From assembly GCA_017467265.1 (NCBI GenBank), contig JAFTSO010000008.1:1-57737 (forward strand): a DNA stretch of 57,737 nt. The letters run 5' to 3'. Shown here one piece after another: positions 1 through 57,737 of the stretch (positions are counted from its first letter, which is position 1; each line of letters opens with the position of its first letter). Below the pieces are notes generated by a model, which searched no databases, was not told where the DNA came from, and worked only from the letters and a program-made list of their open reading frames with translations. The DNA comes from Clostridia bacterium (GTDB taxonomy: Bacteria; Bacillota; Clostridia; Christensenellales; Borkfalkiaceae). The position numbers and the translations under genes were made by a program.

Positions 1-273
1 ATTACCAATGTTTCCAAGAAGGACGCAAAAATTCGCATTAAAATCTTGTTTGAAGATAAACCGCCCTATGACAATATTACGATTGATTTGAATGCAGAAC
101 GCACGACTTGCTTGCGTTTGGATAAGCCTATAGGCAAAGAGGGGTATCAAATTCCTTATGGACAATATGCAATCCACGTTATTTCCGACGTACCCGTAGT
201 GGCTTGCTTTGGTCGTTTAGACGTAAGACAAACGAATATGGCGTATTATAGCCCTGCTGGATACGGATTTTAA
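1..273 (+). CDS. Sensory rhodopsin transducer-like (ASRT family) protein, 5' end missing
   Basis: The reading frame is open from the first base and ends with TAA at 271-273; the start lies outside the window. The visible 90 residues match the C-terminal part of the Anabaena sensory rhodopsin transducer family (PF07100): an FEDKPP segment, an Arg/Thr-rich strand, a YGQYAIHVISDVPVV segment, then a GRLDVRQTNMAY segment equivalent to the family's TRLDSRQ motif. The family forms small beta-sandwich tetramers. In Anabaena it couples to a photosensor, but homologues occur widely in non-phototrophic bacteria, where they are suspected of binding sugars or DNA. No rhodopsin gene is visible. A strong intrinsic terminator follows, so this is the last gene of its unit. 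The family call is from remembered motif similarity; the cellular role is unknown. Confidence 0.7.
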   Translation: MTNVSKKDAKIRIKILFEDKPPYDNITIDLNAERTTCLRLDKPIGKEGYQIPYGQYAIHVISDVPVVACFGRLDVRQTNMAYYSPAGYGF

Positions 274-349
274 TATCTTGCATGGTTGGTTGAGTTCGAG
301 TCAGTATTGAAAACCATAAAGGTTTATTTTAGGCCATAAAATACAAAAT

Positions 350-395
350 AGCGGTTTTTTGAGCGAAAAACGTTCAAAAAGCCGCTTTTCTTTAT
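350..395 (+). terminator. Rho-independent terminator
   Basis: A 16-bp stem (350-365 with 371-386, a few G-T pairs, AAAAA loop) is followed by TTTCTTTAT. It ends the unit of the ASRT-like gene. Confidence 0.85.
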
Positions 396-402
396 ACAAA
401 AA

Positions 403-447
403 ATAGCATAGGCGAACCTATGCTATGGCACAGGGAATTTCCCGTGC
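403..447. repeat. Two tandem hairpins in the 273-624 intergenic gap
   Basis: A perfect 10-bp stem with CGAA loop (403-426) is followed immediately by a second stem (428-437 with 438-447). Neither has a T-tract. They lie between the terminator and the next promoter; no gene is seen in the rest of the gap. Confidence 0.5.
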
Positions 448-556
448 ATTAACCGACTTATAAAGCCGAAAGGCTTATGCGCAATATCAGTATATGCGAT
501 AATTTTGCAAAAGTCAAGGGGTTTTACGAAAAACCTAAATATTTTTCAAAAAAACA

Positions 557-585
557 TTGTAATTACGTGCCGCGTATGTTATAAT
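557..585 (+). promoter_or_regulatory. Sigma-A promoter for the first GH78 gene
   Basis: TTGTAA (557-562), 17 bp, TATAAT (580-585), with an extended TG motif before the -10. Predicted start of transcription is about 592, giving a leader of about 30 nt containing an AGGAGA ribosome site. Confidence 0.75.
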
Positions 586-623
586 ATTCATACTTTTAAG
601 TTCCCCAAAAAAAGGAGAAAAAT

Positions 624-2720
624 ATGTTTTCCAAAAATGCAAAATGGCTCGGTTGCGGAGAGAAGTTTTCCGCACCGCTCGTGATTAAAAAATTTGCGGT
701 AAGCAGAGCGGAAAACGCCGTAATCGATATTTGCGGCTTGGGTTATTACGAGCTGTTCATCAACGGGCAACGCGTTGGACAGGAGTTTTTCAAACCAGCC
801 GTTTCCGATTATTCCGAGCGTGATTTTACAGGTTTTGCGTATCCTTTGCCCGATCGCACTTCGCACACGATCTATTATAACACGTACGACGTCACGGCGT
901 ATTTGCATGAGGGTGAAAACGTGTTGGCTGTGCTGCTTGGCAACGGGTTTTACCGCCAAAAAATGCGGCGTTGCGAGGGGAATACGTGGTTTGGCGAAGA
1001 GCTGCTGCTCCGCTATGATTTGCGTATAAAGGAAGGCGGACGTACGCGCAGAATTACGTCCGACGGCACGGAGCTGGTCTTTCCCAGCTTTATCCAAGAA
1101 AACAATCTTTTTTACGGGGAAACGCACGATTACGCGGCATATGACTGTGCGCTTTTGCAGGGCAAACGGAGTGAAACGGGCGCACCCGTACACGTAATTT
1201 CCGCGCCCAAAGCAAAGTTGTTAAAACAGCGTTGTCCAAATGATACGATCCGTAAAAAAATGCAGCCAAAACTCCTGAAAAAGACTGCCGAGCGCGCAAT
1301 TTACGACGTGGGGGAAAATATATCGGGTTTCGTGTGTTTGAAGGTGTGTTCGGATTTGGTGCGCGTGCGCCACGCCGAAGGATTGACGGCAGACGGCGAT
1401 CTTGATTTTTCGACGTCTGGAGGCATTTATCAACTATCTGAAAACGTGTATAAAAACGCACGTGGGCGCATGGTGCACCCGTGGTTTTCTTGGAGCGGTT
1501 TCCGCTATTTCGAGATAGTTGGCGAGGTGGAGGAGGTCGAGGCTTGGTTTATATGTTCTGACGTGAAAGTGACGGCGGAGTTTGCCTGCGGCAATGAAAA
1601 TATCAACTGGCTGTTCGACGCATTTTTGCGGACGCAGCTTGCGAATATGCACGGCGGTGTACCGTCCGATTGTCCTCATAGAGAGCGGCTCGGGTATACG
1701 GGTGACGGGCAGCTGGGCGCAGAAACTACGATGCTCTTGACGGACAGCCGTACGTTTTATAAAAAATGGATACGGGATATTGCCGATTGTCAGGACGTAA
1801 ACAGTGGACACGTGCAGCATACAGCGCCTTTTTTTGGTGGTGGCGGCGGCCCTGGCGGCTGGGGCGGTGCAATCGTACTCGTGCCCTATGCCTACTACAA
1901 AGTGTATGGAGATACTTCCGTTTTGAAAGATTATTATCCAAATATGCTGGCGTATCTGCGGTGTATGCACGGCTTTTGCGAGAACGGCTTGGTGGTGAAA
2001 GAACGTGAAAAGGGCTGGTGCTTGGGCGATTGGTGCACGCTGGACGCGGTGGCTATTCCCGAGCCGTTCGTGAACACTTTTTACTACGTTCGTTGTATGG
2101 AGCTCACGCAAAAGATCGGCGCGATTATCGGTGAAAAGGCGGAGTTTGATGAAGAGATCAATCAGGCGAAAACTGCCTTAGAAAAGGCGTATTTTGAATA
2201 CGCTACGGGGGATTTTTGCGGCGGCGTGCAGGGCGCAAACGCCTTTGCGCTGTTAATCGGGCTTGGCGATGAGAGGACGAGAGAGAATCTTTTGCGAAAA
2301 TACAAAGGGCTCGGCGCGTTCGATACGGGCATTTTCGGGACGGATATTTTGACGGAATATTTGGCAAAAATCGGCGAAACGCAGCTCTTGTACGACCTGC
2401 TCATGCGCGAAGAATACCCCTCCTTTGGACATATGCGCAAGCAAGGCGCGACGACGATTTGGGAAGCGTGGAAAGGGGACGGCTCGCACAATCATCCGAT
2501 GTTCGGCGCGTGCGTAAAGCAGATTTTTTACGGGCTGCTGGGGATTCAGGCAGACATTGGATTTCGCAATATAAAAATCGAGCCAAAATATCTCGACGGG
2601 TTGGGTTTTGTGCGTGCAAAAATTAAATTTCCGCACGGGACGTTGTGCTTGGAATATCGCTACCAAGACGGAACAGTGCAAACGGAGATCAAGACGAGCG
2701 GTGCGATCAAGGTGTTGTAA
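624..2720 (+). CDS. GH78-family alpha-L-rhamnosidase-like enzyme
   Basis: This 698-residue protein has no signal peptide, so it probably acts in the cytoplasm on imported oligosaccharides. The N-terminal 270 residues look like the beta-sandwich domains of bacterial rhamnosidases (GYYELFINGQRVG, then DVTAYLHEGEN). The middle carries the (alpha/alpha)6 barrel and the family's catalytic block DCPHRERLGYTGD. Here D349, E354 and D361 fall at the spacing of the Asp/Glu/Asp set known from GH78 enzymes. A Gly-rich FFGGGGGPGGWGG loop follows, and the C-terminus is the usual beta-sandwich. An AGGAGA ribosome site precedes the ATG. There is no terminator before the next gene, which has its own promoter. 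Rhamnose specificity is inferred from the family; related activities are possible. Confidence 0.8.
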   Translation: MFSKNAKWLGCGEKFSAPLVIKKFAVSRAENAVIDICGLGYYELFINGQRVGQEFFKPAVSDYSERDFTGFAYPLPDRTSHTIYYNTYDVTAYLHEGENVLAVLLGNGFYRQKMRRCEGNTWFGEELLLRYDLRIKEGGRTRRITSDGTELVFPSFIQENNLFYGETHDYAAYDCALLQGKRSETGAPVHVISAPKAKLLKQRCPNDTIRKKMQPKLLKKTAERAIYDVGENISGFVCLKVCSDLVRVRHAEGLTADGDLDFSTSGGIYQLSENVYKNARGRMVHPWFSWSGFRYFEIVGEVEEVEAWFICSDVKVTAEFACGNENINWLFDAFLRTQLANMHGGVPSDCPHRERLGYTGDGQLGAETTMLLTDSRTFYKKWIRDIADCQDVNSGHVQHTAPFFGGGGGPGGWGGAIVLVPYAYYKVYGDTSVLKDYYPNMLAYLRCMHGFCENGLVVKEREKGWCLGDWCTLDAVAIPEPFVNTFYYVRCMELTQKIGAIIGEKAEFDEEINQAKTALEKAYFEYATGDFCGGVQGANAFALLIGLGDERTRENLLRKYKGLGAFDTGIFGTDILTEYLAKIGETQLLYDLLMREEYPSFGHMRKQGATTIWEAWKGDGSHNHPMFGACVKQIFYGLLGIQADIGFRNIKIEPKYLDGLGFVRAKIKFPHGTLCLEYRYQDGTVQTEIKTSGAIKVL

Positions 2721-2722
2721 AT

Positions 2723-2753
2723 TTGCAATTTTGTAGCACATTTTTGCAATTTT
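2723..2753. promoter_or_regulatory. Direct-repeat operator, site A
   Basis: TTGCAATTTT occurs at 2723-2732 and again at 2744-2753, exactly 21 bp apart, with an AGCAC block between. The second copy begins 16 bp upstream of the -35 box. The same arrangement recurs at 14254 and 18205. The repeat geometry is that of paired AraC-type half-sites; the likely reader is the AraC protein encoded at 13079-13993 (inference). Confidence 0.75.
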
Positions 2754-2759
2754 AGAATA

Positions 2760-2789
2760 ATGACACAAATGAATATATTGTGGTATAAT
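2760..2789 (+). promoter_or_regulatory. Promoter of the multidomain lipoprotein gene
   Basis: ATGACA (2760-2765), 18 bp, TATAAT (2784-2789). It sits directly behind operator site A. Confidence 0.7.
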
Positions 2790-2835
2790 TAAAAGCAAGA
2801 GATCTATATGATTATAATAAGGTAAGGAGAAAAAT

Positions 2836-5800
2836 ATGAAAAAATTTGCTTTGTACATAGTGACCGCTTTAACGGTGTGCTTCTTGTTTCTTTTTGTTGG
2901 TTGCAAAAAGATAAAGAGCGCAAGCGATGAAGTGACGCTCGACAAGACGGCAATTACGCTGGAGATCGGCGAGTCGCAGACCTTGACGGCGACGGCGAAC
3001 GTAGAAACCGTTCAATGGTCCACGTCCGACGCGGCGATTGCAACGGTAGAAGATGGCACGGTCACCGCCGTTGCGGCAGGCTCGGCAACGATTACCGTAA
3101 AGGCAGGTACGGCGTCGGCGACGTGTATCGTTACGGTCAACGAAGCGCCGGAAACGGTTGCGTTGACGGTGGATAAAACCGAACTTGCATTGAAAGAGGG
3201 CGGCGCGAACGGTGTAGTCATTGCAATGCTTACCGTAAACGGCGAGGCGACGGATTGCAGCTTTGTATGGGATAGCGGTGATGACGCGGTCGCTACGGTT
3301 GAAAACGGGAACGTTACGCCCGTTGGCGTAGGGAATACCGTTGTGACCGTTTCTGCGGAATATAAGGGAGAAACGTATACGGCGGAGGTCAACGTGGTTG
3401 TCAGCCCGGACGAAACAATCCAAGTGTCCAAAACAGAGCTTCGTTTGGGGTTGGTAGAGAGCAAAGGAGTTGTCACTTCAGATACGTTTACGGCTACCGC
3501 ATATAAAGCAGGGGTTGAATATACGGGGGCAGTGATTACGTTTGAATCCAGCGACGAAAGCGTAGCAACCGTTCGTGTGGAAGGGGGTGTTGCTACGGTT
3601 ACGTCCGTAGGCGAGGGCTCTTGTCAGATTAGCGTTTCTTACACCTCGGTAAATGGCAAAGTGGAAACGCTTGTTGACGTTGTCGTATCCCGTACGCAAA
3701 TCGTTTTGGACGAAACGATAGAAGTTTCTTACGTAGAAAACAATACCGTGCTTGACGTAAGTGATTTGGATTTGGAAGGCACGTTGGAAAGCTTTTATTT
3801 TGGCAGGAAGCAGATTGCCTCGGAGGACGGCGTTTTGGACGCTAACTTCGTCGAAAGCAACAAGGGTAGCGTTGTCGTTATAGAAATACGCACGCTGAAA
3901 GCTGTTTACAAAACGAAAATTTTGATTAAGATTCCGTATAAGGCAGAGCCCAAACAAGGGGATTCGTTGGCGGAGATGCCCACGTATGACGGTGATGCAA
4001 CAACGCTTGGGTTCACCGAGTCGACTGCATACGAACTTACGGTTGGCGCGAACGCTGGCACGGAAGGTTGGTCTAATAGAATGGTCATCAACGTAGAGAA
4101 AGGCAAAGAGGTGCTGCTCTTTGACGTCGTTGTTAAAGACGGGACGGTGTTCGACCGTTTTACGATGTGGCCGGCGGAAAATACGTTTGATACGCAGGGC
4201 TCTTACGGGCTGCTTGCGAAATCTGTCGATGCCTCTGTGGAAGCGGATGCGGATCGAAAGATATTTGTTTTAGACGCAAATAATAAGCGTCCTTCGTCTT
4301 TGCAAACGCAAACGTTGTACACCGTATATTTCGCTTTTAATGAGGACGAAACGCACGTGCATTTCAGTATGTTTAATACGGGTACGTTGTACGTTGCGAA
4401 TATCAGGTGCATTGACGTGGAAGAAATCGCATACGATCCTACTCTTCCGCCGCCCCCGATTAGTCAGGGCGAGAGCCGTTCTCCGATGCCTACTTTCGAG
4501 GGTGACGTGACGGAGCTTGGTTTTACGGCGGGAACTACGGTATATCAAGTCGTTGGTCCTCAAAGCAACGCAACAGACGTAAAATTGGTAGCACAAGTGA
4601 ATGCGGCTGGTGATAACGCATATGCCAAGATGGATATTGTATTCTCTGCGGCTACCACCTCGTTCGGTTTGTGGATCACGGCGGACGGTTTCCATCTTGG
4701 GTATTATACCATAACGCCGACGAGCTTTACGACGGACGGAAACGGAAACCCCGATAGAAATATTTTCTTGACCGACGCGAACGGAGAGCGCTTGCAGACG
4801 CAGGGCTTTGAGGCGAACAAAAAGTACACGTTATACATTGGTTTGGACGGACGGGAAGTGACTGTACAGGTATCCACGTGGGCGAAATTGACGATGTACG
4901 TTGCCAATTTCGCTTGTATCACGGAAACGGAAGCTCCCGTTGTACCTGTGCCCCCTGTTCAAGGAAAGGAAATTAGTATTCTGTTTATCGGGAACAGTTT
5001 CTCCGACGATACGGAAGCGTATATGGTGGATATTCTCTTGAATCTGGGATATACGGATATCAATATAGGTAATTTGTATATCGGCGGCTGTTCGATTAAT
5101 ACGCATTATCAAAATATACAAAGCGGCGCTAGTGCTTACGATTTCAGAATGAAACGCCATAACGGCAAGAAGTACACCGAATACGCCCCGACTTCGGTTG
5201 ACGGTAAAAAGCAATCGATTGCTTTTGCCCTTGCTTATGCAGATTGGGATATCATCAGCGTCCAACAGGCGAGTGGTGAAAGTGGGAAAGCAAGCACGTA
5301 CGACAAATTAGACGCGTTGGTTGAAGAGGTGAAAAAGAAGGCTACGAACAAGGACGTTGAGATCGTATTCAATATGACTTGGGCATATCAGGGCAATTCG
5401 ACGCACACGCAATTCCCCGATTATAATAGCGATCAAATGACGATGTATAATGCGATCGTAAACGCTGTGGACACGAAGGTAAAATATACCGTCGTTCCTA
5501 ACGCTACGTCCATTCAAAACGCAAGAACGTCGTTTATCGGTGATAATCTCACGCGCGACGGATATCACCTCAACTTGAAGATCGGTCGTTTTATCGCAGG
5601 TCTTACCTTCGTTGCAAAAGTGACGGGTGCGGACATTGCCGATTTTGCTTATGCTCCGAACGGTGTCACCAATGAACAGCTCATCGTTGCAATCGAGAGC
5701 GTTCAAAATGCAATCAAAACGCCTTTTGAAGTGACGCAATCGCAATACGCGGACGAATCGAGTACCACGCCTGACGTGACGGCGGGCGGCTCTAATGCAA

Positions 5801-6768
5801 TCGCAGTCAGCAAGTATCGCGGTGACGTGACGACGCTTGGCTTTGCAGAAGGCACAATCGTATATGAATACGTCGGTGTAGACAGTGGAACAGACAAAGC
5901 GGCAATCAAAGTGGATTCTGCAAATTATGATTACGTAGAAGTTCAATTTGTGATTGCAAAAGGCGACGGATACTTCTTTATGCATGGCCGCAAAGGCGGT
6001 AATTATCATAATGGCGGTGCTTCGTACGTTATCGATCCCAGCTGGATTAGAATTGCAGACGGTAGCGATAGCCCTTCTGACAGAGTGATAGAGATATTTG
6101 ACGCAAACGGCACCAAGGTTACGTCGCTTATGAAAACGAACGTTGTTTACACGTTGCGTGTTTATGTCAAGGTTGGTGCGTTGGACGAAATCCTTATTAG
6201 CAAGAACGGTTCTACCATTTATTTTGCAAACGTAAATCAAGGGATTGCAGGAGAGCCTGACAAGCAAGGCCCCATCAAAGAAGGGAGCACGCAAAATTCG
6301 TTGCCTGAATATAAAGGTGACGTGACGGAGCTTGGCTTTGCGGAAGGTACGTTCCTTCAATATATGGTGACGGAAACGACGGATAACGTTTGGAGTGCAG
6401 AACCTACGAGCGGCAAAACGAGAGAGCAGCTTGCGGCGAGAATTTCTGGTCAAAAAGGAAAATATGTGACCGTTCAGTTTGCGGTATCGGAAGATATTGC
6501 CAGCGGCAGCGTTTTCTACGTTTGGGGCTTGTCGGGAACAACGCACACGCAAAACGGGGCTGTAAACTTTACAACGAAAACACACGGCCGTATTTTGGAT
6601 ACGAACGGTCAAGAAGTTTCTTCCCTTTCTAAAAATACGGTTTACATTTTAGAATTGTATATCGAAGGAACGGATACGTATAAGGTTGCAAATATATGCA
6701 AAACGGGTATGGAATTGTATTTTGCACCCGATAGTATCACATATTCTGACAGTTCTATGGTCGCGTAA
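2836..6768 (+). CDS. Large lipoprotein with Ig-like domains, SGNH/DUF4886 domain and four GDVTxLGF modules
   Basis: This 1310-residue protein begins with a lipoprotein signal ending LFVGC, so it should be anchored on the outer face of the membrane. Three bacterial Ig-like (BIG2) domains occupy about residues 35-288, followed by a divergent beta domain to 375. Two copies of an unnamed module lie at about 376-535 and 546-700. An SGNH-hydrolase-like domain of DUF4886 type lies at about 712-934, with nucleophile candidate S721 in GNSF and D908/H911 in DGYHL. Two more copies of the module lie at 988-1138 and 1153-1310. Each module opens with GDVTxLGF (or close) and closes with DxNG...YTL...YFAN. 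The esterase could remove acyl groups from a glycan; the modules could be carbohydrate-binding sandwiches (both inferred). A RBS (AAGGAG) precedes the ATG. The gene is driven from operator site A. Confidence 0.75.
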   Translation: MKKFALYIVTALTVCFLFLFVGCKKIKSASDEVTLDKTAITLEIGESQTLTATANVETVQWSTSDAAIATVEDGTVTAVAAGSATITVKAGTASATCIVTVNEAPETVALTVDKTELALKEGGANGVVIAMLTVNGEATDCSFVWDSGDDAVATVENGNVTPVGVGNTVVTVSAEYKGETYTAEVNVVVSPDETIQVSKTELRLGLVESKGVVTSDTFTATAYKAGVEYTGAVITFESSDESVATVRVEGGVATVTSVGEGSCQISVSYTSVNGKVETLVDVVVSRTQIVLDETIEVSYVENNTVLDVSDLDLEGTLESFYFGRKQIASEDGVLDANFVESNKGSVVVIEIRTLKAVYKTKILIKIPYKAEPKQGDSLAEMPTYDGDATTLGFTESTAYELTVGANAGTEGWSNRMVINVEKGKEVLLFDVVVKDGTVFDRFTMWPAENTFDTQGSYGLLAKSVDASVEADADRKIFVLDANNKRPSSLQTQTLYTVYFAFNEDETHVHFSMFNTGTLYVANIRCIDVEEIAYDPTLPPPPISQGESRSPMPTFEGDVTELGFTAGTTVYQVVGPQSNATDVKLVAQVNAAGDNAYAKMDIVFSAATTSFGLWITADGFHLGYYTITPTSFTTDGNGNPDRNIFLTDANGERLQTQGFEANKKYTLYIGLDGREVTVQVSTWAKLTMYVANFACITETEAPVVPVPPVQGKEISILFIGNSFSDDTEAYMVDILLNLGYTDINIGNLYIGGCSINTHYQNIQSGASAYDFRMKRHNGKKYTEYAPTSVDGKKQSIAFALAYADWDIISVQQASGESGKASTYDKLDALVEEVKKKATNKDVEIVFNMTWAYQGNSTHTQFPDYNSDQMTMYNAIVNAVDTKVKYTVVPNATSIQNARTSFIGDNLTRDGYHLNLKIGRFIAGLTFVAKVTGADIADFAYAPNGVTNEQLIVAIESVQNAIKTPFEVTQSQYADESSTTPDVTAGGSNAIAVSKYRGDVTTLGFAEGTIVYEYVGVDSGTDKAAIKVDSANYDYVEVQFVIAKGDGYFFMHGRKGGNYHNGGASYVIDPSWIRIADGSDSPSDRVIEIFDANGTKVTSLMKTNVVYTLRVYVKVGALDEILISKNGSTIYFANVNQGIAGEPDKQGPIKEGSTQNSLPEYKGDVTELGFAEGTFLQYMVTETTDNVWSAEPTSGKTREQLAARISGQKGKYVTVQFAVSEDIASGSVFYVWGLSGTTHTQNGAVNFTTKTHGRILDTNGQEVSSLSKNTVYILELYIEGTDTYKVANICKTGMELYFAPDSITYSDSSMVA

Positions 6769-6830
6769 AATGTAAATAAAAACAGTATCAGAATAATATA
6801 GCTGCTAATGCGCAATAGGAGAGAGAAAAA

Positions 6831-7862
6831 ATGAAAAACGATTTTGGATATAAGGCAGGCAAAGTGACCAAGGCGTTCGAGCTGGACGGCTATTATCTGT
6901 GGGATTGCTCGGTGATCAAATCGGGGGGCAAATACCATATGTTCTCGTCGCGGTGGGAAGAAAAACGCGGCTTTGGCTGGAACTGGGTATTTAATAGCGA
7001 AGTGATTCACGCGGTCGCAGACAAGCCCGAAGGACCGTACAAATTTAAGAACGTTGTTTTTCCCCGTCGCGGCCGCGAATATTTCGACGGTATGAACACG
7101 CACAATACGTGCATTAAGGAATATAACGGCAAGTTTTATTTGTACTATATGGGCACGACGTACCACGTCGATCCGCCCGAACGGGACATTGATATTTCCG
7201 AACATTTAGCGATCGAAACGTGGAACAGAAAGCGTATCGGTTTGGCGGTTGCCGACGATATCAACGGGGAGTTCGTGCGCCGCGATAAGCCCCTGTTAGA
7301 GCCGCGTGACTGTCGGTACTGGGATTGTACGATCACGACCAACCCGTCCGTGGCGATTATGCCCGACGGCAAGACGTATATGATCTATAAATCGCGCAGG
7401 GCGATCGGGAAACCGTTGCAGATCGGCGTTGCCGTTGCGGACCGTCCCGACGGGGAGTTCGTGCGGACGTCCGACGAGCCGATTTTCGATTTCCACGACG
7501 ACAATATGGCGTTGGAAGACCCGTGCATTTGGTACGACGATAAGAAAAAGAAATTCTGCGCGGTGATGAAAGACGACGTGGAGAACGGCGGCTACGGCGT
7601 GACGGGCGAGTGGGGTAGCGGTTTCTACGCCGAGAGCGACGATTGTAAGGAGTTCACGCTCGGAAAAAATCCCAAGGTGTATTCGCGTACCGTCGAGTGG
7701 ACGGACGGCAGAGTGACGACGCAGGGGAATTTGGAACGTCCGTGCGTGCTGTTCGATGAGAACGGTGAGCCGACGCATATTTTCTGCGCGACGGGCGACG
7801 GGGGTAAATACCGCTTTGAAGGCAGAACGTATATCGTCTGTATCAAGCTGGAAAAGGAATAA
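6831..7862 (+). CDS. Five-bladed beta-propeller glycosidase (GH43/GH117/GH130-like)
   Basis: This 343-residue protein has no export signal. Repeated propeller-blade motifs are visible: LWDCSVIKSGGKYHMFSSRW, CIKEYNGKFYLYYMG, NPSVAIMPDGKTYMIYKS, EDPCIWYDDKKKKFCAVMKD, and a final RPCVLF strand. Acidic residues in WDCS, WDCT and LEDPC occupy places where such propellers carry catalytic Asp/Glu. It acts on small saccharides in the cytoplasm by inference; I cannot pick the exact family or substrate. It follows the preceding lipoprotein gene by 62 bp with a good AGGAGAG site and no clear promoter, so the two are probably cotranscribed. A bidirectional terminator follows. Confidence 0.65.
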   Translation: MKNDFGYKAGKVTKAFELDGYYLWDCSVIKSGGKYHMFSSRWEEKRGFGWNWVFNSEVIHAVADKPEGPYKFKNVVFPRRGREYFDGMNTHNTCIKEYNGKFYLYYMGTTYHVDPPERDIDISEHLAIETWNRKRIGLAVADDINGEFVRRDKPLLEPRDCRYWDCTITTNPSVAIMPDGKTYMIYKSRRAIGKPLQIGVAVADRPDGEFVRTSDEPIFDFHDDNMALEDPCIWYDDKKKKFCAVMKDDVENGGYGVTGEWGSGFYAESDDCKEFTLGKNPKVYSRTVEWTDGRVTTQGNLERPCVLFDENGEPTHIFCATGDGGKYRFEGRTYIVCIKLEKE

Positions 7863-7870
7863 GGACATAA

Positions 7871-7917
7871 AAAAATACGCGGCGGTTGCAGTAGGCAACC
7901 GCCGCGTTTTGCTTTGT
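7871..7917. terminator. Bidirectional terminator between convergent genes
   Basis: A perfect 13-bp stem (7878-7890 with 7896-7908, AGTAG loop) has an A-run on its left and a T-run on its right, so it can stop transcription from both sides. Confidence 0.9.
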
Positions 7918-7929
7918 TATAATAGGCTG

Positions 7930-9966
7930 TTAATAGACGATTTCAAACATCGCAAAATCGTCCACCGACAACGCTGCCGAGCATACGCCCGTGCGCTCGT
8001 CATAGGTGAAAGGCACGTCCTTATTTTCGCCGAGATTGCGGAACGTCTTGGGGGCTTTGCCCGATTTCACCGTGAACGGGATTGCGCCGCTCGTCTTTGT
8101 TTCGTCGTATTGCAGATCGCAAAGGGAGATCAAAGACAGGTCGTCGTCTTCAAAGACAACGCACTCGATCGCTTTGCCTGCTTTGCAGTCGTACTTTTTC
8201 ACAACGTTCTCGCCGACGATCTTTTTGAACAGCGTTTTGAACGCTTCGCGTTCGTCGTATTCCAGCTCCGCCGCGCACCAGATCACTTTGCCCTTGCCGT
8301 ACGCGCGTTCAATGAGCGCAGGATGGCTCGTGTTCTGCCAAGGGGGGCAGGAGTGTATGGACGCGAACGTGTCGTTCTGATCGGGAGCGGCATACGGCAA
8401 CGCCACCGTCCCTTTCACCGTGCCCTGCGCACCTTCCAGCAAAGGCAGATAATAGGTCAGGGGCAGGGGGTAGTCCGCGTTGAACTCGCCAAACAACTCT
8501 CCTGCGTTCGCCGTCGGGGAGATATATACCTTTGCGCCCAGCTGCACGCCCGTATGCGGCGCGCTTTCGTACGTTTCGCCAACGCATTTCGCACCGAAAA
8601 ATTCCCGCATCAGCCGTGCGTCCGATCTGCCAGACAGATACAGCGTGCCGCCGTTTTTTACGTAGTCAATGAGCTTTAACGGTTCGTCGTTGTCGAAATC
8701 TTGCAGACAGGGCGCAACGATCATTTGATACTGATCGAGATTGCGCATATTGCCGTTGGAAATCACCGCCGTCGGAATATGTGCCTCGACCAAATTCCGC
8801 ACCGCGCCCACTGCACACGTCTTGTTGTACTTGCTGCCGCCCGTTTTGTCGTACATCGTTTTGCTGTCGAAATACACGGCGACTTCCGCATACAGTTTGC
8901 CCTTGGACATATACCGTTCAAAGGGGATTTGGCGCGCAAAAGCGTTGCCTACGCGCTCGTACACGCGTTTGTCCAGCGTGCCGATCGGATCGACCGCATC
9001 GATGATCAGCGACGCGCCGTGGTGCGCCGCCGTGAGCAAAATTTCCCGTTCCAAGGTCTTTTGCGGCTTGGTAATGGTATGCTCGCGCAACGTCCTGTCG
9101 CAACGGCAAGTCATATACTCAAACGGCTGATTGTTCGTCACGCCGTAGTAATATTTAGCCGCAAACGAGTGCGAATACAGATCGCCGTACAGATCGCCGC
9201 CCGTGAACTCGCACTCGGCGTTGATCCCTTCGGTTGAGCCGCCCAGCCAGTCGCAACCGATGACGGCGGCGTAGTTAAATTCCACCGTCACTTCGGGCAT
9301 TTTTTTGTTGGTATATGCGCGGACAAAGCGCACGAAATCTACCATCCAGTCTTGGCGCGCTTTCACATAACGCAGCCATACGGGGTCGTTCCAATCGGTA
9401 TTTTCGGGCAAATCGTAGCCCGTTTCCGCCTTGAAATTTTGGCGGCAAGATTCGCAATGACAGGGCACTTCCCAGTAGGGCATATCAAAGAACAGCCCGT
9501 CGAGATTTTTGAATTCTCGCGCCAGTTCGTCGATTTGTACCTTGACAAAATCGCGATAGGCAAGATTATTCGGGCAGCACAGCCCGTAGCGTTGACCGTG
9601 ATCGCGCCACGTACTGCCGTCTGCGTACACCATCTCCCACTCGGGGTGGTTTTCGATCGCCCAGTTATTGAAGATCAGGCTGTAATACCCGACGACCTTC
9701 ATACCGCCGTCCTTGCATTTTTTAATCAGCTTTTTGATTTGGTTTTCGCCCTCCAAAAACCGCTTATGTGTGCGCGCGGTTTCGGTGGGATAATTGCAAA
9801 TCCCCACGTGCGATTGCAGATAGATCATCGGGCTCTGAATTTTGACACGGAGCAGGTTTTCGTAATACTCGTCCGCGTCAAACTTCGACAAAAACCGATC
9901 GTCGCAATCGTGAATATGCATATCCGTCAGCTGACGACGATATACGCCTTCGTACCATTTTTTCAT
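7930..9966 (-). CDS. GHL6-type glycosyl hydrolase with beta-galactosidase trimerisation-like domain
   Basis: This 678-residue cytoplasmic protein opens with a TIM-barrel region resembling Hypothetical glycosyl hydrolase 6 (PF14871): LTDMHIHDCDDRF, then GMKVVGYYSLIFNNWA, PEWEMVYADG, and LDGLFFDMPYWEVPCHCESC. The FDMPYW strand end and the Cys-rich CHCESC segment are typical of this group and of the GH151/GH42 neighbourhood. About residues 385-600 look like the class I amidotransferase-like trimerisation domain of GH42 enzymes, and a small beta domain ends the protein. It overlaps the upstream gene by 4 bp, so the two are translationally coupled. It is the last gene of the operon controlled from 12.1 kb. 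Fucosidase or galactosidase activity would be a guess. Confidence 0.65.
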   Translation of the reverse strand: MKKWYEGVYRRQLTDMHIHDCDDRFLSKFDADEYYENLLRVKIQSPMIYLQSHVGICNYPTETARTHKRFLEGENQIKKLIKKCKDGGMKVVGYYSLIFNNWAIENHPEWEMVYADGSTWRDHGQRYGLCCPNNLAYRDFVKVQIDELAREFKNLDGLFFDMPYWEVPCHCESCRQNFKAETGYDLPENTDWNDPVWLRYVKARQDWMVDFVRFVRAYTNKKMPEVTVEFNYAAVIGCDWLGGSTEGINAECEFTGGDLYGDLYSHSFAAKYYYGVTNNQPFEYMTCRCDRTLREHTITKPQKTLEREILLTAAHHGASLIIDAVDPIGTLDKRVYERVGNAFARQIPFERYMSKGKLYAEVAVYFDSKTMYDKTGGSKYNKTCAVGAVRNLVEAHIPTAVISNGNMRNLDQYQMIVAPCLQDFDNDEPLKLIDYVKNGGTLYLSGRSDARLMREFFGAKCVGETYESAPHTGVQLGAKVYISPTANAGELFGEFNADYPLPLTYYLPLLEGAQGTVKGTVALPYAAPDQNDTFASIHSCPPWQNTSHPALIERAYGKGKVIWCAAELEYDEREAFKTLFKKIVGENVVKKYDCKAGKAIECVVFEDDDLSLISLCDLQYDETKTSGAIPFTVKSGKAPKTFRNLGENKDVPFTYDERTGVCSAALSVDDFAMFEIVY

Positions 9967-11153
9967 TTGTTCAAGTTCTCCAAATCAGGGTTCTCTGCAA
10001 AGTGTTTCAGCATCACGATAGGATCGCTCTCGCTCAAATTCTCGATCACAACGCCTTTCTTCGCCGCGTCTGCGCTCACGAAATATTCGTCGTGGGTAAG
10101 CTGACCGTAGCGAATAAGCGAGGGGGTTTCGATGATATGACCGCCGAACGTGCCGTGACCTTGGAGCATAATCATACCGTACGCCGCGCCGTCTTTGATT
10201 GTCACTTTTTGACCAGGATATACGGTAAGGCGCTTTGCGCAAGCCAGCTTACTCTTATAGCAAACCCACTCTTCCTTGTGCGCGTCGTCTTCGTGATCGA
10301 CGATGGGACGCATAAAGCGGTTTTTCTTGAAGTTCGGATCGACGTTGAGATCCCAGTCGATCACGTCCATCAGATAATCAAAATTGCCTTTTTCTTCTTC
10401 GGGACAGTTTTTCCACAGCAAATCTTCGGATACGCATTGACCGCCGTAGAGTACCGATTGATACATCGCGTACACGTCGGAGGCGAACTGCGGCTCGTAC
10501 GTGCAAAGGCTGGCAGGCGCGTGCAACACGCCGGGGGGAACGTCCCAACCCGTGTCCAGCTCAATCTTATACGCCTGCGAATAATCGAGCAGGTGATTGT
10601 CGCCCTTGTGGAAATTTTCCAGACATTTTTTAATCTCGTCTTTCGTGCACTCGGGGTTCAGACCGAAGAACGTGAACGGGAATTCGCCGCCGTGGTTGTT
10701 CACCTGTGCAGGGAAGAAATACATTTCGGGTTTACCTTCTGCGCCCACGCGTTTTGCGTGTTCGTCGCGGTGATGGATATGATGGGGCAAAGGACCTGCG
10801 TTGTCGAAGAATTTCGAGAACATCGGCCACTTGTGGTATTTATCCCACAGCTCGCCGATTACCTGATCTTTCAGCTCGTCCACAACGTCGCGGAGCAGCA
10901 TCTGTTCGCTGCCGTCTTTGGAAACGACGTAGGACAGCCCTTCGTCGTCGGGGGTAGCAGGGCCGTTTTCCGCCCAAGTGGTGGACGCGAACCATCTCTC
11001 GTCAATGCCGCCGCGCTCTAAGCCCAGCACGTAATAATCGTCGGGGTGGAGCTTGATGCGTTTACCGGGGCGGCAGAACGCTCTAGGTACCCACGTGGGT
11101 TTCAAACGCAAAATACCGTTGCCTTCTTTGAATAACTTTTCACTCAATTTCAT
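9963..11153 (-). CDS. Phosphomannose isomerase-like double-cupin protein
   Basis: This 396-residue cytoplasmic protein has features of type I phosphomannose isomerases and related sugar cupins. A His-rich metal site PLPHHIHHRDEHA is followed by GKPEMYFFP with the expected Glu, then GWDVPPGVLHAPAS carrying the later His. A second cupin barrel (GAAYGMIMLQGHGTFGG) lies near the C-terminus. It is probably a metal-dependent sugar isomerase, but the large insertions and low overall likeness mean the substrate need not be mannose 6-phosphate. It lies between a DUF4432 epimerase-like gene (12 bp upstream) and the GHL6 gene (4-bp overlap), which suggests hydrolase, epimerase and isomerase act in sequence on one sugar (inference). 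Confidence 0.55.
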   Translation of the reverse strand: MKLSEKLFKEGNGILRLKPTWVPRAFCRPGKRIKLHPDDYYVLGLERGGIDERWFASTTWAENGPATPDDEGLSYVVSKDGSEQMLLRDVVDELKDQVIGELWDKYHKWPMFSKFFDNAGPLPHHIHHRDEHAKRVGAEGKPEMYFFPAQVNNHGGEFPFTFFGLNPECTKDEIKKCLENFHKGDNHLLDYSQAYKIELDTGWDVPPGVLHAPASLCTYEPQFASDVYAMYQSVLYGGQCVSEDLLWKNCPEEEKGNFDYLMDVIDWDLNVDPNFKKNRFMRPIVDHEDDAHKEEWVCYKSKLACAKRLTVYPGQKVTIKDGAAYGMIMLQGHGTFGGHIIETPSLIRYGQLTHDEYFVSADAAKKGVVIENLSESDPIVMLKHFAENPDLENLNK

Positions 11154-11165
11154 AATCTTTTCTCC

Positions 11166-12050
11166 TTATTGAAAATTGATTTTTATTTGATAGGTTTTGC
11201 TGGTTTTCGCTGCGATTTTTTGCATCGCAAAACGATCGAAACGGGTAAGCGACGGTTCGATACCCAGCGCGTAATCGCCGCTTTTCATACTCTTCCATTG
11301 TAAGGTGACGGGGAAATCCGCCACGTCGTATTCCATTGTGACCGCTACGTCCAAATCGGGGTTATAAAGTCGTACGTTGCCCTGTGAGAGCGTGTGATAA
11401 TACACGTCCTCGTCGTTGTTTTCGATGGGTGCGGTGATTTGCAGCATCTCCGCTTGGCGTTTTTTCGCGATCTCCGTCAGCGGCTCGCTGACAATCGCAG
11501 GCACGTCCAGCTGCAAGCACTCGTCCAAGAACGGATAGCCGTAATTGATATGGTACAACAGGACGTATTCGCCCTCGGAAAAATCGGCGTTTTCGATCGT
11601 GTCGCAAATTTCGAGTGAACGCTCCGTGAGCTTATAGGCGCGGTGGAGTACGAGATGTTTACCAAACAGCGCGCTGTCTTTCACGTCGCCGCAGACGTAG
11701 ATAGCGCCGTCCTTTTCGTAATGGTAGGCGTTGTCTGCCTTGGTGTAATGCAGGCTGCCGTGGACGGGCTTATTTGCCACGCACCCCGATACGTTGTCCA
11801 TTCCGCACGTGTATAAAAATCCGCCTTCGAAATTGCCCGTGAAATCGCGCGTGCCGTCGTTCAAGCCGTTCTTGCTCAAAAAAGACAGGTTGACGCCCTT
11901 ATAATTCGCCCAAACGATATCCAGCGCGTTGTCCTTGTTGAACAGTACTTCGAGTGCGCCGTGGCGCACCAAAATGCAGCGTTTGTCCCCGAAAACGACG
12001 TCTTGTGCAAAGCAAACTTGCGACTTATTCCCCAACTTTCTCTCGTCCAT
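11166..12050 (-). CDS. DUF4432 / aldose 1-epimerase-like protein
   Basis: This 294-residue protein shows the galactose-mutarotase-like fold of the DUF4432 group. Visible segments are VRHGALEVLFNKDNALDIVWANYKGVNLSFLS, FLYTCGMDNVSG, HGSLHYT, VLLYHINYGYPFLDE and GIEPSL. The histidines in HGSLH and HINYG and the late Glu in GIEPS are at positions used for sugar binding and catalysis in this superfamily. It is the first gene of the three-gene minus-strand operon, about 43 nt from the predicted transcription start. A mutarotase or epimerase role on the sugar released by the downstream hydrolase is inferred. Confidence 0.7.
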   Translation of the reverse strand: MDERKLGNKSQVCFAQDVVFGDKRCILVRHGALEVLFNKDNALDIVWANYKGVNLSFLSKNGLNDGTRDFTGNFEGGFLYTCGMDNVSGCVANKPVHGSLHYTKADNAYHYEKDGAIYVCGDVKDSALFGKHLVLHRAYKLTERSLEICDTIENADFSEGEYVLLYHINYGYPFLDECLQLDVPAIVSEPLTEIAKKRQAEMLQITAPIENNDEDVYYHTLSQGNVRLYNPDLDVAVTMEYDVADFPVTLQWKSMKSGDYALGIEPSLTRFDRFAMQKIAAKTSKTYQIKINFQ

Positions 12051-12099
12051 AGCCTTTCCTTTTCGTCCGCGCTGGCGCGGAAAATGCTTATTTTTAGTC

Positions 12100-12163
12100 A
12101 GTATAGCACGCCTTATCTATAAATAATAGATAAAAATATACATAAAAACATTGTTTTTGTATA
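12100..12163 (-). promoter_or_regulatory. Operator plus activator-dependent promoter of the 12.05-7.93 kb operon
   Basis: A 27-bp imperfect palindrome at 12137-12163 (core AAAAACA-N-TGTTTTT, arms TATAC and GTATA) is followed on the minus strand, after 31 bp, by TATACT (12105-12100). The -35 position holds TATTAT, far from consensus, as expected for an activated promoter. The 27 bases recur exactly at 18638-18664 with the same 31-bp spacing. The PocR/AraC regulator encoded next door is the likely reader (inference). Confidence 0.75.
12113..12133. repeat. Perfect palindrome in the divergent promoter region
   Basis: TTATCTAT, AAATA, ATAGATAA: an 8-bp perfect inverted repeat over the -35 region of the minus-strand promoter, next to the 27-bp operator. 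It may be a second binding site. Confidence 0.45.
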
Positions 12164-12179
12164 AAATTTGTGATAAAAT
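12151..12179 (+). promoter_or_regulatory. Leaderless promoter of the PocR/AraC gene
   Basis: TTGTTT (12151-12156), 17 bp, TAAAAT (12174-12179), then exactly 6 nt to the ATG. The -35 overlaps the 27-bp operator, so the regulator may repress or tune its own gene. Confidence 0.65.
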
Positions 12180-12185
12180 AGGGGT

Positions 12186-13016
12186 ATGGATATTAAATAC
12201 AACAAAGAAAAAATCGAGAAAGTGTTGAAGAACGTGTACGAGCTGTTAAAATCGCCCGTCAGCGTTTTTGATCAGGATTTTCAGTTTTTGGTGTCCTATC
12301 CGCCCGAGGGGTATCTCACCGATTTTTGCCGTATGATACGACAATCGCCCGAGCGCGTGGAAAAATGCCGTCAATCGGACGAGGAATCGTGCGCGCTGTG
12401 CAAAAAGACCAACCGCACGTTTTCCTATCTCTGCCACGCCGGCATACGGGAAACGATCACGCCCATCCGTTTTGAGAAGACGATTATAGGGTATATCCTG
12501 TTCGGCGAATACCGTATCGAAGGCAGGACAAAGGACGTACGTGCGTATGCCGCCGAGAACGGTATGGACGCGGACGCGCTGCAAAGGGCATATGACCAGC
12601 TGACCATACTCACCGAAAAGCAGGTGGCGGCAACGTGTGAGATTTTGCAGTCTTGTATTTTGCAATTTTGGCTCTCGGACGCGATTTTGCTCAAAGAAAA
12701 CGAGCTGGTGGAGCGGCTGAAAAAATTTATCGACGAGAACTTGCACGAGCCGTTGACTGCGGAAGATCTGTGCAAAAATTTCTTTTTGAATCGCCAACAG
12801 CTGTATGCAGTATTCCGCGAGAGTTTTCATGCGCCTGTAAAACAGTACGTTTTAGAGCGAAAAATCGCGCGTGCAAAGCAGCTACTTTCCACTACGGAGC
12901 TGTCGGTGACGGCTGTTGCTGAGCGCACGGGCTTTACCGATTATAACAATTTTATCCAGCGGTTTAAGAAGATCACGGGGAGCACGCCCCTGCAATACCG
13001 TAAGCGCAGAAAATAA
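12186..13016 (+). CDS. PocR-domain AraC-family transcription regulator
   Basis: This 276-residue regulator has a PocR-type sensory domain at about residues 5-155. It includes SPVSVFDQDFQFLVSYP and a cysteine set (CRQSDEESCALCKK, then YLCHAG) typical of the group, which binds small diols, sugars or other metabolites. The C-terminal 100 residues carry two AraC helix-turn-helix motifs: LTAEDLCKNFFLNRQQLYAVF and ELSVTAVAERTGFTDYNNFIQRFKK, with the TGFTDYNNF signature. It is divergent from the operon at 12.05 kb with a shared operator between them. The ATG is predicted to be the first transcribed codon and no ribosome site precedes it. I infer that it activates the divergent operon and the 18.7-kb cluster. 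Confidence 0.85.
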   Translation: MDIKYNKEKIEKVLKNVYELLKSPVSVFDQDFQFLVSYPPEGYLTDFCRMIRQSPERVEKCRQSDEESCALCKKTNRTFSYLCHAGIRETITPIRFEKTIIGYILFGEYRIEGRTKDVRAYAAENGMDADALQRAYDQLTILTEKQVAATCEILQSCILQFWLSDAILLKENELVERLKKFIDENLHEPLTAEDLCKNFFLNRQQLYAVFRESFHAPVKQYVLERKIARAKQLLSTTELSVTAVAERTGFTDYNNFIQRFKKITGSTPLQYRKRRK

Positions 13017-13019
13017 AAA

Positions 13020-13064
13020 AAGAACGTCGTCACGACCCGTATAGGGGGTGACGGCGTTTTTTGT
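13020..13064. terminator. Bidirectional terminator between the two convergent AraC genes
   Basis: An 11-bp stem (13023-13033 with 13048-13058) is flanked by an A-run on the left and GTTTTTTGT on the right. Confidence 0.85.
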
Positions 13065-13078
13065 CTGTGTATAAGCCG

Positions 13079-13993
13079 TTATTCGCTGTCCTGGTGCAGT
13101 ACGGAATTGTTCTTTCTAAACTCCGCAGGCGTGATATTAAAATACTTTTTGAACAGTGAGTGGAAGTGACTAGGGGATTCAAAATTTAGCTCGTTCGTGA
13201 TCTCCATAAGCGTCATATCGGTGAGCGAAAGCAGGTCTTTTGCGTATTGCAATTTCGTACTGTTGACGTACTGTGTGATCGTACAATGCATATGCTTTTT
13301 GAAAATACGCGTCAGCTGTGGATAGCTATACGGCAGCGCCTGTTGTGCTTCCTTAATCTGTTCGCTGGTGATCAGCGGATTGTTCAGCTGTTGGATGAGC
13401 GGCTTTAAGACGGACGGAATGTTCTGCCCTTTTTGCCATTGTTCAATGAATTTCAGCAAAATCGTCGAAAAGATGATGTTGCATTGTTGTTCGGTGTAGG
13501 GGGTACTCTGGTCCTTCAACGTTTGGATGTCCAAGAACATATTCGTGAATTTTTCCAGCGAGTTAGGGGACAGGGTGAAATAAAGGGGCTGCGGTGCATA
13601 GCAAATCTCGTCATACATCGTGGGAGAATACATATCCAGAAGTTTGCGTACGTAATCATCTTGCGCGACGATACAGATCGCTTGATATTGATTTTTTACG
13701 CGATCGGGATAGAAAAAGGCGTGTTTGTCCTGTGGCCCGATAATGCACGCCATACCAGCCGTCATCATCTTTTCTTTGCCGTTGATGCGGTGTAAGATCT
13801 GGTCGTTGAGCACGATCGCCACTTCCCAATGCGTTTGCGCGTGATACAGGGGATACTCAAAGTTTACCCAGTAGAACGAGGTGTTCGCATTTTTCCACGG
13901 CGAGCCTTGCTCGAAGGTGCTGACTTTCGGACCTTCAGTTTCGGAAATATGCCCGACGTAGGGATAAATTTTGTCGTTGGTTTTGCTTTCCAT
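13079..13993 (-). CDS. AraC-family transcription regulator with cupin sensory domain
   Basis: The true start is taken as the ATG at 13993, giving 304 residues. A longer reading to 14128 would begin with Phe-rich, non-domain sequence upstream of the promoter. The N-terminal half is a cupin-type sugar-sensing domain (HAQTHWEVAIVLNDQILHRING, then GMACIIGPQDKHAF). The C-terminal 100 residues hold the two AraC helix-turn-helix motifs, ending LNFESPSHFHSLFKKYFNITPAEFRK. A perfect TTGACA, 17 bp, TATAAT promoter lies upstream with only 6 nt to the ATG, so the transcript is predicted to be leaderless. It is divergent from the 14.37-kb hydrolase operon, whose promoter carries direct-repeat operator site B. 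I infer that this protein reads the three direct-repeat sites in the window. Confidence 0.85.
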   Translation of the reverse strand: MESKTNDKIYPYVGHISETEGPKVSTFEQGSPWKNANTSFYWVNFEYPLYHAQTHWEVAIVLNDQILHRINGKEKMMTAGMACIIGPQDKHAFFYPDRVKNQYQAICIVAQDDYVRKLLDMYSPTMYDEICYAPQPLYFTLSPNSLEKFTNMFLDIQTLKDQSTPYTEQQCNIIFSTILLKFIEQWQKGQNIPSVLKPLIQQLNNPLITSEQIKEAQQALPYSYPQLTRIFKKHMHCTITQYVNSTKLQYAKDLLSLTDMTLMEITNELNFESPSHFHSLFKKYFNITPAEFRKNNSVLHQDSE

Positions 13994-13999
13994 ACGTTC

Positions 14000-14028
14000 A
14001 TTATAACATTGAAAAAAACAATTGTCAA
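14000..14028 (-). promoter_or_regulatory. Leaderless promoter of the second AraC gene
   Basis: On the minus strand: TTGACA (14028-14023), 17 bp, TATAAT (14005-14000) with extended TG, then 6 nt to the ATG at 13993. Confidence 0.85.
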
Positions 14029-14253
14029 TACATTTTTTTGAAATTTTTGAGAACAGAAAATTTTGGAAGGAAAAAATTGACTTGGAGAAAAAACGCAAAA
14101 ACGGCAAAAAAAATCGTAAAAAATGCAAACGAAAACGGGGGTGAATTTGGTAAAAAAAGCCATTTTTCCTTTATAAAGGAAAATAAAGCGCATTTTTGAA
14201 AAAGAAAAAAAGACAAGTAAAAAAAGCGAACGAAGAAATTAAAAATACAAATT
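14029..14253. other. AT-rich divergent intergenic region, no gene seen
   Basis: Very A/T-rich spacer between the second AraC gene and operator site B. It holds a perfect 20-bp palindrome centred on TTTATAAA at 14164-14183. I see no coding potential. Confidence 0.5.
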
Positions 14254-14284
14254 TTGCAATTTTAGAGCACTTTTTTGCAATTTT
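14254..14284. promoter_or_regulatory. Direct-repeat operator, site B
   Basis: TTGCAATTTT at 14254-14263 and 14275-14284, exactly 21 bp apart with AGCAC between, starting 17 bp upstream of the -35 box. The adjacent divergent AraC gene makes this the anchor site for that regulator. Confidence 0.75.
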
Positions 14285-14291
14285 TTAGTAG

Positions 14292-14320
14292 TTGACAACA
14301 AGGTGTATATATGTTATACT
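14292..14320 (+). promoter_or_regulatory. Promoter of the 14.37-17.88 kb operon
   Basis: TTGACA (14292-14297), 17 bp, TATACT (14315-14320) with extended TG. Predicted transcription start about 14327, leader about 39 nt. Confidence 0.8.
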
Positions 14321-14365
14321 ATGAAATATGCAGTAAAATCGCGTAAAACGTATGGAGAGAAGTAT

Positions 14366-16159
14366 ATGCAGGCAAAGATCGTCAAAGAACAAGGCAATTT
14401 GATGCTCGACGTAAACGGCGAGCGTATTGTGCCTGCGGCGTATATGAGCTATTTGGAAGACAATGCCGATTACGCAGGCTTTCAAAAAGCTGGGTATGAG
14501 CTGTTTTGCGCTTGCGTATATATGGGTGATTGCCCGATTAATGAATTTTCAGGAATACGTCCGTTCAACGATCATATTTGGAAAGCGCGCGAGCAATACG
14601 ATTTCGCGCCCTTGTACGAGAGTGTACGCAAAATCGTGGGGGACGGTACGCGACGAACGTATATTATGCTGCGCGTCAATCTCAACGCGCCGCAATGGTG
14701 GCGCAAGGAAAACCCTGAGGAGTTGACGGAGAATAGCGACGGCGGCGTGTATATGCAATCGATTTTTTCCGAAAAATGGAAAACGGACGCAAAGACGTTT
14801 TTGACGAAACTTTGTCAATACGTACGCTCGTTTGAGTTTGCCGAGCACGTGATCGCGATACAGCCCGCGGCGATGCAGACGGAAGAGTGGCTGGCGATGT
14901 GTACGGGCACGGGTGCGCTCGATTATTCGTTGCCTGCCAAAGCGGCGTTCGGAAAATGGCTGGAAGAGAGGTACGGAAAACCGTTCGAACAAATACCTAT
15001 GCCCCAGCGTGAGCTCGTTTGTGCGCACGATCGTGCTCCGTTTGCAGACGGAGAGAACGGGGGGTATTTTGCCGAGTATATGCGCTTTTATAACGACGGA
15101 TTTGCGCGGACGATACAAGAGTTTGCGGCGTTTACCAAGGAGGCGTGTCGCGGTGAACTGTTGGTAGGCACGTTTTACGGGTATGTAGGGCAGACTCCGT
15201 GCGATCGCGGACACCACGCCGTCTCGTTGCTCTTGCAAGATAAGAACATCGACTTTTTCGCTTCGCCGTTCGCGTATGCGGACGCTCGCCAAACGGCAAA
15301 GGACTGGTACTATCACGGACCGATGGAGAGTGCGGCGCAGGCAGGCAAACTCTGGTTTTTAGAGGCGGACGTGCGTACGTGCAAAACGAAATATCTCGCC
15401 GACACCAACCCCGAGCTGATGTCGGGCGAACGGACGGTGGCGTATCACCGTGCCCCCGTGTTCAAAGGACCTGATACTGAACAGGAAAGCCTGTGGGTGA
15501 TGCTCCGTTCCTTTGGTAAGGTCCTCTGTTCAAAAAACGCCTTTTGGTGGTTTGATATGTGGGGCGGTTGGTACGATTCGCCTGCGATGATGACACTCGT
15601 AAAAAGGGCGTTAGATACGTACCGTGTCGCGTTCAATGCAAAAATTGACGGGGTGAGCAGACTGGCGGTCGTATTGAACGATCGGGCATATTTTGGGCGT
15701 TCCAACGCTTATTTTGCGGCGACGACATCTGCTCAGCTGGAAGAATTAGGGTATTTGGGCGCACCGTACGATTTGTATTTGGCGTGCGCTATGACGGCCG
15801 AAGTACAGGCGCGCTATGACGGAGTGCTCTATCTCGCTGATCAAGAATCGAAGAGTAAGGGCAATACTTTAGTATTGAAAAACGGTGAGCGCGTAGAGAG
15901 CGACGAGCGTTTTTCTTCGGACGAGCTGCGCGCGCATTTACAGACCGTCGGTACGCATATTTATAGCGGCGGCAATATCGTCTATGCGAACGCGCGTTTT
16001 GTGGCGTTGACGGCAAAGGACGGGGGACGTGTCTTGTTGACGATGCCTTTTGTGTGTGTAATCAAGGCGTTTTCGAGCGGCGCGGAATATGAGGGCAAGG
16101 ACTTTGCTTTTGATATGCAGAGCAATCAAACGGAACTGTTTGAAATCATAAGGAGATAA
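14366..16159 (+). CDS. Clan GH-A-like glycoside hydrolase (beta-galactosidase-like)
   Basis: I place the start at ATG 14366, which has GGAGAGA 5 nt upstream; an earlier ATG at 14303 lies before the predicted transcription start. The 597-residue product has no signal peptide. It looks like a TIM barrel of the GH42/GH35 neighbourhood: RIVPAAYMSYL, GYELFCACVYMGD at strand 1, RTYIMLRVNLNAPQWW at strand 3, VIAIQPAAMQTEEWLA where an acid/base Glu would sit, KLWFLEADVRTC where a nucleophile Glu would sit, then AFWWFDMWGGWYDSP. The C-terminal part is an amidotransferase-like domain. It is the first gene of an operon with murQ and a sugar kinase (1-bp gap). That suggests the substrate contains an amino sugar, but the specificity cannot be read from sequence. 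Confidence 0.6.
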   Translation: MQAKIVKEQGNLMLDVNGERIVPAAYMSYLEDNADYAGFQKAGYELFCACVYMGDCPINEFSGIRPFNDHIWKAREQYDFAPLYESVRKIVGDGTRRTYIMLRVNLNAPQWWRKENPEELTENSDGGVYMQSIFSEKWKTDAKTFLTKLCQYVRSFEFAEHVIAIQPAAMQTEEWLAMCTGTGALDYSLPAKAAFGKWLEERYGKPFEQIPMPQRELVCAHDRAPFADGENGGYFAEYMRFYNDGFARTIQEFAAFTKEACRGELLVGTFYGYVGQTPCDRGHHAVSLLLQDKNIDFFASPFAYADARQTAKDWYYHGPMESAAQAGKLWFLEADVRTCKTKYLADTNPELMSGERTVAYHRAPVFKGPDTEQESLWVMLRSFGKVLCSKNAFWWFDMWGGWYDSPAMMTLVKRALDTYRVAFNAKIDGVSRLAVVLNDRAYFGRSNAYFAATTSAQLEELGYLGAPYDLYLACAMTAEVQARYDGVLYLADQESKSKGNTLVLKNGERVESDERFSSDELRAHLQTVGTHIYSGGNIVYANARFVALTAKDGGRVLLTMPFVCVIKAFSSGAEYEGKDFAFDMQSNQTELFEIIRR

Positions 16160-16160
16160 T

Positions 16161-16967
16161 ATGAAACACACGGAGCAAAGAAATCCCAATACGATGGGGC
16201 TGGATAAAATGACCGCTTTGGAAGCGGTGACGGCGATGAATAACGAGGATAAGACGGTGGCGTATGCTGTGGAAAAGGCTCTGCCCCAGATCGCGAACGC
16301 GGTGGAGCTGGTCGTGGACAGCTTTCAAAAGGGCGGCAGGCTTATCTACGTTGGCGCAGGTACGTCGGGGCGTTTGGGTGTGTTGGATGCGAGCGAGTGT
16401 CCTCCGACGTTCGGCGTTCCGTACGATCAGGTGATTGGGGTGATCGCAGGCGGTCGCGACGCGGTATTTAAGGCGGCGGAAGGCGCGGAAGACAGCGGCG
16501 AATACGGCGCAAAGGATATGCAGAACGTCGGTGTATCGAACAAGGACACGGTGGTGGGTATTTCCGTTTCGGGCGACGCCGCATATATCTACGAATCACT
16601 CCGCTATGCAAAGGCGCAGGGCGCGCATACCGTCGCGCTTACGGGCAATTCCGAAAATCGCATTTCCGAAATGGCACAAGTGACGATTGTCACGGACACG
16701 GGTGCGGAGGCTTTGACGGGTTCTACCCGTTTGAAAGCAGGAACGGCGCATAAAATGGTGCTGAATATGCTCTCGACCGTAGCGATGGTGCGTACGGGTA
16801 AAGTCATCGAAAATCTGATGGTAAACGTCGCGCCGACGAATATCAAATTATTCGACCGAGCGGCGCGTATTTGCGACACGCTCACGGGGATGGGCGTGGA
16901 AAAAGCGAAAGCGGAGCTTGCTAAAGGACGTTCTATCGTGGACATCGTAGGAGAGTACGAAAAATGA
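16161..16967 (+). CDS. murQ: N-acetylmuramic acid 6-phosphate etherase
   Basis: This 268-residue SIS-domain enzyme cleaves the lactyl ether of MurNAc 6-phosphate to give GlcNAc 6-phosphate. Signature segments are TEQRNPNTMGLDKMTALEAV at the N-terminus, GGRLIYVGAGTSGRLGVLDASECPPTFG, DTVVGISVSGDAAY, and the ALTGSTRLKAGTAHKMVLNM block. The catalytic Glu is the one in DASECPPTFG (family knowledge). It is somewhat shorter than the usual roughly 300 residues, lacking much of the helical C-terminus. Its ATG follows the hydrolase stop by one base, and its own stop overlaps the next start (ATGA), so all three genes are translationally coupled. Confidence 0.9.
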   Translation: MKHTEQRNPNTMGLDKMTALEAVTAMNNEDKTVAYAVEKALPQIANAVELVVDSFQKGGRLIYVGAGTSGRLGVLDASECPPTFGVPYDQVIGVIAGGRDAVFKAAEGAEDSGEYGAKDMQNVGVSNKDTVVGISVSGDAAYIYESLRYAKAQGAHTVALTGNSENRISEMAQVTIVTDTGAEALTGSTRLKAGTAHKMVLNMLSTVAMVRTGKVIENLMVNVAPTNIKLFDRAARICDTLTGMGVEKAKAELAKGRSIVDIVGEYEK

Positions 16968-17881
16968 GGTGCTATCTTGGCGTGGACGGCGGCGGTACGA
17001 AAACGGAAGCGGTCGTCACCGACGAACGGGGCGTGCTCGTGGCGCGAAAACGCGTCGGCAGCTCCAACCCCAACGACGTCGGTAAAGAGAATATGATTGC
17101 CCTGCTCTGTGCGTTGACGGCGGAGCTTACTCCTGCGGACGCGTCACGCATCGACGTGGGTATGGGACTGTCGGGTTTGAGCTTTGCAGGTTGTAAAGAT
17201 GAACTGATTGCCGCGCTCCAAAACGTGGACAAGGTAGGGGACGTGGACGTGTGTAGCGACGTGCAAATCGCGCTCGATTCGGCGTATGACGGCGACGGGT
17301 GTATCGTGATTACGGGCACGGGCGGCGTCGGATACCTGCGTAAAGACGGCGAACATATTTTGGTGGGCGGCGGAGGATATATGATCGATTCGCTGTTCAG
17401 CGGCTACGATTTCGGGCGCGAAGCGCTCAATGCAGTGCTCTCCGAAACGGACGGCAGGGGCGCAAAAACGGCGATCACGCCGTTGGTATTGCAAAAGGCG
17501 GATATGCCGATGCAAGAGATTGTAAAAACGGTATATCTGCGTGGCAAAGCGTACGTGGCGTCTTTCGCGCCTACTGTGTTCGAGGCGTACGAACGGGGGG
17601 ATGCGGTTGCGATCGAGATTGTAAAACGGCGTATGGCGGAGCTGGAAACGTTGCTGTGGGGGATTTACCGTCGCTACGGTGTACCCCGTTGCGAAATCAC
17701 GGTGTTTGGCGGCTTAAACCGCCGCGTGCAGGAGCTCGTTGAGTATTTGAGCGCGGAACTCCGTGAAAAAGTCACGCTCGTTCTGCCCCGACGCCCCGTT
17801 GTGTACGGTGCGCTGAAACGCGCACGCGGCGAGGGGGACGAGGATTTTTTGGCAACGTTTTTGCAAGGGTATTGTGAATAG
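16964..17881 (+). CDS. BadF/BadG-type sugar kinase (GlcNAc/MurNAc kinase-like)
   Basis: This 305-residue kinase of the ASKHA fold opens with the phosphate-1 motif LGVDGGGTKTEAVV and carries GSSNPNDVG, VCSDVQIALDS with the catalytic-Asp segment, VITGTGGVGYL (adenosine/phosphate loop) and GGGGYMIDSLFSGYDFGREAL. This is the BadF/BadG/BcrA/BcrD family that includes N-acetylglucosamine kinase and the clostridial MurNAc/GlcNAc kinase MurK. The 4-bp overlap with murQ supports a role in phosphorylating MurNAc and GlcNAc before or beside the etherase step. A terminator follows directly. Confidence 0.75.
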   Translation: MRCYLGVDGGGTKTEAVVTDERGVLVARKRVGSSNPNDVGKENMIALLCALTAELTPADASRIDVGMGLSGLSFAGCKDELIAALQNVDKVGDVDVCSDVQIALDSAYDGDGCIVITGTGGVGYLRKDGEHILVGGGGYMIDSLFSGYDFGREALNAVLSETDGRGAKTAITPLVLQKADMPMQEIVKTVYLRGKAYVASFAPTVFEAYERGDAVAIEIVKRRMAELETLLWGIYRRYGVPRCEITVFGGLNRRVQELVEYLSAELREKVTLVLPRRPVVYGALKRARGEGDEDFLATFLQGYCE

Positions 17882-17901
17882 GATAAAAACGGAATAAAAG
17901 G

Positions 17902-17933
17902 TCGGTGTACGGGTGTGTGCGCCGATTTTTTTT
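17902..17933 (+). terminator. Rho-independent terminator after the kinase gene
   Basis: A 9-bp stem (17902-17910 with 17917-17925) is followed by eight T residues. Confidence 0.85.
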
Positions 17934-18204
17934 GTGTCATAACCCATATTGATTGCCAAACGAAATGAGATTATTGAGAAGAAGAAAAACACACCCGAAA
18001 AGTTCGCTATCACCGAGCTGTTTTGCATATCGACAAAGCGTGTGCTATCTGCGATGTGACAATTTTGCTTTTTACTTTGTAAAAAAACGCACAAAAAGAC
18101 GTGCAATTTTGAACAATGTTCACAAAAAAATGGAAGAAAAAAAGAGCGGATTTTTTCACAAAAAACTGTTAAAAAATCTCAAAAAACCCGATATTTTCAA
18201 GAAC
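17934..18204. other. AT-rich spacer, no convincing gene
   Basis: The 270 bases between the terminator and operator site C contain short open frames only, none with a ribosome site. I see no feature here. Confidence 0.5.
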
Positions 18205-18235
18205 TTGCAATTTTACAGCATATTTTTGCAATTTA
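18205..18235. promoter_or_regulatory. Direct-repeat operator, site C
   Basis: TTGCAATTTT at 18205-18214 and TTGCAATTTA at 18226-18235, 21 bp apart with AGCAT between, starting 16 bp upstream of the -35 box. Same layout as sites A and B. Confidence 0.75.
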
Positions 18236-18241
18236 TCTGTA

Positions 18242-18270
18242 ATGACAAGAGCTAAATTCTGTGATATAAT
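18242..18270 (+). promoter_or_regulatory. Promoter behind operator site C
   Basis: ATGACA (18242-18247), 17 bp, TATAAT (18265-18270). It begins a leader of more than 400 nt before the first gene at 18723. Confidence 0.75.
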
Positions 18271-18276
18271 AAAGAA

Positions 18277-18440
18277 AAATTTTCATAGGAAAAAGTGCAA
18301 CTCGCTGGTAAGGAGCTTGAATAATATCCTTTTTTGAATAGGTTTTCATATGTCCTTATTAGGGAATAAAAAACCATTTTGAGTTTTCCTTGGGGATAGG
18401 TCAAAAAACGGTGCGTTTCTACTAAAAAACGAGTTGAGTT
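18277..18440 (+). ncRNA. Candidate structured leader RNA
   Basis: From the site C promoter the transcript contains a 7-bp long-range closing stem (CAACTCG 18298-18304 with CGAGTTG 18430-18436). Inside it is a hairpin with GGTTTT/AAAAACC arms and a TCC/GGGA tip near 18341-18374. I do not recognise a known riboswitch class. No terminator is obvious at its end. It may be a small RNA or a cis-acting leader for the 18.7-34.5 kb cluster. Confidence 0.35.
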
Positions 18441-18462
18441 CTTATGGGACGTATGTTATAAT
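18434..18462 (+). promoter_or_regulatory. Second promoter inside the leader
   Basis: TTGAGT (18434-18439), 17 bp, TATAAT (18457-18462) with extended TG. The -35 overlaps the 3' arm of the preceding closing stem. Confidence 0.6.
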
Positions 18463-18468
18463 TAAGAT

Positions 18469-18545
18469 ACCAATAAGCACAAAGCGGAAAGACGTCCACC
18501 AAAATAGGGGTGGAGTGCCGCTATTTTGTCGTTCTTTGTGCGTGT
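18469..18545 (+). ncRNA. Candidate structured RNA element
   Basis: From the second leader promoter, GCACAAAG (18477-18484) pairs with CTTTGTGC (18534-18541). It encloses a TCCACC/GGTGGA hairpin and a possible GCGG/CCGC helix. The GGGTGG...CCGC stretch recalls a T-box antiterminator, but no stem I precedes it. Function unknown. Confidence 0.35.
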
Positions 18546-18637
18546 GTATGCGTGTATGCATAATGCGAGGCGACTGCGCGAGCGATAGCATGCAAACGCG
18601 AACGACGGCAGGCGGAAACAAGTAAAAATCGGTTTTT

Positions 18638-18701
18638 TATACAAAAACAATGTTTTTATGTATAATTTGACCTATTTTGGGCGCGGTGTGCGTGCTAATA
18701 T
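18638..18701 (+). promoter_or_regulatory. 27-bp operator and activator-type promoter of the 18.72-kb gene
   Basis: The 27-bp palindrome at 18638-18664 is identical to that at 12137-12163 read on the opposite strand. After 31 bp comes TAATAT (18696-18701), preceded in both promoters by GCGTGC. The -35 position is TATTTT, poor as at the other copy. Predicted transcription start is about 18708. Confidence 0.7.
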
Positions 18702-18722
18702 AAAGATAGGAGAGAGTAGGCG

Positions 18723-19631
18723 ATGATAAAAAAGTACCCGATCACGGGAACGTTTATCGATGAGATCACGTACGATATTCCGGCGTCCAACTGGACGAAC
18801 GAACAATGGGCTGCGGATCTCGATCATATGAAAGCGGTGGGCATAGATACGGTTATCATAATGCGCGGCGTTTTCTATGACAAATGTATCTATCCTTCCA
18901 AAATTTTCCCGACGTTGAAAGAAGAAGGGGAAGATTTTGCAGGATTCATTATGGAAGAGGCTGCAAAACGGGATATGCAGGTATTCTTGGGTATGTACAT
19001 CAAGGATCTGACGTGGAATTGCGGCGATTACCTGTACGAGCTCAAACAAAACAAAATTTATATGGACGAAGTGTTAGAGCGGTACAAGGATATGCCTGCG
19101 TTTAAGGGCTGGTATATCCCCCATGAAACGGGCAGCAATATCTTCAACATTAAGGAAACGATGGGTGGACTTGCGAAGATGTGCAAGGACAGAACTCCCG
19201 ACAAAAAGGTGTTCATCAGTCCGTTCTTCCGTGGACAAAACCTGTACCCCGATCCGATGTCGCCCGAGCTGACGGCGGACGTATGGAACAATATTTGGAA
19301 AGATTGCGGTAAAGAAATCGACATCTGCGCTTTCCAGGACGGTACGACAAGGCTGTGCGATTACGAGGAGTATCTCAAAACGATCAAGCAGGTGACGGAC
19401 GAACACAACATCAGCCTTTGGGCGAACGTAGAAACGTTCGAACGTGACGTACGTTCAATGTTCTTCCCGATTCCGTTCGACATATTGCGGAGAAAGATTC
19501 AGATCGCAGAGCGGTACGTAGAAAAGTGCATCACGTTTGAATTTTCGCACTTTTTGAGCCCACAGTCTATCTTCCCTTCTGCGCGGAACTTGAATACGTT
19601 GTACCGCAACTACTACGAAAACAGAAAATAA
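18723..19631 (+). CDS. DUF4434 TIM-barrel protein (putative glycosidase)
   Basis: This 302-residue protein has no signal peptide. It matches the DUF4434 group (PF14488): PITGTFIDEITYDIPASNW at the start, WAADLDHMKAVGIDTVIIMRG, AAKRDMQVFLGMY, then FKGWYIPHETGSN with a candidate acid/base Glu, KKVFISPFFRG, and ISLWANVETFERD with a second candidate catalytic Glu. The two Glu residues at strand ends resemble clan GH-A enzymes, so a retaining glycosidase is plausible but unproven. It has an AGGAGAG site and shares the 27-bp operator with the GHL6 operon. It leads the transporter and giant-exoprotein cluster. Confidence 0.7.
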   Translation: MIKKYPITGTFIDEITYDIPASNWTNEQWAADLDHMKAVGIDTVIIMRGVFYDKCIYPSKIFPTLKEEGEDFAGFIMEEAAKRDMQVFLGMYIKDLTWNCGDYLYELKQNKIYMDEVLERYKDMPAFKGWYIPHETGSNIFNIKETMGGLAKMCKDRTPDKKVFISPFFRGQNLYPDPMSPELTADVWNNIWKDCGKEIDICAFQDGTTRLCDYEEYLKTIKQVTDEHNISLWANVETFERDVRSMFFPIPFDILRRKIQIAERYVEKCITFEFSHFLSPQSIFPSARNLNTLYRNYYENRK

Positions 19632-19663
19632 CGGCGAGCTTTTTATGAAATCGGCGTTGTGAT

Positions 19664-19699
19664 AGCCCCGCGGGGCTGTTTGTCGTGAGAACGACAAAC
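19664..19699. repeat. Two adjacent hairpins before the solute-binding gene
   Basis: AGCCCCGCGGGGCT (19664-19677) is directly followed by a 9-bp stem with GAGA loop (19678-19699). There is no T-tract. They may be RNA-processing or stability elements separating the DUF4434 gene from the more strongly needed binding-protein gene. Confidence 0.5.
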
Positions 19700-19752
19700 G
19701 AAAATTCTTACATCGAAAACAAAAAATATTATATAAGAAGAGGAAAAATGCT

Positions 19753-21582
19753 ATGAAAAAAATCAAGAAACTCTTAGTTGGTGCAATGGCACTTATGATG
19801 GCGTTCAGCACGGTAGCGTGTGGCGGTGGCGGCGGCAACGGCGGCAACGGCGGCACGTCTAGCAGCTCTGCGCAGGGCGGCGGCGTAAGCTCGGAAACGA
19901 GCAGCGGCGAAAATGAAAACAGTTCGGAAACGAGCAGTAACGGTGGTGGCGAAGGCACTGAGTACACCCCTCAAAACCCTTATACGTTGAACGTGTACAG
20001 CTTTACGGGCGGTTATGGTGAAGACTGGCTCAACGCGTTGGAAGAACGTTATAAGAAAGAACGTGCAGGCGACGAAATTTGGGTAAACGGCGTACAATAC
20101 GACGGTGTTACGTTCAAGAACACGAAAAAGAAAGATACGTTGTCGGTTTTGGCACCGAGAGGCGAACAATACGACGTATGGTTTGAAGAACAGGTTTTGT
20201 TCAATCAATTCGTCAAAGAAAACGTGTTTAAGGATATGACGGACGTATTGACTAGCGAAAACCCTTACGAACCGGGTAAGACGCTGGAAAGCAAGATGTC
20301 CGAAGAACAGAAAGACTACTATATGAGAGACGGTAAATATTACGGGGTTCCGCATTACGCAGGCTACGTAGGTATCGTTTATAATAAGGCAATGTTTGAT
20401 CGCCAAAAAGCGTATTTTGCAAAGGATTACGACAAGAGCTATTTGGCAGAAAATCCTATTTTGTGTACGGTTCTTGATTTAGAAGATCCGCGCACGCCCG
20501 GTCCCGACGGTATCGAAGGTACGTTAGACGACGGTTTGCCTACGACGTATGCGGAATTCTATGCGCTGTGCGATGTATTGTCGTCGACGAACAAGCCTAT
20601 GTCTTGGTCGGGTAAACACAGACACAGCTACCTTGGCTGGTTCTTGCAATCTCTTTCGGCGAGCAACGAAAGTTTGAGCCAAGCTATTTTGAACTATACG
20701 TTCGACGGAACGTTGGATAGCTTGATTTCGGTGACGGAAGAAGTGGACGGTAGCCCTGAAATCACCGCGTTGGACGACGTTGAAATCGACGCGAAGGAGA
20801 ACGGCTGGAAAGTTGCGGCGCAACGTGGTAAATATTATGCGCTCGACTTCTTGGAAACGATCGTGGATAACGGCTGGTACACGGCAAACTCTTTCTTGGA
20901 CGTAGACGAGCAGACGGCTGCACAAATTGCGTTCGTAGAAGGCAACGCAATTAACTCTACCGAACGTCCTGCAATGTTGGTCGATGGTTCTTGGTGGGCA
21001 ATGGAAGCAAAGGCTTCTTTCTTGGCACAAGAACAGGGTGGTGTAGAAAATCCGAAAGATAACTACGCTTGGTTCCCTCTGCCTTGTATTGACGAAGCGG
21101 ACGCAGCAGCAAGAGCAGACGCTATCAAAAACGGCGGTAAAGGGTATAACTTGACGGACGTAATGAATTCGCTTTGCTTTATTGGCGCGCAGGTTTCCGA
21201 CGACGTTTATAAAATTGCAAAAGACTTCGTTCAGTTTGCATACACCGACGAATCGTTGGCAGAATTCTCTATTATCACCGACACTACGAAGGCTGTACAG
21301 TACACGATGAATGATGCGCAGTTGGCACAGATGTCCGCATACGGCAGATCCCTTTTGGATATGCAGAGTAAGGCGAATATTGTGACTGTATTCTCGAAGA
21401 ACGAATTTTTCCAAAAGAATGAAACGATGTTGGTTGACTATAAGACTCTCTTCGATGCAAATATCGGCGGTAAAACCTATCAAATTCCCGTAAACGAATT
21501 TAAGAAGGGCGTTAGCGCGACGACGTATTTTAACGGCTTAGTTGCAATGTATGAATATAGATGGACCAGCTTGATGGTTTAA
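19753..21582 (+). CDS. ABC transporter extracellular sugar-binding lipoprotein
   Basis: This 609-residue protein has a lipoprotein signal with Cys23 (FSTVAC), then a Gly/Ser/Glu-rich linker to about residue 75. A family 1-type solute-binding domain follows: YTLNVYSFTGGYGEDWLNALEERY, YYGVPHYAGYVGIVYNKAMFD, SWSGKHRHSYLGWF, AMLVDGSWWAMEA. It is longer than the usual 400-450 residues, with insertions in both lobes that suggest a bulky oligosaccharide ligand. An acidic calcium-like loop (DPRTPGPDGIEGTLDDG) is also present. It is followed by a hairpin and two permease genes, so it is the capture subunit of this importer. Confidence 0.85.
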   Translation: MKKIKKLLVGAMALMMAFSTVACGGGGGNGGNGGTSSSSAQGGGVSSETSSGENENSSETSSNGGGEGTEYTPQNPYTLNVYSFTGGYGEDWLNALEERYKKERAGDEIWVNGVQYDGVTFKNTKKKDTLSVLAPRGEQYDVWFEEQVLFNQFVKENVFKDMTDVLTSENPYEPGKTLESKMSEEQKDYYMRDGKYYGVPHYAGYVGIVYNKAMFDRQKAYFAKDYDKSYLAENPILCTVLDLEDPRTPGPDGIEGTLDDGLPTTYAEFYALCDVLSSTNKPMSWSGKHRHSYLGWFLQSLSASNESLSQAILNYTFDGTLDSLISVTEEVDGSPEITALDDVEIDAKENGWKVAAQRGKYYALDFLETIVDNGWYTANSFLDVDEQTAAQIAFVEGNAINSTERPAMLVDGSWWAMEAKASFLAQEQGGVENPKDNYAWFPLPCIDEADAAARADAIKNGGKGYNLTDVMNSLCFIGAQVSDDVYKIAKDFVQFAYTDESLAEFSIITDTTKAVQYTMNDAQLAQMSAYGRSLLDMQSKANIVTVFSKNEFFQKNETMLVDYKTLFDANIGGKTYQIPVNEFKKGVSATTYFNGLVAMYEYRWTSLMV

Positions 21583-21629
21583 TTTGACGGGTAAACCTTT
21601 TTAAGGCTTTTGTATAAAAATAAAGACAA

Positions 21630-21662
21630 TGCCGAGGCTTTGCATCTAGCAAGGCTTCGGCA
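21630..21662 (+). repeat. Intercistronic hairpin between binding-protein and permease genes
   Basis: A 13-bp stem (21631-21643 with 21649-21661) without a T-run. Such hairpins often protect the upstream binding-protein message and lower permease expression. Confidence 0.6.
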
Positions 21663-21678
21663 ATAAGGAAAAATAATT

Positions 21679-22602
21679 ATGGATATTGCAAGTTTGAAAA
21701 AAGCAAAGCCGAAAATCAATAAAGGGGACTTGTTCTTTTATTGTGTATTTTTGGCTTGGCCCGTGTTGCAGTTCTGCGTCTTTTACATAGGCGTAAACTT
21801 TAACTCGATCATTATGTCGTTTAAGTCTGCGGAAACGGGTAAGATTAATTTGGATAACTTCAAATGGGTATTTAAGTTTATGGCTGGGGCGGAATTTAGA
21901 GGCTTCCTCAGCGTGACCATACGAGGGTATTTCATTACCACGTTGATTAGTACGCCGCTCGGTTTGTTGTTTGCATACTATATTTATAAAAAACATTTCG
22001 GGTGGAGTGCGTTCCGCGTTATTCTCTTTTTGCCGGGTATTATTTCAGGCGTTGTTGTTGCGTTGATCTTCCGTTGGTTTATCACGTCGTACGTTCCTGC
22101 GCTTATCCCTAGCATCGGAGACTTGTTCGCGGATGAAATTTTTGCAAAAACAGCCTTTCCGATGATGATGTTCTATTGTATATGGATCAGTTTCGGGGCA
22201 AACGTTTTGATGTATTCCAACAAGATGTCGGCGATTCCCGTGGAAATTATCGAATCGGCACATTTGGACGGTGCAATCGGGTTTAAGGAGTTTTGGTATA
22301 TCGTAATGCCGAATACGTTCTCTACCCTTTCCGTCTTCTTGGTGACGGGTATTGCAGGGTTGTTCACCAATCAATTCGGTGCGTACGACTTGTATCAAGG
22401 GAAATCAATCCCTGAGTTTAAGAGCGTAGGCTATTACTTCTTCGTGACGGTAAAACAATTATCAGCCGACTTGATTAAGAGCGACGGTGTGCCTGCGTTG
22501 CGCAGATATGCAGCGTTTGGTATCGTATTGACGATTATTACCATTCCGCTTGCGTTTACGCTGAGATGGGCGACCGAGAAATTCGGACCGAGTGAAGAGT
22601 AA
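21679..22602 (+). CDS. ABC sugar transporter permease, MalF/UgpA type
   Basis: This 307-residue polytopic membrane protein has about six hydrophobic helices. The permease EAA loop is visible as ESAHLDGAIGFKEFWYIVMPN, the site that contacts the ATPase. The first helix region is FFYCVFLAWPVLQFCVFYIG. It sits between the binding lipoprotein and the second permease (11-bp gap to the latter), so it forms the heterodimeric channel with it. No ATPase gene follows, so a shared MsmX-like ATPase elsewhere is implied. Confidence 0.85.
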   Translation: MDIASLKKAKPKINKGDLFFYCVFLAWPVLQFCVFYIGVNFNSIIMSFKSAETGKINLDNFKWVFKFMAGAEFRGFLSVTIRGYFITTLISTPLGLLFAYYIYKKHFGWSAFRVILFLPGIISGVVVALIFRWFITSYVPALIPSIGDLFADEIFAKTAFPMMMFYCIWISFGANVLMYSNKMSAIPVEIIESAHLDGAIGFKEFWYIVMPNTFSTLSVFLVTGIAGLFTNQFGAYDLYQGKSIPEFKSVGYYFFVTVKQLSADLIKSDGVPALRRYAAFGIVLTIITIPLAFTLRWATEKFGPSEE

Positions 22603-22613
22603 GGAGGGGAATT

Positions 22614-23786
22614 ATGGCTACGAAAATAAAAGAAAAAAAAGAAGCGTATTCTCCTTTGACCATTGCTTTGCTCGTCGTGTTATTGCTGTGGGTGGCGTCC
22701 TTCTTCTTCCTGTTGGCTTGGGGACTTTGTACGTCTTTTAAAATCAATATGGACTTTTTTGCATGGCGTCCCAAGAATTTGTTTAACAGCTATTCTGGTT
22801 ATGAAGAAATGCTCAAAAGTGAAATTGCCAGATATACGGTGGAAATGGCAAACCTGAAAGAGTTGGCTGAAGAGGCGCTTGCCGCGGCGAAAGAAGCGCG
22901 TGCCGCAGGCAATATGGAGCTTTACAATGAAAAGTTTTTGTTGTATAAGAGCTTTGACCAACCTTTGGGGGCTGCAGAACAGCAAATATCCGATTTGAAT
23001 TCCCTGTTGACAAAATTCCAAGGGATTAGAGCGGAAATGGGTACGATGGGCTTGCCTTTCTACACGTATAAGTATGCGTTTAAGGTATTCTCGTACGAAG
23101 TTTCGCCTCAACACATCGTTGGGTTGCCCCGTATGTATTTGAACAGTTTCCTGTATGCAGGCGGTTGCGGATTGGCGGCGGCGGTCGTGCCTTTGATTGC
23201 GGCTTACGCGTGCGCGCGCTTCCATTATAGATTTTCGCGCATTATGCATACGACGGTTATCCTCGTTATGATGATTCCCATCGTTGGTAGTGGCCCTTCG
23301 GAACTTAATATTGTTAATGAGCTGGGAATGCTCGACAAAATTTATACCTTGTGGATTATGAAGGCGAACTTCCTCGGTTTGTACTTCCTTATGTATTACG
23401 AAGTATGTAAGGCGTTCCCTACGTCTTATGCGGAAGCGGCAAAAATTGACGGCGCAAACAATTTCCAGATTTTCTTCAAAATTGCGTTGCCGCTTATCAA
23501 AAATACCTTCTTTACCGTATTTTTGATTCAGTTTATCTCTTTTTGGAACGATTATCAAGCGCCGATGATTTATATGCCTAGTTTCCCTACGGTTGCTATG
23601 GGCTTGAATGCGTTGATGAGCGTTGCCGGCGGCGGTCCGAGCACGTCAATGGGTATTTTCGACATGGTTTATACCCCGTCGAGAATGGCAGCTGCGGTAC
23701 TTACGGCTGTTCCTGTAACGATCATCTTTGCATGTTTCCAAAAACGCTTGCTGGGTAACCTTACGGTTGGCGGCATTAAAGGGTAA
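22614..23786 (+). CDS. ABC sugar transporter permease, MalG type, with an extracytoplasmic coiled-coil insertion
   Basis: This 390-residue permease has its first helix at about residues 17-42, and the EAA loop SYAEAAKIDGANNFQIFFKI near residues 274-293. Usual MalG-type proteins have about 275-300 residues. The extra length is a segment of about 90 residues just after helix 1 (about 57-145), rich in Ala/Glu/Lys/Leu and predicted helical (KELAEEALAAAKEARAAG). It should lie outside the membrane and could touch the binding lipoprotein. An AGGAGGGG site precedes the start. No ATPase gene is present nearby. Confidence 0.85.
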   Translation: MATKIKEKKEAYSPLTIALLVVLLLWVASFFFLLAWGLCTSFKINMDFFAWRPKNLFNSYSGYEEMLKSEIARYTVEMANLKELAEEALAAAKEARAAGNMELYNEKFLLYKSFDQPLGAAEQQISDLNSLLTKFQGIRAEMGTMGLPFYTYKYAFKVFSYEVSPQHIVGLPRMYLNSFLYAGGCGLAAAVVPLIAAYACARFHYRFSRIMHTTVILVMMIPIVGSGPSELNIVNELGMLDKIYTLWIMKANFLGLYFLMYYEVCKAFPTSYAEAAKIDGANNFQIFFKIALPLIKNTFFTVFLIQFISFWNDYQAPMIYMPSFPTVAMGLNALMSVAGGGPSTSMGIFDMVYTPSRMAAAVLTAVPVTIIFACFQKRLLGNLTVGGIKG

Positions 23787-23825
23787 ATTTAATAGAACAG
23801 ATAATAAATTAAGGAGAAAAATAAG

Positions 23826-26800
23826 ATGAAAAAGATGAAGAAGTTTCTTATCGCCTCCATGTGTATTGCAGCAGTGGGTGTTATTGCGGCCCCTGTCACC
23901 AGTGCAATTATGTCTGGTAAAGCGGCAGATACGCTGACGTGGGAAGAAATCAATCTTGAAACGGAATATTGCCGTGACGATACGATTGTTATCCCCGAAC
24001 GTAATTTGTCGATCAATGGCAATACCTATGATGCGGTTATTAAACTGAAGTATCCCAACGGTGATACGAAAATGGTACAAAGCGGTGAATTCCGCTTGGC
24101 GCAGCCTGGTCAGTATACCTTGATTTATGAGGCGAAAGACGATAACTCTATCTCGTATACCGACGAAGAAACTTTTTTGGTTGCCGATAAGCTGTGGAGC
24201 GTTGGCAACACGAAGAGTTCGATTGAATACGGTACGGTAGGGGCTGCGTCCGGACTTTTGGTAAAGCTTGCAAAAGGCGATGCGTTGACCTTTAACGAAA
24301 TTATTGATTTGAATAATTTTAGTGCAACGGATACGTTAGTCAGTGGGTTTATTAATCCTGAAAACGTCGGCACTTACGAATTTGATAAGCTCGTATTTAC
24401 GCTGACGGATGCAACCGATCCTACGCAGACGTTGACGATTCGTGGTCACAGAAGTACTACGAATAACCAGATGTTCGGTAGTTATTGGACGAGTGCCGGT
24501 CCGAATCAGGTTCTCGCAGGGATGGACGGAAACTCATTAAAATATAACAATATTGCTGAGACAGACGAAGGTATCTGCGGTAGATACGCGCACAACGTTT
24601 CGTTCTATTCGTGTAACGGCGCGTACGGTTCTCAGTATCCGGGCGGCTATACGTATTGGTCGACGACAGCTGACCAATGCCCTTTTAAGATTGGTTATGA
24701 TAAAGCGAACGTACGTACGTTCGTAAACAATTTGTGGGTTGGCGACCTTGACGATGGGGAATATCACGCAGATGAACCTACGTGGAAGGGTTTCCCTAGC
24801 AATAAGGTATTCTTGTCCGTACAGGCACTCGACGTTTCGGGCGAAGCGGCGAACATCTGTATTACCAGCGTGTTCGGGTACGATTTTACCGATGAAAACT
24901 ATTTTGTGGAAACGGACGCACCCGAAATCACGGTGGACGTGGACGAAAAATACGTTCTTGAACAGGACGGTAGCTACACGATGATTCCTACGGCAGTAAA
25001 GGGTGCGAATTATCCCGTTTCTGCTGCAAGCGCATATGACTCTTATTCTGGGAACGTAAAAGTGGAAACGAAAGTGTACCACAATTACACCAGCGACAAC
25101 AGATCGGAATGCCGTATCAAAAACGGTACTTTCGAAGTAAAGAAGACGGGTACGTATGCGATTGTCTACACAGCGAGAGACAATATGGGCAACGTGGCTG
25201 AAAAGATTTACTGGGTCAATGCCGTTGCGAAATTAGAAAATCCTTTGGCGATTGCTGTTGACACGGCGGAGGCAGATCTCAACGGTCTTTGCGGTGAAAC
25301 GATAACGATTGCTCCCTACGAAGTGACGGGCGGTAGCGGCGATACGAGTGTGACGGTGACGGCATCTTGCGGCGATACGACGTTGGACGCAACGAAAGGT
25401 TCGTTCGTTCCCGAAGTCGCAGGCGAGTGGACGGTGGAATATACGGTAAAAGATTACGCAGGTTCGGAATCCGTTCAGACGTATACGGTAACCGTTGAAG
25501 CCGGAACACTTCCCATTTTCGTAGACGAACCTCTTCTTCCCAAATATCTTATTTCGACTCTTTCTTATTCGGTGCCTACCGTTAAAGCAAACGATTATTC
25601 GTCGGGTGAGAAGGTAGTAATGATTGCGGATATGATTTTGGTGGACGCAAACGGCGAAACGCAATATAAAGTAGGCGAAACGTTCGTTCCCGTTGTTGCA
25701 GAGGGTAGCGACACGATTACGTTGAAATTTGTTGCGGGCGACGCGGAATTGATAGAAGTTCTCCCCGTGGTAGAACCTTTTGTGGTCGTGAACAATAGAA
25801 CGTTGTTGTACATTGAAAAGATGTTCGCTGGCGACAATTTCACGGCAACCAGAACGAGAGACGGTTTGTTGGTAGAAACGGTAGCTAACGGCAACGCAAA
25901 ATGGACGTATGCAAACGCATTTGTTGCGGAAAACGTTTCGTTGCTTATCAAAGGCTCCCAAAACAAGAGCCATTTTGGCACGATGAAGGTAACGTTTACG
26001 GATTATGCGAACGACAACATTTCCGTAACCTTGAACCTTGAAAATCAAGAGAACGGTTATGCAAGAGCATACTTTGGTAATTTGAACCGTGAGTTGATAA
26101 AAGGTTTCAACTTTGGTAAAGACGCAAACGGTGACGCTATGGACGAATTTACGTTCTCCTACGTGCGCGGCGAATTTAAAATCGATAAAGCTTCTGCGGT
26201 TGTTGCAAAAGACGACCAAGGCAACGATTTCAACGGTTTCCCTTCCGGTAGAGTGTACATCAGTGTAGAAACGACGGATGCGGCAGCAGGCTCGCAGTAT
26301 TACGTAAAGCGTATCGATAATCACATTATTAATACGGCGACGACGGACAGAACGGAACCTAGAGTTGCAATCGTTGGCGAATACGGCGGTATACACAGCC
26401 AGAACGATATTTACAGCATTGCGCCTGCATACGCAAGCGACTCGCTTGATGCGGACGTATCGGCGGTGGTGTCGGTAAGAACTCCTTCGGGTGAATTGGT
26501 CGCAGACGTAAACGGTTTGCTGTTGGATAACGTACCCGCAGATAAATACTACGATATCAAACTCACGGACTACGGTCAATATAAAGTAATATACAAAGCG
26601 GTAGATTACACGAATGCTGTTGGTGAGATCAGCCATACGATCAACGTATTCGACGAAAAAGCACCGACGGCGACTGTTGCTACGACGTGGTCGGCTACGG
26701 CGAAAGTGGGCGAAACGGTTGAACTTCCTGAAATTTACATTGCGGACGATTACTCTTCGATTAAAGAGATGAAGGTTGTTAGATACGTGCGCAATCCTTA

Positions 26801-26975
26801 CGGCAGAGCGACTATGTTCGGTACGGATTACAAGGTGACGGACTTCGGCGAGATCAAGTATTACAAATATACGTTTACGTTTAATAACGTAGGGGAATAT
26901 ACCTTTATCAACGTTGTATACGACGGTGCAGGCAACCAGAGAACGGTGGAATACACCGTGACGGTTGAAGAATAA
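23826..26975 (+). CDS. Large secreted protein with duplicated beta-sandwich and Ig-like domains
   Basis: This 1049-residue protein has an N-terminal signal peptide without a lipobox (cleavage perhaps near AAPVTSA or SGKAADT). It holds an N-terminal Ig-like domain and a first beta-sandwich containing the segment GFPSNKVFLSV near residue 322. Ig-like domains follow at about 360-560 (GTYAIVYTARDNMGN, GEWTVEYTVKDYAG). A second copy of the sandwich carries GFPSGRVYISV near residue 804, and two more Ig-like domains end the protein (GEYTFINVVYDGAGN). I recognise no catalytic motif. With its position after the permeases it may be a glycan-binding or cell-surface structural protein. An AAGGAGA site precedes the ATG. 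Confidence 0.6.
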   Translation: MKKMKKFLIASMCIAAVGVIAAPVTSAIMSGKAADTLTWEEINLETEYCRDDTIVIPERNLSINGNTYDAVIKLKYPNGDTKMVQSGEFRLAQPGQYTLIYEAKDDNSISYTDEETFLVADKLWSVGNTKSSIEYGTVGAASGLLVKLAKGDALTFNEIIDLNNFSATDTLVSGFINPENVGTYEFDKLVFTLTDATDPTQTLTIRGHRSTTNNQMFGSYWTSAGPNQVLAGMDGNSLKYNNIAETDEGICGRYAHNVSFYSCNGAYGSQYPGGYTYWSTTADQCPFKIGYDKANVRTFVNNLWVGDLDDGEYHADEPTWKGFPSNKVFLSVQALDVSGEAANICITSVFGYDFTDENYFVETDAPEITVDVDEKYVLEQDGSYTMIPTAVKGANYPVSAASAYDSYSGNVKVETKVYHNYTSDNRSECRIKNGTFEVKKTGTYAIVYTARDNMGNVAEKIYWVNAVAKLENPLAIAVDTAEADLNGLCGETITIAPYEVTGGSGDTSVTVTASCGDTTLDATKGSFVPEVAGEWTVEYTVKDYAGSESVQTYTVTVEAGTLPIFVDEPLLPKYLISTLSYSVPTVKANDYSSGEKVVMIADMILVDANGETQYKVGETFVPVVAEGSDTITLKFVAGDAELIEVLPVVEPFVVVNNRTLLYIEKMFAGDNFTATRTRDGLLVETVANGNAKWTYANAFVAENVSLLIKGSQNKSHFGTMKVTFTDYANDNISVTLNLENQENGYARAYFGNLNRELIKGFNFGKDANGDAMDEFTFSYVRGEFKIDKASAVVAKDDQGNDFNGFPSGRVYISVETTDAAAGSQYYVKRIDNHIINTATTDRTEPRVAIVGEYGGIHSQNDIYSIAPAYASDSLDADVSAVVSVRTPSGELVADVNGLLLDNVPADKYYDIKLTDYGQYKVIYKAVDYTNAVGEISHTINVFDEKAPTATVATTWSATAKVGETVELPEIYIADDYSSIKEMKVVRYVRNPYGRATMFGTDYKVTDFGEIKYYKYTFTFNNVGEYTFINVVYDGAGNQRTVEYTVTVEE

Positions 26976-26987
26976 GGAGGCGAAAAA

Positions 26988-29189
26988 ATGAAAAAGAAAA
27001 TTTTAGCGGTTTTATTAGCTACTTTATTGGGCGCAACGGCGTTGGCTGCTTGCGGTGAAAAAGGCGGCGCCCCCGAAAATTCTTCTACTCCGTCCGGTGA
27101 AGCTCCTGGTAGCAGTGAATCTATTGGTAGCAGCGAATCCGACGGCGGAAGCGAGAGCGATCGCGAGTATATTGAAGGCGGAAACTTCGCGGACGATTAT
27201 GAACATTACGTTGATGACGAGCTTGTTTTGCACGACAGAACAGTTACCCCGTCGGATAGAGTGTTTATCAAGGACGGTGTGACGGACTACATAATCATTG
27301 CCGGTACGAACGACAGTAGAGCGCTGGAAGGGATTTCCTTGCTTCGTGCGCAATTAGCGAGCGCGACTGGCGCAAACGTGCCCGTATTCTACGACGTAGA
27401 TCAAGACTTGATGATCGACGAACAGACCATGGCAAACCGTGAGATCGTTTTCACGCCCGAGTCTAAATATATCGTCTTATCGCACGAAGCGTTGGAACAA
27501 GAAGCGAGCGTTCAATGGAGAACGGACGTTGATTTGGCGTACAGCGGTTTTATGATTCAAACGATGGGTGATTCCGTATTTATGAAGGTCAACTCTATTT
27601 ACGGTTATCAAAAGGTTGTCCAGGCGTTCTTGAAACAGGTAATCGGCTACGAATGGTATGCCGCGGACACGATTGTATATACGAAAGACGGTTCGACGAT
27701 ACCCGATATGAATATCGTGGAAAAGCCCGACTTTGACTTGGTATGGCAGAGCGGGTATATGGGTTCGTCGCAATCGTTGGCGTCTCCGATGACGCACGTG
27801 CAAAACTTTGCGTTTTCAAGACCTGGCGAATTCTGTCATAACTCGTTGACGTATATTCCTGTTTCCAATTTTGAGGCGCATCCCGATTGGTTTGCGCACG
27901 AAGCGTCTGCGATGCCTATTCAGCTTTGCTACACGGCACACGGTAATAAAGCGGAGTACGATGCGATGATTCAGTTGGCGTACGAAGGGGTTATGAAAAC
28001 GCTTAACGAAGATCAAACGGCAGTATCCATTACGTTCACCAGACAAGACGTATACGGCAACTGTGTTTGCGATACGTGTAAGGCAATTCAAAACTCGTTT
28101 AACGATTCGTTGGCAGCGACGTATATGTTCTTCGTAAACGACTTGGATACGTTGATTCAGGCGGAATTGCAACGTCAGGCAGACGAAGCCGGTACGGAAA
28201 AACGTGACGTGACGGTGTTGTTCTTCGCATACCGTGAAGTACAAAATGCGCCCGTATTTGGTACGGATGGTGATTACACCGTTCCTTCCTTGCAATACGT
28301 TGAAAATGATGACGGTAGCAAGACGAATATTTTGGAATACAACGGCGAGATCATCGAACTTCCTTTCAACAGAACGTACGAAAACGGTTTGGAATGTAAC
28401 GAAAACGTTGGCTGTTTCTTTGCACCTATCGACGCAACGTACGAAGAATCGTTCTATCATCATGAAAACAAAAAGGATAGAGAAACGTTTGAAAAGTGGG
28501 GCTTGCTTACCGATCGTTTGTATTGCTGGATCTACGATACGAACTTCATAGAATACGTTATGCCTTATAATTCCTACGACGCTATTCCCGATACGCTTCG
28601 ATTCTTGAAAGCGGCAGGCGGCACGTTCCTGTTCAACCAAGGTGCGAGAGAAAACGAAATGTACACGGGCTTTGGTTCGCTCAGAACGTATTTGACGTAT
28701 ACGCTCTCTAACGAAGTAAACCTTGACGCAGGCGTGTTGACGGATAAATGGTTTAAGAATTATTTCCGTGAAGCAGAACCTTATATGAGAAAATTCTACA
28801 ACCAGTTGGTTGCGCATATGGAATGGTTGCAGGTAGAATATCCTGCTGTCTTCTATTCGCAAAGACGTACGGTTTCCGAAAATCCGGAATATTGGCCTTA
28901 TCAGACGTTGCAGGGCTGGTTGAAACTTTGTGACCAAGCGTTCCAGGCTATTAAGAAGTACGAAACGTCTGATCCCGAACTTTATCAAGCGTTGTGGAAA
29001 CATATCACAGCAGAAACGATCTTTGCCCGTTATCTGATTTGTGAATATTATACCGGTTATTTAACGCCTTCGGATAAATACGATCTGCAGTTCAAATTTA
29101 TGGAAGATTGCAATACGATCGGGTTCAAACAGCATCACGAAGGCGAAGGTACTGCGATGCAGAACTGGTTCACCAAGTGGGGACTCTAA
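26988..29189 (+). CDS. DUF4838-type lipoprotein (putative surface glycosidase)
   Basis: This 733-residue lipoprotein has a lipobox ending ALAAC, a Ser/Glu-rich linker (to about residue 60), an N-terminal domain like those preceding GH20/GH67-type barrels (YIIIAGTNDSRALEGISLLRAQLASATGANVPVF), then the DUF4838 barrel. Its signature is the VYGNCVCDTCKAIQNS segment. The protein therefore probably acts on a glycan at the cell surface. The substrate is unknown. It begins 12 bp after the previous stop with an AAGGAGGCG site, so it is cotranscribed with it. Confidence 0.7.
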   Translation: MKKKILAVLLATLLGATALAACGEKGGAPENSSTPSGEAPGSSESIGSSESDGGSESDREYIEGGNFADDYEHYVDDELVLHDRTVTPSDRVFIKDGVTDYIIIAGTNDSRALEGISLLRAQLASATGANVPVFYDVDQDLMIDEQTMANREIVFTPESKYIVLSHEALEQEASVQWRTDVDLAYSGFMIQTMGDSVFMKVNSIYGYQKVVQAFLKQVIGYEWYAADTIVYTKDGSTIPDMNIVEKPDFDLVWQSGYMGSSQSLASPMTHVQNFAFSRPGEFCHNSLTYIPVSNFEAHPDWFAHEASAMPIQLCYTAHGNKAEYDAMIQLAYEGVMKTLNEDQTAVSITFTRQDVYGNCVCDTCKAIQNSFNDSLAATYMFFVNDLDTLIQAELQRQADEAGTEKRDVTVLFFAYREVQNAPVFGTDGDYTVPSLQYVENDDGSKTNILEYNGEIIELPFNRTYENGLECNENVGCFFAPIDATYEESFYHHENKKDRETFEKWGLLTDRLYCWIYDTNFIEYVMPYNSYDAIPDTLRFLKAAGGTFLFNQGARENEMYTGFGSLRTYLTYTLSNEVNLDAGVLTDKWFKNYFREAEPYMRKFYNQLVAHMEWLQVEYPAVFYSQRRTVSENPEYWPYQTLQGWLKLCDQAFQAIKKYETSDPELYQALWKHITAETIFARYLICEYYTGYLTPSDKYDLQFKFMEDCNTIGFKQHHEGEGTAMQNWFTKWGL

Positions 29190-29282
29190 AAAGATAAAAC
29201 GTAAAGGAAAGGTGGGGCGTGCCCTAAAATCACGCCCCCAAAAAAACAACTTATGGAAAGAAAACATACAAGGAGGAAATGT

Positions 29283-32200
29283 ATGAAAAATAAAACCAAA
29301 TTACTTATTTTGTCGATTATCGCATCGCTTACTTTTACCAGCGCACTTGCGTCCTGCGGTAAAAAAGGCGGCGGTAATGGCGCGCAGAGCAGCAGCTCGC
29401 AAAGCGAATCCGTTGGTAGCAGCGAATCCGTTGATGGCAGCGAATCCGTTGGCGAAAGCGAATCCGTTGGCGAAAGCGAATCGGTTGGCGAAAGCGAAAG
29501 CAGTTCCGTTGAAACTCCGCCCGAACTTACTGTGACGATCAACGGTGCGGCAACGGTTGCCGAATTTGAAACGACGACGTTGATAGCCGTTGTAATGGGC
29601 GCGGAAGACGAAGCGATTGTAGAATGGTCTTCTTCCGACGAAGCGATTGCGACGGTAGACCAAGACGGTGTTGTCACGGCAAAGAAAGCTGGTAATGTTA
29701 CTATTACGGCAGCGGTTGGCAGCGTAAGTGCAACGCACGCATTGGAAGTGACGCCTACCCCCTATATGCACGAAATCGAATTCGACCTTGAAGAAGTAAA
29801 AATTTACGAAGGCGAAGACGAATCGGTGGAAGCATACATAGTATTTAACGGCGAGGACCTCGACACCGAAGAACTCGGCTTGACGTACACGTGGACAAAG
29901 GTTAGCGGCGACGACGTAGTAGAGATTTCGACAGACGGCGCGGTGGCTAGCTTTACGTCGCTTGCGACGGGTACGGCTATCTATAAAGTGACGACTGTTG
30001 TGCGTGGATACGAAGTATCGAAAGCGATCAACGTGACCGTTATGGCAAACGAATATAGCTGTACGCTTACGAACGATAAGATCTCTATGAAAGACAATGC
30101 ATATCAGACGAGTCTTATGTTGGTATCGAATGCAACGCTTACCATCGGCGACGTAGTAGGCGTTAAGAACGGTGAACCTCAAGAAGACGTGCTTGACGTA
30201 GTGTGGGCAACGGAGTCTGACGTAATTTCGGTTGCAGACGGCGTTATCACGGCACTCAAAGCAGGTGAAGGCACGATCACGGGTACGACGTCGTATCAGG
30301 GTGAAAGCTTTACGATTAGCTTGAATGTTTCCGTTGCGAAGAATCAGGTTGCGATCGAAGGTAAGACGATTTCTGTCGAAGCGATTACCGATGCGATGGA
30401 TATCAGTGCACTTGCAGAGGATATCAAGGAAGAAATTAAAGAAATCAAGATCGGCGATTTGACGGTGTTTAGCGGCGCGACGGCGGTTGGCTCGATCGCT
30501 TTGGCGGCAAGACCTGTAAAAGCGGCTGATCTCGGCGAAGGCAAGACGATGACGATCGAAACGGATACGGCGTTCTATACGGTAAACGTAGACGTTTATA
30601 CGATGATCATCAATAGCGTGGAAGAGCTCGATCAGTGGCAGGAAGTTGCTGCACAAAACGCAATAGACGCAGGTCTTTGTGTCGCAGAACAGAAAGGTAT
30701 GACGTATAGCGGCTACTTTATCTTGGGCGACAATATCGAATATAACAAGACTTGGAAAACTTACAAGGCGTTCGGTGACTTGTGGGGCTTGTGCTATAAC
30801 AATCAGTCGATGTGGAAAGATCCTGCGCAGTTTGCAGCTAGTGCGACGGCAAGCGAGGGTCAGCTGATCGCTGGTGCATTCCAGGAAGACTGGGGCGCAG
30901 GCAGACAGGGCGGTTTCCAAGGTACGTTTGACGGTGACGGACACTACATCAACGGTTTGGAAACGAGCGGCGAATTTAGCGGTTTCGTTGTCACGATGGG
31001 CGTGGACGGTATGTTCAAGGACATCGCGTTTACGAACGCAAAAATCGGTGCAGGCGCAGGCTTGGTGGCGAACAGAGGTAACGGTTCGTACGAAAACATC
31101 TTTGTAGAAGTAGCAGCGATGGAAAGCGGTTTGAACAACGGCAGCTATTCGGTTGTTATTACCAGAGACAGCGGTAGCGGTGGCGAAAGAAATTACGATA
31201 ACATCGTTGTAGATTTGTCGAAGGTAGATTTTGCAAGCCTTAATTACGCGTTTGTGGTAAGCTGCGGTGAAGACAGAGCAAACGGTATCTACGTAGTAGG
31301 CGCGGACAACGTACCCCTTTCGAGATCCGAATGGACGGCAGGTACAGACGCAAACGGTTCTTGGGATGAAAAACAAGCTACGATCTTCTTTGCATATGAA
31401 GAGGCAACCGACGTTGCAGGTTCGTTCAGCAATATGGCAGCACTCTTTGCAGATGAAACGCACGGCGTGGTTGTAAAGGCTTGGGATAACGATTTCTGGA
31501 CGGTTATGGATCAGGCGGTTCTTCCTGCGTCGGTTGTCGATATGTACAATGGTGAGATTGCGATTACCAACGCAGAAACGAAGGTTAACGCAGGCACTTC
31601 CGTGACGATTTCGACGAACCTGAACAAGGCGTACGTTGCACTCACCTTGAAAGAAGCGGTTGACGGCGTAGCGCTGAACGGTACTACCGTATCGGTATCG
31701 GAAGACGTAGCCAGCGGCACGGAATTCACGGTTGTTGCAACTTCCCTTTTGGATGGTAGCAAAGTTGCGGAAATGACGTTTACAACCGCTCCCAAGATCG
31801 TTGCTTTGGATTACACGACGACGGTGGAAGTGCATAACAACGACAAGATTGAATTGCCTACGAATATGGAAGGCACGGTTGCAAAGGTTTCGGTTGGTTC
31901 GCACGTAGTATATGACGCGGCAAACGGTATCGGTTCGCTTGACGGCGCGACGCTTACGGTAGGCAGTATGCCTTCGAAGATGTCCGACCTTGGCGACGAC
32001 GTTTTGATGACGGTTGAAACGGACGCAGCGAAATACGAAATGCATATCAGCGTTTACACGATGATCATCAACAGCGTGGAAGAGCTCGATCAATGGCAGA
32101 CGATTGCGGCAGATAACTCGGTTTCGGCAGGGATTTGCGTTGAAGAACAGAAGAAAGCGGTGCTTTCGGGCTACTTCGTACTCGGCGACGATATCGAATA

Positions 32201-34523
32201 CAACAAGACTTGGACGCCTATCCTGAAATATGCGGCGGTTATTCCTTCCATTTGGGGCACGATTAGCGACTCGAACTACTGCAAGACGTTGAGAGAGCAG
32301 TACGGCGATAAAGCGGATATGATTATCGAAGAAGACTGGGGCGCAGGTGAAAGAGCAGGCTTCCGCGGCGTATTCGACGGTAAAGGGCACGAAATTAAAG
32401 GCATGACGATCGGCGACGGCGGTACGTATCAAGGCTTTATTATCACCATGGGCGTTGACGGCGTTATGAAAGACGTTGCCTTCACGGGCTTGGAAGTTGG
32501 CGGACAGTGCGGCTTGGTAGAACGCGGCGGACGCGGCGGTACGATTGAAAATGTTTACGTACAACTCAAATCGATTGCAAGCGGTACGGGTACGAGCGAA
32601 CCGACGAAACTCTTCACGCAACAAGGTAAGACAAAGTTGACCAACATCGTTATCAACGTAACCGATTGCGATTTCACGGGCGTAGAATACGTATACCTTG
32701 CAAGCTCTACCTACAACGTATCGGAAAACATCTACATCATTGACAGAGATTATCTCCCGATGACGAAGACGGCATTTGACGCAACACAAGGGTTGGGCGC
32801 AACGGCGACTTACCACTTCAACACCGCTGGCGGCGATACGGGTGCGAAGTTCGCAACGGTTGAAGGCTTGCTTGCAGACGAAACGCACAGCGCAATCGTT
32901 TCCGCAATGGGCGGCAGCTGGAAGGTAGAAGACGGCAAGTTCTATTTCGGTGATTTGGAAATTGTTACGGCGCCTGAAAAAGTATTCGATTTGAACGAAT
33001 ATAAAACGAACGCAGACAAACAGGTTACCTTGGCAAGCGAAAGCTTTAAGGTAGGTGACGTTTGGTCGATGTCGATCAACGGCGGCGAAGCTGTGGAATA
33101 CACGGTTAACGAAGAAGGCAAAGCAACCGTAACGGTTGATCCTGCAACTCTTGACAGCTATCAGGCAAAGGTTATATTTAGCTCTGCGGAAAAAGTGATT
33201 TCGTTCAGCAACGTAATTGCGGTAACCTACATTTCTACGGCAGCAGAATTGCAGGCAATCGGTGTTGGTGGTAAGGTTGTCGCTGTTGACGGTGTTAATC
33301 ATAACATCGGTAATGGTGCTGTAGATGGCGCACATGTACAGGGCTATTACATGCTTGCGGACAATATTGATGCAAGTGGCATTGAGTTTGCAGCAGGCTA
33401 TGCTTGGACGAATGCAAGATTTAAGGGCGTTTTCGACGGTAACGGCAAGACGGTTTCCAACATAATGGTCGGCGAAGGCGGTATCTTCGGTGCAGTTGAG
33501 GGTGCAGTAATTAAGAACGTAAACTTTAAAAACGTTCTGTTCTACGGTGCCGGCGCGCCGGGCTACAAAAAGAACACGGCAGGTAGCAACGGTGGTGGTA
33601 CGGGCTTGAACAACACCGACCAGTGGGGTTTGTATACCGCGGTTCTTGGGTATAGCGCATACAACGTAGAAGTATCCGACGTTACGATGACAGTATCCCA
33701 ATATTACTACAATAATGCTAGCCTTGCAGGTCGTACGTCTTTCTTGTTCATTAATAATAACGATAAGAACACATATAAGAATATTACCATCAACGCAACT
33801 GGTCTCAACGTTGCAAGCTTGTTAGGCGCTTACGTAGAGGCTGGCGAGACGTATGAGAACGTTTCTATTAAGGCGGCAAGTTATCAGCTTATCGCTAAAT
33901 CGGAGAGCCCTGATTCGGCTACGGCACTTACCGATCTTCCTACGGGTGTTAAGTTTGAAAGAGCGTACAAGTACTTGTTGAACGGCGCGCAGATTAATGG
34001 TTCTACTGAAGTCCCTGCGTATACTGGTGACGTGACGGCACTCGGCTATGCGGAAGGTACGACCGTTTACGCGGTAGAACAGGACAACCGCGAAAGTATG
34101 TGGTCGGCAGGTACGAACCTTGGTTATACTATGGAAAGACAGGCATTGCTTATCTATAAGGATGCGGATGAAGACTATGCAAGCGTTCAGATCTCACTTT
34201 CCAGAGATATTCCCGCTGACGCTACGTATGCGTTCTTCTCGTGGGTGACCTTTGCGGACGGAAATGGTGCGGCAGGCGGTTATCTTAAAAACGATGGTAC
34301 GCCTGTTGCTTCTGCGGCAGATACGGGATTTAACGTTGCGGCATATGACGCAGACGGAAATCTTGTTACTACTGGATTTAAGGCAAATACGGTATATACG
34401 ATGAAGTGGTATTACACGAACGCAACGACAATTAAGGTTGGTTGTTGCGTACAGGACGGCGCGCCTATCACGATATACTTTGCAAATATGTCCAGCGGTA
34501 ACGACGCCGTTGAGAACTCGTAA
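29283..34523 (+). CDS. Giant lipoprotein with duplicated beta-helix-like units and a GDVTxLGF module
   Basis: Start chosen at ATG 29283, 6 nt after AGGAGG; an in-frame ATG at 29253 lacks a site. The 1746-residue product has lipid Cys25 (LASC), then a repetitive Ser-Glu-Val-Gly linker (about 35-78) encoded by an 18-bp tandem repeat. Ig-like domains follow (BIG2 at about 80-158, others to 355). Two similar units of about 300 residues begin YTMIINSVEELDQWQ at about 439 and 925. Both contain GYF(I/V)LGD(N/D)IEYNKTW and a F(D)GxGHxIxGxxxGxxxGF turn pattern like GLUG/right-handed beta-helix adhesins. A third, more divergent unit starts near 1314. The last 170 residues are the module shared with the 2836-6768 protein. 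It may be a surface adhesin or glycan-binding scaffold (inference). Confidence 0.65.
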   Translation: MKNKTKLLILSIIASLTFTSALASCGKKGGGNGAQSSSSQSESVGSSESVDGSESVGESESVGESESVGESESSSVETPPELTVTINGAATVAEFETTTLIAVVMGAEDEAIVEWSSSDEAIATVDQDGVVTAKKAGNVTITAAVGSVSATHALEVTPTPYMHEIEFDLEEVKIYEGEDESVEAYIVFNGEDLDTEELGLTYTWTKVSGDDVVEISTDGAVASFTSLATGTAIYKVTTVVRGYEVSKAINVTVMANEYSCTLTNDKISMKDNAYQTSLMLVSNATLTIGDVVGVKNGEPQEDVLDVVWATESDVISVADGVITALKAGEGTITGTTSYQGESFTISLNVSVAKNQVAIEGKTISVEAITDAMDISALAEDIKEEIKEIKIGDLTVFSGATAVGSIALAARPVKAADLGEGKTMTIETDTAFYTVNVDVYTMIINSVEELDQWQEVAAQNAIDAGLCVAEQKGMTYSGYFILGDNIEYNKTWKTYKAFGDLWGLCYNNQSMWKDPAQFAASATASEGQLIAGAFQEDWGAGRQGGFQGTFDGDGHYINGLETSGEFSGFVVTMGVDGMFKDIAFTNAKIGAGAGLVANRGNGSYENIFVEVAAMESGLNNGSYSVVITRDSGSGGERNYDNIVVDLSKVDFASLNYAFVVSCGEDRANGIYVVGADNVPLSRSEWTAGTDANGSWDEKQATIFFAYEEATDVAGSFSNMAALFADETHGVVVKAWDNDFWTVMDQAVLPASVVDMYNGEIAITNAETKVNAGTSVTISTNLNKAYVALTLKEAVDGVALNGTTVSVSEDVASGTEFTVVATSLLDGSKVAEMTFTTAPKIVALDYTTTVEVHNNDKIELPTNMEGTVAKVSVGSHVVYDAANGIGSLDGATLTVGSMPSKMSDLGDDVLMTVETDAAKYEMHISVYTMIINSVEELDQWQTIAADNSVSAGICVEEQKKAVLSGYFVLGDDIEYNKTWTPILKYAAVIPSIWGTISDSNYCKTLREQYGDKADMIIEEDWGAGERAGFRGVFDGKGHEIKGMTIGDGGTYQGFIITMGVDGVMKDVAFTGLEVGGQCGLVERGGRGGTIENVYVQLKSIASGTGTSEPTKLFTQQGKTKLTNIVINVTDCDFTGVEYVYLASSTYNVSENIYIIDRDYLPMTKTAFDATQGLGATATYHFNTAGGDTGAKFATVEGLLADETHSAIVSAMGGSWKVEDGKFYFGDLEIVTAPEKVFDLNEYKTNADKQVTLASESFKVGDVWSMSINGGEAVEYTVNEEGKATVTVDPATLDSYQAKVIFSSAEKVISFSNVIAVTYISTAAELQAIGVGGKVVAVDGVNHNIGNGAVDGAHVQGYYMLADNIDASGIEFAAGYAWTNARFKGVFDGNGKTVSNIMVGEGGIFGAVEGAVIKNVNFKNVLFYGAGAPGYKKNTAGSNGGGTGLNNTDQWGLYTAVLGYSAYNVEVSDVTMTVSQYYYNNASLAGRTSFLFINNNDKNTYKNITINATGLNVASLLGAYVEAGETYENVSIKAASYQLIAKSESPDSATALTDLPTGVKFERAYKYLLNGAQINGSTEVPAYTGDVTALGYAEGTTVYAVEQDNRESMWSAGTNLGYTMERQALLIYKDADEDYASVQISLSRDIPADATYAFFSWVTFADGNGAAGGYLKNDGTPVASAADTGFNVAAYDADGNLVTTGFKANTVYTMKWYYTNATTIKVGCCVQDGAPITIYFANMSSGNDAVENS
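29403..29498 (+). repeat. 18-bp tandem repeat in the lipoprotein linker
   Basis: Five near-identical 18-bp units of type AGCGAATCCGTTGGCGAA plus a partial sixth encode Ser-Glu-Ser-Val-Gly-Glu repeats. Such an in-frame array can change length by slippage without breaking the gene. Confidence 0.85.
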
Positions 34524-34533
34524 ATAAGGCACT

Positions 34534-34624
34534 CGCGTAAAGCAATTTACGCAAAAAGCATTTCGAATAAAGAATTTTAGTTGATTTGCGACGGTTGGGG
34601 CGGAGCGAAAACTCCGCCCCTAAA
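34534..34624 (+). terminator. Hairpin pair ending the exoprotein cluster
   Basis: A 7-bp stem (34535-34552 region) is followed by a stronger 9-bp GC stem (34597-34605 with 34612-34620) and a weak T-tract (TAAATTTTA). It probably terminates the 18.7-34.5 kb transcripts. Confidence 0.6.
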
Positions 34625-34659
34625 TTTTAATAGGGGTATCGGATAAAATGCCTTCCCCG

Positions 34660-34688
34660 TTTACAAATACATTTTTTTGTGCTATAAT
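34660..34688 (+). promoter_or_regulatory. Promoter of the beta-mannosidase gene
   Basis: TTTACA (34660-34665), 17 bp, TATAAT (34683-34688). Leader of about 30 nt; the ribosome site (AAAAGGA) is weak and distant from the ATG. Confidence 0.7.
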
Positions 34689-34723
34689 TTTGTTATAAGA
34701 GCGAAAAAGGATTTTTAGTTTGT

Positions 34724-37195
34724 ATGAATCAAGTTTTAACGTTAAAAAATAATTGGACTTTTGAATATCAGGGCAAGAAACTCGCGGCGAGCGTGCCGGG
34801 GGACGTCACCTTGGATTTTTATCATAATGGTATCATCAAAGACCCGTATTACGGGCTGAATCATCGCGATTTGCGCTGGATTGCAGACAGCGATTTCGTG
34901 TATGAGAACGAATTTGTTTTGCCCGAAGAAATTCTTTCTTCGGAAGAGATATTGCTCGAATTTGACGGTATCGACACGTTCGCGGAGATCTATCTCAACG
35001 ATACGCTGCTGGGCAACACCGACAATATGTTCTTGCAATACGTTTATTCTGTCAAAAATCTCGTGAAAACGGGTACAAATATTCTGCGTGTAAAGCTCCT
35101 TTCGACGACGAAGAAAATGGAAGAAATCGACGATCGGGGATATTTTGGCACGTTCAACGTGAAACGTCTGTTCATCCGCAAGGCACAATGCCATTTCGGG
35201 TGGGACTGGGCGCCCGATATGCCCGGCTATGGCATTTGGGGGGACGTCCGTATCAAGGGCGTTAAGGAAAACCGTATGGTGGACGTTTGGTACAAAACGT
35301 ACAACGACGGCAACGTGTCCTTGTTTGCGGAGCTCAATTACAGCATCCGTCCGCAGGTCGATTTCAACGGCAAACCGATTAAGGAACACAACAAGGAGTG
35401 TGAAAACGATATTTTGCGCTACACGGTAGCGTTCCGCCCGAACGAACCGATTTCGGCAACGAACAGCAAAGTGTGCGAGCATAAGATCGTAGGCAAAAAG
35501 AATTTTGTGAATATGTGCGTGGATGATCCGCAGTTGTGGTGGCCTATGGGCTATGGCGAGCACCCCTTGTATGCGTATAAGGTAGAGCTTATCCGCGGCG
35601 GCAAAGTGGTGGATATGCGCGAGGGCAATTTGGCGTTCAGAACGGTTGCGCTTGAACAAAAGCCCGTGGACGCACAAACGATGGGATATAGAATCCTGAT
35701 CAACGGCAAGGAAATATTCATCAAAGGCTCGAACTGGGTGCCTGCGGAGTGTTTTATTGGCGCGATCACGGACGAAAAATACGATCGTCTTACCGATCAA
35801 GCGGTAAGAGGCAATTTTAATATGCTCCGCGTGTGGGGCGGCGGTTTGTACGAAAAGGACGTATTCTACGATCTTTGCGACAAAAAAGGCTTGCTTGTTT
35901 GGCAAGATTTGATGCTTGCCTGCGCGGATATTCCCGAGGACGATCCTGCGTTTGTCGAGAATATGAAAAAGGAAGTGGTGTATCAGGTCAAGCGTTTGCG
36001 TAATCACCCGTCCATTGTATATTGGTGCGGTGGCAACGAAAAAACGGGTACGTACGGCTTGCAGATTTGCCACGGCGACTATTTCGTAGACGTAGTGCTG
36101 CGCGGCTTGGTGATGAACCTCGACGACAGCCGTCCCTACGCCCGTCAGAGCCCCTGTGCGCTCACCGACATCGGCAACGACAAAACGTCGGGCGAATCGC
36201 ACGCAGGCAGCTTTGAGGCGGTGCTTTCCGCCGGTATTGAAAACTATCGCGAGTGTGTGAGCGGCACGGACGTTCCGTTCATTTCCGAGTGCGCGATTAT
36301 GGGCCCGTGCTCCCTCGAAAGCCTGTCAAAGATTTTCCCTGAGGACAAACTCTGGCCGATGAACGAGTACTGGGACGATCGCTTGATGGATAACCCTTAC
36401 GCGTCTATCTTGATGACGTTTGCAAAGCGTGAAAACTATTACGCGAGCACGCTGTACGGCGAGAGCGAAAATGCCCGTCAATTCATCGCAAAGGGTATGA
36501 CGGTACACGCCGAAGCGCTCCGCGCGGAGATTGAATACGCGCGTGCCAACAAAGCGCGTTGTGGCGGCTTTATGAACTGGATGTATTCGGAGATCTGGCC
36601 TTCGGCAACGTGGTCGGTCATCGACTACTATTGCGAGCCCAAGCAGGCATACTATCAAATGCAGAAGAGCTTTGCGCCCGTCTTGCTCACTTTCGTGCAA
36701 AAGAAGGGGGGCGTGACCATGTTGACGATCGTTAACGACACCGACAACCTGATGTTCGGCAGAGTGGAATACGGCGTTAAAACGCTCAAAGGCAACGTGG
36801 TTTGGAAGAAGAAAGCGCGTGTTTCTGTGGGTAGAAACGGCGTAAAACAGATCGAAGTACGCGGCGACGTTGCGATCCCTGACACCTATTTGTTTGCGCA
36901 GTTTGGCGATTATACCGCCGTGTATTCCTACGATATGTGGCATACGTGTCGCTTTGAGAGCGATTACAGCTACTCCGTAAAGGAAATGGAAAACGGCTTG
37001 GTAGTGACGGTGAAGGCAAATTCGTTCGTCAAAGCGTTGACGTTGCGCTTGCCCGACAATTACAAGTACGATTATTCGGAAAATTATTTCGATATGCAGG
37101 CAGGCGAAGAAAAGACGGTGTATATTATCGGCGAGGGCGCGAAAGCGGAGAATTTGGAAGTGACCGATTTTGCAAAGGAGATCACGTATGCGTGA
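34724..37195 (+). CDS. GH2 beta-mannosidase
   Basis: This 823-residue cytoplasmic enzyme has the five-domain layout of GH2 beta-mannosidases. Visible are the N-terminal jelly roll (VPGDVTLDFYHNGIIKDPYYG), the group's signature KAQCHFGWDWAPDMPGYG, an Ig-like domain, then the barrel with RVWGGGLYE, YWCGGNE and FISECAIMGP. The acid/base is E439 in GGNE and the nucleophile E522 in SECAIMG. It removes terminal beta-mannose residues from mannooligosaccharides or N-glycan cores. Its stop overlaps the start of the HAD phosphatase gene by 8 bp, so the two are coupled. Confidence 0.9.
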   Translation: MNQVLTLKNNWTFEYQGKKLAASVPGDVTLDFYHNGIIKDPYYGLNHRDLRWIADSDFVYENEFVLPEEILSSEEILLEFDGIDTFAEIYLNDTLLGNTDNMFLQYVYSVKNLVKTGTNILRVKLLSTTKKMEEIDDRGYFGTFNVKRLFIRKAQCHFGWDWAPDMPGYGIWGDVRIKGVKENRMVDVWYKTYNDGNVSLFAELNYSIRPQVDFNGKPIKEHNKECENDILRYTVAFRPNEPISATNSKVCEHKIVGKKNFVNMCVDDPQLWWPMGYGEHPLYAYKVELIRGGKVVDMREGNLAFRTVALEQKPVDAQTMGYRILINGKEIFIKGSNWVPAECFIGAITDEKYDRLTDQAVRGNFNMLRVWGGGLYEKDVFYDLCDKKGLLVWQDLMLACADIPEDDPAFVENMKKEVVYQVKRLRNHPSIVYWCGGNEKTGTYGLQICHGDYFVDVVLRGLVMNLDDSRPYARQSPCALTDIGNDKTSGESHAGSFEAVLSAGIENYRECVSGTDVPFISECAIMGPCSLESLSKIFPEDKLWPMNEYWDDRLMDNPYASILMTFAKRENYYASTLYGESENARQFIAKGMTVHAEALRAEIEYARANKARCGGFMNWMYSEIWPSATWSVIDYYCEPKQAYYQMQKSFAPVLLTFVQKKGGVTMLTIVNDTDNLMFGRVEYGVKTLKGNVVWKKKARVSVGRNGVKQIEVRGDVAIPDTYLFAQFGDYTAVYSYDMWHTCRFESDYSYSVKEMENGLVVTVKANSFVKALTLRLPDNYKYDYSENYFDMQAGEEKTVYIIGEGAKAENLEVTDFAKEITYA

Positions 37196-38060
37196 ACTGA
37201 TCGGCAAAAAGCTGAATAACGTGGAATTTATCGAGCGCGACGGCAAAGCGTACGGAAAGCTGCAAAATAGCGGCGTTTCGATGGAATACGAGATCAAGCC
37301 CGTGACTGTGCACAAGCCTGTCGAGGCGGTGCTGATGGATTTGGACGGCACGACGGTGACGAGCGAAGAGTTTTGGATTTACATCATCGAACGCACGATG
37401 CAAGAGCTGGTGCGCGACAGCGATTTTAGGCTGGAAGAGGCGGACGTGCCCTTTGTGTCGGGCTTTACCACCGCCGATCACCTGCAATATTGCATCAACA
37501 AATATTATCCCGAGCAGGATCTTGCCAAGGCGATCGAGATCTATCACAAGGTAGCGAAAGCGGAGTTGGACGAGATTTTGGAAGGTCGCGGCAAGGTCGA
37601 GGCGTTCAAGCCCACGGACGGGCTGAAAGATTTCTTGTACGAGCTGAAACGCCGCGGCATTAAGATCGGCTTGGTGACGAGTGGGCTCGATTATAAGGCG
37701 ATCCCCGAAATCGTAGCGGTGTTCCGCACGCTGGGTATGGGTGATCCGTTGCAATTTTACGACGCAATCATCACGGGCGGTCACAGAAAGGACACGCACG
37801 AATATGGTTCGCTGGGCGAGATCGCGGCAAAGCCCCACCCTTGGGTGTATACCGAAGTGGCGTATATGGGCTTGAAGATCAAAAACCCCGAAAACGTAAT
37901 CGGTATCGAAGACTCGGCGGCAGGGGTGATGGCACTCCGTTTTGCAGGTTTCCCCGTGTTCGGTCTGAACGCAGGCAACATCACGCAGAGCGGTTTAGAT
38001 TGCCTTTGCTATAAAAAGGTGGACACCCTGCAACAGATTTTGGACGAAATCGAAAAATAG
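37188..38060 (+). CDS. HAD-superfamily phosphatase (beta-phosphoglucomutase-like)
   Basis: Start at ATG 37188, inside the end of the mannosidase gene and 9 nt after AAGGAG, giving 290 residues. After a 45-residue N-terminal extension, the HAD motifs appear in order: LMDLDGT with nucleophile D51 and D53, LVTSGLD (motif II), AAKPHPWVY (motif III Lys) and GIEDSAAGV (motif IV). A helical cap lies between motifs I and II. It probably dephosphorylates or isomerises a sugar phosphate from the mannosidase pathway (inference). The extension is unusual for the family. A 69-bp gap with a new promoter follows. Confidence 0.75.
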   Translation: MRELIGKKLNNVEFIERDGKAYGKLQNSGVSMEYEIKPVTVHKPVEAVLMDLDGTTVTSEEFWIYIIERTMQELVRDSDFRLEEADVPFVSGFTTADHLQYCINKYYPEQDLAKAIEIYHKVAKAELDEILEGRGKVEAFKPTDGLKDFLYELKRRGIKIGLVTSGLDYKAIPEIVAVFRTLGMGDPLQFYDAIITGGHRKDTHEYGSLGEIAAKPHPWVYTEVAYMGLKIKNPENVIGIEDSAAGVMALRFAGFPVFGLNAGNITQSGLDCLCYKKVDTLQQILDEIEK

Positions 38061-38094
38061 AAAAAATTGATATTTATTTTGCCGAAAAATAATA

Positions 38095-38123
38095 TTGACA
38101 AGGGAAAGAGTTTGTTATATAAT
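38095..38123 (+). promoter_or_regulatory. Leaderless promoter of the alpha/beta hydrolase gene
   Basis: TTGACA (38095-38100), 17 bp, TATAAT (38118-38123), then exactly 6 nt to ATG 38130. Confidence 0.8.
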
Positions 38124-38129
38124 TTACGT

Positions 38130-38885
38130 ATGATAACGATTACAGACTTGCAATATTCGCAAAAACACCAAGAAAAATTAGACGTGTATTTGCCCGATAG
38201 CGACGATTTTACCACCGTGGTTTATTTTCACGGGGGTGGCTTGAAGGTGCACGCACGAGCGAAGGAAAATTTCGTGGAGATCGCGCATAGCTTTGTAAAA
38301 CAGGGCTATGCGTTCATTTCTGCTGATTACCGTATCTATCCCGAGGCAAAGTTTCCCGACTTTTTGGAAGACGGTGCGGCGGCGGTGGCGTTTGTCAAGG
38401 CACATATCCCCACGTGGGGCGGCAACGGCAAAATCATCGTGTCGGGGCAATCGGCAGGTGCGTGGATTGCCGCAATGCTTTGTCTGGATAAAAAATATCT
38501 GGGCGAAGTGGGTGTGGATTCCGAAACGGTGGACGGCTGGATCATCGACAGCGCGCAGTTAACGGCGCATTTTAACGTTTTGCAAAACGAAACGGGCACA
38601 CATCCTTTCGCGCAGCGTATCAATGAATATGCGCCCTTGTATTACGTGAACGAAAACACAAAGTTTTCCAAGATGCTCCTTGTTTTTTATGAAAAAGATA
38701 TGCCTATGCGCCCTGAACAAAACGCGCTCTTTTACAAGACCGTGTTGGCGTTCAACAAGGACGCGGATATTGAATACGTACAGCTTTCAGGTGGGCACGT
38801 GCACGGCTCGGAGTATAAGGACGACGACGGTGAATACGCGTTTGTAAAAACGTCCTTCGCTTGGTTGGCCAAAAAAGGATTGTGA
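38130..38885 (+). CDS. Alpha/beta hydrolase (esterase/lipase, HSL-like)
   Basis: Start at ATG 38130, which coincides with the predicted first transcribed base; an upstream in-frame ATG at 38067 precedes the promoter. The 251-residue protein has no signal peptide. It carries the oxyanion motif HGGG (H34-G37), the nucleophile elbow GQSAGA with S108, and a late GGHVHG with the candidate catalytic His (H223 or H225). This is the carbohydrate-esterase/HSL type of hydrolase, so removal of acetyl groups from imported sugars is plausible. The next gene starts 8 bp downstream, suggesting cotranscription with the AEC transporter. Confidence 0.8.
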   Translation: MITITDLQYSQKHQEKLDVYLPDSDDFTTVVYFHGGGLKVHARAKENFVEIAHSFVKQGYAFISADYRIYPEAKFPDFLEDGAAAVAFVKAHIPTWGGNGKIIVSGQSAGAWIAAMLCLDKKYLGEVGVDSETVDGWIIDSAQLTAHFNVLQNETGTHPFAQRINEYAPLYYVNENTKFSKMLLVFYEKDMPMRPEQNALFYKTVLAFNKDADIEYVQLSGGHVHGSEYKDDDGEYAFVKTSFAWLAKKGL

Positions 38886-38893
38886 GGGTAAGT

Positions 38894-39856
38894 ATGGGCG
38901 AAGTTTGGATTATGCTAAAAAACGTAATCGTTTTCGTGTTGCTTGCAGTACCGGGGTACTTGCTGGTAAAAACGAAACTCTTAAAACAGGAACACTCGGG
39001 CGTGCTGTCCAAGTTGTTGGTGTACGTGGGTATGCCGTTTCTGATTTTGTCGAGTATGATTGAAAAAGTGACGATTAGCAAAGATTTGTTTGCGACGATC
39101 GGGCTTGCGGTGGGTGTTGGTATCGGGTTCACGTTGCTTATGTTCTTTGCGACGATTCCCTTGACCGCACAGGAACGTCAGGACAAAACGCGCGGTATGA
39201 TGCGTTTTTGTTCGATGTTTTCCAACAACGGATTTTTGGGGATTCCCCTTGCGGCGGCGGTGTTTAGCGACCGTGCGGACGTAATGACGGTGCTCATTAT
39301 TATCAACATTTTAACCAACGTTTTGATGTACACGCTGGGCGTGTACCTAATCTCGCGCGACAGAAAAACGATCAGCCTGAAAAAGGCGTTTTTGAATCCC
39401 GTTTTGATCGCGTTCGCGATCGGGATAGTGCTCAATCTGTGTGACGTACAAAAATATATTCCCGAAGTGGCGACGTATTCGGGACATTTCCGCAATCTCG
39501 TCACGCCGATTTCGATGACGATTTTGGGGATGAAGATGGCAGGGGTGAAAATGCTCTCCCTGTTCACGTCTTGGAAAACCTATTACGTGTCGGCGTTAAA
39601 GCTGGTGGTATTCCCCGTTCTAATCGTCGGGGTATTGCTTGCGACGAAGGCGGTGTTTGGCGGCGGTTTGGTCAGCGAAGATTTCATTTTAGGCGCGTTT
39701 GTCAGCTTTGCAACGCCCACGGCAGGGCTTGCGTCCACGTTCTCGGATACGCATAACGGCGATTCGCGGAGCGCTGTGGCGTTCACGCTCGGCTCGACGA
39801 TTCTTTCCGTCGCGACGATACCTTTGTTATATTGGAGACTTTGTTTCCTGTTTTAA
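38894..39856 (+). CDS. AEC-family (auxin efflux carrier-like) membrane transporter
   Basis: I take ATG 38894 as the start (GAGGG 5 nt upstream), giving 320 residues. Ten hydrophobic segments in two halves are visible, with the family's N-terminal LLKQEHSGVLSKLLVYVGMPFLILSSM and mid-segment FCSMFSNNGFLGIPLAAAVF, and the C-terminal FVSFATPTAGLASTFSD. AEC proteins move organic anions such as malate across the membrane. The substrate here is unknown. It sits between the alpha/beta hydrolase and a GH78-like gene in one apparent operon. Confidence 0.85.
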   Translation: MGEVWIMLKNVIVFVLLAVPGYLLVKTKLLKQEHSGVLSKLLVYVGMPFLILSSMIEKVTISKDLFATIGLAVGVGIGFTLLMFFATIPLTAQERQDKTRGMMRFCSMFSNNGFLGIPLAAAVFSDRADVMTVLIIINILTNVLMYTLGVYLISRDRKTISLKKAFLNPVLIAFAIGIVLNLCDVQKYIPEVATYSGHFRNLVTPISMTILGMKMAGVKMLSLFTSWKTYYVSALKLVVFPVLIVGVLLATKAVFGGGLVSEDFILGAFVSFATPTAGLASTFSDTHNGDSRSAVAFTLGSTILSVATIPLLYWRLCFLF

Positions 39857-39875
39857 TGGCGTTTAGGAGAACATT

Positions 39876-41801
39876 ATGAACGTTTTTGAAAAAGCAAAAT
39901 GGATTTGGGTGGATGGCAACAACACGCCCGATACCTACGGCGAATTTTACGACGAATTTTTGTGGCAGGGCGAAAGGGCAACGTGCCGCATTTCGGCGGA
40001 TAGCGACTATACGCTGTTTATCAACGGCAAGTACGTTGCCAGCAATCAATACGGCGATTTCCCGTGGTACAAGTCGTATGACGAAATCGACGTGACGGCG
40101 TATCTGACCGCAGGCAAGAACAAAATCGCCGTTCTCGTTTGGTATTTTGGAACGAGCACGCAGCGCTATTATTCCGCGCCCGCAGGTCTGCTCTACGAGA
40201 TAGAAGAGGGGGGGACGGTACGCGTTGAGAGCGGAAATCACACCCTTGCAAGATACAGCCGCGCATATAAAAACGGCTTACAAAAGAAAATGACCAATCA
40301 GCTGGGGTACAGCTATCTGTACGACGCGACGAAGGAAGACGGCTGGATCAACGGCGAGTTGCACGGCTTTGCGCCTGCGGCGCTCGTACAAAAAGAGTGC
40401 ACGCTCCTGCCCCGTCCTGTGAAAAAGGGCGAACTGCTCGCGCAAAAGCAGGCGAAAATCATCGATGAAAAGGGCAAGACGTATTATCAGCTCGACCTTG
40501 GCGAAGAAGTGGTGGGCTTGCTTTCCTTTGCGTTGCGCTCCGCGACCGAACAAAAAATCACGGTGTCGTTCGGGGAGCATCTCGAACGTGGTGGCAAAGT
40601 CAGCCGTTATATCCACGAGCGCGATTTTAGCGTGGAGTATATCGCAGCGAAAGGCGAAAACGAATACACGAATTATATGCTCCGCTTGGGGTGCAGATAT
40701 TTGGAAATTGAGAGCGAAAACGAGATCGATCTGCATTTTGTTGCGCTCACGCCGCAGGTATATCCTGCAAAGCCCAAGGCGTTCACGGCAAAGACGGAAC
40801 AGGACAAGAAGATTTACGAGCTGTGCTTGAACAGTCTGCGCCTTTGTATGATGGAACACTACGTCGATTGCCCTTGGCGCGAACAATGCCTGTACGCGTT
40901 CGATTCGCGCAATCAGATCCTTTGCGGCTATTACGCGTTCGAGGACGGGAATTTTGAATACGCACGCGCCAACTTGGTGCTGATGAGCAAGGACAAAGGC
41001 GTGAACGGCTTGATGTCGATCTGCTATCCCTGCGGTTTAGATTTCTGTATTCCGTCGTTCTCGCTCTATTACGCACTTTCCGTCAAGGAATATATCGAAC
41101 ACTCGGGGGACGTGTCGATTGTAAACGAGGTTTATCCCCGTATTTTGCAGTTTATGGACGCGATGCTCGCGCAGCGTAAGGACGGATTGTTGTACCGTTT
41201 TGAGGGCGCGCAAAACTGGAATTTCTACGACTGGTCCGAGCATTCCGAAGGCACGTTGCATAGCGCGGACGCGGTGATCGCCGACGCGCAGCTGAATATT
41301 TTGTGCGTGATGGCGCTGCGTGCGCTGCGGCGCATTTGCGAGCTGGGCGGCGTGGAATATCCGTACGGCAACGCAGACGAAGAGCTGGCGCAAAACGTCG
41401 TCAAGAACTTCTATAACGAAGAGCGCAAAGCGCTGACGGTGACGGTGGGTGGCAACGAATACGTAGAGCTGGTCAACGCGTTGGCGGTGGCGTTCGGCGT
41501 TGTGGACGGCGAGAAAGCGGCGGCAATCGCCGAGCAGCTGGCAAACGGCGAGCTGCTCCCTTGCTCTTTGAGTATGAAGTGCTTTAAGTACGACGCTTTG
41601 CTGGCTGTGGACGAAGAGAAATACCGCGACGTGGTGTTGGCGGAGATCCGCAAGGACTATCAACTGATGGTGGACAGCGGCTATTCGGCGGCTTGGGAAA
41701 CGATTGACGGTGCGGCGGCGTTCGACCACGCAGGCAGCCTTTGCCACGGCTGGTCGGCAATCCCCATCTACTATTACAAAAAATTCAAAATTGTGGAATA
41801 A
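39876..41801 (+). CDS. GH78-like alpha-L-rhamnosidase family protein
   Basis: This 641-residue protein lacks an export signal. It starts with a carbohydrate-binding-like sandwich (KAKWIWVDG, DYTLFINGKYVASNQYG, DVTAYLTAGKNKIAVLVW). The (alpha/alpha)6 barrel has the block DCPWREQCLYAFD, in which D331, E336 and D343 keep the Asp/Glu/Asp spacing of GH78, although the RLGWTG part of the motif is replaced. Later ETIDGAAAFDHAGSLCHGWSA is the usual family end with catalytic-pocket His/Trp. It differs clearly from the GH78 enzyme at 624-2720, so the two may cut different linkages. A terminator follows at once. Confidence 0.75.
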   Translation: MNVFEKAKWIWVDGNNTPDTYGEFYDEFLWQGERATCRISADSDYTLFINGKYVASNQYGDFPWYKSYDEIDVTAYLTAGKNKIAVLVWYFGTSTQRYYSAPAGLLYEIEEGGTVRVESGNHTLARYSRAYKNGLQKKMTNQLGYSYLYDATKEDGWINGELHGFAPAALVQKECTLLPRPVKKGELLAQKQAKIIDEKGKTYYQLDLGEEVVGLLSFALRSATEQKITVSFGEHLERGGKVSRYIHERDFSVEYIAAKGENEYTNYMLRLGCRYLEIESENEIDLHFVALTPQVYPAKPKAFTAKTEQDKKIYELCLNSLRLCMMEHYVDCPWREQCLYAFDSRNQILCGYYAFEDGNFEYARANLVLMSKDKGVNGLMSICYPCGLDFCIPSFSLYYALSVKEYIEHSGDVSIVNEVYPRILQFMDAMLAQRKDGLLYRFEGAQNWNFYDWSEHSEGTLHSADAVIADAQLNILCVMALRALRRICELGGVEYPYGNADEELAQNVVKNFYNEERKALTVTVGGNEYVELVNALAVAFGVVDGEKAAAIAEQLANGELLPCSLSMKCFKYDALLAVDEEKYRDVVLAEIRKDYQLMVDSGYSAAWETIDGAAAFDHAGSLCHGWSAIPIYYYKKFKIVE

Positions 41802-41806
41802 AATGA

Positions 41807-41840
41807 AAACTCGGCTGATGAAAAAGCCGAGTTTTTATTT
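41807..41840 (+). terminator. Rho-independent terminator
   Basis: ACTCGGCT (41809-41816) pairs with AGCCGAGT (41825-41832), followed by TTTTATTT. Confidence 0.9.
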
Positions 41841-41856
41841 GCCTGCCTAAAAATAC

Positions 41857-41885
41857 TTGATAAAAACTTTTTTCTGTGTTATACT
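41857..41885 (+). promoter_or_regulatory. Promoter of the structured ncRNA
   Basis: TTGATA (41857-41862), 17 bp, TATACT (41880-41885). The predicted first base is G41892, which is exactly the first base of the RNA's closing stem. Confidence 0.8.
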
Positions 41886-41891
41886 AAATAC

Positions 41892-42097
41892 GTCACACAA
41901 ATTGAATAGCCAAATGCCAGAAACGCTCTTTATTTTTTTAAGGGTTAGTTTTCCTTTTTGATGTAAATCATTGAATTTGATAAAATGCAAATTCCACTTG
42001 ATTTACAGCAATGGGTGACTATGGCTAATTAAGATTTGTGTGACAACAACGGAGTTTGCGTTTTTGTGCGTTGACTTCGGTTGGCGCACTTTTTTAT
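41892..42097 (+). ncRNA. Structured non-coding RNA of about 205 nt (6S-like rod shape), identity unknown
   Basis: The predicted transcript begins with GTCACACAAAT (41892-41902), which pairs perfectly with ATTTGTGTGAC (42034-42044). TAGCCA then pairs with TGGCTA. A wide asymmetric internal region follows. The tip is a second long helix: TGTAAATCA with TGATTTACA, then GAATTTG with CAAATTC around an 8-nt loop. A terminator (10-bp stem, TTCG loop, 42066-42089, T-run) ends it. This rod with a large central bubble resembles 6S RNA; raiA RNA or a cis-acting leader for the gene at 42122 are alternatives. No open frame with a ribosome site lies inside. Structure is read by eye. Confidence 0.65.
42066..42095 (+). 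terminator. Terminator of the ncRNA
   Basis: A 10-bp stem (42066-42075 with 42080-42089, including G-T pairs) with a TTCG tetraloop and six T residues. Confidence 0.9.
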
Positions 42098-42121
42098 CTA
42101 GAGAAAAACATAGGGGGGAAT

Positions 42122-42478
42122 ATGGCGTTAAAGAAAAAAGACAAATCCTTTCATTTTGAAAAGTATTGGGACGAATACGGCAGAAGAGATACGTTTACCA
42201 AGGTACACCGCTATTTGCGATTGCACCGCGAATTGTTGGAAGATAGCGAATATAAAGAAATGTACGATTATTACCGCAATACGCTGATTATGTATTTAAG
42301 GAAAGATATGGAGGATAAAAAATATAGCGATAAGCAGTTAGGGGGAGTGCTTGATGTGCTGGCAGATATTTTTAATAAAGACGCTGTCGAATACGTAAAC
42401 AGCTATAAACCGTTGGTGGTCTTATTGTATAATTGCTGGAAAAAAGAACCAAAAAGAATAAGAGAAATCCGTATTTAA
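42122..42478 (+). CDS. Orphan helical protein of 118 residues
   Basis: Start at ATG 42122, which has a GGGGGGA purine run just upstream and lies after the ncRNA terminator. The product is Lys/Glu/Tyr-rich and mostly helical (HFEKYWDEYGRRDTF, YKEMYDYYRNTLIMYLRKDM), with no signal peptide or membrane helix. I do not recognise a family. Because only a terminator separates it from the ncRNA promoter, its expression may depend on read-through of that structured RNA. A terminator follows at 42515. Confidence 0.6.
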   Translation: MALKKKDKSFHFEKYWDEYGRRDTFTKVHRYLRLHRELLEDSEYKEMYDYYRNTLIMYLRKDMEDKKYSDKQLGGVLDVLADIFNKDAVEYVNSYKPLVVLLYNCWKKEPKRIREIRI

Positions 42479-42514
42479 CAGGGTATTCTTTTCTAATACG
42501 TACAAAGCTCTGTA

Positions 42515-42540
42515 AAAACGCCCTTCGGGGCGTTTTTTCT
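42515..42540 (+). terminator. Rho-independent terminator
   Basis: AAAACGCCC and GGGCGTTTT flank a TTCG loop (42524-42527); the T-run continues to 42538. Confidence 0.9.
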
Positions 42541-42565
42541 TGGCAAAAAAGCACATACTGTCCTT

Positions 42566-43753
42566 ATGAAAACGCTTTTGAAAGACGCAGAAACTTTGCG
42601 TGAAAAACTCGTTCAACACAGACGGTATCTACACCAAAACGCCGAAACGGGGTTTGCGCTCCCCAAAACGTTCGCGTACGTTGAAAAAACGCTGCGCGAT
42701 TTGGGCTATACGCCCCAAAGGTGCGGCAGAGCAGGGCTGATCGCGCTCGTCGGCGAGGACAACGGCGCGCCGTGCACGTTGCTCCGCGCGGATATGGACG
42801 GATTGCTCTTGCGTGAGCGGTCGGGGGAGAAGTTCGCCTGTAAAACGGGGAATATGCACGCGTGCGGACACGATCTACACGCGGCGATGCTGCTCGGTGC
42901 GGCGGCGTTGCTTAAACGGCGTGAACAGCGCTTAAAAGGGCGTGTAAAGCTCCTGTTTCAGTCTGCCGAGGAAATACTCGAAGGGGCGAGGGATTGCCTT
43001 AAAAACGGCGTTTTAGACGCGCCGACGGTGCAACGGGCGATGACGCTACACGTGCTCACCGCTCTGCCGTTGAAAACGGGTACGGCGGTGGTGTCGTCCG
43101 CAGGTGTCAGCGCGCCTGCCGCCGATTTTTTCCGTATCACGGTGCAGGGAAAGGGGTGTCACGGCTCTACGCCGTGGAAGGGGGTGGACGCGCTCGCTGT
43201 CGGGGCGCATATCCTTTTGGCTTTGCAGACGATTTCCGCTCGCGAAATTCCCATCGGGGCGGGGGTGTTGACGGTGGGGTGTTTGCAGGCAGGGAGCGTA
43301 GGCAACGTGATTGCAGATAGCGCGATGATAGAAGGGAGCTTGCGCGCCTTTGACGAGAGCGTGCGGGAGAGACTGAAAAAGCGGTTGGTGGAGATTGCGC
43401 GCGCGCAAGCCAACGCCTTTCGTGCAAAAGCAACGGTGGAATTTTTAGGTGGCTGTCCTGTCCTTGTCAACGACGAAAGGACGTCCGAGTTTGCCTATCA
43501 AACGGCGAAAACGGTGTTAGGCGACGATCGCGTGTTTACGTCGGCGGAGCTGGGTAGCACGCAAGAAAAGGGTGGTTCGGAAGACTTTGCATATATCAGC
43601 CGCGAAGTGCCGTCGGTGCTCGTTGCGCTCGCCGCAGGGGAGAGTGACAAGGGGTACGGCTATCCCCTGCATCACCCCAAGGTGCGATTCGACGAAAACG
43701 TTTTGCCTATCGGGGCGGCGTTGTATGCGGCGTTTGCTTTGGCGGCGAAATAA
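42566..43753 (+). CDS. M20-family amidohydrolase (N-acyl amino acid hydrolase type)
   Basis: This 395-residue metallopeptidase shows the family motifs: HRRYLHQNAETGFALPKT at the start, LRADMDGLLLRE, HACGHDLHAAMLLGAA, LLFQSAEEILEGARD, HVLTALPLKTG, and a final GSEDFAYISREVPSVLVAL. The Cys/His/Glu metal set of aminoacylase-like members is present (C and H in HACGHD, E in SAEE). It removes acyl groups from amino acids or short peptides. No ribosome site is visible before ATG 42566; a CATACT hexamer lies exactly 6 nt upstream, so it too may be leaderless, though its -35 is poor. It converges on the antiporter gene. Confidence 0.85.
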   Translation: MKTLLKDAETLREKLVQHRRYLHQNAETGFALPKTFAYVEKTLRDLGYTPQRCGRAGLIALVGEDNGAPCTLLRADMDGLLLRERSGEKFACKTGNMHACGHDLHAAMLLGAAALLKRREQRLKGRVKLLFQSAEEILEGARDCLKNGVLDAPTVQRAMTLHVLTALPLKTGTAVVSSAGVSAPAADFFRITVQGKGCHGSTPWKGVDALAVGAHILLALQTISAREIPIGAGVLTVGCLQAGSVGNVIADSAMIEGSLRAFDESVRERLKKRLVEIARAQANAFRAKATVEFLGGCPVLVNDERTSEFAYQTAKTVLGDDRVFTSAELGSTQEKGGSEDFAYISREVPSVLVALAAGESDKGYGYPLHHPKVRFDENVLPIGAALYAAFALAAK

Positions 43754-43788
43754 AAAGGGGCGCGTACGCTGTATGCAGCGTACGCGCC
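43751..43788 (-). terminator. Terminator of the antiporter gene
   Basis: A perfect 13-bp stem (43759-43771 with 43776-43788, TATG loop) has its T-tract on the minus strand. Confidence 0.85.
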
Positions 43789-43811
43789 TATCCGTCGATA
43801 TTTGCTTGTGA

Positions 43812-45218
43812 TTACGATACGTCCGTGGGGTTTTGCACGGGAACGTCCGTGGCGATAGCCGCCGTTTCCACAACGGGTACGTGGCTTTGGGCACGTTTAT
43901 GTTTGTTCTTGGCGTGTTCGTGACGGGCGCTGGTCTTACCTTCGGGATCGATATCGCCAGCCTTTGTCAACGCGATCTTGGTGAGCATAGGTCCGATCAA
44001 CTCGTACACCAACACGGCGAACAGCGTGATCTGGGCGATCAGCGCGCCTTCTGCACCGAAACTTTCAGACGCCATACGCGCCATACCGAGTGCAACGCCT
44101 GCCTGCGGCAGGAGGGTTACGCCGAGATATTTGACAATGTTATCGTCGCATTTCGATATTTTCGCGCTCGCATACGCGCCGCTGTATTTACCAGCCGACC
44201 GGCTGATGATATATACGATACCGATGAGTACGATCCAGCCGCTCTTAAACACGGACAGATCGAGCTCCGCACCGCTGATAACGAAGAAAATAACGAACAG
44301 CGGAGCTGTCCAACGATCGACTCTGTCCATCAGTTCTTCGGAGAAATCGCACACGTTGCAGAAGATCGTGCCGAGCATCATACAAACGAGCAGGTTGGAA
44401 AAGCCGATATGTACGCCGCCGATCTCGAATTTCAGCATCGACAGCGCGATGGTCATCATCACGAACGCCACCGACACCGCAAGACGCTTGGAACGGGAGT
44501 GGAAGAAACGCTCGCACAGGCTAAACAGATAGCCCATAATCGCGCCCAAGCCCAGCGAACAAACGATTTCAAGCAGTGGCTCTACCACGATACCTACCAC
44601 GCCGATCGCGCCTGCTTTTAACGCTTTGGCTACGCCGAAAGACACCGCGAAGAGCACCAGCCCCACCGCGTCGTCCAGCGCAACGACGGGGAGCAATATA
44701 TCCGTCAAAGGCCCTTTGGCTTTGTACTGTTTTACGACCATCAGCGTTGCCGCAGGAGCGGTAGCCGACGCGATCGCGCCCAGCACGATAGCCGCTTCGA
44801 TCGGGAAAATATGATCGGGCAATGCAAAGGACAAAATCACGAGTACTGCATCTACGACCAAGGTGGTGATTACCGCCTGAAAGATACCGACGATCGTTGC
44901 CTGCTTGCCTACCTTTTTGAGCTGTGACAGGCGGAATTCGTTGCCGATGGAAAAGGCGATGAAACCGAGCGCCACGTCGCTCAAAATGGAGAATTTTTCC
45001 ATAAATTCTTCGTTCATAAAGCCGATGCCGACAATGGGCGTATGCCAGTTCGCCGTTTTTTCGGCGATGAGCAGCCCCAGCCTGCCCAAAACGAACGGGC
45101 CGATGAGAATACCTGCGACAAGGTATGCCGTGACGGCAGGCAACTTTAAGATTTTCGCCAAGCGCGACAGGAGCAACCCTGCGAGTAGCGCGATAGATAA
45201 TACCAATAATTTATCCAT
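43812..45218 (-). CDS. CPA2-family cation:proton antiporter
   Basis: This 468-residue membrane protein has about 12-13 hydrophobic helices. Family segments include LKLPAVTAYLVAGILIGPFVLG, GFIAFSIGNEFRLSQLKKVG, a discontinuous helix region GAIASATAPAATLMVVKQYKAKGPLTD and VVALDDAVGLVLFAVSFGVAKAL with the cation-binding-type Asp pair. The last 50 residues are a hydrophilic His/Lys-rich tail (HEHAKNKHKRAQ) without a TrkA-N domain. It exchanges sodium or potassium for protons. A TATAAT -10 box lies about 60 bp upstream on the minus strand with a weak -35. It is transcribed away from nfnAB. Confidence 0.85.
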   Translation of the reverse strand: MDKLLVLSIALLAGLLLSRLAKILKLPAVTAYLVAGILIGPFVLGRLGLLIAEKTANWHTPIVGIGFMNEEFMEKFSILSDVALGFIAFSIGNEFRLSQLKKVGKQATIVGIFQAVITTLVVDAVLVILSFALPDHIFPIEAAIVLGAIASATAPAATLMVVKQYKAKGPLTDILLPVVALDDAVGLVLFAVSFGVAKALKAGAIGVVGIVVEPLLEIVCSLGLGAIMGYLFSLCERFFHSRSKRLAVSVAFVMMTIALSMLKFEIGGVHIGFSNLLVCMMLGTIFCNVCDFSEELMDRVDRWTAPLFVIFFVISGAELDLSVFKSGWIVLIGIVYIISRSAGKYSGAYASAKISKCDDNIVKYLGVTLLPQAGVALGMARMASESFGAEGALIAQITLFAVLVYELIGPMLTKIALTKAGDIDPEGKTSARHEHAKNKHKRAQSHVPVVETAAIATDVPVQNPTDVS

Positions 45219-45365
45219 ACAGTACCCCTTTTCAAAGGAATTCTTGTTTAACCGAAAAACATTATACTACTTGTGCGCGCGAAAAGCAAACGAAAGGGGG
45301 GAGAAAAATGAAAAAATTGTGAAAATATTTTTCACGGAAATTTTTGGAAAGGCTTGTTTCAGTCG

Positions 45366-45394
45366 TTGACAATTTTTTTCGTGTGCGGTATAAT
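45366..45394 (+). promoter_or_regulatory. Promoter of the nfnA-nfnB operon
   Basis: TTGACA (45366-45371), 17 bp, TATAAT (45389-45394). Confidence 0.85.
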
Positions 45395-45467
45395 AAATGC
45401 CAACAAAGAGTGAGAAAGAAATAGTGAAAAACGCAGAATTTTGGCACAAAGAAAGGAGAGAGAATAT

Positions 45468-46310
45468 ATGTATCAAATCGTTAGCAAAAAATCCTTAAAT
45501 CCCACGGTCACGCAGATGGAAATTCTTGCGCCGTTCGTGGCGAAAAAGGCGCGCGCAGGACAGTTTGTCATTTTGCGCGTTGACGAGAGAGGGGAGCGGA
45601 TTCCGCTCACCGTCGCAGGATACGACCGCGAACGGGGTACGGTGACAATCATTTTTCAGGTTGTCGGTGGCACGACGGAGCGGTTGAATCATAAAAACGA
45701 AGGGGATTTTATTCCCGATTTTGTCGGACCTTTGGGACGCCCTACACAGGTGGACGGCTTGAAAAAGGTCTGCGTGGTCGGTGGCGGCGTAGGTTGTGCG
45801 ATCGCGTTGCCCGTGGCACGCGCTCTGCATGAAAACGGGGTGGACGTGACGTCGATCGTCGGCTTTCGCAACAAAGATCTCGTGATTTTGGAAGAGGATT
45901 TTAAGGCGTATTCCGACGACTTTTATATGATGACGGACGACGGCTCGTACGGGCGGAAAGGGAACGTTTGCGTGCCCCTCGAAGAGCTACTGGAAAAGGG
46001 CGAACGGTTTGACGAAGTGATCACGATCGGTCCGCTGATTATGATGAAATTTGTGTGTCTGTCCACGAAAAAATACGGTGTAAAAACGATCGCGAGCATG
46101 AACCCGATTATGATTGACGGGACGGGTATGTGCGGCTGTTGCCGCCTGACGGTAGGCGGTGAAATGAAATTCGCCTGCGTGGACGGCCCGGAATTTGACG
46201 GGCACTTGATCGATTTTGACGAGGCGATGAGCCGTTCCCGTTCGTATGCCGAATTTGAAACGCGACAGAGAGAGCACGCGTGCAACCTGTTCAAAAAGGA
46301 GGTAGAATAA
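45468..46310 (+). CDS. NfnA-like FAD/NAD-binding reductase subunit with [2Fe-2S] cluster
   Basis: Start at ATG 45468 behind AAGGAG, giving 280 residues. The protein is of the dihydroorotate-dehydrogenase electron-transfer/sulfide dehydrogenase type. Its FAD domain has RIPLTVAGYDRERGTVTIIFQVVGGTT; the NAD domain has VCVVGGGVGCAIALPVARAL; the C-terminus has MCGCCRLTVGGEMKFACVDGPEFDG, with four cysteines for a [2Fe-2S] cluster. Paired with the next gene it matches NfnAB, the bifurcating enzyme that couples NADH, ferredoxin and NADP(H). It is cytoplasmic. The following gene starts 1 bp after its stop. Confidence 0.85.
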   Translation: MYQIVSKKSLNPTVTQMEILAPFVAKKARAGQFVILRVDERGERIPLTVAGYDRERGTVTIIFQVVGGTTERLNHKNEGDFIPDFVGPLGRPTQVDGLKKVCVVGGGVGCAIALPVARALHENGVDVTSIVGFRNKDLVILEEDFKAYSDDFYMMTDDGSYGRKGNVCVPLEELLEKGERFDEVITIGPLIMMKFVCLSTKKYGVKTIASMNPIMIDGTGMCGCCRLTVGGEMKFACVDGPEFDGHLIDFDEAMSRSRSYAEFETRQREHACNLFKKEVE

Positions 46311-46311
46311 T

Positions 46312-47742
46312 ATGCCCCCGTTCAATATGCAACCCTTAAAAAATCCGATGCCCACGCAGGACGCGAACGTGCGAAAGGGCAATTTTGACGAAGTTGCGCT
46401 CGGCTACACGGCGGAGCAGGCGATTAGCGAGGCGAAACGGTGTATCCGTTGCAAACACCGCCCGTGTGTGGCAGGTTGCCCCGTCAACGTGAAGATCCCC
46501 GAATTTATCGGCAAGATTGCCGAAGGGGATTTTGAAGGTGCGTACCAGATCATCGCTGAAGATTCGTCGTTGCCAGCGGTGTGTGGACGGGTATGTCCGC
46601 AGGAAAAACAATGCGAGCGCGTTTGTACGCGCGGTATCAAGGCAGGGTGCGAGTCGGTGGGTATCGGCAGGCTCGAACGTTTTGCCGCCGACTGGCATAT
46701 GGCACACGAAAAGGCGCTCAACGCGGTCACGCCCCCCACGAACGGACACAAAGTCGCGGTGATCGGTAGCGGTCCTGCCGGGCTGACCTGTGCAGGGGAT
46801 TTGGCACGAAAGGGGTATGACGTCACCGTGTTCGAGGCGTTGCACGTGGCTGGCGGCGTGCTCGTGTACGGGATTCCCGAATTCCGTTTGCCGAAGGCAA
46901 TCGTGGAACGCGAAATCGACCAGCTCTGCGCGCTGGGCGTGAAGATTGAAACGAATATGGTCATCGGCAGAGTGCTGACGATCGAAGAGTTGAAGACGGA
47001 ATACGGCTTTGCCGCGGTGTTCATCGGCAGCGGTGCAGGCTTGCCAAAGTTTATGAATATTCCGGGCGAAAATCTCAAAGGCGTGTATTCGGCGAACGAG
47101 TTTTTGACTCGATCGAATTTGATGAAAGCGTACGAAGAGGATAGCCACACCCCTATACAGCGTGGCAAACGCGTGGCGGTAGTGGGCGGCGGCAACGTCG
47201 CGATGGACGCAGCGCGTACGGCAAGACGCTTGGGCGCGGAAGTGCATATTATCTATCGGCGCGGCGAAGAAGAACTGCCTGCGCGGCAGGAAGAAATCGA
47301 GCACGCAAAGGAAGAAGGGATTATTTTTGACCTGCTCACCAACCCCGTGCGTATTTTGGCGACGGAAACCACCGATCCGCGCGACCCGTCCTTTGGTTGG
47401 GTGCAGGCGATCGAGTGCGTGCGTATGGAGCTTGGCGAAGCGGACGAGAGCGGTCGTCGCTCGCCCAAAGCGGTGGCAGGTAGTGAGTTCACGTTGCCTG
47501 TCGATTGCGTGATCATGTCGTTAGGCACTTCGCCAAACCCGTTATTGAAGGCGACGACGGCAGGCTTGAATACGTTGCGCCGTGGGGAGATTGAAGTCGA
47601 TGCAGTAGGAAAAACGTCGCTGGAAGGAGTCTATTGCGGCGGCGATGCGGCAACGGGCGCAGCGACGGTGATCAAAGCAATGGGCGCAGGCAAGATCGCG
47701 GCGCGCGCTATCGACGAATATATTCAGAGCAAAGAAAAATAA
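46312..47742 (+). CDS. NfnB-like / glutamate synthase small subunit-type oxidoreductase
   Basis: This 476-residue flavoprotein has two [4Fe-4S] cysteine sets near the N-terminus (CIRCKHRPCVAGCPV and CGRVCPQEKQCERVC). An FAD-binding VAVIGSGPAGLTCAGDLA follows, then an NADP-binding VAVVGGGNVAMDAARTARRLG and a final GVYCGGDAATGAATVIKAMGAGKIAARAI. These are the features of NfnB and of GltA-type NADPH-dependent glutamate synthase subunits. The tight pairing with the NfnA-like gene favours the transhydrogenase reading. An AGGAGG site overlaps the end of the previous gene. A terminator follows. Confidence 0.85.
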   Translation: MPPFNMQPLKNPMPTQDANVRKGNFDEVALGYTAEQAISEAKRCIRCKHRPCVAGCPVNVKIPEFIGKIAEGDFEGAYQIIAEDSSLPAVCGRVCPQEKQCERVCTRGIKAGCESVGIGRLERFAADWHMAHEKALNAVTPPTNGHKVAVIGSGPAGLTCAGDLARKGYDVTVFEALHVAGGVLVYGIPEFRLPKAIVEREIDQLCALGVKIETNMVIGRVLTIEELKTEYGFAAVFIGSGAGLPKFMNIPGENLKGVYSANEFLTRSNLMKAYEEDSHTPIQRGKRVAVVGGGNVAMDAARTARRLGAEVHIIYRRGEEELPARQEEIEHAKEEGIIFDLLTNPVRILATETTDPRDPSFGWVQAIECVRMELGEADESGRRSPKAVAGSEFTLPVDCVIMSLGTSPNPLLKATTAGLNTLRRGEIEVDAVGKTSLEGVYCGGDAATGAATVIKAMGAGKIAARAIDEYIQSKEK

Positions 47743-47775
47743 CAGACAAAAACGGATAAGCCCACAACAAGGTAG

Positions 47776-47812
47776 AAACTCCCCACTCGGCAGGTACGGG
47801 TGGGGAGTTTTG
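47776..47812 (+). terminator. Rho-independent terminator after nfnB
   Basis: A 14-bp stem with one G-T pair (47776-47789 with 47797-47810), followed by TTTTG. Confidence 0.85.
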
Positions 47813-47865
47813 TAAAATTTCGCGTTAAAGAGTGGACGGGGACGGAAAAAATTCGGTAAATACTA

Positions 47866-47894
47866 TTGACAGCGTGAGAATATAATGATATAAT
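47866..47894 (+). promoter_or_regulatory. Promoter of the Cys-tail lipoprotein gene
   Basis: TTGACA (47866-47871), 17 bp, TATAAT (47889-47894). Confidence 0.85.
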
Positions 47895-47929
47895 GAGCGC
47901 GTAAAAAAATCCAAAAAGGAGAAAGAAAT

Positions 47930-49387
47930 ATGAAAAAAATGTGGAAAATTTCCGTTTGCGCGTTGGCGGCGACGTTTACGTTTTCTGCGTTGACGGCGTG
48001 TGACAAGGGCGAGCAGGAAGAAAAGAGCAACATCACGGCGGAGCAGGTGCTCGCGCTCGGAGATTCGATTCAGGAATCGCTTTCGGACGTGCAATCGTTC
48101 TCGTTCGGTCTGTCGATGAAGACGGGGCAGACAGCGCGCGGCTATCTGTCCGAAACGGGTATGAGCCTGACGGCGCTCGCGAACGTCAAAGAAGACGATT
48201 TCGACGCGAAAATCACGGGCACGATGTACGATAAAATGGATATCCAAGGTATGCCTGAATACGGGTATAACGAAACGGATACGTTGACGGCGTACGTTGT
48301 GGACGGATTCTCTTACAGACAGGACGAAGACGACGAAACGGGCAAGACGTATATTAAATCTTCCCGTCCTTTCCTCGATTCGCTGCTGGAAGAGCTGTCC
48401 GAAGGGGTGGAAATCAATATGTCCGACGCGTTGGAAGAAATTATGGCTTCGCAGGGCGAAATCGTAATGCCCGAGATTCCTGTGGATCTTATCAAGACCA
48501 TTTTGACGGACGAATTTACGCTGGTGCAAAAGGGCGATACTACGCGCGTCACGCTTGATATGAAAAAAGAGCTTAACGATATGCTCGGCTACGTGGGTAA
48601 TTTGTCCGTGCATACGAAAGTGGGCGACGTGATCAACTACGCACTCGGTCATATCGACGAAGAGCTGACGTGGCAGGACATTACGGCGGCAATCAAGGGC
48701 TTGCGCGGCTACACCGTCGGTACGCTCATCAGCGTTATGGATGCCGAATTGTATAATGCGAGCGGTATGCGCCTGCAAGAGATCAAGGATATGATCTTTG
48801 CGGAGCAGAGCGTTTACGACGCGTTGGTGCAAGAGCTGGGCACGGAAGCGGCGGACGCGATCGTGAATACGACCGTTGCCGACGTGGTGACACAGTACAG
48901 CACGGTGACCATCGATCAGATGCTCCAACAGATCGCAGAAGACAGCACGCTGACGTTGACGTCGGTGGTGAATACGATCGAAACGGCGTTGAATACTATG
49001 ACGCTCGGCGATTCGATGGACGAAGAAGAAAAAGCGTCCTTCTCACAGGTGATTTCGGTGTTCAAAGGGATCCGTTTCGACGATCTCAACGCGAATCTGA
49101 TTTTCACGGTGAAAAACGATCGACTCACACGTGTGGAAGTGTCGTACAACGTCAAGGCGACGGTGACGATGGAAGGCGACAGTATGTCAATCTACGTGAA
49201 CAGTTCGGTGTTTGCAGAGAATTTCAGCGCGACAGCACAGACGATCGCGTTGCCTACTGGTAGTACGGTCGATATCTATTGCGAGAGCTGTGGTTGGGCA
49301 GTGACGGAAGACGATTATTGTAGCCTTTGCAGAGCGTACGTTTGCGACGATGACTATTGCCATTTTGGGGCAGCGCATAACGGCTAA
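47930..49387 (+). CDS. Lipoprotein with C-terminal Cys-rich zinc-ribbon-like tail
   Basis: This 485-residue lipoprotein (lipobox SALTAC) has a long acidic middle region of alternating helices and strands. It looks like LolA/LppX-type lipoprotein-carrier folds (QSFSFGLSMKTGQT, ADVVTQYSTVTIDQMLQQI, LNANLIFTVKNDRLTRVEVSYNVKATV), but I cannot name the family. Its last 35 residues carry C451, C454, C464, C467, C472, C477 and H478 in CxxC...CxxC...C spacing, like a zinc ribbon. That is odd for a protein outside the membrane. It has a good AAGGAG site, its own promoter and a terminator, so it is monocistronic. Confidence 0.6.
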   Translation: MKKMWKISVCALAATFTFSALTACDKGEQEEKSNITAEQVLALGDSIQESLSDVQSFSFGLSMKTGQTARGYLSETGMSLTALANVKEDDFDAKITGTMYDKMDIQGMPEYGYNETDTLTAYVVDGFSYRQDEDDETGKTYIKSSRPFLDSLLEELSEGVEINMSDALEEIMASQGEIVMPEIPVDLIKTILTDEFTLVQKGDTTRVTLDMKKELNDMLGYVGNLSVHTKVGDVINYALGHIDEELTWQDITAAIKGLRGYTVGTLISVMDAELYNASGMRLQEIKDMIFAEQSVYDALVQELGTEAADAIVNTTVADVVTQYSTVTIDQMLQQIAEDSTLTLTSVVNTIETALNTMTLGDSMDEEEKASFSQVISVFKGIRFDDLNANLIFTVKNDRLTRVEVSYNVKATVTMEGDSMSIYVNSSVFAENFSATAQTIALPTGSTVDIYCESCGWAVTEDDYCSLCRAYVCDDDYCHFGAAHNG

Positions 49388-49422
49388 ACACGGATAAAAC
49401 ATAATAGAAAGAAAAGAAAAAA

Positions 49423-49457
49423 CGGAGCGGTAAATTATGCCGCTCCGCCTTTATTTA
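49423..49457 (+). terminator. Rho-independent terminator
   Basis: CGGAGCGG (49423-49430) pairs with CCGCTCCG (49440-49447), followed by CCTTTATTT. Confidence 0.85.
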
Positions 49458-49527
49458 TAAGGGATAGCCATTAACATTTTCGATAAGGTTTATGCAAAAA
49501 TTTTATCGAAAAATGTCATTAAAATAG

Positions 49528-49556
49528 TTGACAAAGATTGTTAAGAATGCTATAAT
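49528..49556 (+). promoter_or_regulatory. Promoter upstream of the small-peptide gene
   Basis: TTGACA (49528-49533), 17 bp, TATAAT (49551-49556). Predicted start about 49563, so the leader is about 134 nt and contains the hairpins at 49582-49619. Confidence 0.85.
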
Positions 49557-49581
49557 GTGCGCATAAATATGATTAGAATGG

Positions 49582-49619
49582 AGCACTAGTGCTATTTGTT
49601 GCGTAGAAACGCAACAAAT
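49582..49619 (+). promoter_or_regulatory. Leader hairpins in the small-peptide transcript
   Basis: AGCACTAGTGCT (49582-49593) abuts a perfect 11-bp stem with AGAA loop (49594-49604 with 49609-49619). There is no T-tract, so it is not a terminator; a stability or binding element is likely. Confidence 0.55.
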
Positions 49620-49696
49620 AAAAAATTTTATGTGGAAAAAAGTTGTGGGGATTTGGTGAAAATTTTTTTGGCTGAGGGCACGAGGAGTAAAAAAAA

Positions 49697-49822
49697 ATGA
49701 AAGAGTATAAAAGTGTTGAGATTATGATTTTTCATATCGAAGAGAGCGTGTTTTGTTGGCGCTCTGGCGAAGGCTGGAAGGAAGACGGGAACGACGAATA
49801 TAGCGACCCGAACTTCGGTTAA
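49697..49822 (+). CDS. Small acidic peptide of 41 residues
   Basis: ATG 49697 is preceded by CGAGGAG 8 nt upstream and by a strong promoter, and the frame closes with TAA at 49820-49822. The peptide begins MKEYKSVEIMIFHIEESVF, then CWRSGEGWKEDG and an acidic DEYSDPNFG end. The KSxEIxIFxxEE start followed by a Gly/Asp-rich tail resembles short peptides seen often in gut Bacillota (from memory). No signal peptide. The secreted-protein gene starts 33 bp later with its own ribosome site, so they share a transcript. Confidence 0.6.
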   Translation: MKEYKSVEIMIFHIEESVFCWRSGEGWKEDGNDEYSDPNFG

Positions 49823-49855
49823 TTTTGCCGTGGAAACGAGAAAGGAGAAAGCATA

Positions 49856-51496
49856 ATGAAGAAAGCAAGAATTACAATGATTTCTTTGGCAGCAATAGCA
49901 GCGTGTGCTTGCGTTTCGATGGGTGCGAAAGCAATCGACGTCAACGCAGCGACAACGCCTACGTACGCAACCTTTAAGATGCAAGAAGGCGCGTCGGTGC
50001 GCGTAGGCAACGTAAAGGATGAAAACGACGTTGTGATCGATAGCGGCTTGCGCTTTTGCGCGGAAATTTCCGCGGACGAATACAACGCTTTGATCGGCGT
50101 GGGCGCAAAATTTGGTATGATTATTGCGGCGAGTGATCAGCTGGGCGACGTGGAATTAAACGAAAAGAACGTTTTTGAAGATCCGTTGGTGTATTACGAC
50201 GGACAGGAAAACGCGGACGCGAGCAAGATTATGGTGACGAACGTTCGCGCAGAATACGCGGACGTGGATAACGACGGAGCGAAGGAAATTTGCGGCGCGC
50301 TCACGAATATTAAGGAAAGCAACTTAACGCGTCCGTTTGTCGGGCGCGCGTACGTGGCGATCCCCTCAACGATGGAAACGGTGGAAACGGAAGACGGAAC
50401 GACGGAAACGGTGGTGACGGAATACGAATATCACTTTGCGCCTTACTATGCGAACGATGGTTATACGGAAGACGACGTGCAAAACAACACCCGTTCGGTG
50501 TATTACGTCGCGCAAAAAGCGGTGGAGGCAGGAGATTCACGTTCCAATGAGTTGAAAGAAGATTATATCAACAAACTGTCGACCAAAAACTACAAGTATA
50601 TTATCAATTATCATTATAAGGATGCAGACACGACGGAAACGCATCTTCAAACGGCAAAATTTGCTCTGCTTAATTCCACGGTGACAATGGATAAAGAGAC
50701 GGAATATCCCGACGAGATAACGCGTACGTTAGCAGACGGCACGAAAAAGACGTACGAGCTTGCCCCTGTCACCAACGCAGGCTTGGCAAGATCGGGCTTG
50801 GTGTACGCAACGCTGTTGCAAGAATTCCACGTTTATTATATGGAAAAAACAGCGAGCGAAGAGCAGAACGCACAGGCGACTTTGGAAAATATGATTTCTG
50901 ATACAACTAAAGCGGAGTTGTATTTTGATGGAAAATTAGCCTACAATGCGGAGACAGGCGAATTAGAAGCGACGGACAGAGAATCGTGGGGTGGTATCAA
51001 CCCAGGGCAGCCTAATGTAATATTTACGCCTGCGTTTCTCTATCAATTACAGCAGGCAGGTGCGAAATATTTGCGTGTAAAAACAATTTATGCAACGCCG
51101 ACAGATCTACTTGGTATTAAAGTGACTAATACAGAGTGTGTGACTGTTTCAGGGTATTACACATCTAAAAAGCACTTTTCTAATCGTGACAGCTCCATTG
51201 AAACAGACGGTACCATAGGTGCATTGACAACAGTTGACGAGAAGACGTATTTGACGGCAGGGAGCGACGGATATATTTATTTTGATATTTCTAAAGAAAT
51301 TGTAGAGAATTCTAATGGCACTTACACATATAAAGACGGTGGGGCAACGGCACAAGGTATAACGTTTACAGCGTGCAGTAGCACATCGTGGAATAGTCAC
51401 GCATCTCTTTCTGGACGTGAGTGGATTATAAAAGAGCTCGCAGCGCTTACCGCAGAGCAAGTGCCTACGGATGAAGGATTGATTATCGTGCAATAA
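49856..51496 (+). CDS. Secreted protein of unknown function
   Basis: This 546-residue protein has a signal peptide (ITMISLAAIAACACVSMGAKA). The mature N-terminal half opens with MQEGASVRVGNVKDENDVV and SGLRFCAEISADEY, a pattern I have seen in large exported Clostridia proteins but cannot name. It continues with mixed strands to about residue 340. The C-terminal 200 residues form a separate beta-rich domain (GAKYLRVKTIYATPTDLLGIKV, SDGYIYFDISKEIVE). Codon choice changes near base 50880: the first part uses ACG and GCG heavily, the last part ACA, TCT, TTA and GTG more. This suggests the C-terminal domain was acquired or exchanged. A RBS (AAGGAGA) precedes the ATG, and a terminator follows. Confidence 0.55.
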   Translation: MKKARITMISLAAIAACACVSMGAKAIDVNAATTPTYATFKMQEGASVRVGNVKDENDVVIDSGLRFCAEISADEYNALIGVGAKFGMIIAASDQLGDVELNEKNVFEDPLVYYDGQENADASKIMVTNVRAEYADVDNDGAKEICGALTNIKESNLTRPFVGRAYVAIPSTMETVETEDGTTETVVTEYEYHFAPYYANDGYTEDDVQNNTRSVYYVAQKAVEAGDSRSNELKEDYINKLSTKNYKYIINYHYKDADTTETHLQTAKFALLNSTVTMDKETEYPDEITRTLADGTKKTYELAPVTNAGLARSGLVYATLLQEFHVYYMEKTASEEQNAQATLENMISDTTKAELYFDGKLAYNAETGELEATDRESWGGINPGQPNVIFTPAFLYQLQQAGAKYLRVKTIYATPTDLLGIKVTNTECVTVSGYYTSKKHFSNRDSSIETDGTIGALTTVDEKTYLTAGSDGYIYFDISKEIVENSNGTYTYKDGGATAQGITFTACSSTSWNSHASLSGREWIIKELAALTAEQVPTDEGLIIVQ

Positions 51497-51517
51497 CGTA
51501 AATCCAAAAATCAAAAC

Positions 51518-51550
51518 AAAAAAGCAATCGCTGGGGCGGTTGCTTTTTTT
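51518..51550 (+). terminator. Rho-independent terminator
   Basis: GCAATCGC (51524-51531) pairs with GCGGTTGC (51536-51543), flanked by A6 and T7. Confidence 0.9.
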
Positions 51551-51570
51551 ATGTGCCGCAACGAATACCG

Positions 51571-51599
51571 TTGACAGATAACGGCAAAAATGGTACAAT
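51571..51599 (+). promoter_or_regulatory. Leaderless promoter of the YfhO-like gene
   Basis: TTGACA (51571-51576), 17 bp, TACAAT (51594-51599), then 6 nt to ATG 51606. Confidence 0.8.
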
Positions 51600-51605
51600 A
51601 TGCGT

Positions 51606-54506
51606 ATGGATATGCAAGAAGTGGCGGCACAGTCCGCAAAAATGGAACAAACGGCGGCGGAAACGACCGAAATCCCCGAAACAAAGCGCGAAAACGCAGC
51701 AGCAGTGGAACAGACAGCGGTGGAAAAGAAATCGCTCTCCGCGCGGTTTAACGCGTTCTTCGATAGGAATTTCGCGTGTTTTATCACGCCGATTATTGTG
51801 CTCGCGCTGTATTTTATCGCCTCGTGGGTGTACGGCGTGTATCCGTTCTCGAACGAATACACGGCGGCGAGCTATGACTATTCCGCACAGATTTGTCCCT
51901 TTTTCGAGCATATCTTCGACGTGTTCAAGGGAAAATCCACGCTCACCTATACCTATTCGATAATGGGCGGCGCAGACGTGACGGGTATGTTTTTATACAC
52001 CTTCGTCAGTCCGTTCAGTATCCTGTTTTTGCTTTGCGGAGAAGGCAACGTCGTGTATGCGGCGGCATACGTCGTGGGGTTCAAGCTCGCGGCGGTGGGG
52101 CTGGCAGGCGCTTGGTTGGCGAAAAAACTCTTCAAAAATATTCCCGAATATCTCTGCATAGTCATCGGGCTGGTGTACGCGTTTTGCGGCTATACGTTCG
52201 TGGCGAGCACGTTCGTGGCTTGGCTCGATCTGTTGATCTACGTGCCTTTCTGCGTGGGGGCGTTCTGCCGTTTTGTAAAAACGGGTAGTTTTTGGCGTTT
52301 TTCCGTGTTGGTGGCGTGCTGTATCTACACGCATTTTTCTATCGCGTGTTTCGCGCTGTTCACCGTGTTCCCTGCGCTGATTGCATACGCTTTGTTCTGC
52401 GTGGAAAAGGAAAAAAGATACCGCTTTATCGCGCGCCTTTGCGTGGCGTTTTTGCTGGCGATAGCGATTGCGCTGCCTATCCTCGTGCCTGCGCTCGTGG
52501 CATTTTTGCGCAGTAGCCGCGGCGGCGGTCTGTTCAATACGGTATGGTTTGGGTATAACACGACGACGTGGGAGTTTAACAGCGACAAATTCCTCGATCG
52601 TTTTACCGATTATTTTTACAGAAAAGCGTCGTATATCATAGCGGACGCAGCGTTCGTCGCGTTGACGGTCGCTTGGTTTTTCCGTAACGGGATAAAGTCC
52701 CCGTTGGCAAAATTTATGCTCACGGCAGGGGTGCTCACGCTGCTCCCCGTGCTGGTGGACGAATCGATGCTCCTGCTCAATATGGGCTCGTATTTTTCCT
52801 ATTCGCTGCGGTTTGGGTTCTTGAACGCCGTGTATTTTATGGGTGGCGCGTGCCTGTGTCTGAACGAACTCTGTTATAAAAAAGCGCACGCATACGACGG
52901 CTCGCTCTTGTGCGGAGAAACGCCCGAAACGGAGCAAACCCCCATACCCGTGTCGCAATCAACGGACGAAACGCCTAAAACGCAGGCGGCGGCAAAGACG
53001 GAAAAATTGCCCACCAAACGCGAAGTGCGTACGTGGACGTACGTTTTGATCGGCGCAGGCGCGTTAGCGGCGGCGCTGATGCTCGCACTGTGCTTTTTCA
53101 GTTGGTTTGTCAACAGCGGAACGCAAGCAGGGGATAATTTCTATAACAAATACAAGCGTTTTGATTTGGTCTATAATTTGCGGAATATTCCAGGCTCGTA
53201 TGCGCACTCGCTCGGCGGTGCGGAGCTGATCTGTATTCCGTTCTTTATCGTGGCGTTGGTGATTTTGTTTGGCGGCTGGCTGATTTCGTGTAAGAAAGTC
53301 TCCGTTCGCACACTCGCCGTATTGCTTGTGGCGGTACTGTCGGCGCAGACGGTATTCAATTGCGGCGTTTTGGTGGAAGGAAACCGCTCCACGCAGCATA
53401 ACGCGCTGGAAGATTATAAGAAAATGTCGGCGACGATTCGTGAAATGGACGACGGGTATTACCGCACAAAGGACTACGGTAGGCTGCATTACAACGAGAA
53501 CGGGGCGGTGCGTTTGGAAGACGTGTGGTCGGCGTGCGTGCCTTTCCCGGGTGAAACGAACTCTTTCACCGTGTTCTCGTCCATTATTGACGCGGACAAC
53601 TATGCTACGCGCGCGCTGTTCGGGTATCAGGGCGGCAGCGCGAGCTATAAGGGGCAGCACAACTATGCGTGGTCGTATCGTGCCGATCTGTTCGGTGATT
53701 CGTTCTTGGGGTATAAATATATGTATTTGCCCAACAACGGCGGCGACGACGAGAAAATTCAGACGAAGAAAATTTTTGAAAAGCAATACGTCGAGAAGGG
53801 GTATGCGGTCAAAGTTTTGGATAAAAACGGCAACCACGTGCAGTCGAACGGGCGGTTTGCGTACGAGAACAAAACGGTGTTTCCGCTGGCCTATCGCGTA
53901 AGCTCCGCACCGTATAAATTCGTTGCGCCAAATCTTGAAAATAATCCGTCTAATCGTAAAAAGAACTTGGTCGCGCTGTACGATTTCTTGTGGGATCGGG
54001 AGTATAACGCTACGCAATCGTCGTACGAGATCAGCGACGAGATGGTGCTCAAAACCAGCGAATATTTATGGACGAAAGCAGCGGAAGTGCAGGTGGGCGC
54101 AGGCGAACTGACGGCGAGGGTGAGCGCGGCGCAGGACGGGGAGTACCTGTTCTTGAATTTCGTGGCGTCCAAGGGCTATACGGTGACGGTGAACGGCAAA
54201 AAGGCGGCGCTCGTGGAGAACGATCTAAACTTCTTGATGGTGGAGCTGGAACAGGGCGAGAACGTGGTGCATTTCAGCTATGATTCGCCGTACGTGAAAT
54301 ATGCTGGTGTGGGTTTGCTCGCTGCGCTTGTGATCGTCGCAGGTGCGATTTTGCTGTTAAAGAAAACGAAGATTTTGGACAAATGCGCGCCTGTGATTGC
54401 GTGGACAGGGATCGTGCTGGGCGTAGCTTTGGTGGCGTTCTTTATGATCTACCCGACGGGGATATTCGCGTCGAAACTCGTGGGATTATTACGAGTAAAA
54501 CTGTAA
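51606..54506 (+). CDS. YfhO-family polytopic membrane protein
   Basis: Start at ATG 51606, the predicted first transcribed base; an in-frame ATG at 51600 would lie upstream of it. The 966-residue protein has a 45-residue Glu/Gln/Ala-rich cytoplasmic tail, then many membrane helices (FITPIIVLALYFIASWVYGVYPF and onward). Diagnostic YfhO segments include EYTAASYDYSAQICPFFEH, YSIMGGADVTGMFLYTFVSPF and a large extracytoplasmic domain near residues 600-870. Three helices lie near the C-terminus. YfhO proteins are GT-C-fold enzymes implicated in glycosylating cell-wall polymers such as lipoteichoic acid. A Pro/Thr/Glu/Lys-rich cytoplasmic loop of about 50 residues (ETPETEQTPIPVSQSTDETP) lies mid-protein. 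Confidence 0.8.
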   Translation: MDMQEVAAQSAKMEQTAAETTEIPETKRENAAAVEQTAVEKKSLSARFNAFFDRNFACFITPIIVLALYFIASWVYGVYPFSNEYTAASYDYSAQICPFFEHIFDVFKGKSTLTYTYSIMGGADVTGMFLYTFVSPFSILFLLCGEGNVVYAAAYVVGFKLAAVGLAGAWLAKKLFKNIPEYLCIVIGLVYAFCGYTFVASTFVAWLDLLIYVPFCVGAFCRFVKTGSFWRFSVLVACCIYTHFSIACFALFTVFPALIAYALFCVEKEKRYRFIARLCVAFLLAIAIALPILVPALVAFLRSSRGGGLFNTVWFGYNTTTWEFNSDKFLDRFTDYFYRKASYIIADAAFVALTVAWFFRNGIKSPLAKFMLTAGVLTLLPVLVDESMLLLNMGSYFSYSLRFGFLNAVYFMGGACLCLNELCYKKAHAYDGSLLCGETPETEQTPIPVSQSTDETPKTQAAAKTEKLPTKREVRTWTYVLIGAGALAAALMLALCFFSWFVNSGTQAGDNFYNKYKRFDLVYNLRNIPGSYAHSLGGAELICIPFFIVALVILFGGWLISCKKVSVRTLAVLLVAVLSAQTVFNCGVLVEGNRSTQHNALEDYKKMSATIREMDDGYYRTKDYGRLHYNENGAVRLEDVWSACVPFPGETNSFTVFSSIIDADNYATRALFGYQGGSASYKGQHNYAWSYRADLFGDSFLGYKYMYLPNNGGDDEKIQTKKIFEKQYVEKGYAVKVLDKNGNHVQSNGRFAYENKTVFPLAYRVSSAPYKFVAPNLENNPSNRKKNLVALYDFLWDREYNATQSSYEISDEMVLKTSEYLWTKAAEVQVGAGELTARVSAAQDGEYLFLNFVASKGYTVTVNGKKAALVENDLNFLMVELEQGENVVHFSYDSPYVKYAGVGLLAALVIVAGAILLLKKTKILDKCAPVIAWTGIVLGVALVAFFMIYPTGIFASKLVGLLRVKL

Positions 54507-54520
54507 AAGAGCGTGGAAAC

Positions 54521-54552
54521 GCGCGCTATGTGATACGCGCAGAAATTTTTTT
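54521..54552 (+). terminator. Probable terminator after the YfhO-like gene
   Basis: A GCGC-rich stem (54521-54529 with 54533-54540, one bulge) is followed by AGAAATTTTTTT. Confidence 0.65.
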
Positions 54553-54582
54553 GAAAAAGTTTGAAAATGCGTGAAAAAATGC

Positions 54583-54611
54583 TTGACTAAAAGGGAAAGT
54601 ATAGGTATAAT
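54583..54611 (+). promoter_or_regulatory. Promoter of the tRNA gene
   Basis: TTGACT (54583-54588), 17 bp, TATAAT (54606-54611). Confidence 0.8.
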
Positions 54612-54644
54612 GGTAATGCTGTTCGGGTGACGGACAGCGAATAT

Positions 54645-54721
54645 TGAGGCGTAGCGCAGCTTGGTAGCGCGTTTGGTTAGGGACCAAAAGGTCGTGGGTT
54701 CAAGTCCCGTCGCCTCAACCA
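54645..54721 (+). tRNA. tRNA-Pro with AGG anticodon
   Basis: A full cloverleaf of 77 nt. The acceptor stem TGAGGCG pairs with CGCCTCA, then A73 and an encoded CCA. The D-arm is GCGC/GCGC around AGCTTGGTA. The anticodon stem TTTGG/CCAAA encloses loop TTAGGGA, giving anticodon AGG with G37. The T-arm loop is TTCAAGT. It decodes CCU (and more if A34 becomes inosine). The promoter is 34 bp upstream and a strong terminator begins at once downstream. The accessory region starts on its 3' side. Confidence 0.9.
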
Positions 54722-54724
54722 CCT

Positions 54725-54798
54725 ATAAGGTCAAATTTGTCTAGGTCTAAAATAGACAATTTGACCTTATTTTTTGCCCTTTTTAGGGCTTTTTTTCA
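54725..54798 (+). terminator. Double terminator after the tRNA
   Basis: An 18-bp stem with one bulged T (54725-54743 with 54753-54770) is followed by TTTTTT; a second GCCC/GGGC hairpin with a T7 run ends at 54798. Confidence 0.85.
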
Positions 54799-55005
54799 TT
54801 TTTGGGGTAAAAATAGGCAAGTTAGAAAGTCTCGATTTGCCTAGACTTTTCATTTCAATTAACGAAACAAAAGGAAATGAAACATATTGCCCCTGTGGGA
54901 TTTGAATATATAAAAACAGTCCAGAAAATACGAACTGTCAAAATTTGGCAGTTTAGATGGCAAAAGCGATGATATAATGGTATAATAGAAATAGGAGGTA
55001 TCATT
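54799..55005. other. AT-rich gap, start of the accessory island
   Basis: No gene seen. An inverted repeat CTGTCAAA/TTTGGCAG lies at 54935-54951 and two TATAAT boxes at 54973 and 54981, so the next gene's promoter and an operator probably lie here, though no clear -35 fits. Confidence 0.4.
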
Positions 55006-55464
55006 ATGTTTAAGATTAAAAACGGAAAACTTTGCACATCAACACTTTCGTTTAGTTTGCCAGAAGACTTGATTTTGCAAACGAGCGAAGACGCCACCTG
55101 GGAGGGTGGTATATCCTTTACGGATGAAGAGGAACACATTATTATTGAAATTTACGAGGAAGAAAGAGAAGACCTCGTAGATGACTTTGAGTGGTTTTTA
55201 CAAGAGGCAGGGTTTGACCTAGTAGGGGAAATAGAACAAATTGAAATCAATGGTAAAAAAGGTATTGCGGCAAAATATGTAGGACGTTCAGACGTCGATA
55301 TTCAAGAAGAACATTACGAAATAAGAATACCGTTTACGGACAAAGAAGGGAAAGACCAAGTCACAATTTTAGTTGTGTGGTCGTGGAAATTATATAACGG
55401 AAAGACCATTGATGAAGTCCTTGCAATGAAGAATATAAAGGATTTTATGAATAGCATAGAATAA
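55006..55464 (+). CDS. Hypothetical acidic protein of 152 residues
   Basis: ATG 55006 follows a strong AGGAGG. The product is very acidic and predicted alpha+beta (FSLPEDLILQTSEDATWEGG, then EEHIIIEIYEEEREDLVDDFEWFLQEAGFDLVGEIEQIEINGKKG). The pattern of an early SLPEDL strand, a long acidic helix and a late TILVVWSW strand recalls small immunity or Mog1/PsbP-like folds, but I cannot assign it. Base composition is more AT-rich than the sugar genes, as in the whole block from 54.7 to 57.6 kb. It stands alone with a 160-bp gap to the next gene. Confidence 0.65.
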   Translation: MFKIKNGKLCTSTLSFSLPEDLILQTSEDATWEGGISFTDEEEHIIIEIYEEEREDLVDDFEWFLQEAGFDLVGEIEQIEINGKKGIAAKYVGRSDVDIQEEHYEIRIPFTDKEGKDQVTILVVWSWKLYNGKTIDEVLAMKNIKDFMNSIE

Positions 55465-55559
55465 GAAGAGCGACCTCGTAAAAGGGGTCGTTCTTTTATT
55501 TTGTCGTAAAATTTGTATAAATTGCCCTTGACAAGTCGTGGTTTTTGCACATCTCACCA

Positions 55560-55588
55560 TTTACATATAGTGAAAATTGTGGTATAAT
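55560..55588 (+). promoter_or_regulatory. Promoter of the ankyrin-like gene
   Basis: TTTACA (55560-55565), 17 bp, TATAAT (55583-55588). Confidence 0.7.
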
Positions 55589-55625
55589 ATTATTACTAGC
55601 ATTAAAAGGGAGGGGTAGTTGTATA

Positions 55626-56381
55626 ATGTTTGAAGATTTATATTCGCCTAAAGAACTTGAATTGAACAATAAACTCCTAAACGAATGCCTTAAAGAAATT
55701 ATAGATTTTGACCTTGTAAGATTATATTTGTCACAGGGTGCTGACCCTCTTGGGCCTGTGGAACTTGAAGGATGGAAGGCAAAAGAGCACATTTATGATG
55801 AACTGGTAAATGATGCTTGTGATAATGAGGCAAAAAATCTTCCTGAAATTACTAGAGTTTTCCTAGAGTTTGGTATGGATATAGCAAAGCCAAGAGTTCC
55901 TTACGACGGGAGAGATAGTATAAATCCGTTATGGTCATTTTCGTTTATAACAAATGAGAATTCACTTATGGCATTAAAACTATTATTAGAAAATGGAGTG
56001 TCCTATGAAATGGTTTCAGAGTTTTGGGACCACGCAATCATGGATTTAGTATTTGTAGATAGAGTCAACCCTAATGACCCTGCGCACAACGAGTGGATAA
56101 CTTGGACAATGAAGATGATAATGTTGTGTGCTTCGTATCCGCACATCTTAAAAGTAGATAAGAACTTAAAAGAGTTGATTTGTTATGATATTAATTGCTA
56201 CGACGTTAGATTGTTTGAAAATTGGAACGACTATTATTATAAGTTTGATGATAGATTATGCCCGTCAAATCCAGAGTTTCATAATTGCATTATTCGAATT
56301 TACTACAAAGAAACAAAAGAAGAAGTTTGGAAAATGGGCGTAAGCAAATATGCGAAAGAGTATTTGAAAAGCATAAGGTAG
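55626..56381 (+). CDS. Ankyrin-repeat-like protein of 251 residues
   Basis: Start at ATG 55626 behind GGGAGGGG; the frame is open further upstream but into the promoter. The product is helical with ankyrin-like pieces: DFDLVRLYLSQGADPLG, ITRVFLEFGMDIAKP and LMALKLLLENGVSYEM. Such proteins in accessory regions of gut Bacillota are often immunity or effector-neutralising proteins, an inference only. It has no signal peptide. The zinc-ribbon gene begins 14 bp after its stop, so they form an operon. Confidence 0.65.
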   Translation: MFEDLYSPKELELNNKLLNECLKEIIDFDLVRLYLSQGADPLGPVELEGWKAKEHIYDELVNDACDNEAKNLPEITRVFLEFGMDIAKPRVPYDGRDSINPLWSFSFITNENSLMALKLLLENGVSYEMVSEFWDHAIMDLVFVDRVNPNDPAHNEWITWTMKMIMLCASYPHILKVDKNLKELICYDINCYDVRLFENWNDYYYKFDDRLCPSNPEFHNCIIRIYYKETKEEVWKMGVSKYAKEYLKSIR

Positions 56382-56395
56382 GAGATAGAAACGAT

Positions 56396-56608
56396 ATGGT
56401 AGGAGATAGGGTTAAAATGACCTGCCCAAATTGTGGACGCATAATGGAAATTATGTTTAAGCCAGAGAGGGTGGACCGTGGCGAAGGGGAAATCCTTGAA
56501 GTTGTGGGTCGCTGCGAAAAGTGTGACTATGACGGTCTTTGGGTAATAGACGAAGACGAAAACGGGGAAATTGTGGAGCATAGCCAAAGAAGATATTTCC
56601 ACGGCTAA
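56396..56608 (+). CDS. Small zinc-ribbon protein
   Basis: Two starts are possible, ATG 56396 (70 residues) and ATG 56417 (63 residues). Each has AGGAG 11 nt upstream because the sequence GGTAGGAGATAG is duplicated (56377-56388 and 56398-56409). The protein has CPNCG near the N-terminus and CEKCDYDG about 35 residues later, a two-knuckle zinc ribbon, and an acidic IDEDENGEIVEH tail. A role in nucleic acid or protein contacts is likely but unspecified. It follows the ankyrin-like gene closely and is followed by a gene of mobile-element type. Confidence 0.7.
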   Translation: MVGDRVKMTCPNCGRIMEIMFKPERVDRGEGEILEVVGRCEKCDYDGLWVIDEDENGEIVEHSQRRYFHG

Positions 56609-56666
56609 AAGACACCACCCCTAAACATTATATATAATATATAAAGGAAAAAATACAGGAGAAGAA

Positions 56667-57074
56667 ATGGCAAAGAGTAAAGAGATGATTTGGAATGTTT
56701 ACCATTGTAGGGTCAGCACGGGCGAAGTCGAAGAATACAACATTTTCGACCACTATAAATTTTGTGAAGACGTAAAAAAACTGATGAAAAAGAAACTTCC
56801 GAAAGAAGAATTTGCGGAGGCTTTGAGAAAGGAACTGTCCTATTATTTTTGGGCAAAATGCGAGTGGGAAGTATTGGTAACGCGTTTCCCTGGCTACATA
56901 GAGAAAGAGCAAATAAACAATTTGATGGACGAATGGGACAAGTGCCGTAGGGACAACGGACACTATCCTTACGCCAGCCACGTGGAAATTAAGGGCAGTA
57001 AGAAAGTGGATATTTATTCCCAGGTACGACTGAATTGGCAAGCGTTCGTTGACTATGTATGGGGAAAGATTTAG
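56667..57074 (+). CDS. Conserved mobile-element-type protein of 135 residues
   Basis: ATG 56667 has AGGAGA upstream. The product begins EMIWNVYHCRVSTGEVEEYNIFDH and contains ALRKELSYYFWAKCEWEVLV and SQVRLNWQAFVDYVW. I recall similar sequences in phages and conjugative elements of Clostridia, where their function is unknown. No catalytic motif is evident. It is the last intact gene of the island, followed by a terminator. Confidence 0.6.
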   Translation: MAKSKEMIWNVYHCRVSTGEVEEYNIFDHYKFCEDVKKLMKKKLPKEEFAEALRKELSYYFWAKCEWEVLVTRFPGYIEKEQINNLMDEWDKCRRDNGHYPYASHVEIKGSKKVDIYSQVRLNWQAFVDYVWGKI

Positions 57075-57150
57075 CAAAAACAAGAGTGCAAAAACCGAAT
57101 AATGATTGCACCCTTGGCAAGAAGGCAAGGGGGTAATTTGGGTAAAAGCA

Positions 57151-57180
57151 AAGGGTGCAATTTGCACCCTTATTTTTTTA
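57151..57180 (+). terminator. Rho-independent terminator
   Basis: A 10-bp perfect stem (57151-57160 with 57162-57171) followed by a T7 run. Confidence 0.85.
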
Positions 57181-57183
57181 GTC

Positions 57184-57240
57184 ATTTTGTTGTACTAACC
57201 CTATGAAATGGGCATATTTTAGAGATTTTGTTGTACTAAC
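57184..57240. repeat. Pair of 16-bp direct repeats
   Basis: ATTTTGTTGTACTAAC occurs at 57184-57199 and 57225-57240, 41 bp apart. They lie between the island's last gene and the integrase remnant and may be recombinase arm or operator sites. Confidence 0.6.
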
Positions 57241-57246
57241 GCACGG

Positions 57247-57289
57247 AAAAGCTCTGAATTCTAAAGGGATTCAGGGCTTTTTTGTTTTT
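57247..57289 (+). terminator. Rho-independent terminator
   Basis: A 12-bp stem with G-T pairs (57250-57261 with 57267-57278), followed by TTTTTGTTTTT. Confidence 0.85.
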
Positions 57290-57377
57290 ACTTTTGATGA
57301 ACTTTTTTCATCTAGGTCAACACTTAGGTCAACAAGATAAATACTTCTAACATCTTTCATGCGAAAAGGAGCAAATT

Positions 57378-57461
57378 ATGGCAACTATTTACCCCAACCG
57401 CAAAGATGGAAAAATCATTTCTGTTGTCCAAGGCATTTGCTTTGCGTACGAAGAAGATTAG
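57378..57461 (+). pseudogene. N-terminal remnant of a tyrosine integrase
   Basis: ATG 57378, behind AAAAGGAG, encodes MATIYPNRKDGKIIS, which resembles the first residues of Tn916/phage-type tyrosine recombinases of Clostridia. After about 15 residues the homology stops, and the frame runs only 12 more residues to a TAG (57459-57461). The junction near 57425 enters sequence that codes on the other strand for a PcfJ-like fragment. Only the start of the integrase gene therefore remains. Confidence 0.55.
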
Positions 57462-57599
57462 CGATTGCCCGTTTGCCATTTTTGATTCATAATGCCCTCT
57501 GCCAACACAGTGATTTAAGGCTTTGCCTTCCGCAACCAATTCAGCGGGGGATTTCGCCATAATAACGACGAATTTTGCGCTTTTCGGGGAATTTATCAA
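57425..57599 (-). pseudogene. PcfJ-like protein fragment
   Basis: On the minus strand, from 57599 down to about 57426, the sequence reads KSPAELVAEGKALNHCVG, then GHYESKMANGQSLIFFVRK. This matches the conserved EGxALxHCVG...FFxRK core of PcfJ-like proteins from conjugative and phage-like elements. It has no start codon context or C-terminus of its own and ends where the integrase remnant begins. The two fragments form a rearrangement scar. Confidence 0.6.
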
Positions 57600-57613
57600 G
57601 AGAGGGTAATATT

Positions 57614-57737
57614 GTGACGAAAAAATTGTGTTTACGATATAATACGTCGGCGGAAAATACTTTGGAAGGTTGGGAAAAATACTCGTTGCCGCTTGGGAAC
57701 GGGTATTTCGGTATGAGTATTTTTGGCGGGACAGACG
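57614..57737 (+). CDS. GH95-like (alpha-L-fucosidase/galactosidase type) enzyme, 3' end missing
   Basis: A GTG start at 57614 follows AGAGGG by 7 nt. The 41 visible residues read LRYNTSAENTLEGWEKYSL and LPLGNGYFGMSIFGGTD. The RYNxxAExW...LPLGNGxxGxxxFGG pattern is the N-terminal signature of GH95 enzymes. The gene runs off the window end. It returns to the glycan-degradation theme and to the local base composition, so the 54.7-57.6 kb block interrupts a sugar region. Confidence 0.7.
   Translation, partial: MTKKLCLRYNTSAENTLEGWEKYSLPLGNGYFGMSIFGGTD

Follow-up and report, generated by a model that had tools for sequence, protein, structure and literature searches.

Why do two distant promoters of an uncultured Clostridia bacterium carry the same 27 bases, and which protein would read them? 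The window, that is, the whole stretch of 57,737 nucleotides analysed here, contains the 27-mer TATACATAAAAACATTGTTTTTGTATA at two places:

12137..12163, + strand: candidate operator copy 1, exact 27-mer, in the shared divergent promoter of the PocR/AraC gene (+) and the DUF4432-cupin-GHL6 operon (-)
18638..18664, - strand: candidate operator copy 2, upstream of DUF4434, oriented relative to the -10 box as in copy 1

Two copies of one near-palindrome

The identity between the copies extends to 30 bp (TTT plus the 27-mer). A first-pass annotation had described an identical palindrome at these loci; the exact identity was borne out by genome search and window shuffles, and the symmetry proved imperfect, with a symmetric heart of AAAACA-A-TGTTTT. 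Genome-wide statements are pattern searches of the genome (1,389,405 bases in 53 contigs, 79% complete). Allowing up to 3 mismatches, the 27-mer occurred at two places only, with no match to the reversed pattern in the same genome and none to the 27-mer in 100 dinucleotide shuffles of the window. An Rfam search of 11900-19800 gave no match.

A regulator with a PocR domain and its neighbors

The genes that matter for this question are the following:

12186..13016, + strand: PocR-domain AraC-type regulator of 276 aa, the proposed reader (Pfam PocR 5.8e-31, HTH_18 9.4e-20)
11166..12050, - strand: DUF4432 protein, encoded first in the divergent operon (Pfam DUF4432 1.2e-47)
9963..11153, - strand: 396-aa protein, distantly mannosephosphate isomerase-like (weak match to 1zx5, E 0.0014), called a cupin in the first-pass annotation
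7930..9966, - strand: GHL6/GH42-like glycosidase (Pfam GHL6 2e-17, Glyco_hydro_42M 1.3e-11)
18723..19631, + strand: DUF4434 protein, homologous to a putative alpha-L-fucosidase of known structure (Pfam 3.4e-52; 4h41, E 1.6e-56)

The regulator belongs to the PocR sensory-domain family (PF10114, 107.9 bits against a cut-off of 23.9) and ends in the double HTH domain of the AraC/XylS family (HTH_AraC 5e-13 besides HTH_18). It falls below the NCBIfam cut-off for PocR proper, the propanediol regulator (NF047788, 94.6 against 500 bits), and no pdu/cob genes were found among the eight neighboring proteins scanned, which matched GHL6, GH43, DUF4432, DUF4434, AraC or nothing. The 396-aa protein had no match in Pfam or NCBIfam and is 80-98% identical across the eight named loci that carry the site.

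The site accompanies close PocR homologues in relatives

The 20-mer core TACRAAAACAATGTTTT was found beside the gene, with at most 2 mismatches of 20, in every one of the eight named loci whose PocR is close (48-84% identity). Its best match in the other 66 of the 74 named loci had 4 to 7 mismatches; the sequence upstream of the gene for the 396-aa protein reaches 300 bp or more in 59 of these loci and 1 kb or more in 56. The exact 17-mer AAAACATTGTTTTYGTA occurred at 8 places in 7 of 398 family genomes (reversed control, 0): six adjoin a close PocR gene, another is the copy at 18638 and the last lies within an unrelated ORF of G342. Of 301 genomes, 6 have a PocR with 48% identity or more, and every one of these has the exact site beside it. 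The position beside PocR is kept in 10 genomes, the window's own included.

Some candidate sites were rejected. The third place in the genome at 1 mismatch of 17 (G000:C16:8546) lies within a permease-like gene and was taken as chance, and places that differ at 2 of the 17 set letters were treated as background because in G048, G168 and G284 the reversed control yields no fewer of them. A palindrome common to G000:C10:3197 and G088:C11:12308, upstream of a GDSIT-motif gene, belongs to something else.

The recognition helix DYNNFIQRF is identical in all eight site-bearing PocR proteins whose sequence reaches it, and N255, Q258 and R259 are absent from all 25 PocR-like proteins encoded at loci lacking the site. 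Because the site-bearing proteins group in a single clade (100/99), the co-occurrence counts lack independence, and common descent may be all that the shared helix marks. Moreover, the site adjoins the PocR gene, and one deletion can therefore remove both, as loci L072 and L073 suggest. Taken with the shared helix, the co-occurrence in relatives supports the adjacent PocR/AraC protein, proposed at first pass, as the best candidate reader. Copy 1 itself is, on this distribution, old and common to relatives.

A fixed distance to the -10 box

Beyond the identical stretch, the two copies are followed by these elements:

12100..12105, - strand: TATACT, -10 box for the DUF4432 operon, separated from operator copy 1 by 31 bp
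18696..18701, + strand: TAATAT, -10-like box for DUF4434, likewise separated from operator copy 2 by 31 bp
12125..12129, - strand: CTATT, occupying the -35 position and lying 21 bp downstream from the core TGTTT (promoter alignment, lag test)
18672..18676, + strand: CTATT, counterpart at copy 2

The 31-bp spacing, the GCGTGC directly before the -10 box and the poor -35 hexamer position (CTATTA or CTATTT), all reported for both copies at first pass, were confirmed from the sequence. Of 11 aligned promoters, ten have the -10 box at +38 relative to the 20-mer core, and the eleventh has it at +37. The mean -10 score of nine diverse promoters is 7.6 at +38, compared with 3.0 (sd 0.95) for offsets 15-89 as a whole, and the runner-up -10-like offset, +15, is the CTATT element itself (mean 6.3). 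The stretch from site to -10 box has diverged (7 to 17 of 31 positions identical between copy 1 and seven distant promoters), with the core unchanged.

The three middle columns of CTATT are kept in 7-8 of the nine diverse promoters. When a second half-site was sought by lag, 21 bp ranked top of 33 lags with a score that none of 5000 shuffles reached; this second box is degenerate and, scored against the consensus, lags 21 and 24 come close together, at 0.46 and 0.44. The CTATT at 12125..12129 may be a -35 substitute or a weak second half-site. The annotation had called the palindrome an activator operator: the operator part stands, and the fixed -10 distance with a poor -35 fits an activator.

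Copy 2 as a probable recent gain

Upstream of DUF4434, no site was found in the two nearest relatives with both genes (G088 and G296), so copy 2 is probably a recent gain. A degenerate site suspected by eye in G296 did not stand out from shuffled sequence: its best match had 5 mismatches of 20, and shuffles went down to 4 (mean 6.6). The proposed regulon link from GHL6, cupin and DUF4432 to DUF4434 therefore keeps its second site in the window and lacks a counterpart in these relatives; on such comparisons the DUF4434 link is probably a species-level addition.

The missing counterpart also suits a different reading, in which copy 2 is a fragment duplicated from copy 1, present by chance or without function, and copy 1 is the sole working operator. 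The flank columns +19 to +26, variable elsewhere, are identical between the copies at 8 of 8 positions, and the start predicted from TAATAT coincides with the DUF4434 ribosome-binding sequence, both as a fragment would allow. Against it, CTATT, GCGTGC and the -10-like box are equally spaced beyond the identical stretch, where 16 of 31 positions match against 8.5 expected (a fraction 0.00135 of 20000 shuffles); the excess shrinks to 10 of 25 against 7.4 without GCGTGC (0.13) and to 3 of 6 against 2.5 for the -10 box alone (0.50). We consider the fragment reading unlikely.

DUF4434 has further upstream elements:

18206..18234, + strand: 21-bp direct repeat, TGCAATTT..TGCAATTT, preceding the distal promoter of DUF4434
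18242-18270: distal DUF4434 promoter ATGACA-17-TATAAT, conserved in relatives

The direct repeat tracks the other AraC gene (13079-13996) and is probably its operator, judging from this pattern. As the distal promoter has another AraC-type operator, PocR would add a second input. A further promoter-like pair, TTGAGT-17-TATAAT, lies at 18434-18462; five such pairs were found upstream of DUF4434 against 2.4 in shuffles.

Activator, repressor or another reader

The copies also hold promoter-like pairs of their own, which the first-pass annotation had not mentioned: TATACA-17-TATATT at 12163-12135 on the minus strand in copy 1 and TATACA-17-TATAAT at 18638-18666 in copy 2. A similar arrangement faces the regulator gene:

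12160..12165, + strand: TATAAA, a possible -10 box for transcription of the PocR gene itself; TATACA lies at 12137-12142, and the 17-bp spacer between the two contains the operator heart (read from the sequence; the promoter scan did not have this pair among its hits)

The inner pairs are what would be expected if PocR were a repressor, its operator heart filling the 17-bp spacer and blocking RNA polymerase in both directions. Copy 2, some 370 bp past the distal promoter and also preceded by the pair at 18434-18462, could likewise be a roadblock within a leader made from a promoter further up. However, the inner -10-like hexamer is poor in three loci (L077, L111 and L047), while the outer -10 is the one kept at +38. 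In addition, the four single-component AraC regulators studied in Caldicellulosiruptor bescii are all called activators, their sites lying upstream of the promoter and activation being deduced from that position (PMC8579813). We regard repression as the main role as quite unlikely.

It is very improbable that the palindrome is read by the other AraC protein. This protein is encoded nearby and accompanies the site in G000, G088 and G296, and G094 has the site with a 58% homologue on another contig. Yet G048 and G114 have the site without a close homologue (best 25% and 30%), G232 and G147 have a 65-67% homologue without the exact site (G232 has one 1-mismatch place), and the protein tracks a different motif, the TGCAATTT repeat. 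A dispersed repeat or mobile-element end, suggested by 27 identical bases at two places, is scarcely credible, as the genome search called for at first pass found both places at promoters in the 79% complete genome, and the conserved core and position beside PocR favor an operator.

A model for the PocR/AraC regulator

We therefore consider it probable that the 27-mer is the operator of the 12186-13016 regulator, which would activate DUF4432-cupin-GHL6, probably limit its own promoter and probably add DUF4434 to its targets. PocR bound at about -58 would activate the DUF4432 promoter, as its -10 is good and its -35 poor, and the weak second half-site (TAnnA...CTATT, 21 bp further) may overlap the -35. 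On the other strand the operator lies between TATACA and TATAAA, which probably lets PocR hold down expression of its own gene as well. The system would be triggered when the PocR domain binds its ligand, probably a small polyol or a product of sugar breakdown. Copy 2, with the orientation and spacing of copy 1, probably brings DUF4434 into the regulon in this species, possibly with the transporter-like genes that follow, and this control would come on top of that by the second AraC protein at the distal promoter.

E. coli AraC at araBAD/araC also acts from a divergent promoter, with an I2 half-site overlapping the -35 and autoregulation; the proposed half-site and autoregulation here are alike, whereas sensor domain and site sequence differ. 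Salmonella PocR controls pdu/cob genes, while the targets here are glycosidase-like and the NCBIfam PocR score is far lower. Both proteins combine a PocR sensory domain with an AraC HTH, and the present one is likely an activator as well, Salmonella PocR being described as a 1,2-propanediol-responsive activator in PMC11264322. In PMC8579813, the C. bescii sites are tandem repeats with large spacers, searched at 21- or 32-bp periodicity; here one strong near-palindromic box is followed by a degenerate second one at 21 bp. Like HemR and PecR2 in that account, the present regulator is a local AraC-type protein beside presumed sugar-gene targets with its site upstream of the promoter, differing in its PocR sensor domain. 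Among the matches listed for literature on PocR/AraC, DUF4432/DUF4434, PocR/MEDS, inverted repeats read by AraC proteins and the motif itself, in a collection with few subscription papers, none was a paper on the 27-mer site.

Meaning for the regulon

The locus offers a concrete candidate operator and a putative two-target regulon for an uncharacterised PocR/AraC regulator in uncultured Clostridia, and a proposed functional link between GHL6, the mannosephosphate isomerase-like protein, DUF4432 and DUF4434. By their titles, six of the eight site-bearing named records come from deer, goat or sheep gut. More tentatively, and with rather more doubt than confidence, one near-palindrome may repress from the -35/-10 spacer of its own promoter, activate the divergent operon from -58 and have been captured recently, in one species, by a neighboring glycosidase/transport operon. 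The acquired copy would then have matching spacing, in a recipient operon already under a different AraC regulator, and the gain can be compared with near relatives without the copy. If true, operator capture would show regulon growth at one promoter.

A probable palindromic operator at two loci

The first-pass annotation described an identical 27-bp palindrome at two distant loci. Exact copies were found at both coordinates given beforehand, on opposite strands, with identity between them extending up to 30 bp. The promoter features claimed with them were equally accurate: at both copies a 31-bp gap leads to the -10 box, GCGTGC precedes this box and the -35 position is poor. The features concerned are:

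12137-12163 (+), copy 1, between the PocR gene and the divergent DUF4432, 396-aa and GHL6 genes
18638-18664 (-), copy 2, upstream of the DUF4434 gene at 18723-19631 (+)
12105-12100 (-), TATACT, -10 box of copy 1, predicted start ~12093
18696-18701 (+), TAATAT, -10 box of copy 2, predicted start ~18708
12186-13016 (+), PocR-domain AraC-type regulator gene
9963-11153 (-), 396-aa mannosephosphate isomerase-like protein gene
13079-13996, second AraC gene

The proposed genome-wide search returned these two places and no third at ≤3 mismatches in the assembly (1,389,405 bases, 53 contigs, 79% complete), and the shuffled window sequence gave no match at the same threshold. The evidence supports the 27-mer as a new operator with a small regulon, of an already known type; no paper on it was among the matches listed in a literature search. 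The earlier interpretation stands for PocR as the reader and for the type of element, while the link to DUF4434 is, as far as seen, species-specific.

A different palindrome, CTAAAACTTTGTTTTAG, was observed at G000:C10:3197 (G000 being the window's own genome) and at G088:C11:12308, in both just upstream of a GDSIT-motif gene that is SGNH-hydrolase-like by eye; it is probably the operator of another regulator.

Co-occurrence of the site and PocR

By domain search, the product of the gene adjoining copy 1 combines a sensory domain of the PocR type with an AraC-type HTH. A PocR protein at least 48% identical to it was found in 8 of 74 loci gathered from a second, named collection through the conserved 396-aa operon gene (L071, L075, L076, L077, L079, L080, L082 and L111), and all eight have the site next to the PocR gene with at most 2 mismatches of 20. 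Five of them (L071, L075, L076, L079 and L111) are contigs of family genomes named in the next paragraph. The best site match in the remaining 66 loci had 4 to 7 mismatches, with PocR-like proteins at most 38% identical; 59 of these loci extend 300 bp or farther upstream from the 396-aa gene start, and in 12 that have both this gene and GHL6, together with 1 kb or more of upstream sequence, there was no PocR match over 200 aa.

PocR homologues at E ≤1e-30 occur in 65 of 301 family genomes searched, yet only six have one at least 48% identical (G000, G088, G296, G048, G094 and G114), and the exact 17-mer AAAACATTGTTTTYGTA adjoins PocR in all six. Across the 398 family genomes searched for it, AAAACATTGTTTTYGTA was exact in seven, at eight places (reversed control, 0): six beside PocR, one per genome, copy 2, and one within an unrelated ORF of G342. 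Within the genus it is exact in 4/57 genomes and present at ≤1 mismatch in 9/57. In G168 the site, with 1 mismatch of 17 set letters, lies between the 396-aa gene and an internally deleted PocR gene. The operator is retained at this locus (L047 1-804, G168:C13) though the middle of the PocR gene is gone and a 130-aa frame is left, which may be read either as a regulator in decay or as an assembly fault.

Among the site-bearing proteins, counting that of the window, eight extend as far as the second HTH (the L076 protein ends early at a contig end). All eight share the recognition helix DYNNFIQRF, and N255, Q258 and R259 occur in none of 25 PocR-like proteins from site-less loci. The nine site-bearing proteins form one clade (support 100/99), and thus represent a single long-conserved origin rather than many independent observations.

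Three genes are constant partners at the site loci: PocR, the 396-aa gene and GHL6, the last represented by homologues with 35-86% identity. Where sequence is available, DUF4432 is absent beside five of the eight and the second AraC gene beside six. The 396-aa protein is unusually conserved, with 90-98% identity in six of the eight loci and 80% and 82% in the remaining pair; PocR is less so (48-84%). PocR and the site are both gone from L072 and L073, where the second AraC gene directly precedes DUF4432, as if a deletion had passed the operon to the second AraC regulator.

Origin of copy 2

In G088 and G296 a DUF4434 gene (93% and 87% identical, respectively) is found close to PocR, and the sequence upstream of it there (445 and 861 bp, respectively) holds no site better than shuffled sequence; by-eye inspection found none upstream of DUF4434 in G048 and G125. 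The simplest reading is that copy 2 was gained in this species, perhaps copied from copy 1. It is possible that it is ancestral, with loss in both G088 and G296. Between site and -10 box, copy 2 matches copy 1 at 16 of 31 positions (0.00135 of shuffles), and at 10 of 25 with GCGTGC left out (0.13 of shuffles); the 60 bases preceding the site match at chance level (14 of 60 vs 12.8). A weak point for the copy 2 promoter is that the start predicted from TAATAT overlaps the DUF4434 ribosome-binding sequence. The genes past DUF4434 are transporter-like: the one directly after it matches carbohydrate binding proteins, but only at scores under the cut-off, and two others look permease-like.

Promoter geometry and mode of action

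Eleven promoters were compared: copy 1, copy 2, the eight site loci and G168. The -10 box lies 38 bp past the 20-mer core in ten and 37 bp past it in L077, and the orientation of the site toward its -10 box is identical in all. Promoters of distant relatives share with copy 1 between 7 and 17 of the 31 positions up to the -10 box, against a shuffling expectation of ~8.5 computed for the pair of window copies. Since this stretch diverged while the core did not, core and spacing look kept by selection.

With the -10 box as reference, the dyad is centred near -58, and CTATT, which is partly conserved, falls at roughly -36 to -32. TAnnA (+23 to +27) and CTATT (+34 to +38) are 21 bp past like-placed core letters, and lag 21 tops the 33 lags scored (0.47 vs a mean of 0.32, sd 0.06; 0/5000 shuffles as high), although lag 24 runs close to it when scored by consensus (0.44 vs 0.46). 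This is suggestive of a weak second half-site, of the kind found in AraC-type tandem sites.

The promoter scan placed TATACA-17-TATAAT or TATACA-17-TATATT inside each window copy, facing the operon, which speaks against simple activation. L077, L111 and L047 have only a poor version of this pair. A repressor role for PocR is possible but unlikely. On the PocR strand, TATACA-17-TATAAA was read directly from the sequence over 12137-12165 (it was not among the promoter-scan matches) and would turn copy 1 into an operator through which PocR controls its own gene.

A possible second input at DUF4434

A second promoter and a direct repeat lie further upstream of DUF4434:

18242-18270, distal DUF4434 promoter ATGACA-17-TATAAT (promoter scan), ~450 bp before the start codon
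18206-18234, TGCAATTT repeated at 21 bp, preceding the distal promoter
2724-2752, 14255-14283 and G000:C17:4138, further places of the 21-bp direct repeat

Allowing ≤3 mismatches of 30, the genome has these four places (control, 0), of which the window contains three. The places suggest a second, larger regulon tracking the AraC gene at 13079-13996, with candidate members (named partly by eye) in a lipoprotein-like gene at 2836, a gene at 14369 together with MurQ and one that is kinase-like, DUF4434 plus the transporter-like genes, and a sugar-isomerase-like gene on contig C17. Downstream of the distal promoter, the DUF4434 leader holds a predicted stable hairpin (18468-18550; z -3.1, 1/200 shuffles as good) without an Rfam match; a similar stretch was seen by eye in G088.

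In other genomes the motif adjoins second-AraC homologues (G147, G232 and G094) or precedes DUF4434 (G088 and G296). Most simply, from this co-occurrence, the repeat would be the operator of the second AraC protein, and PocR would thus be a second input at DUF4434.
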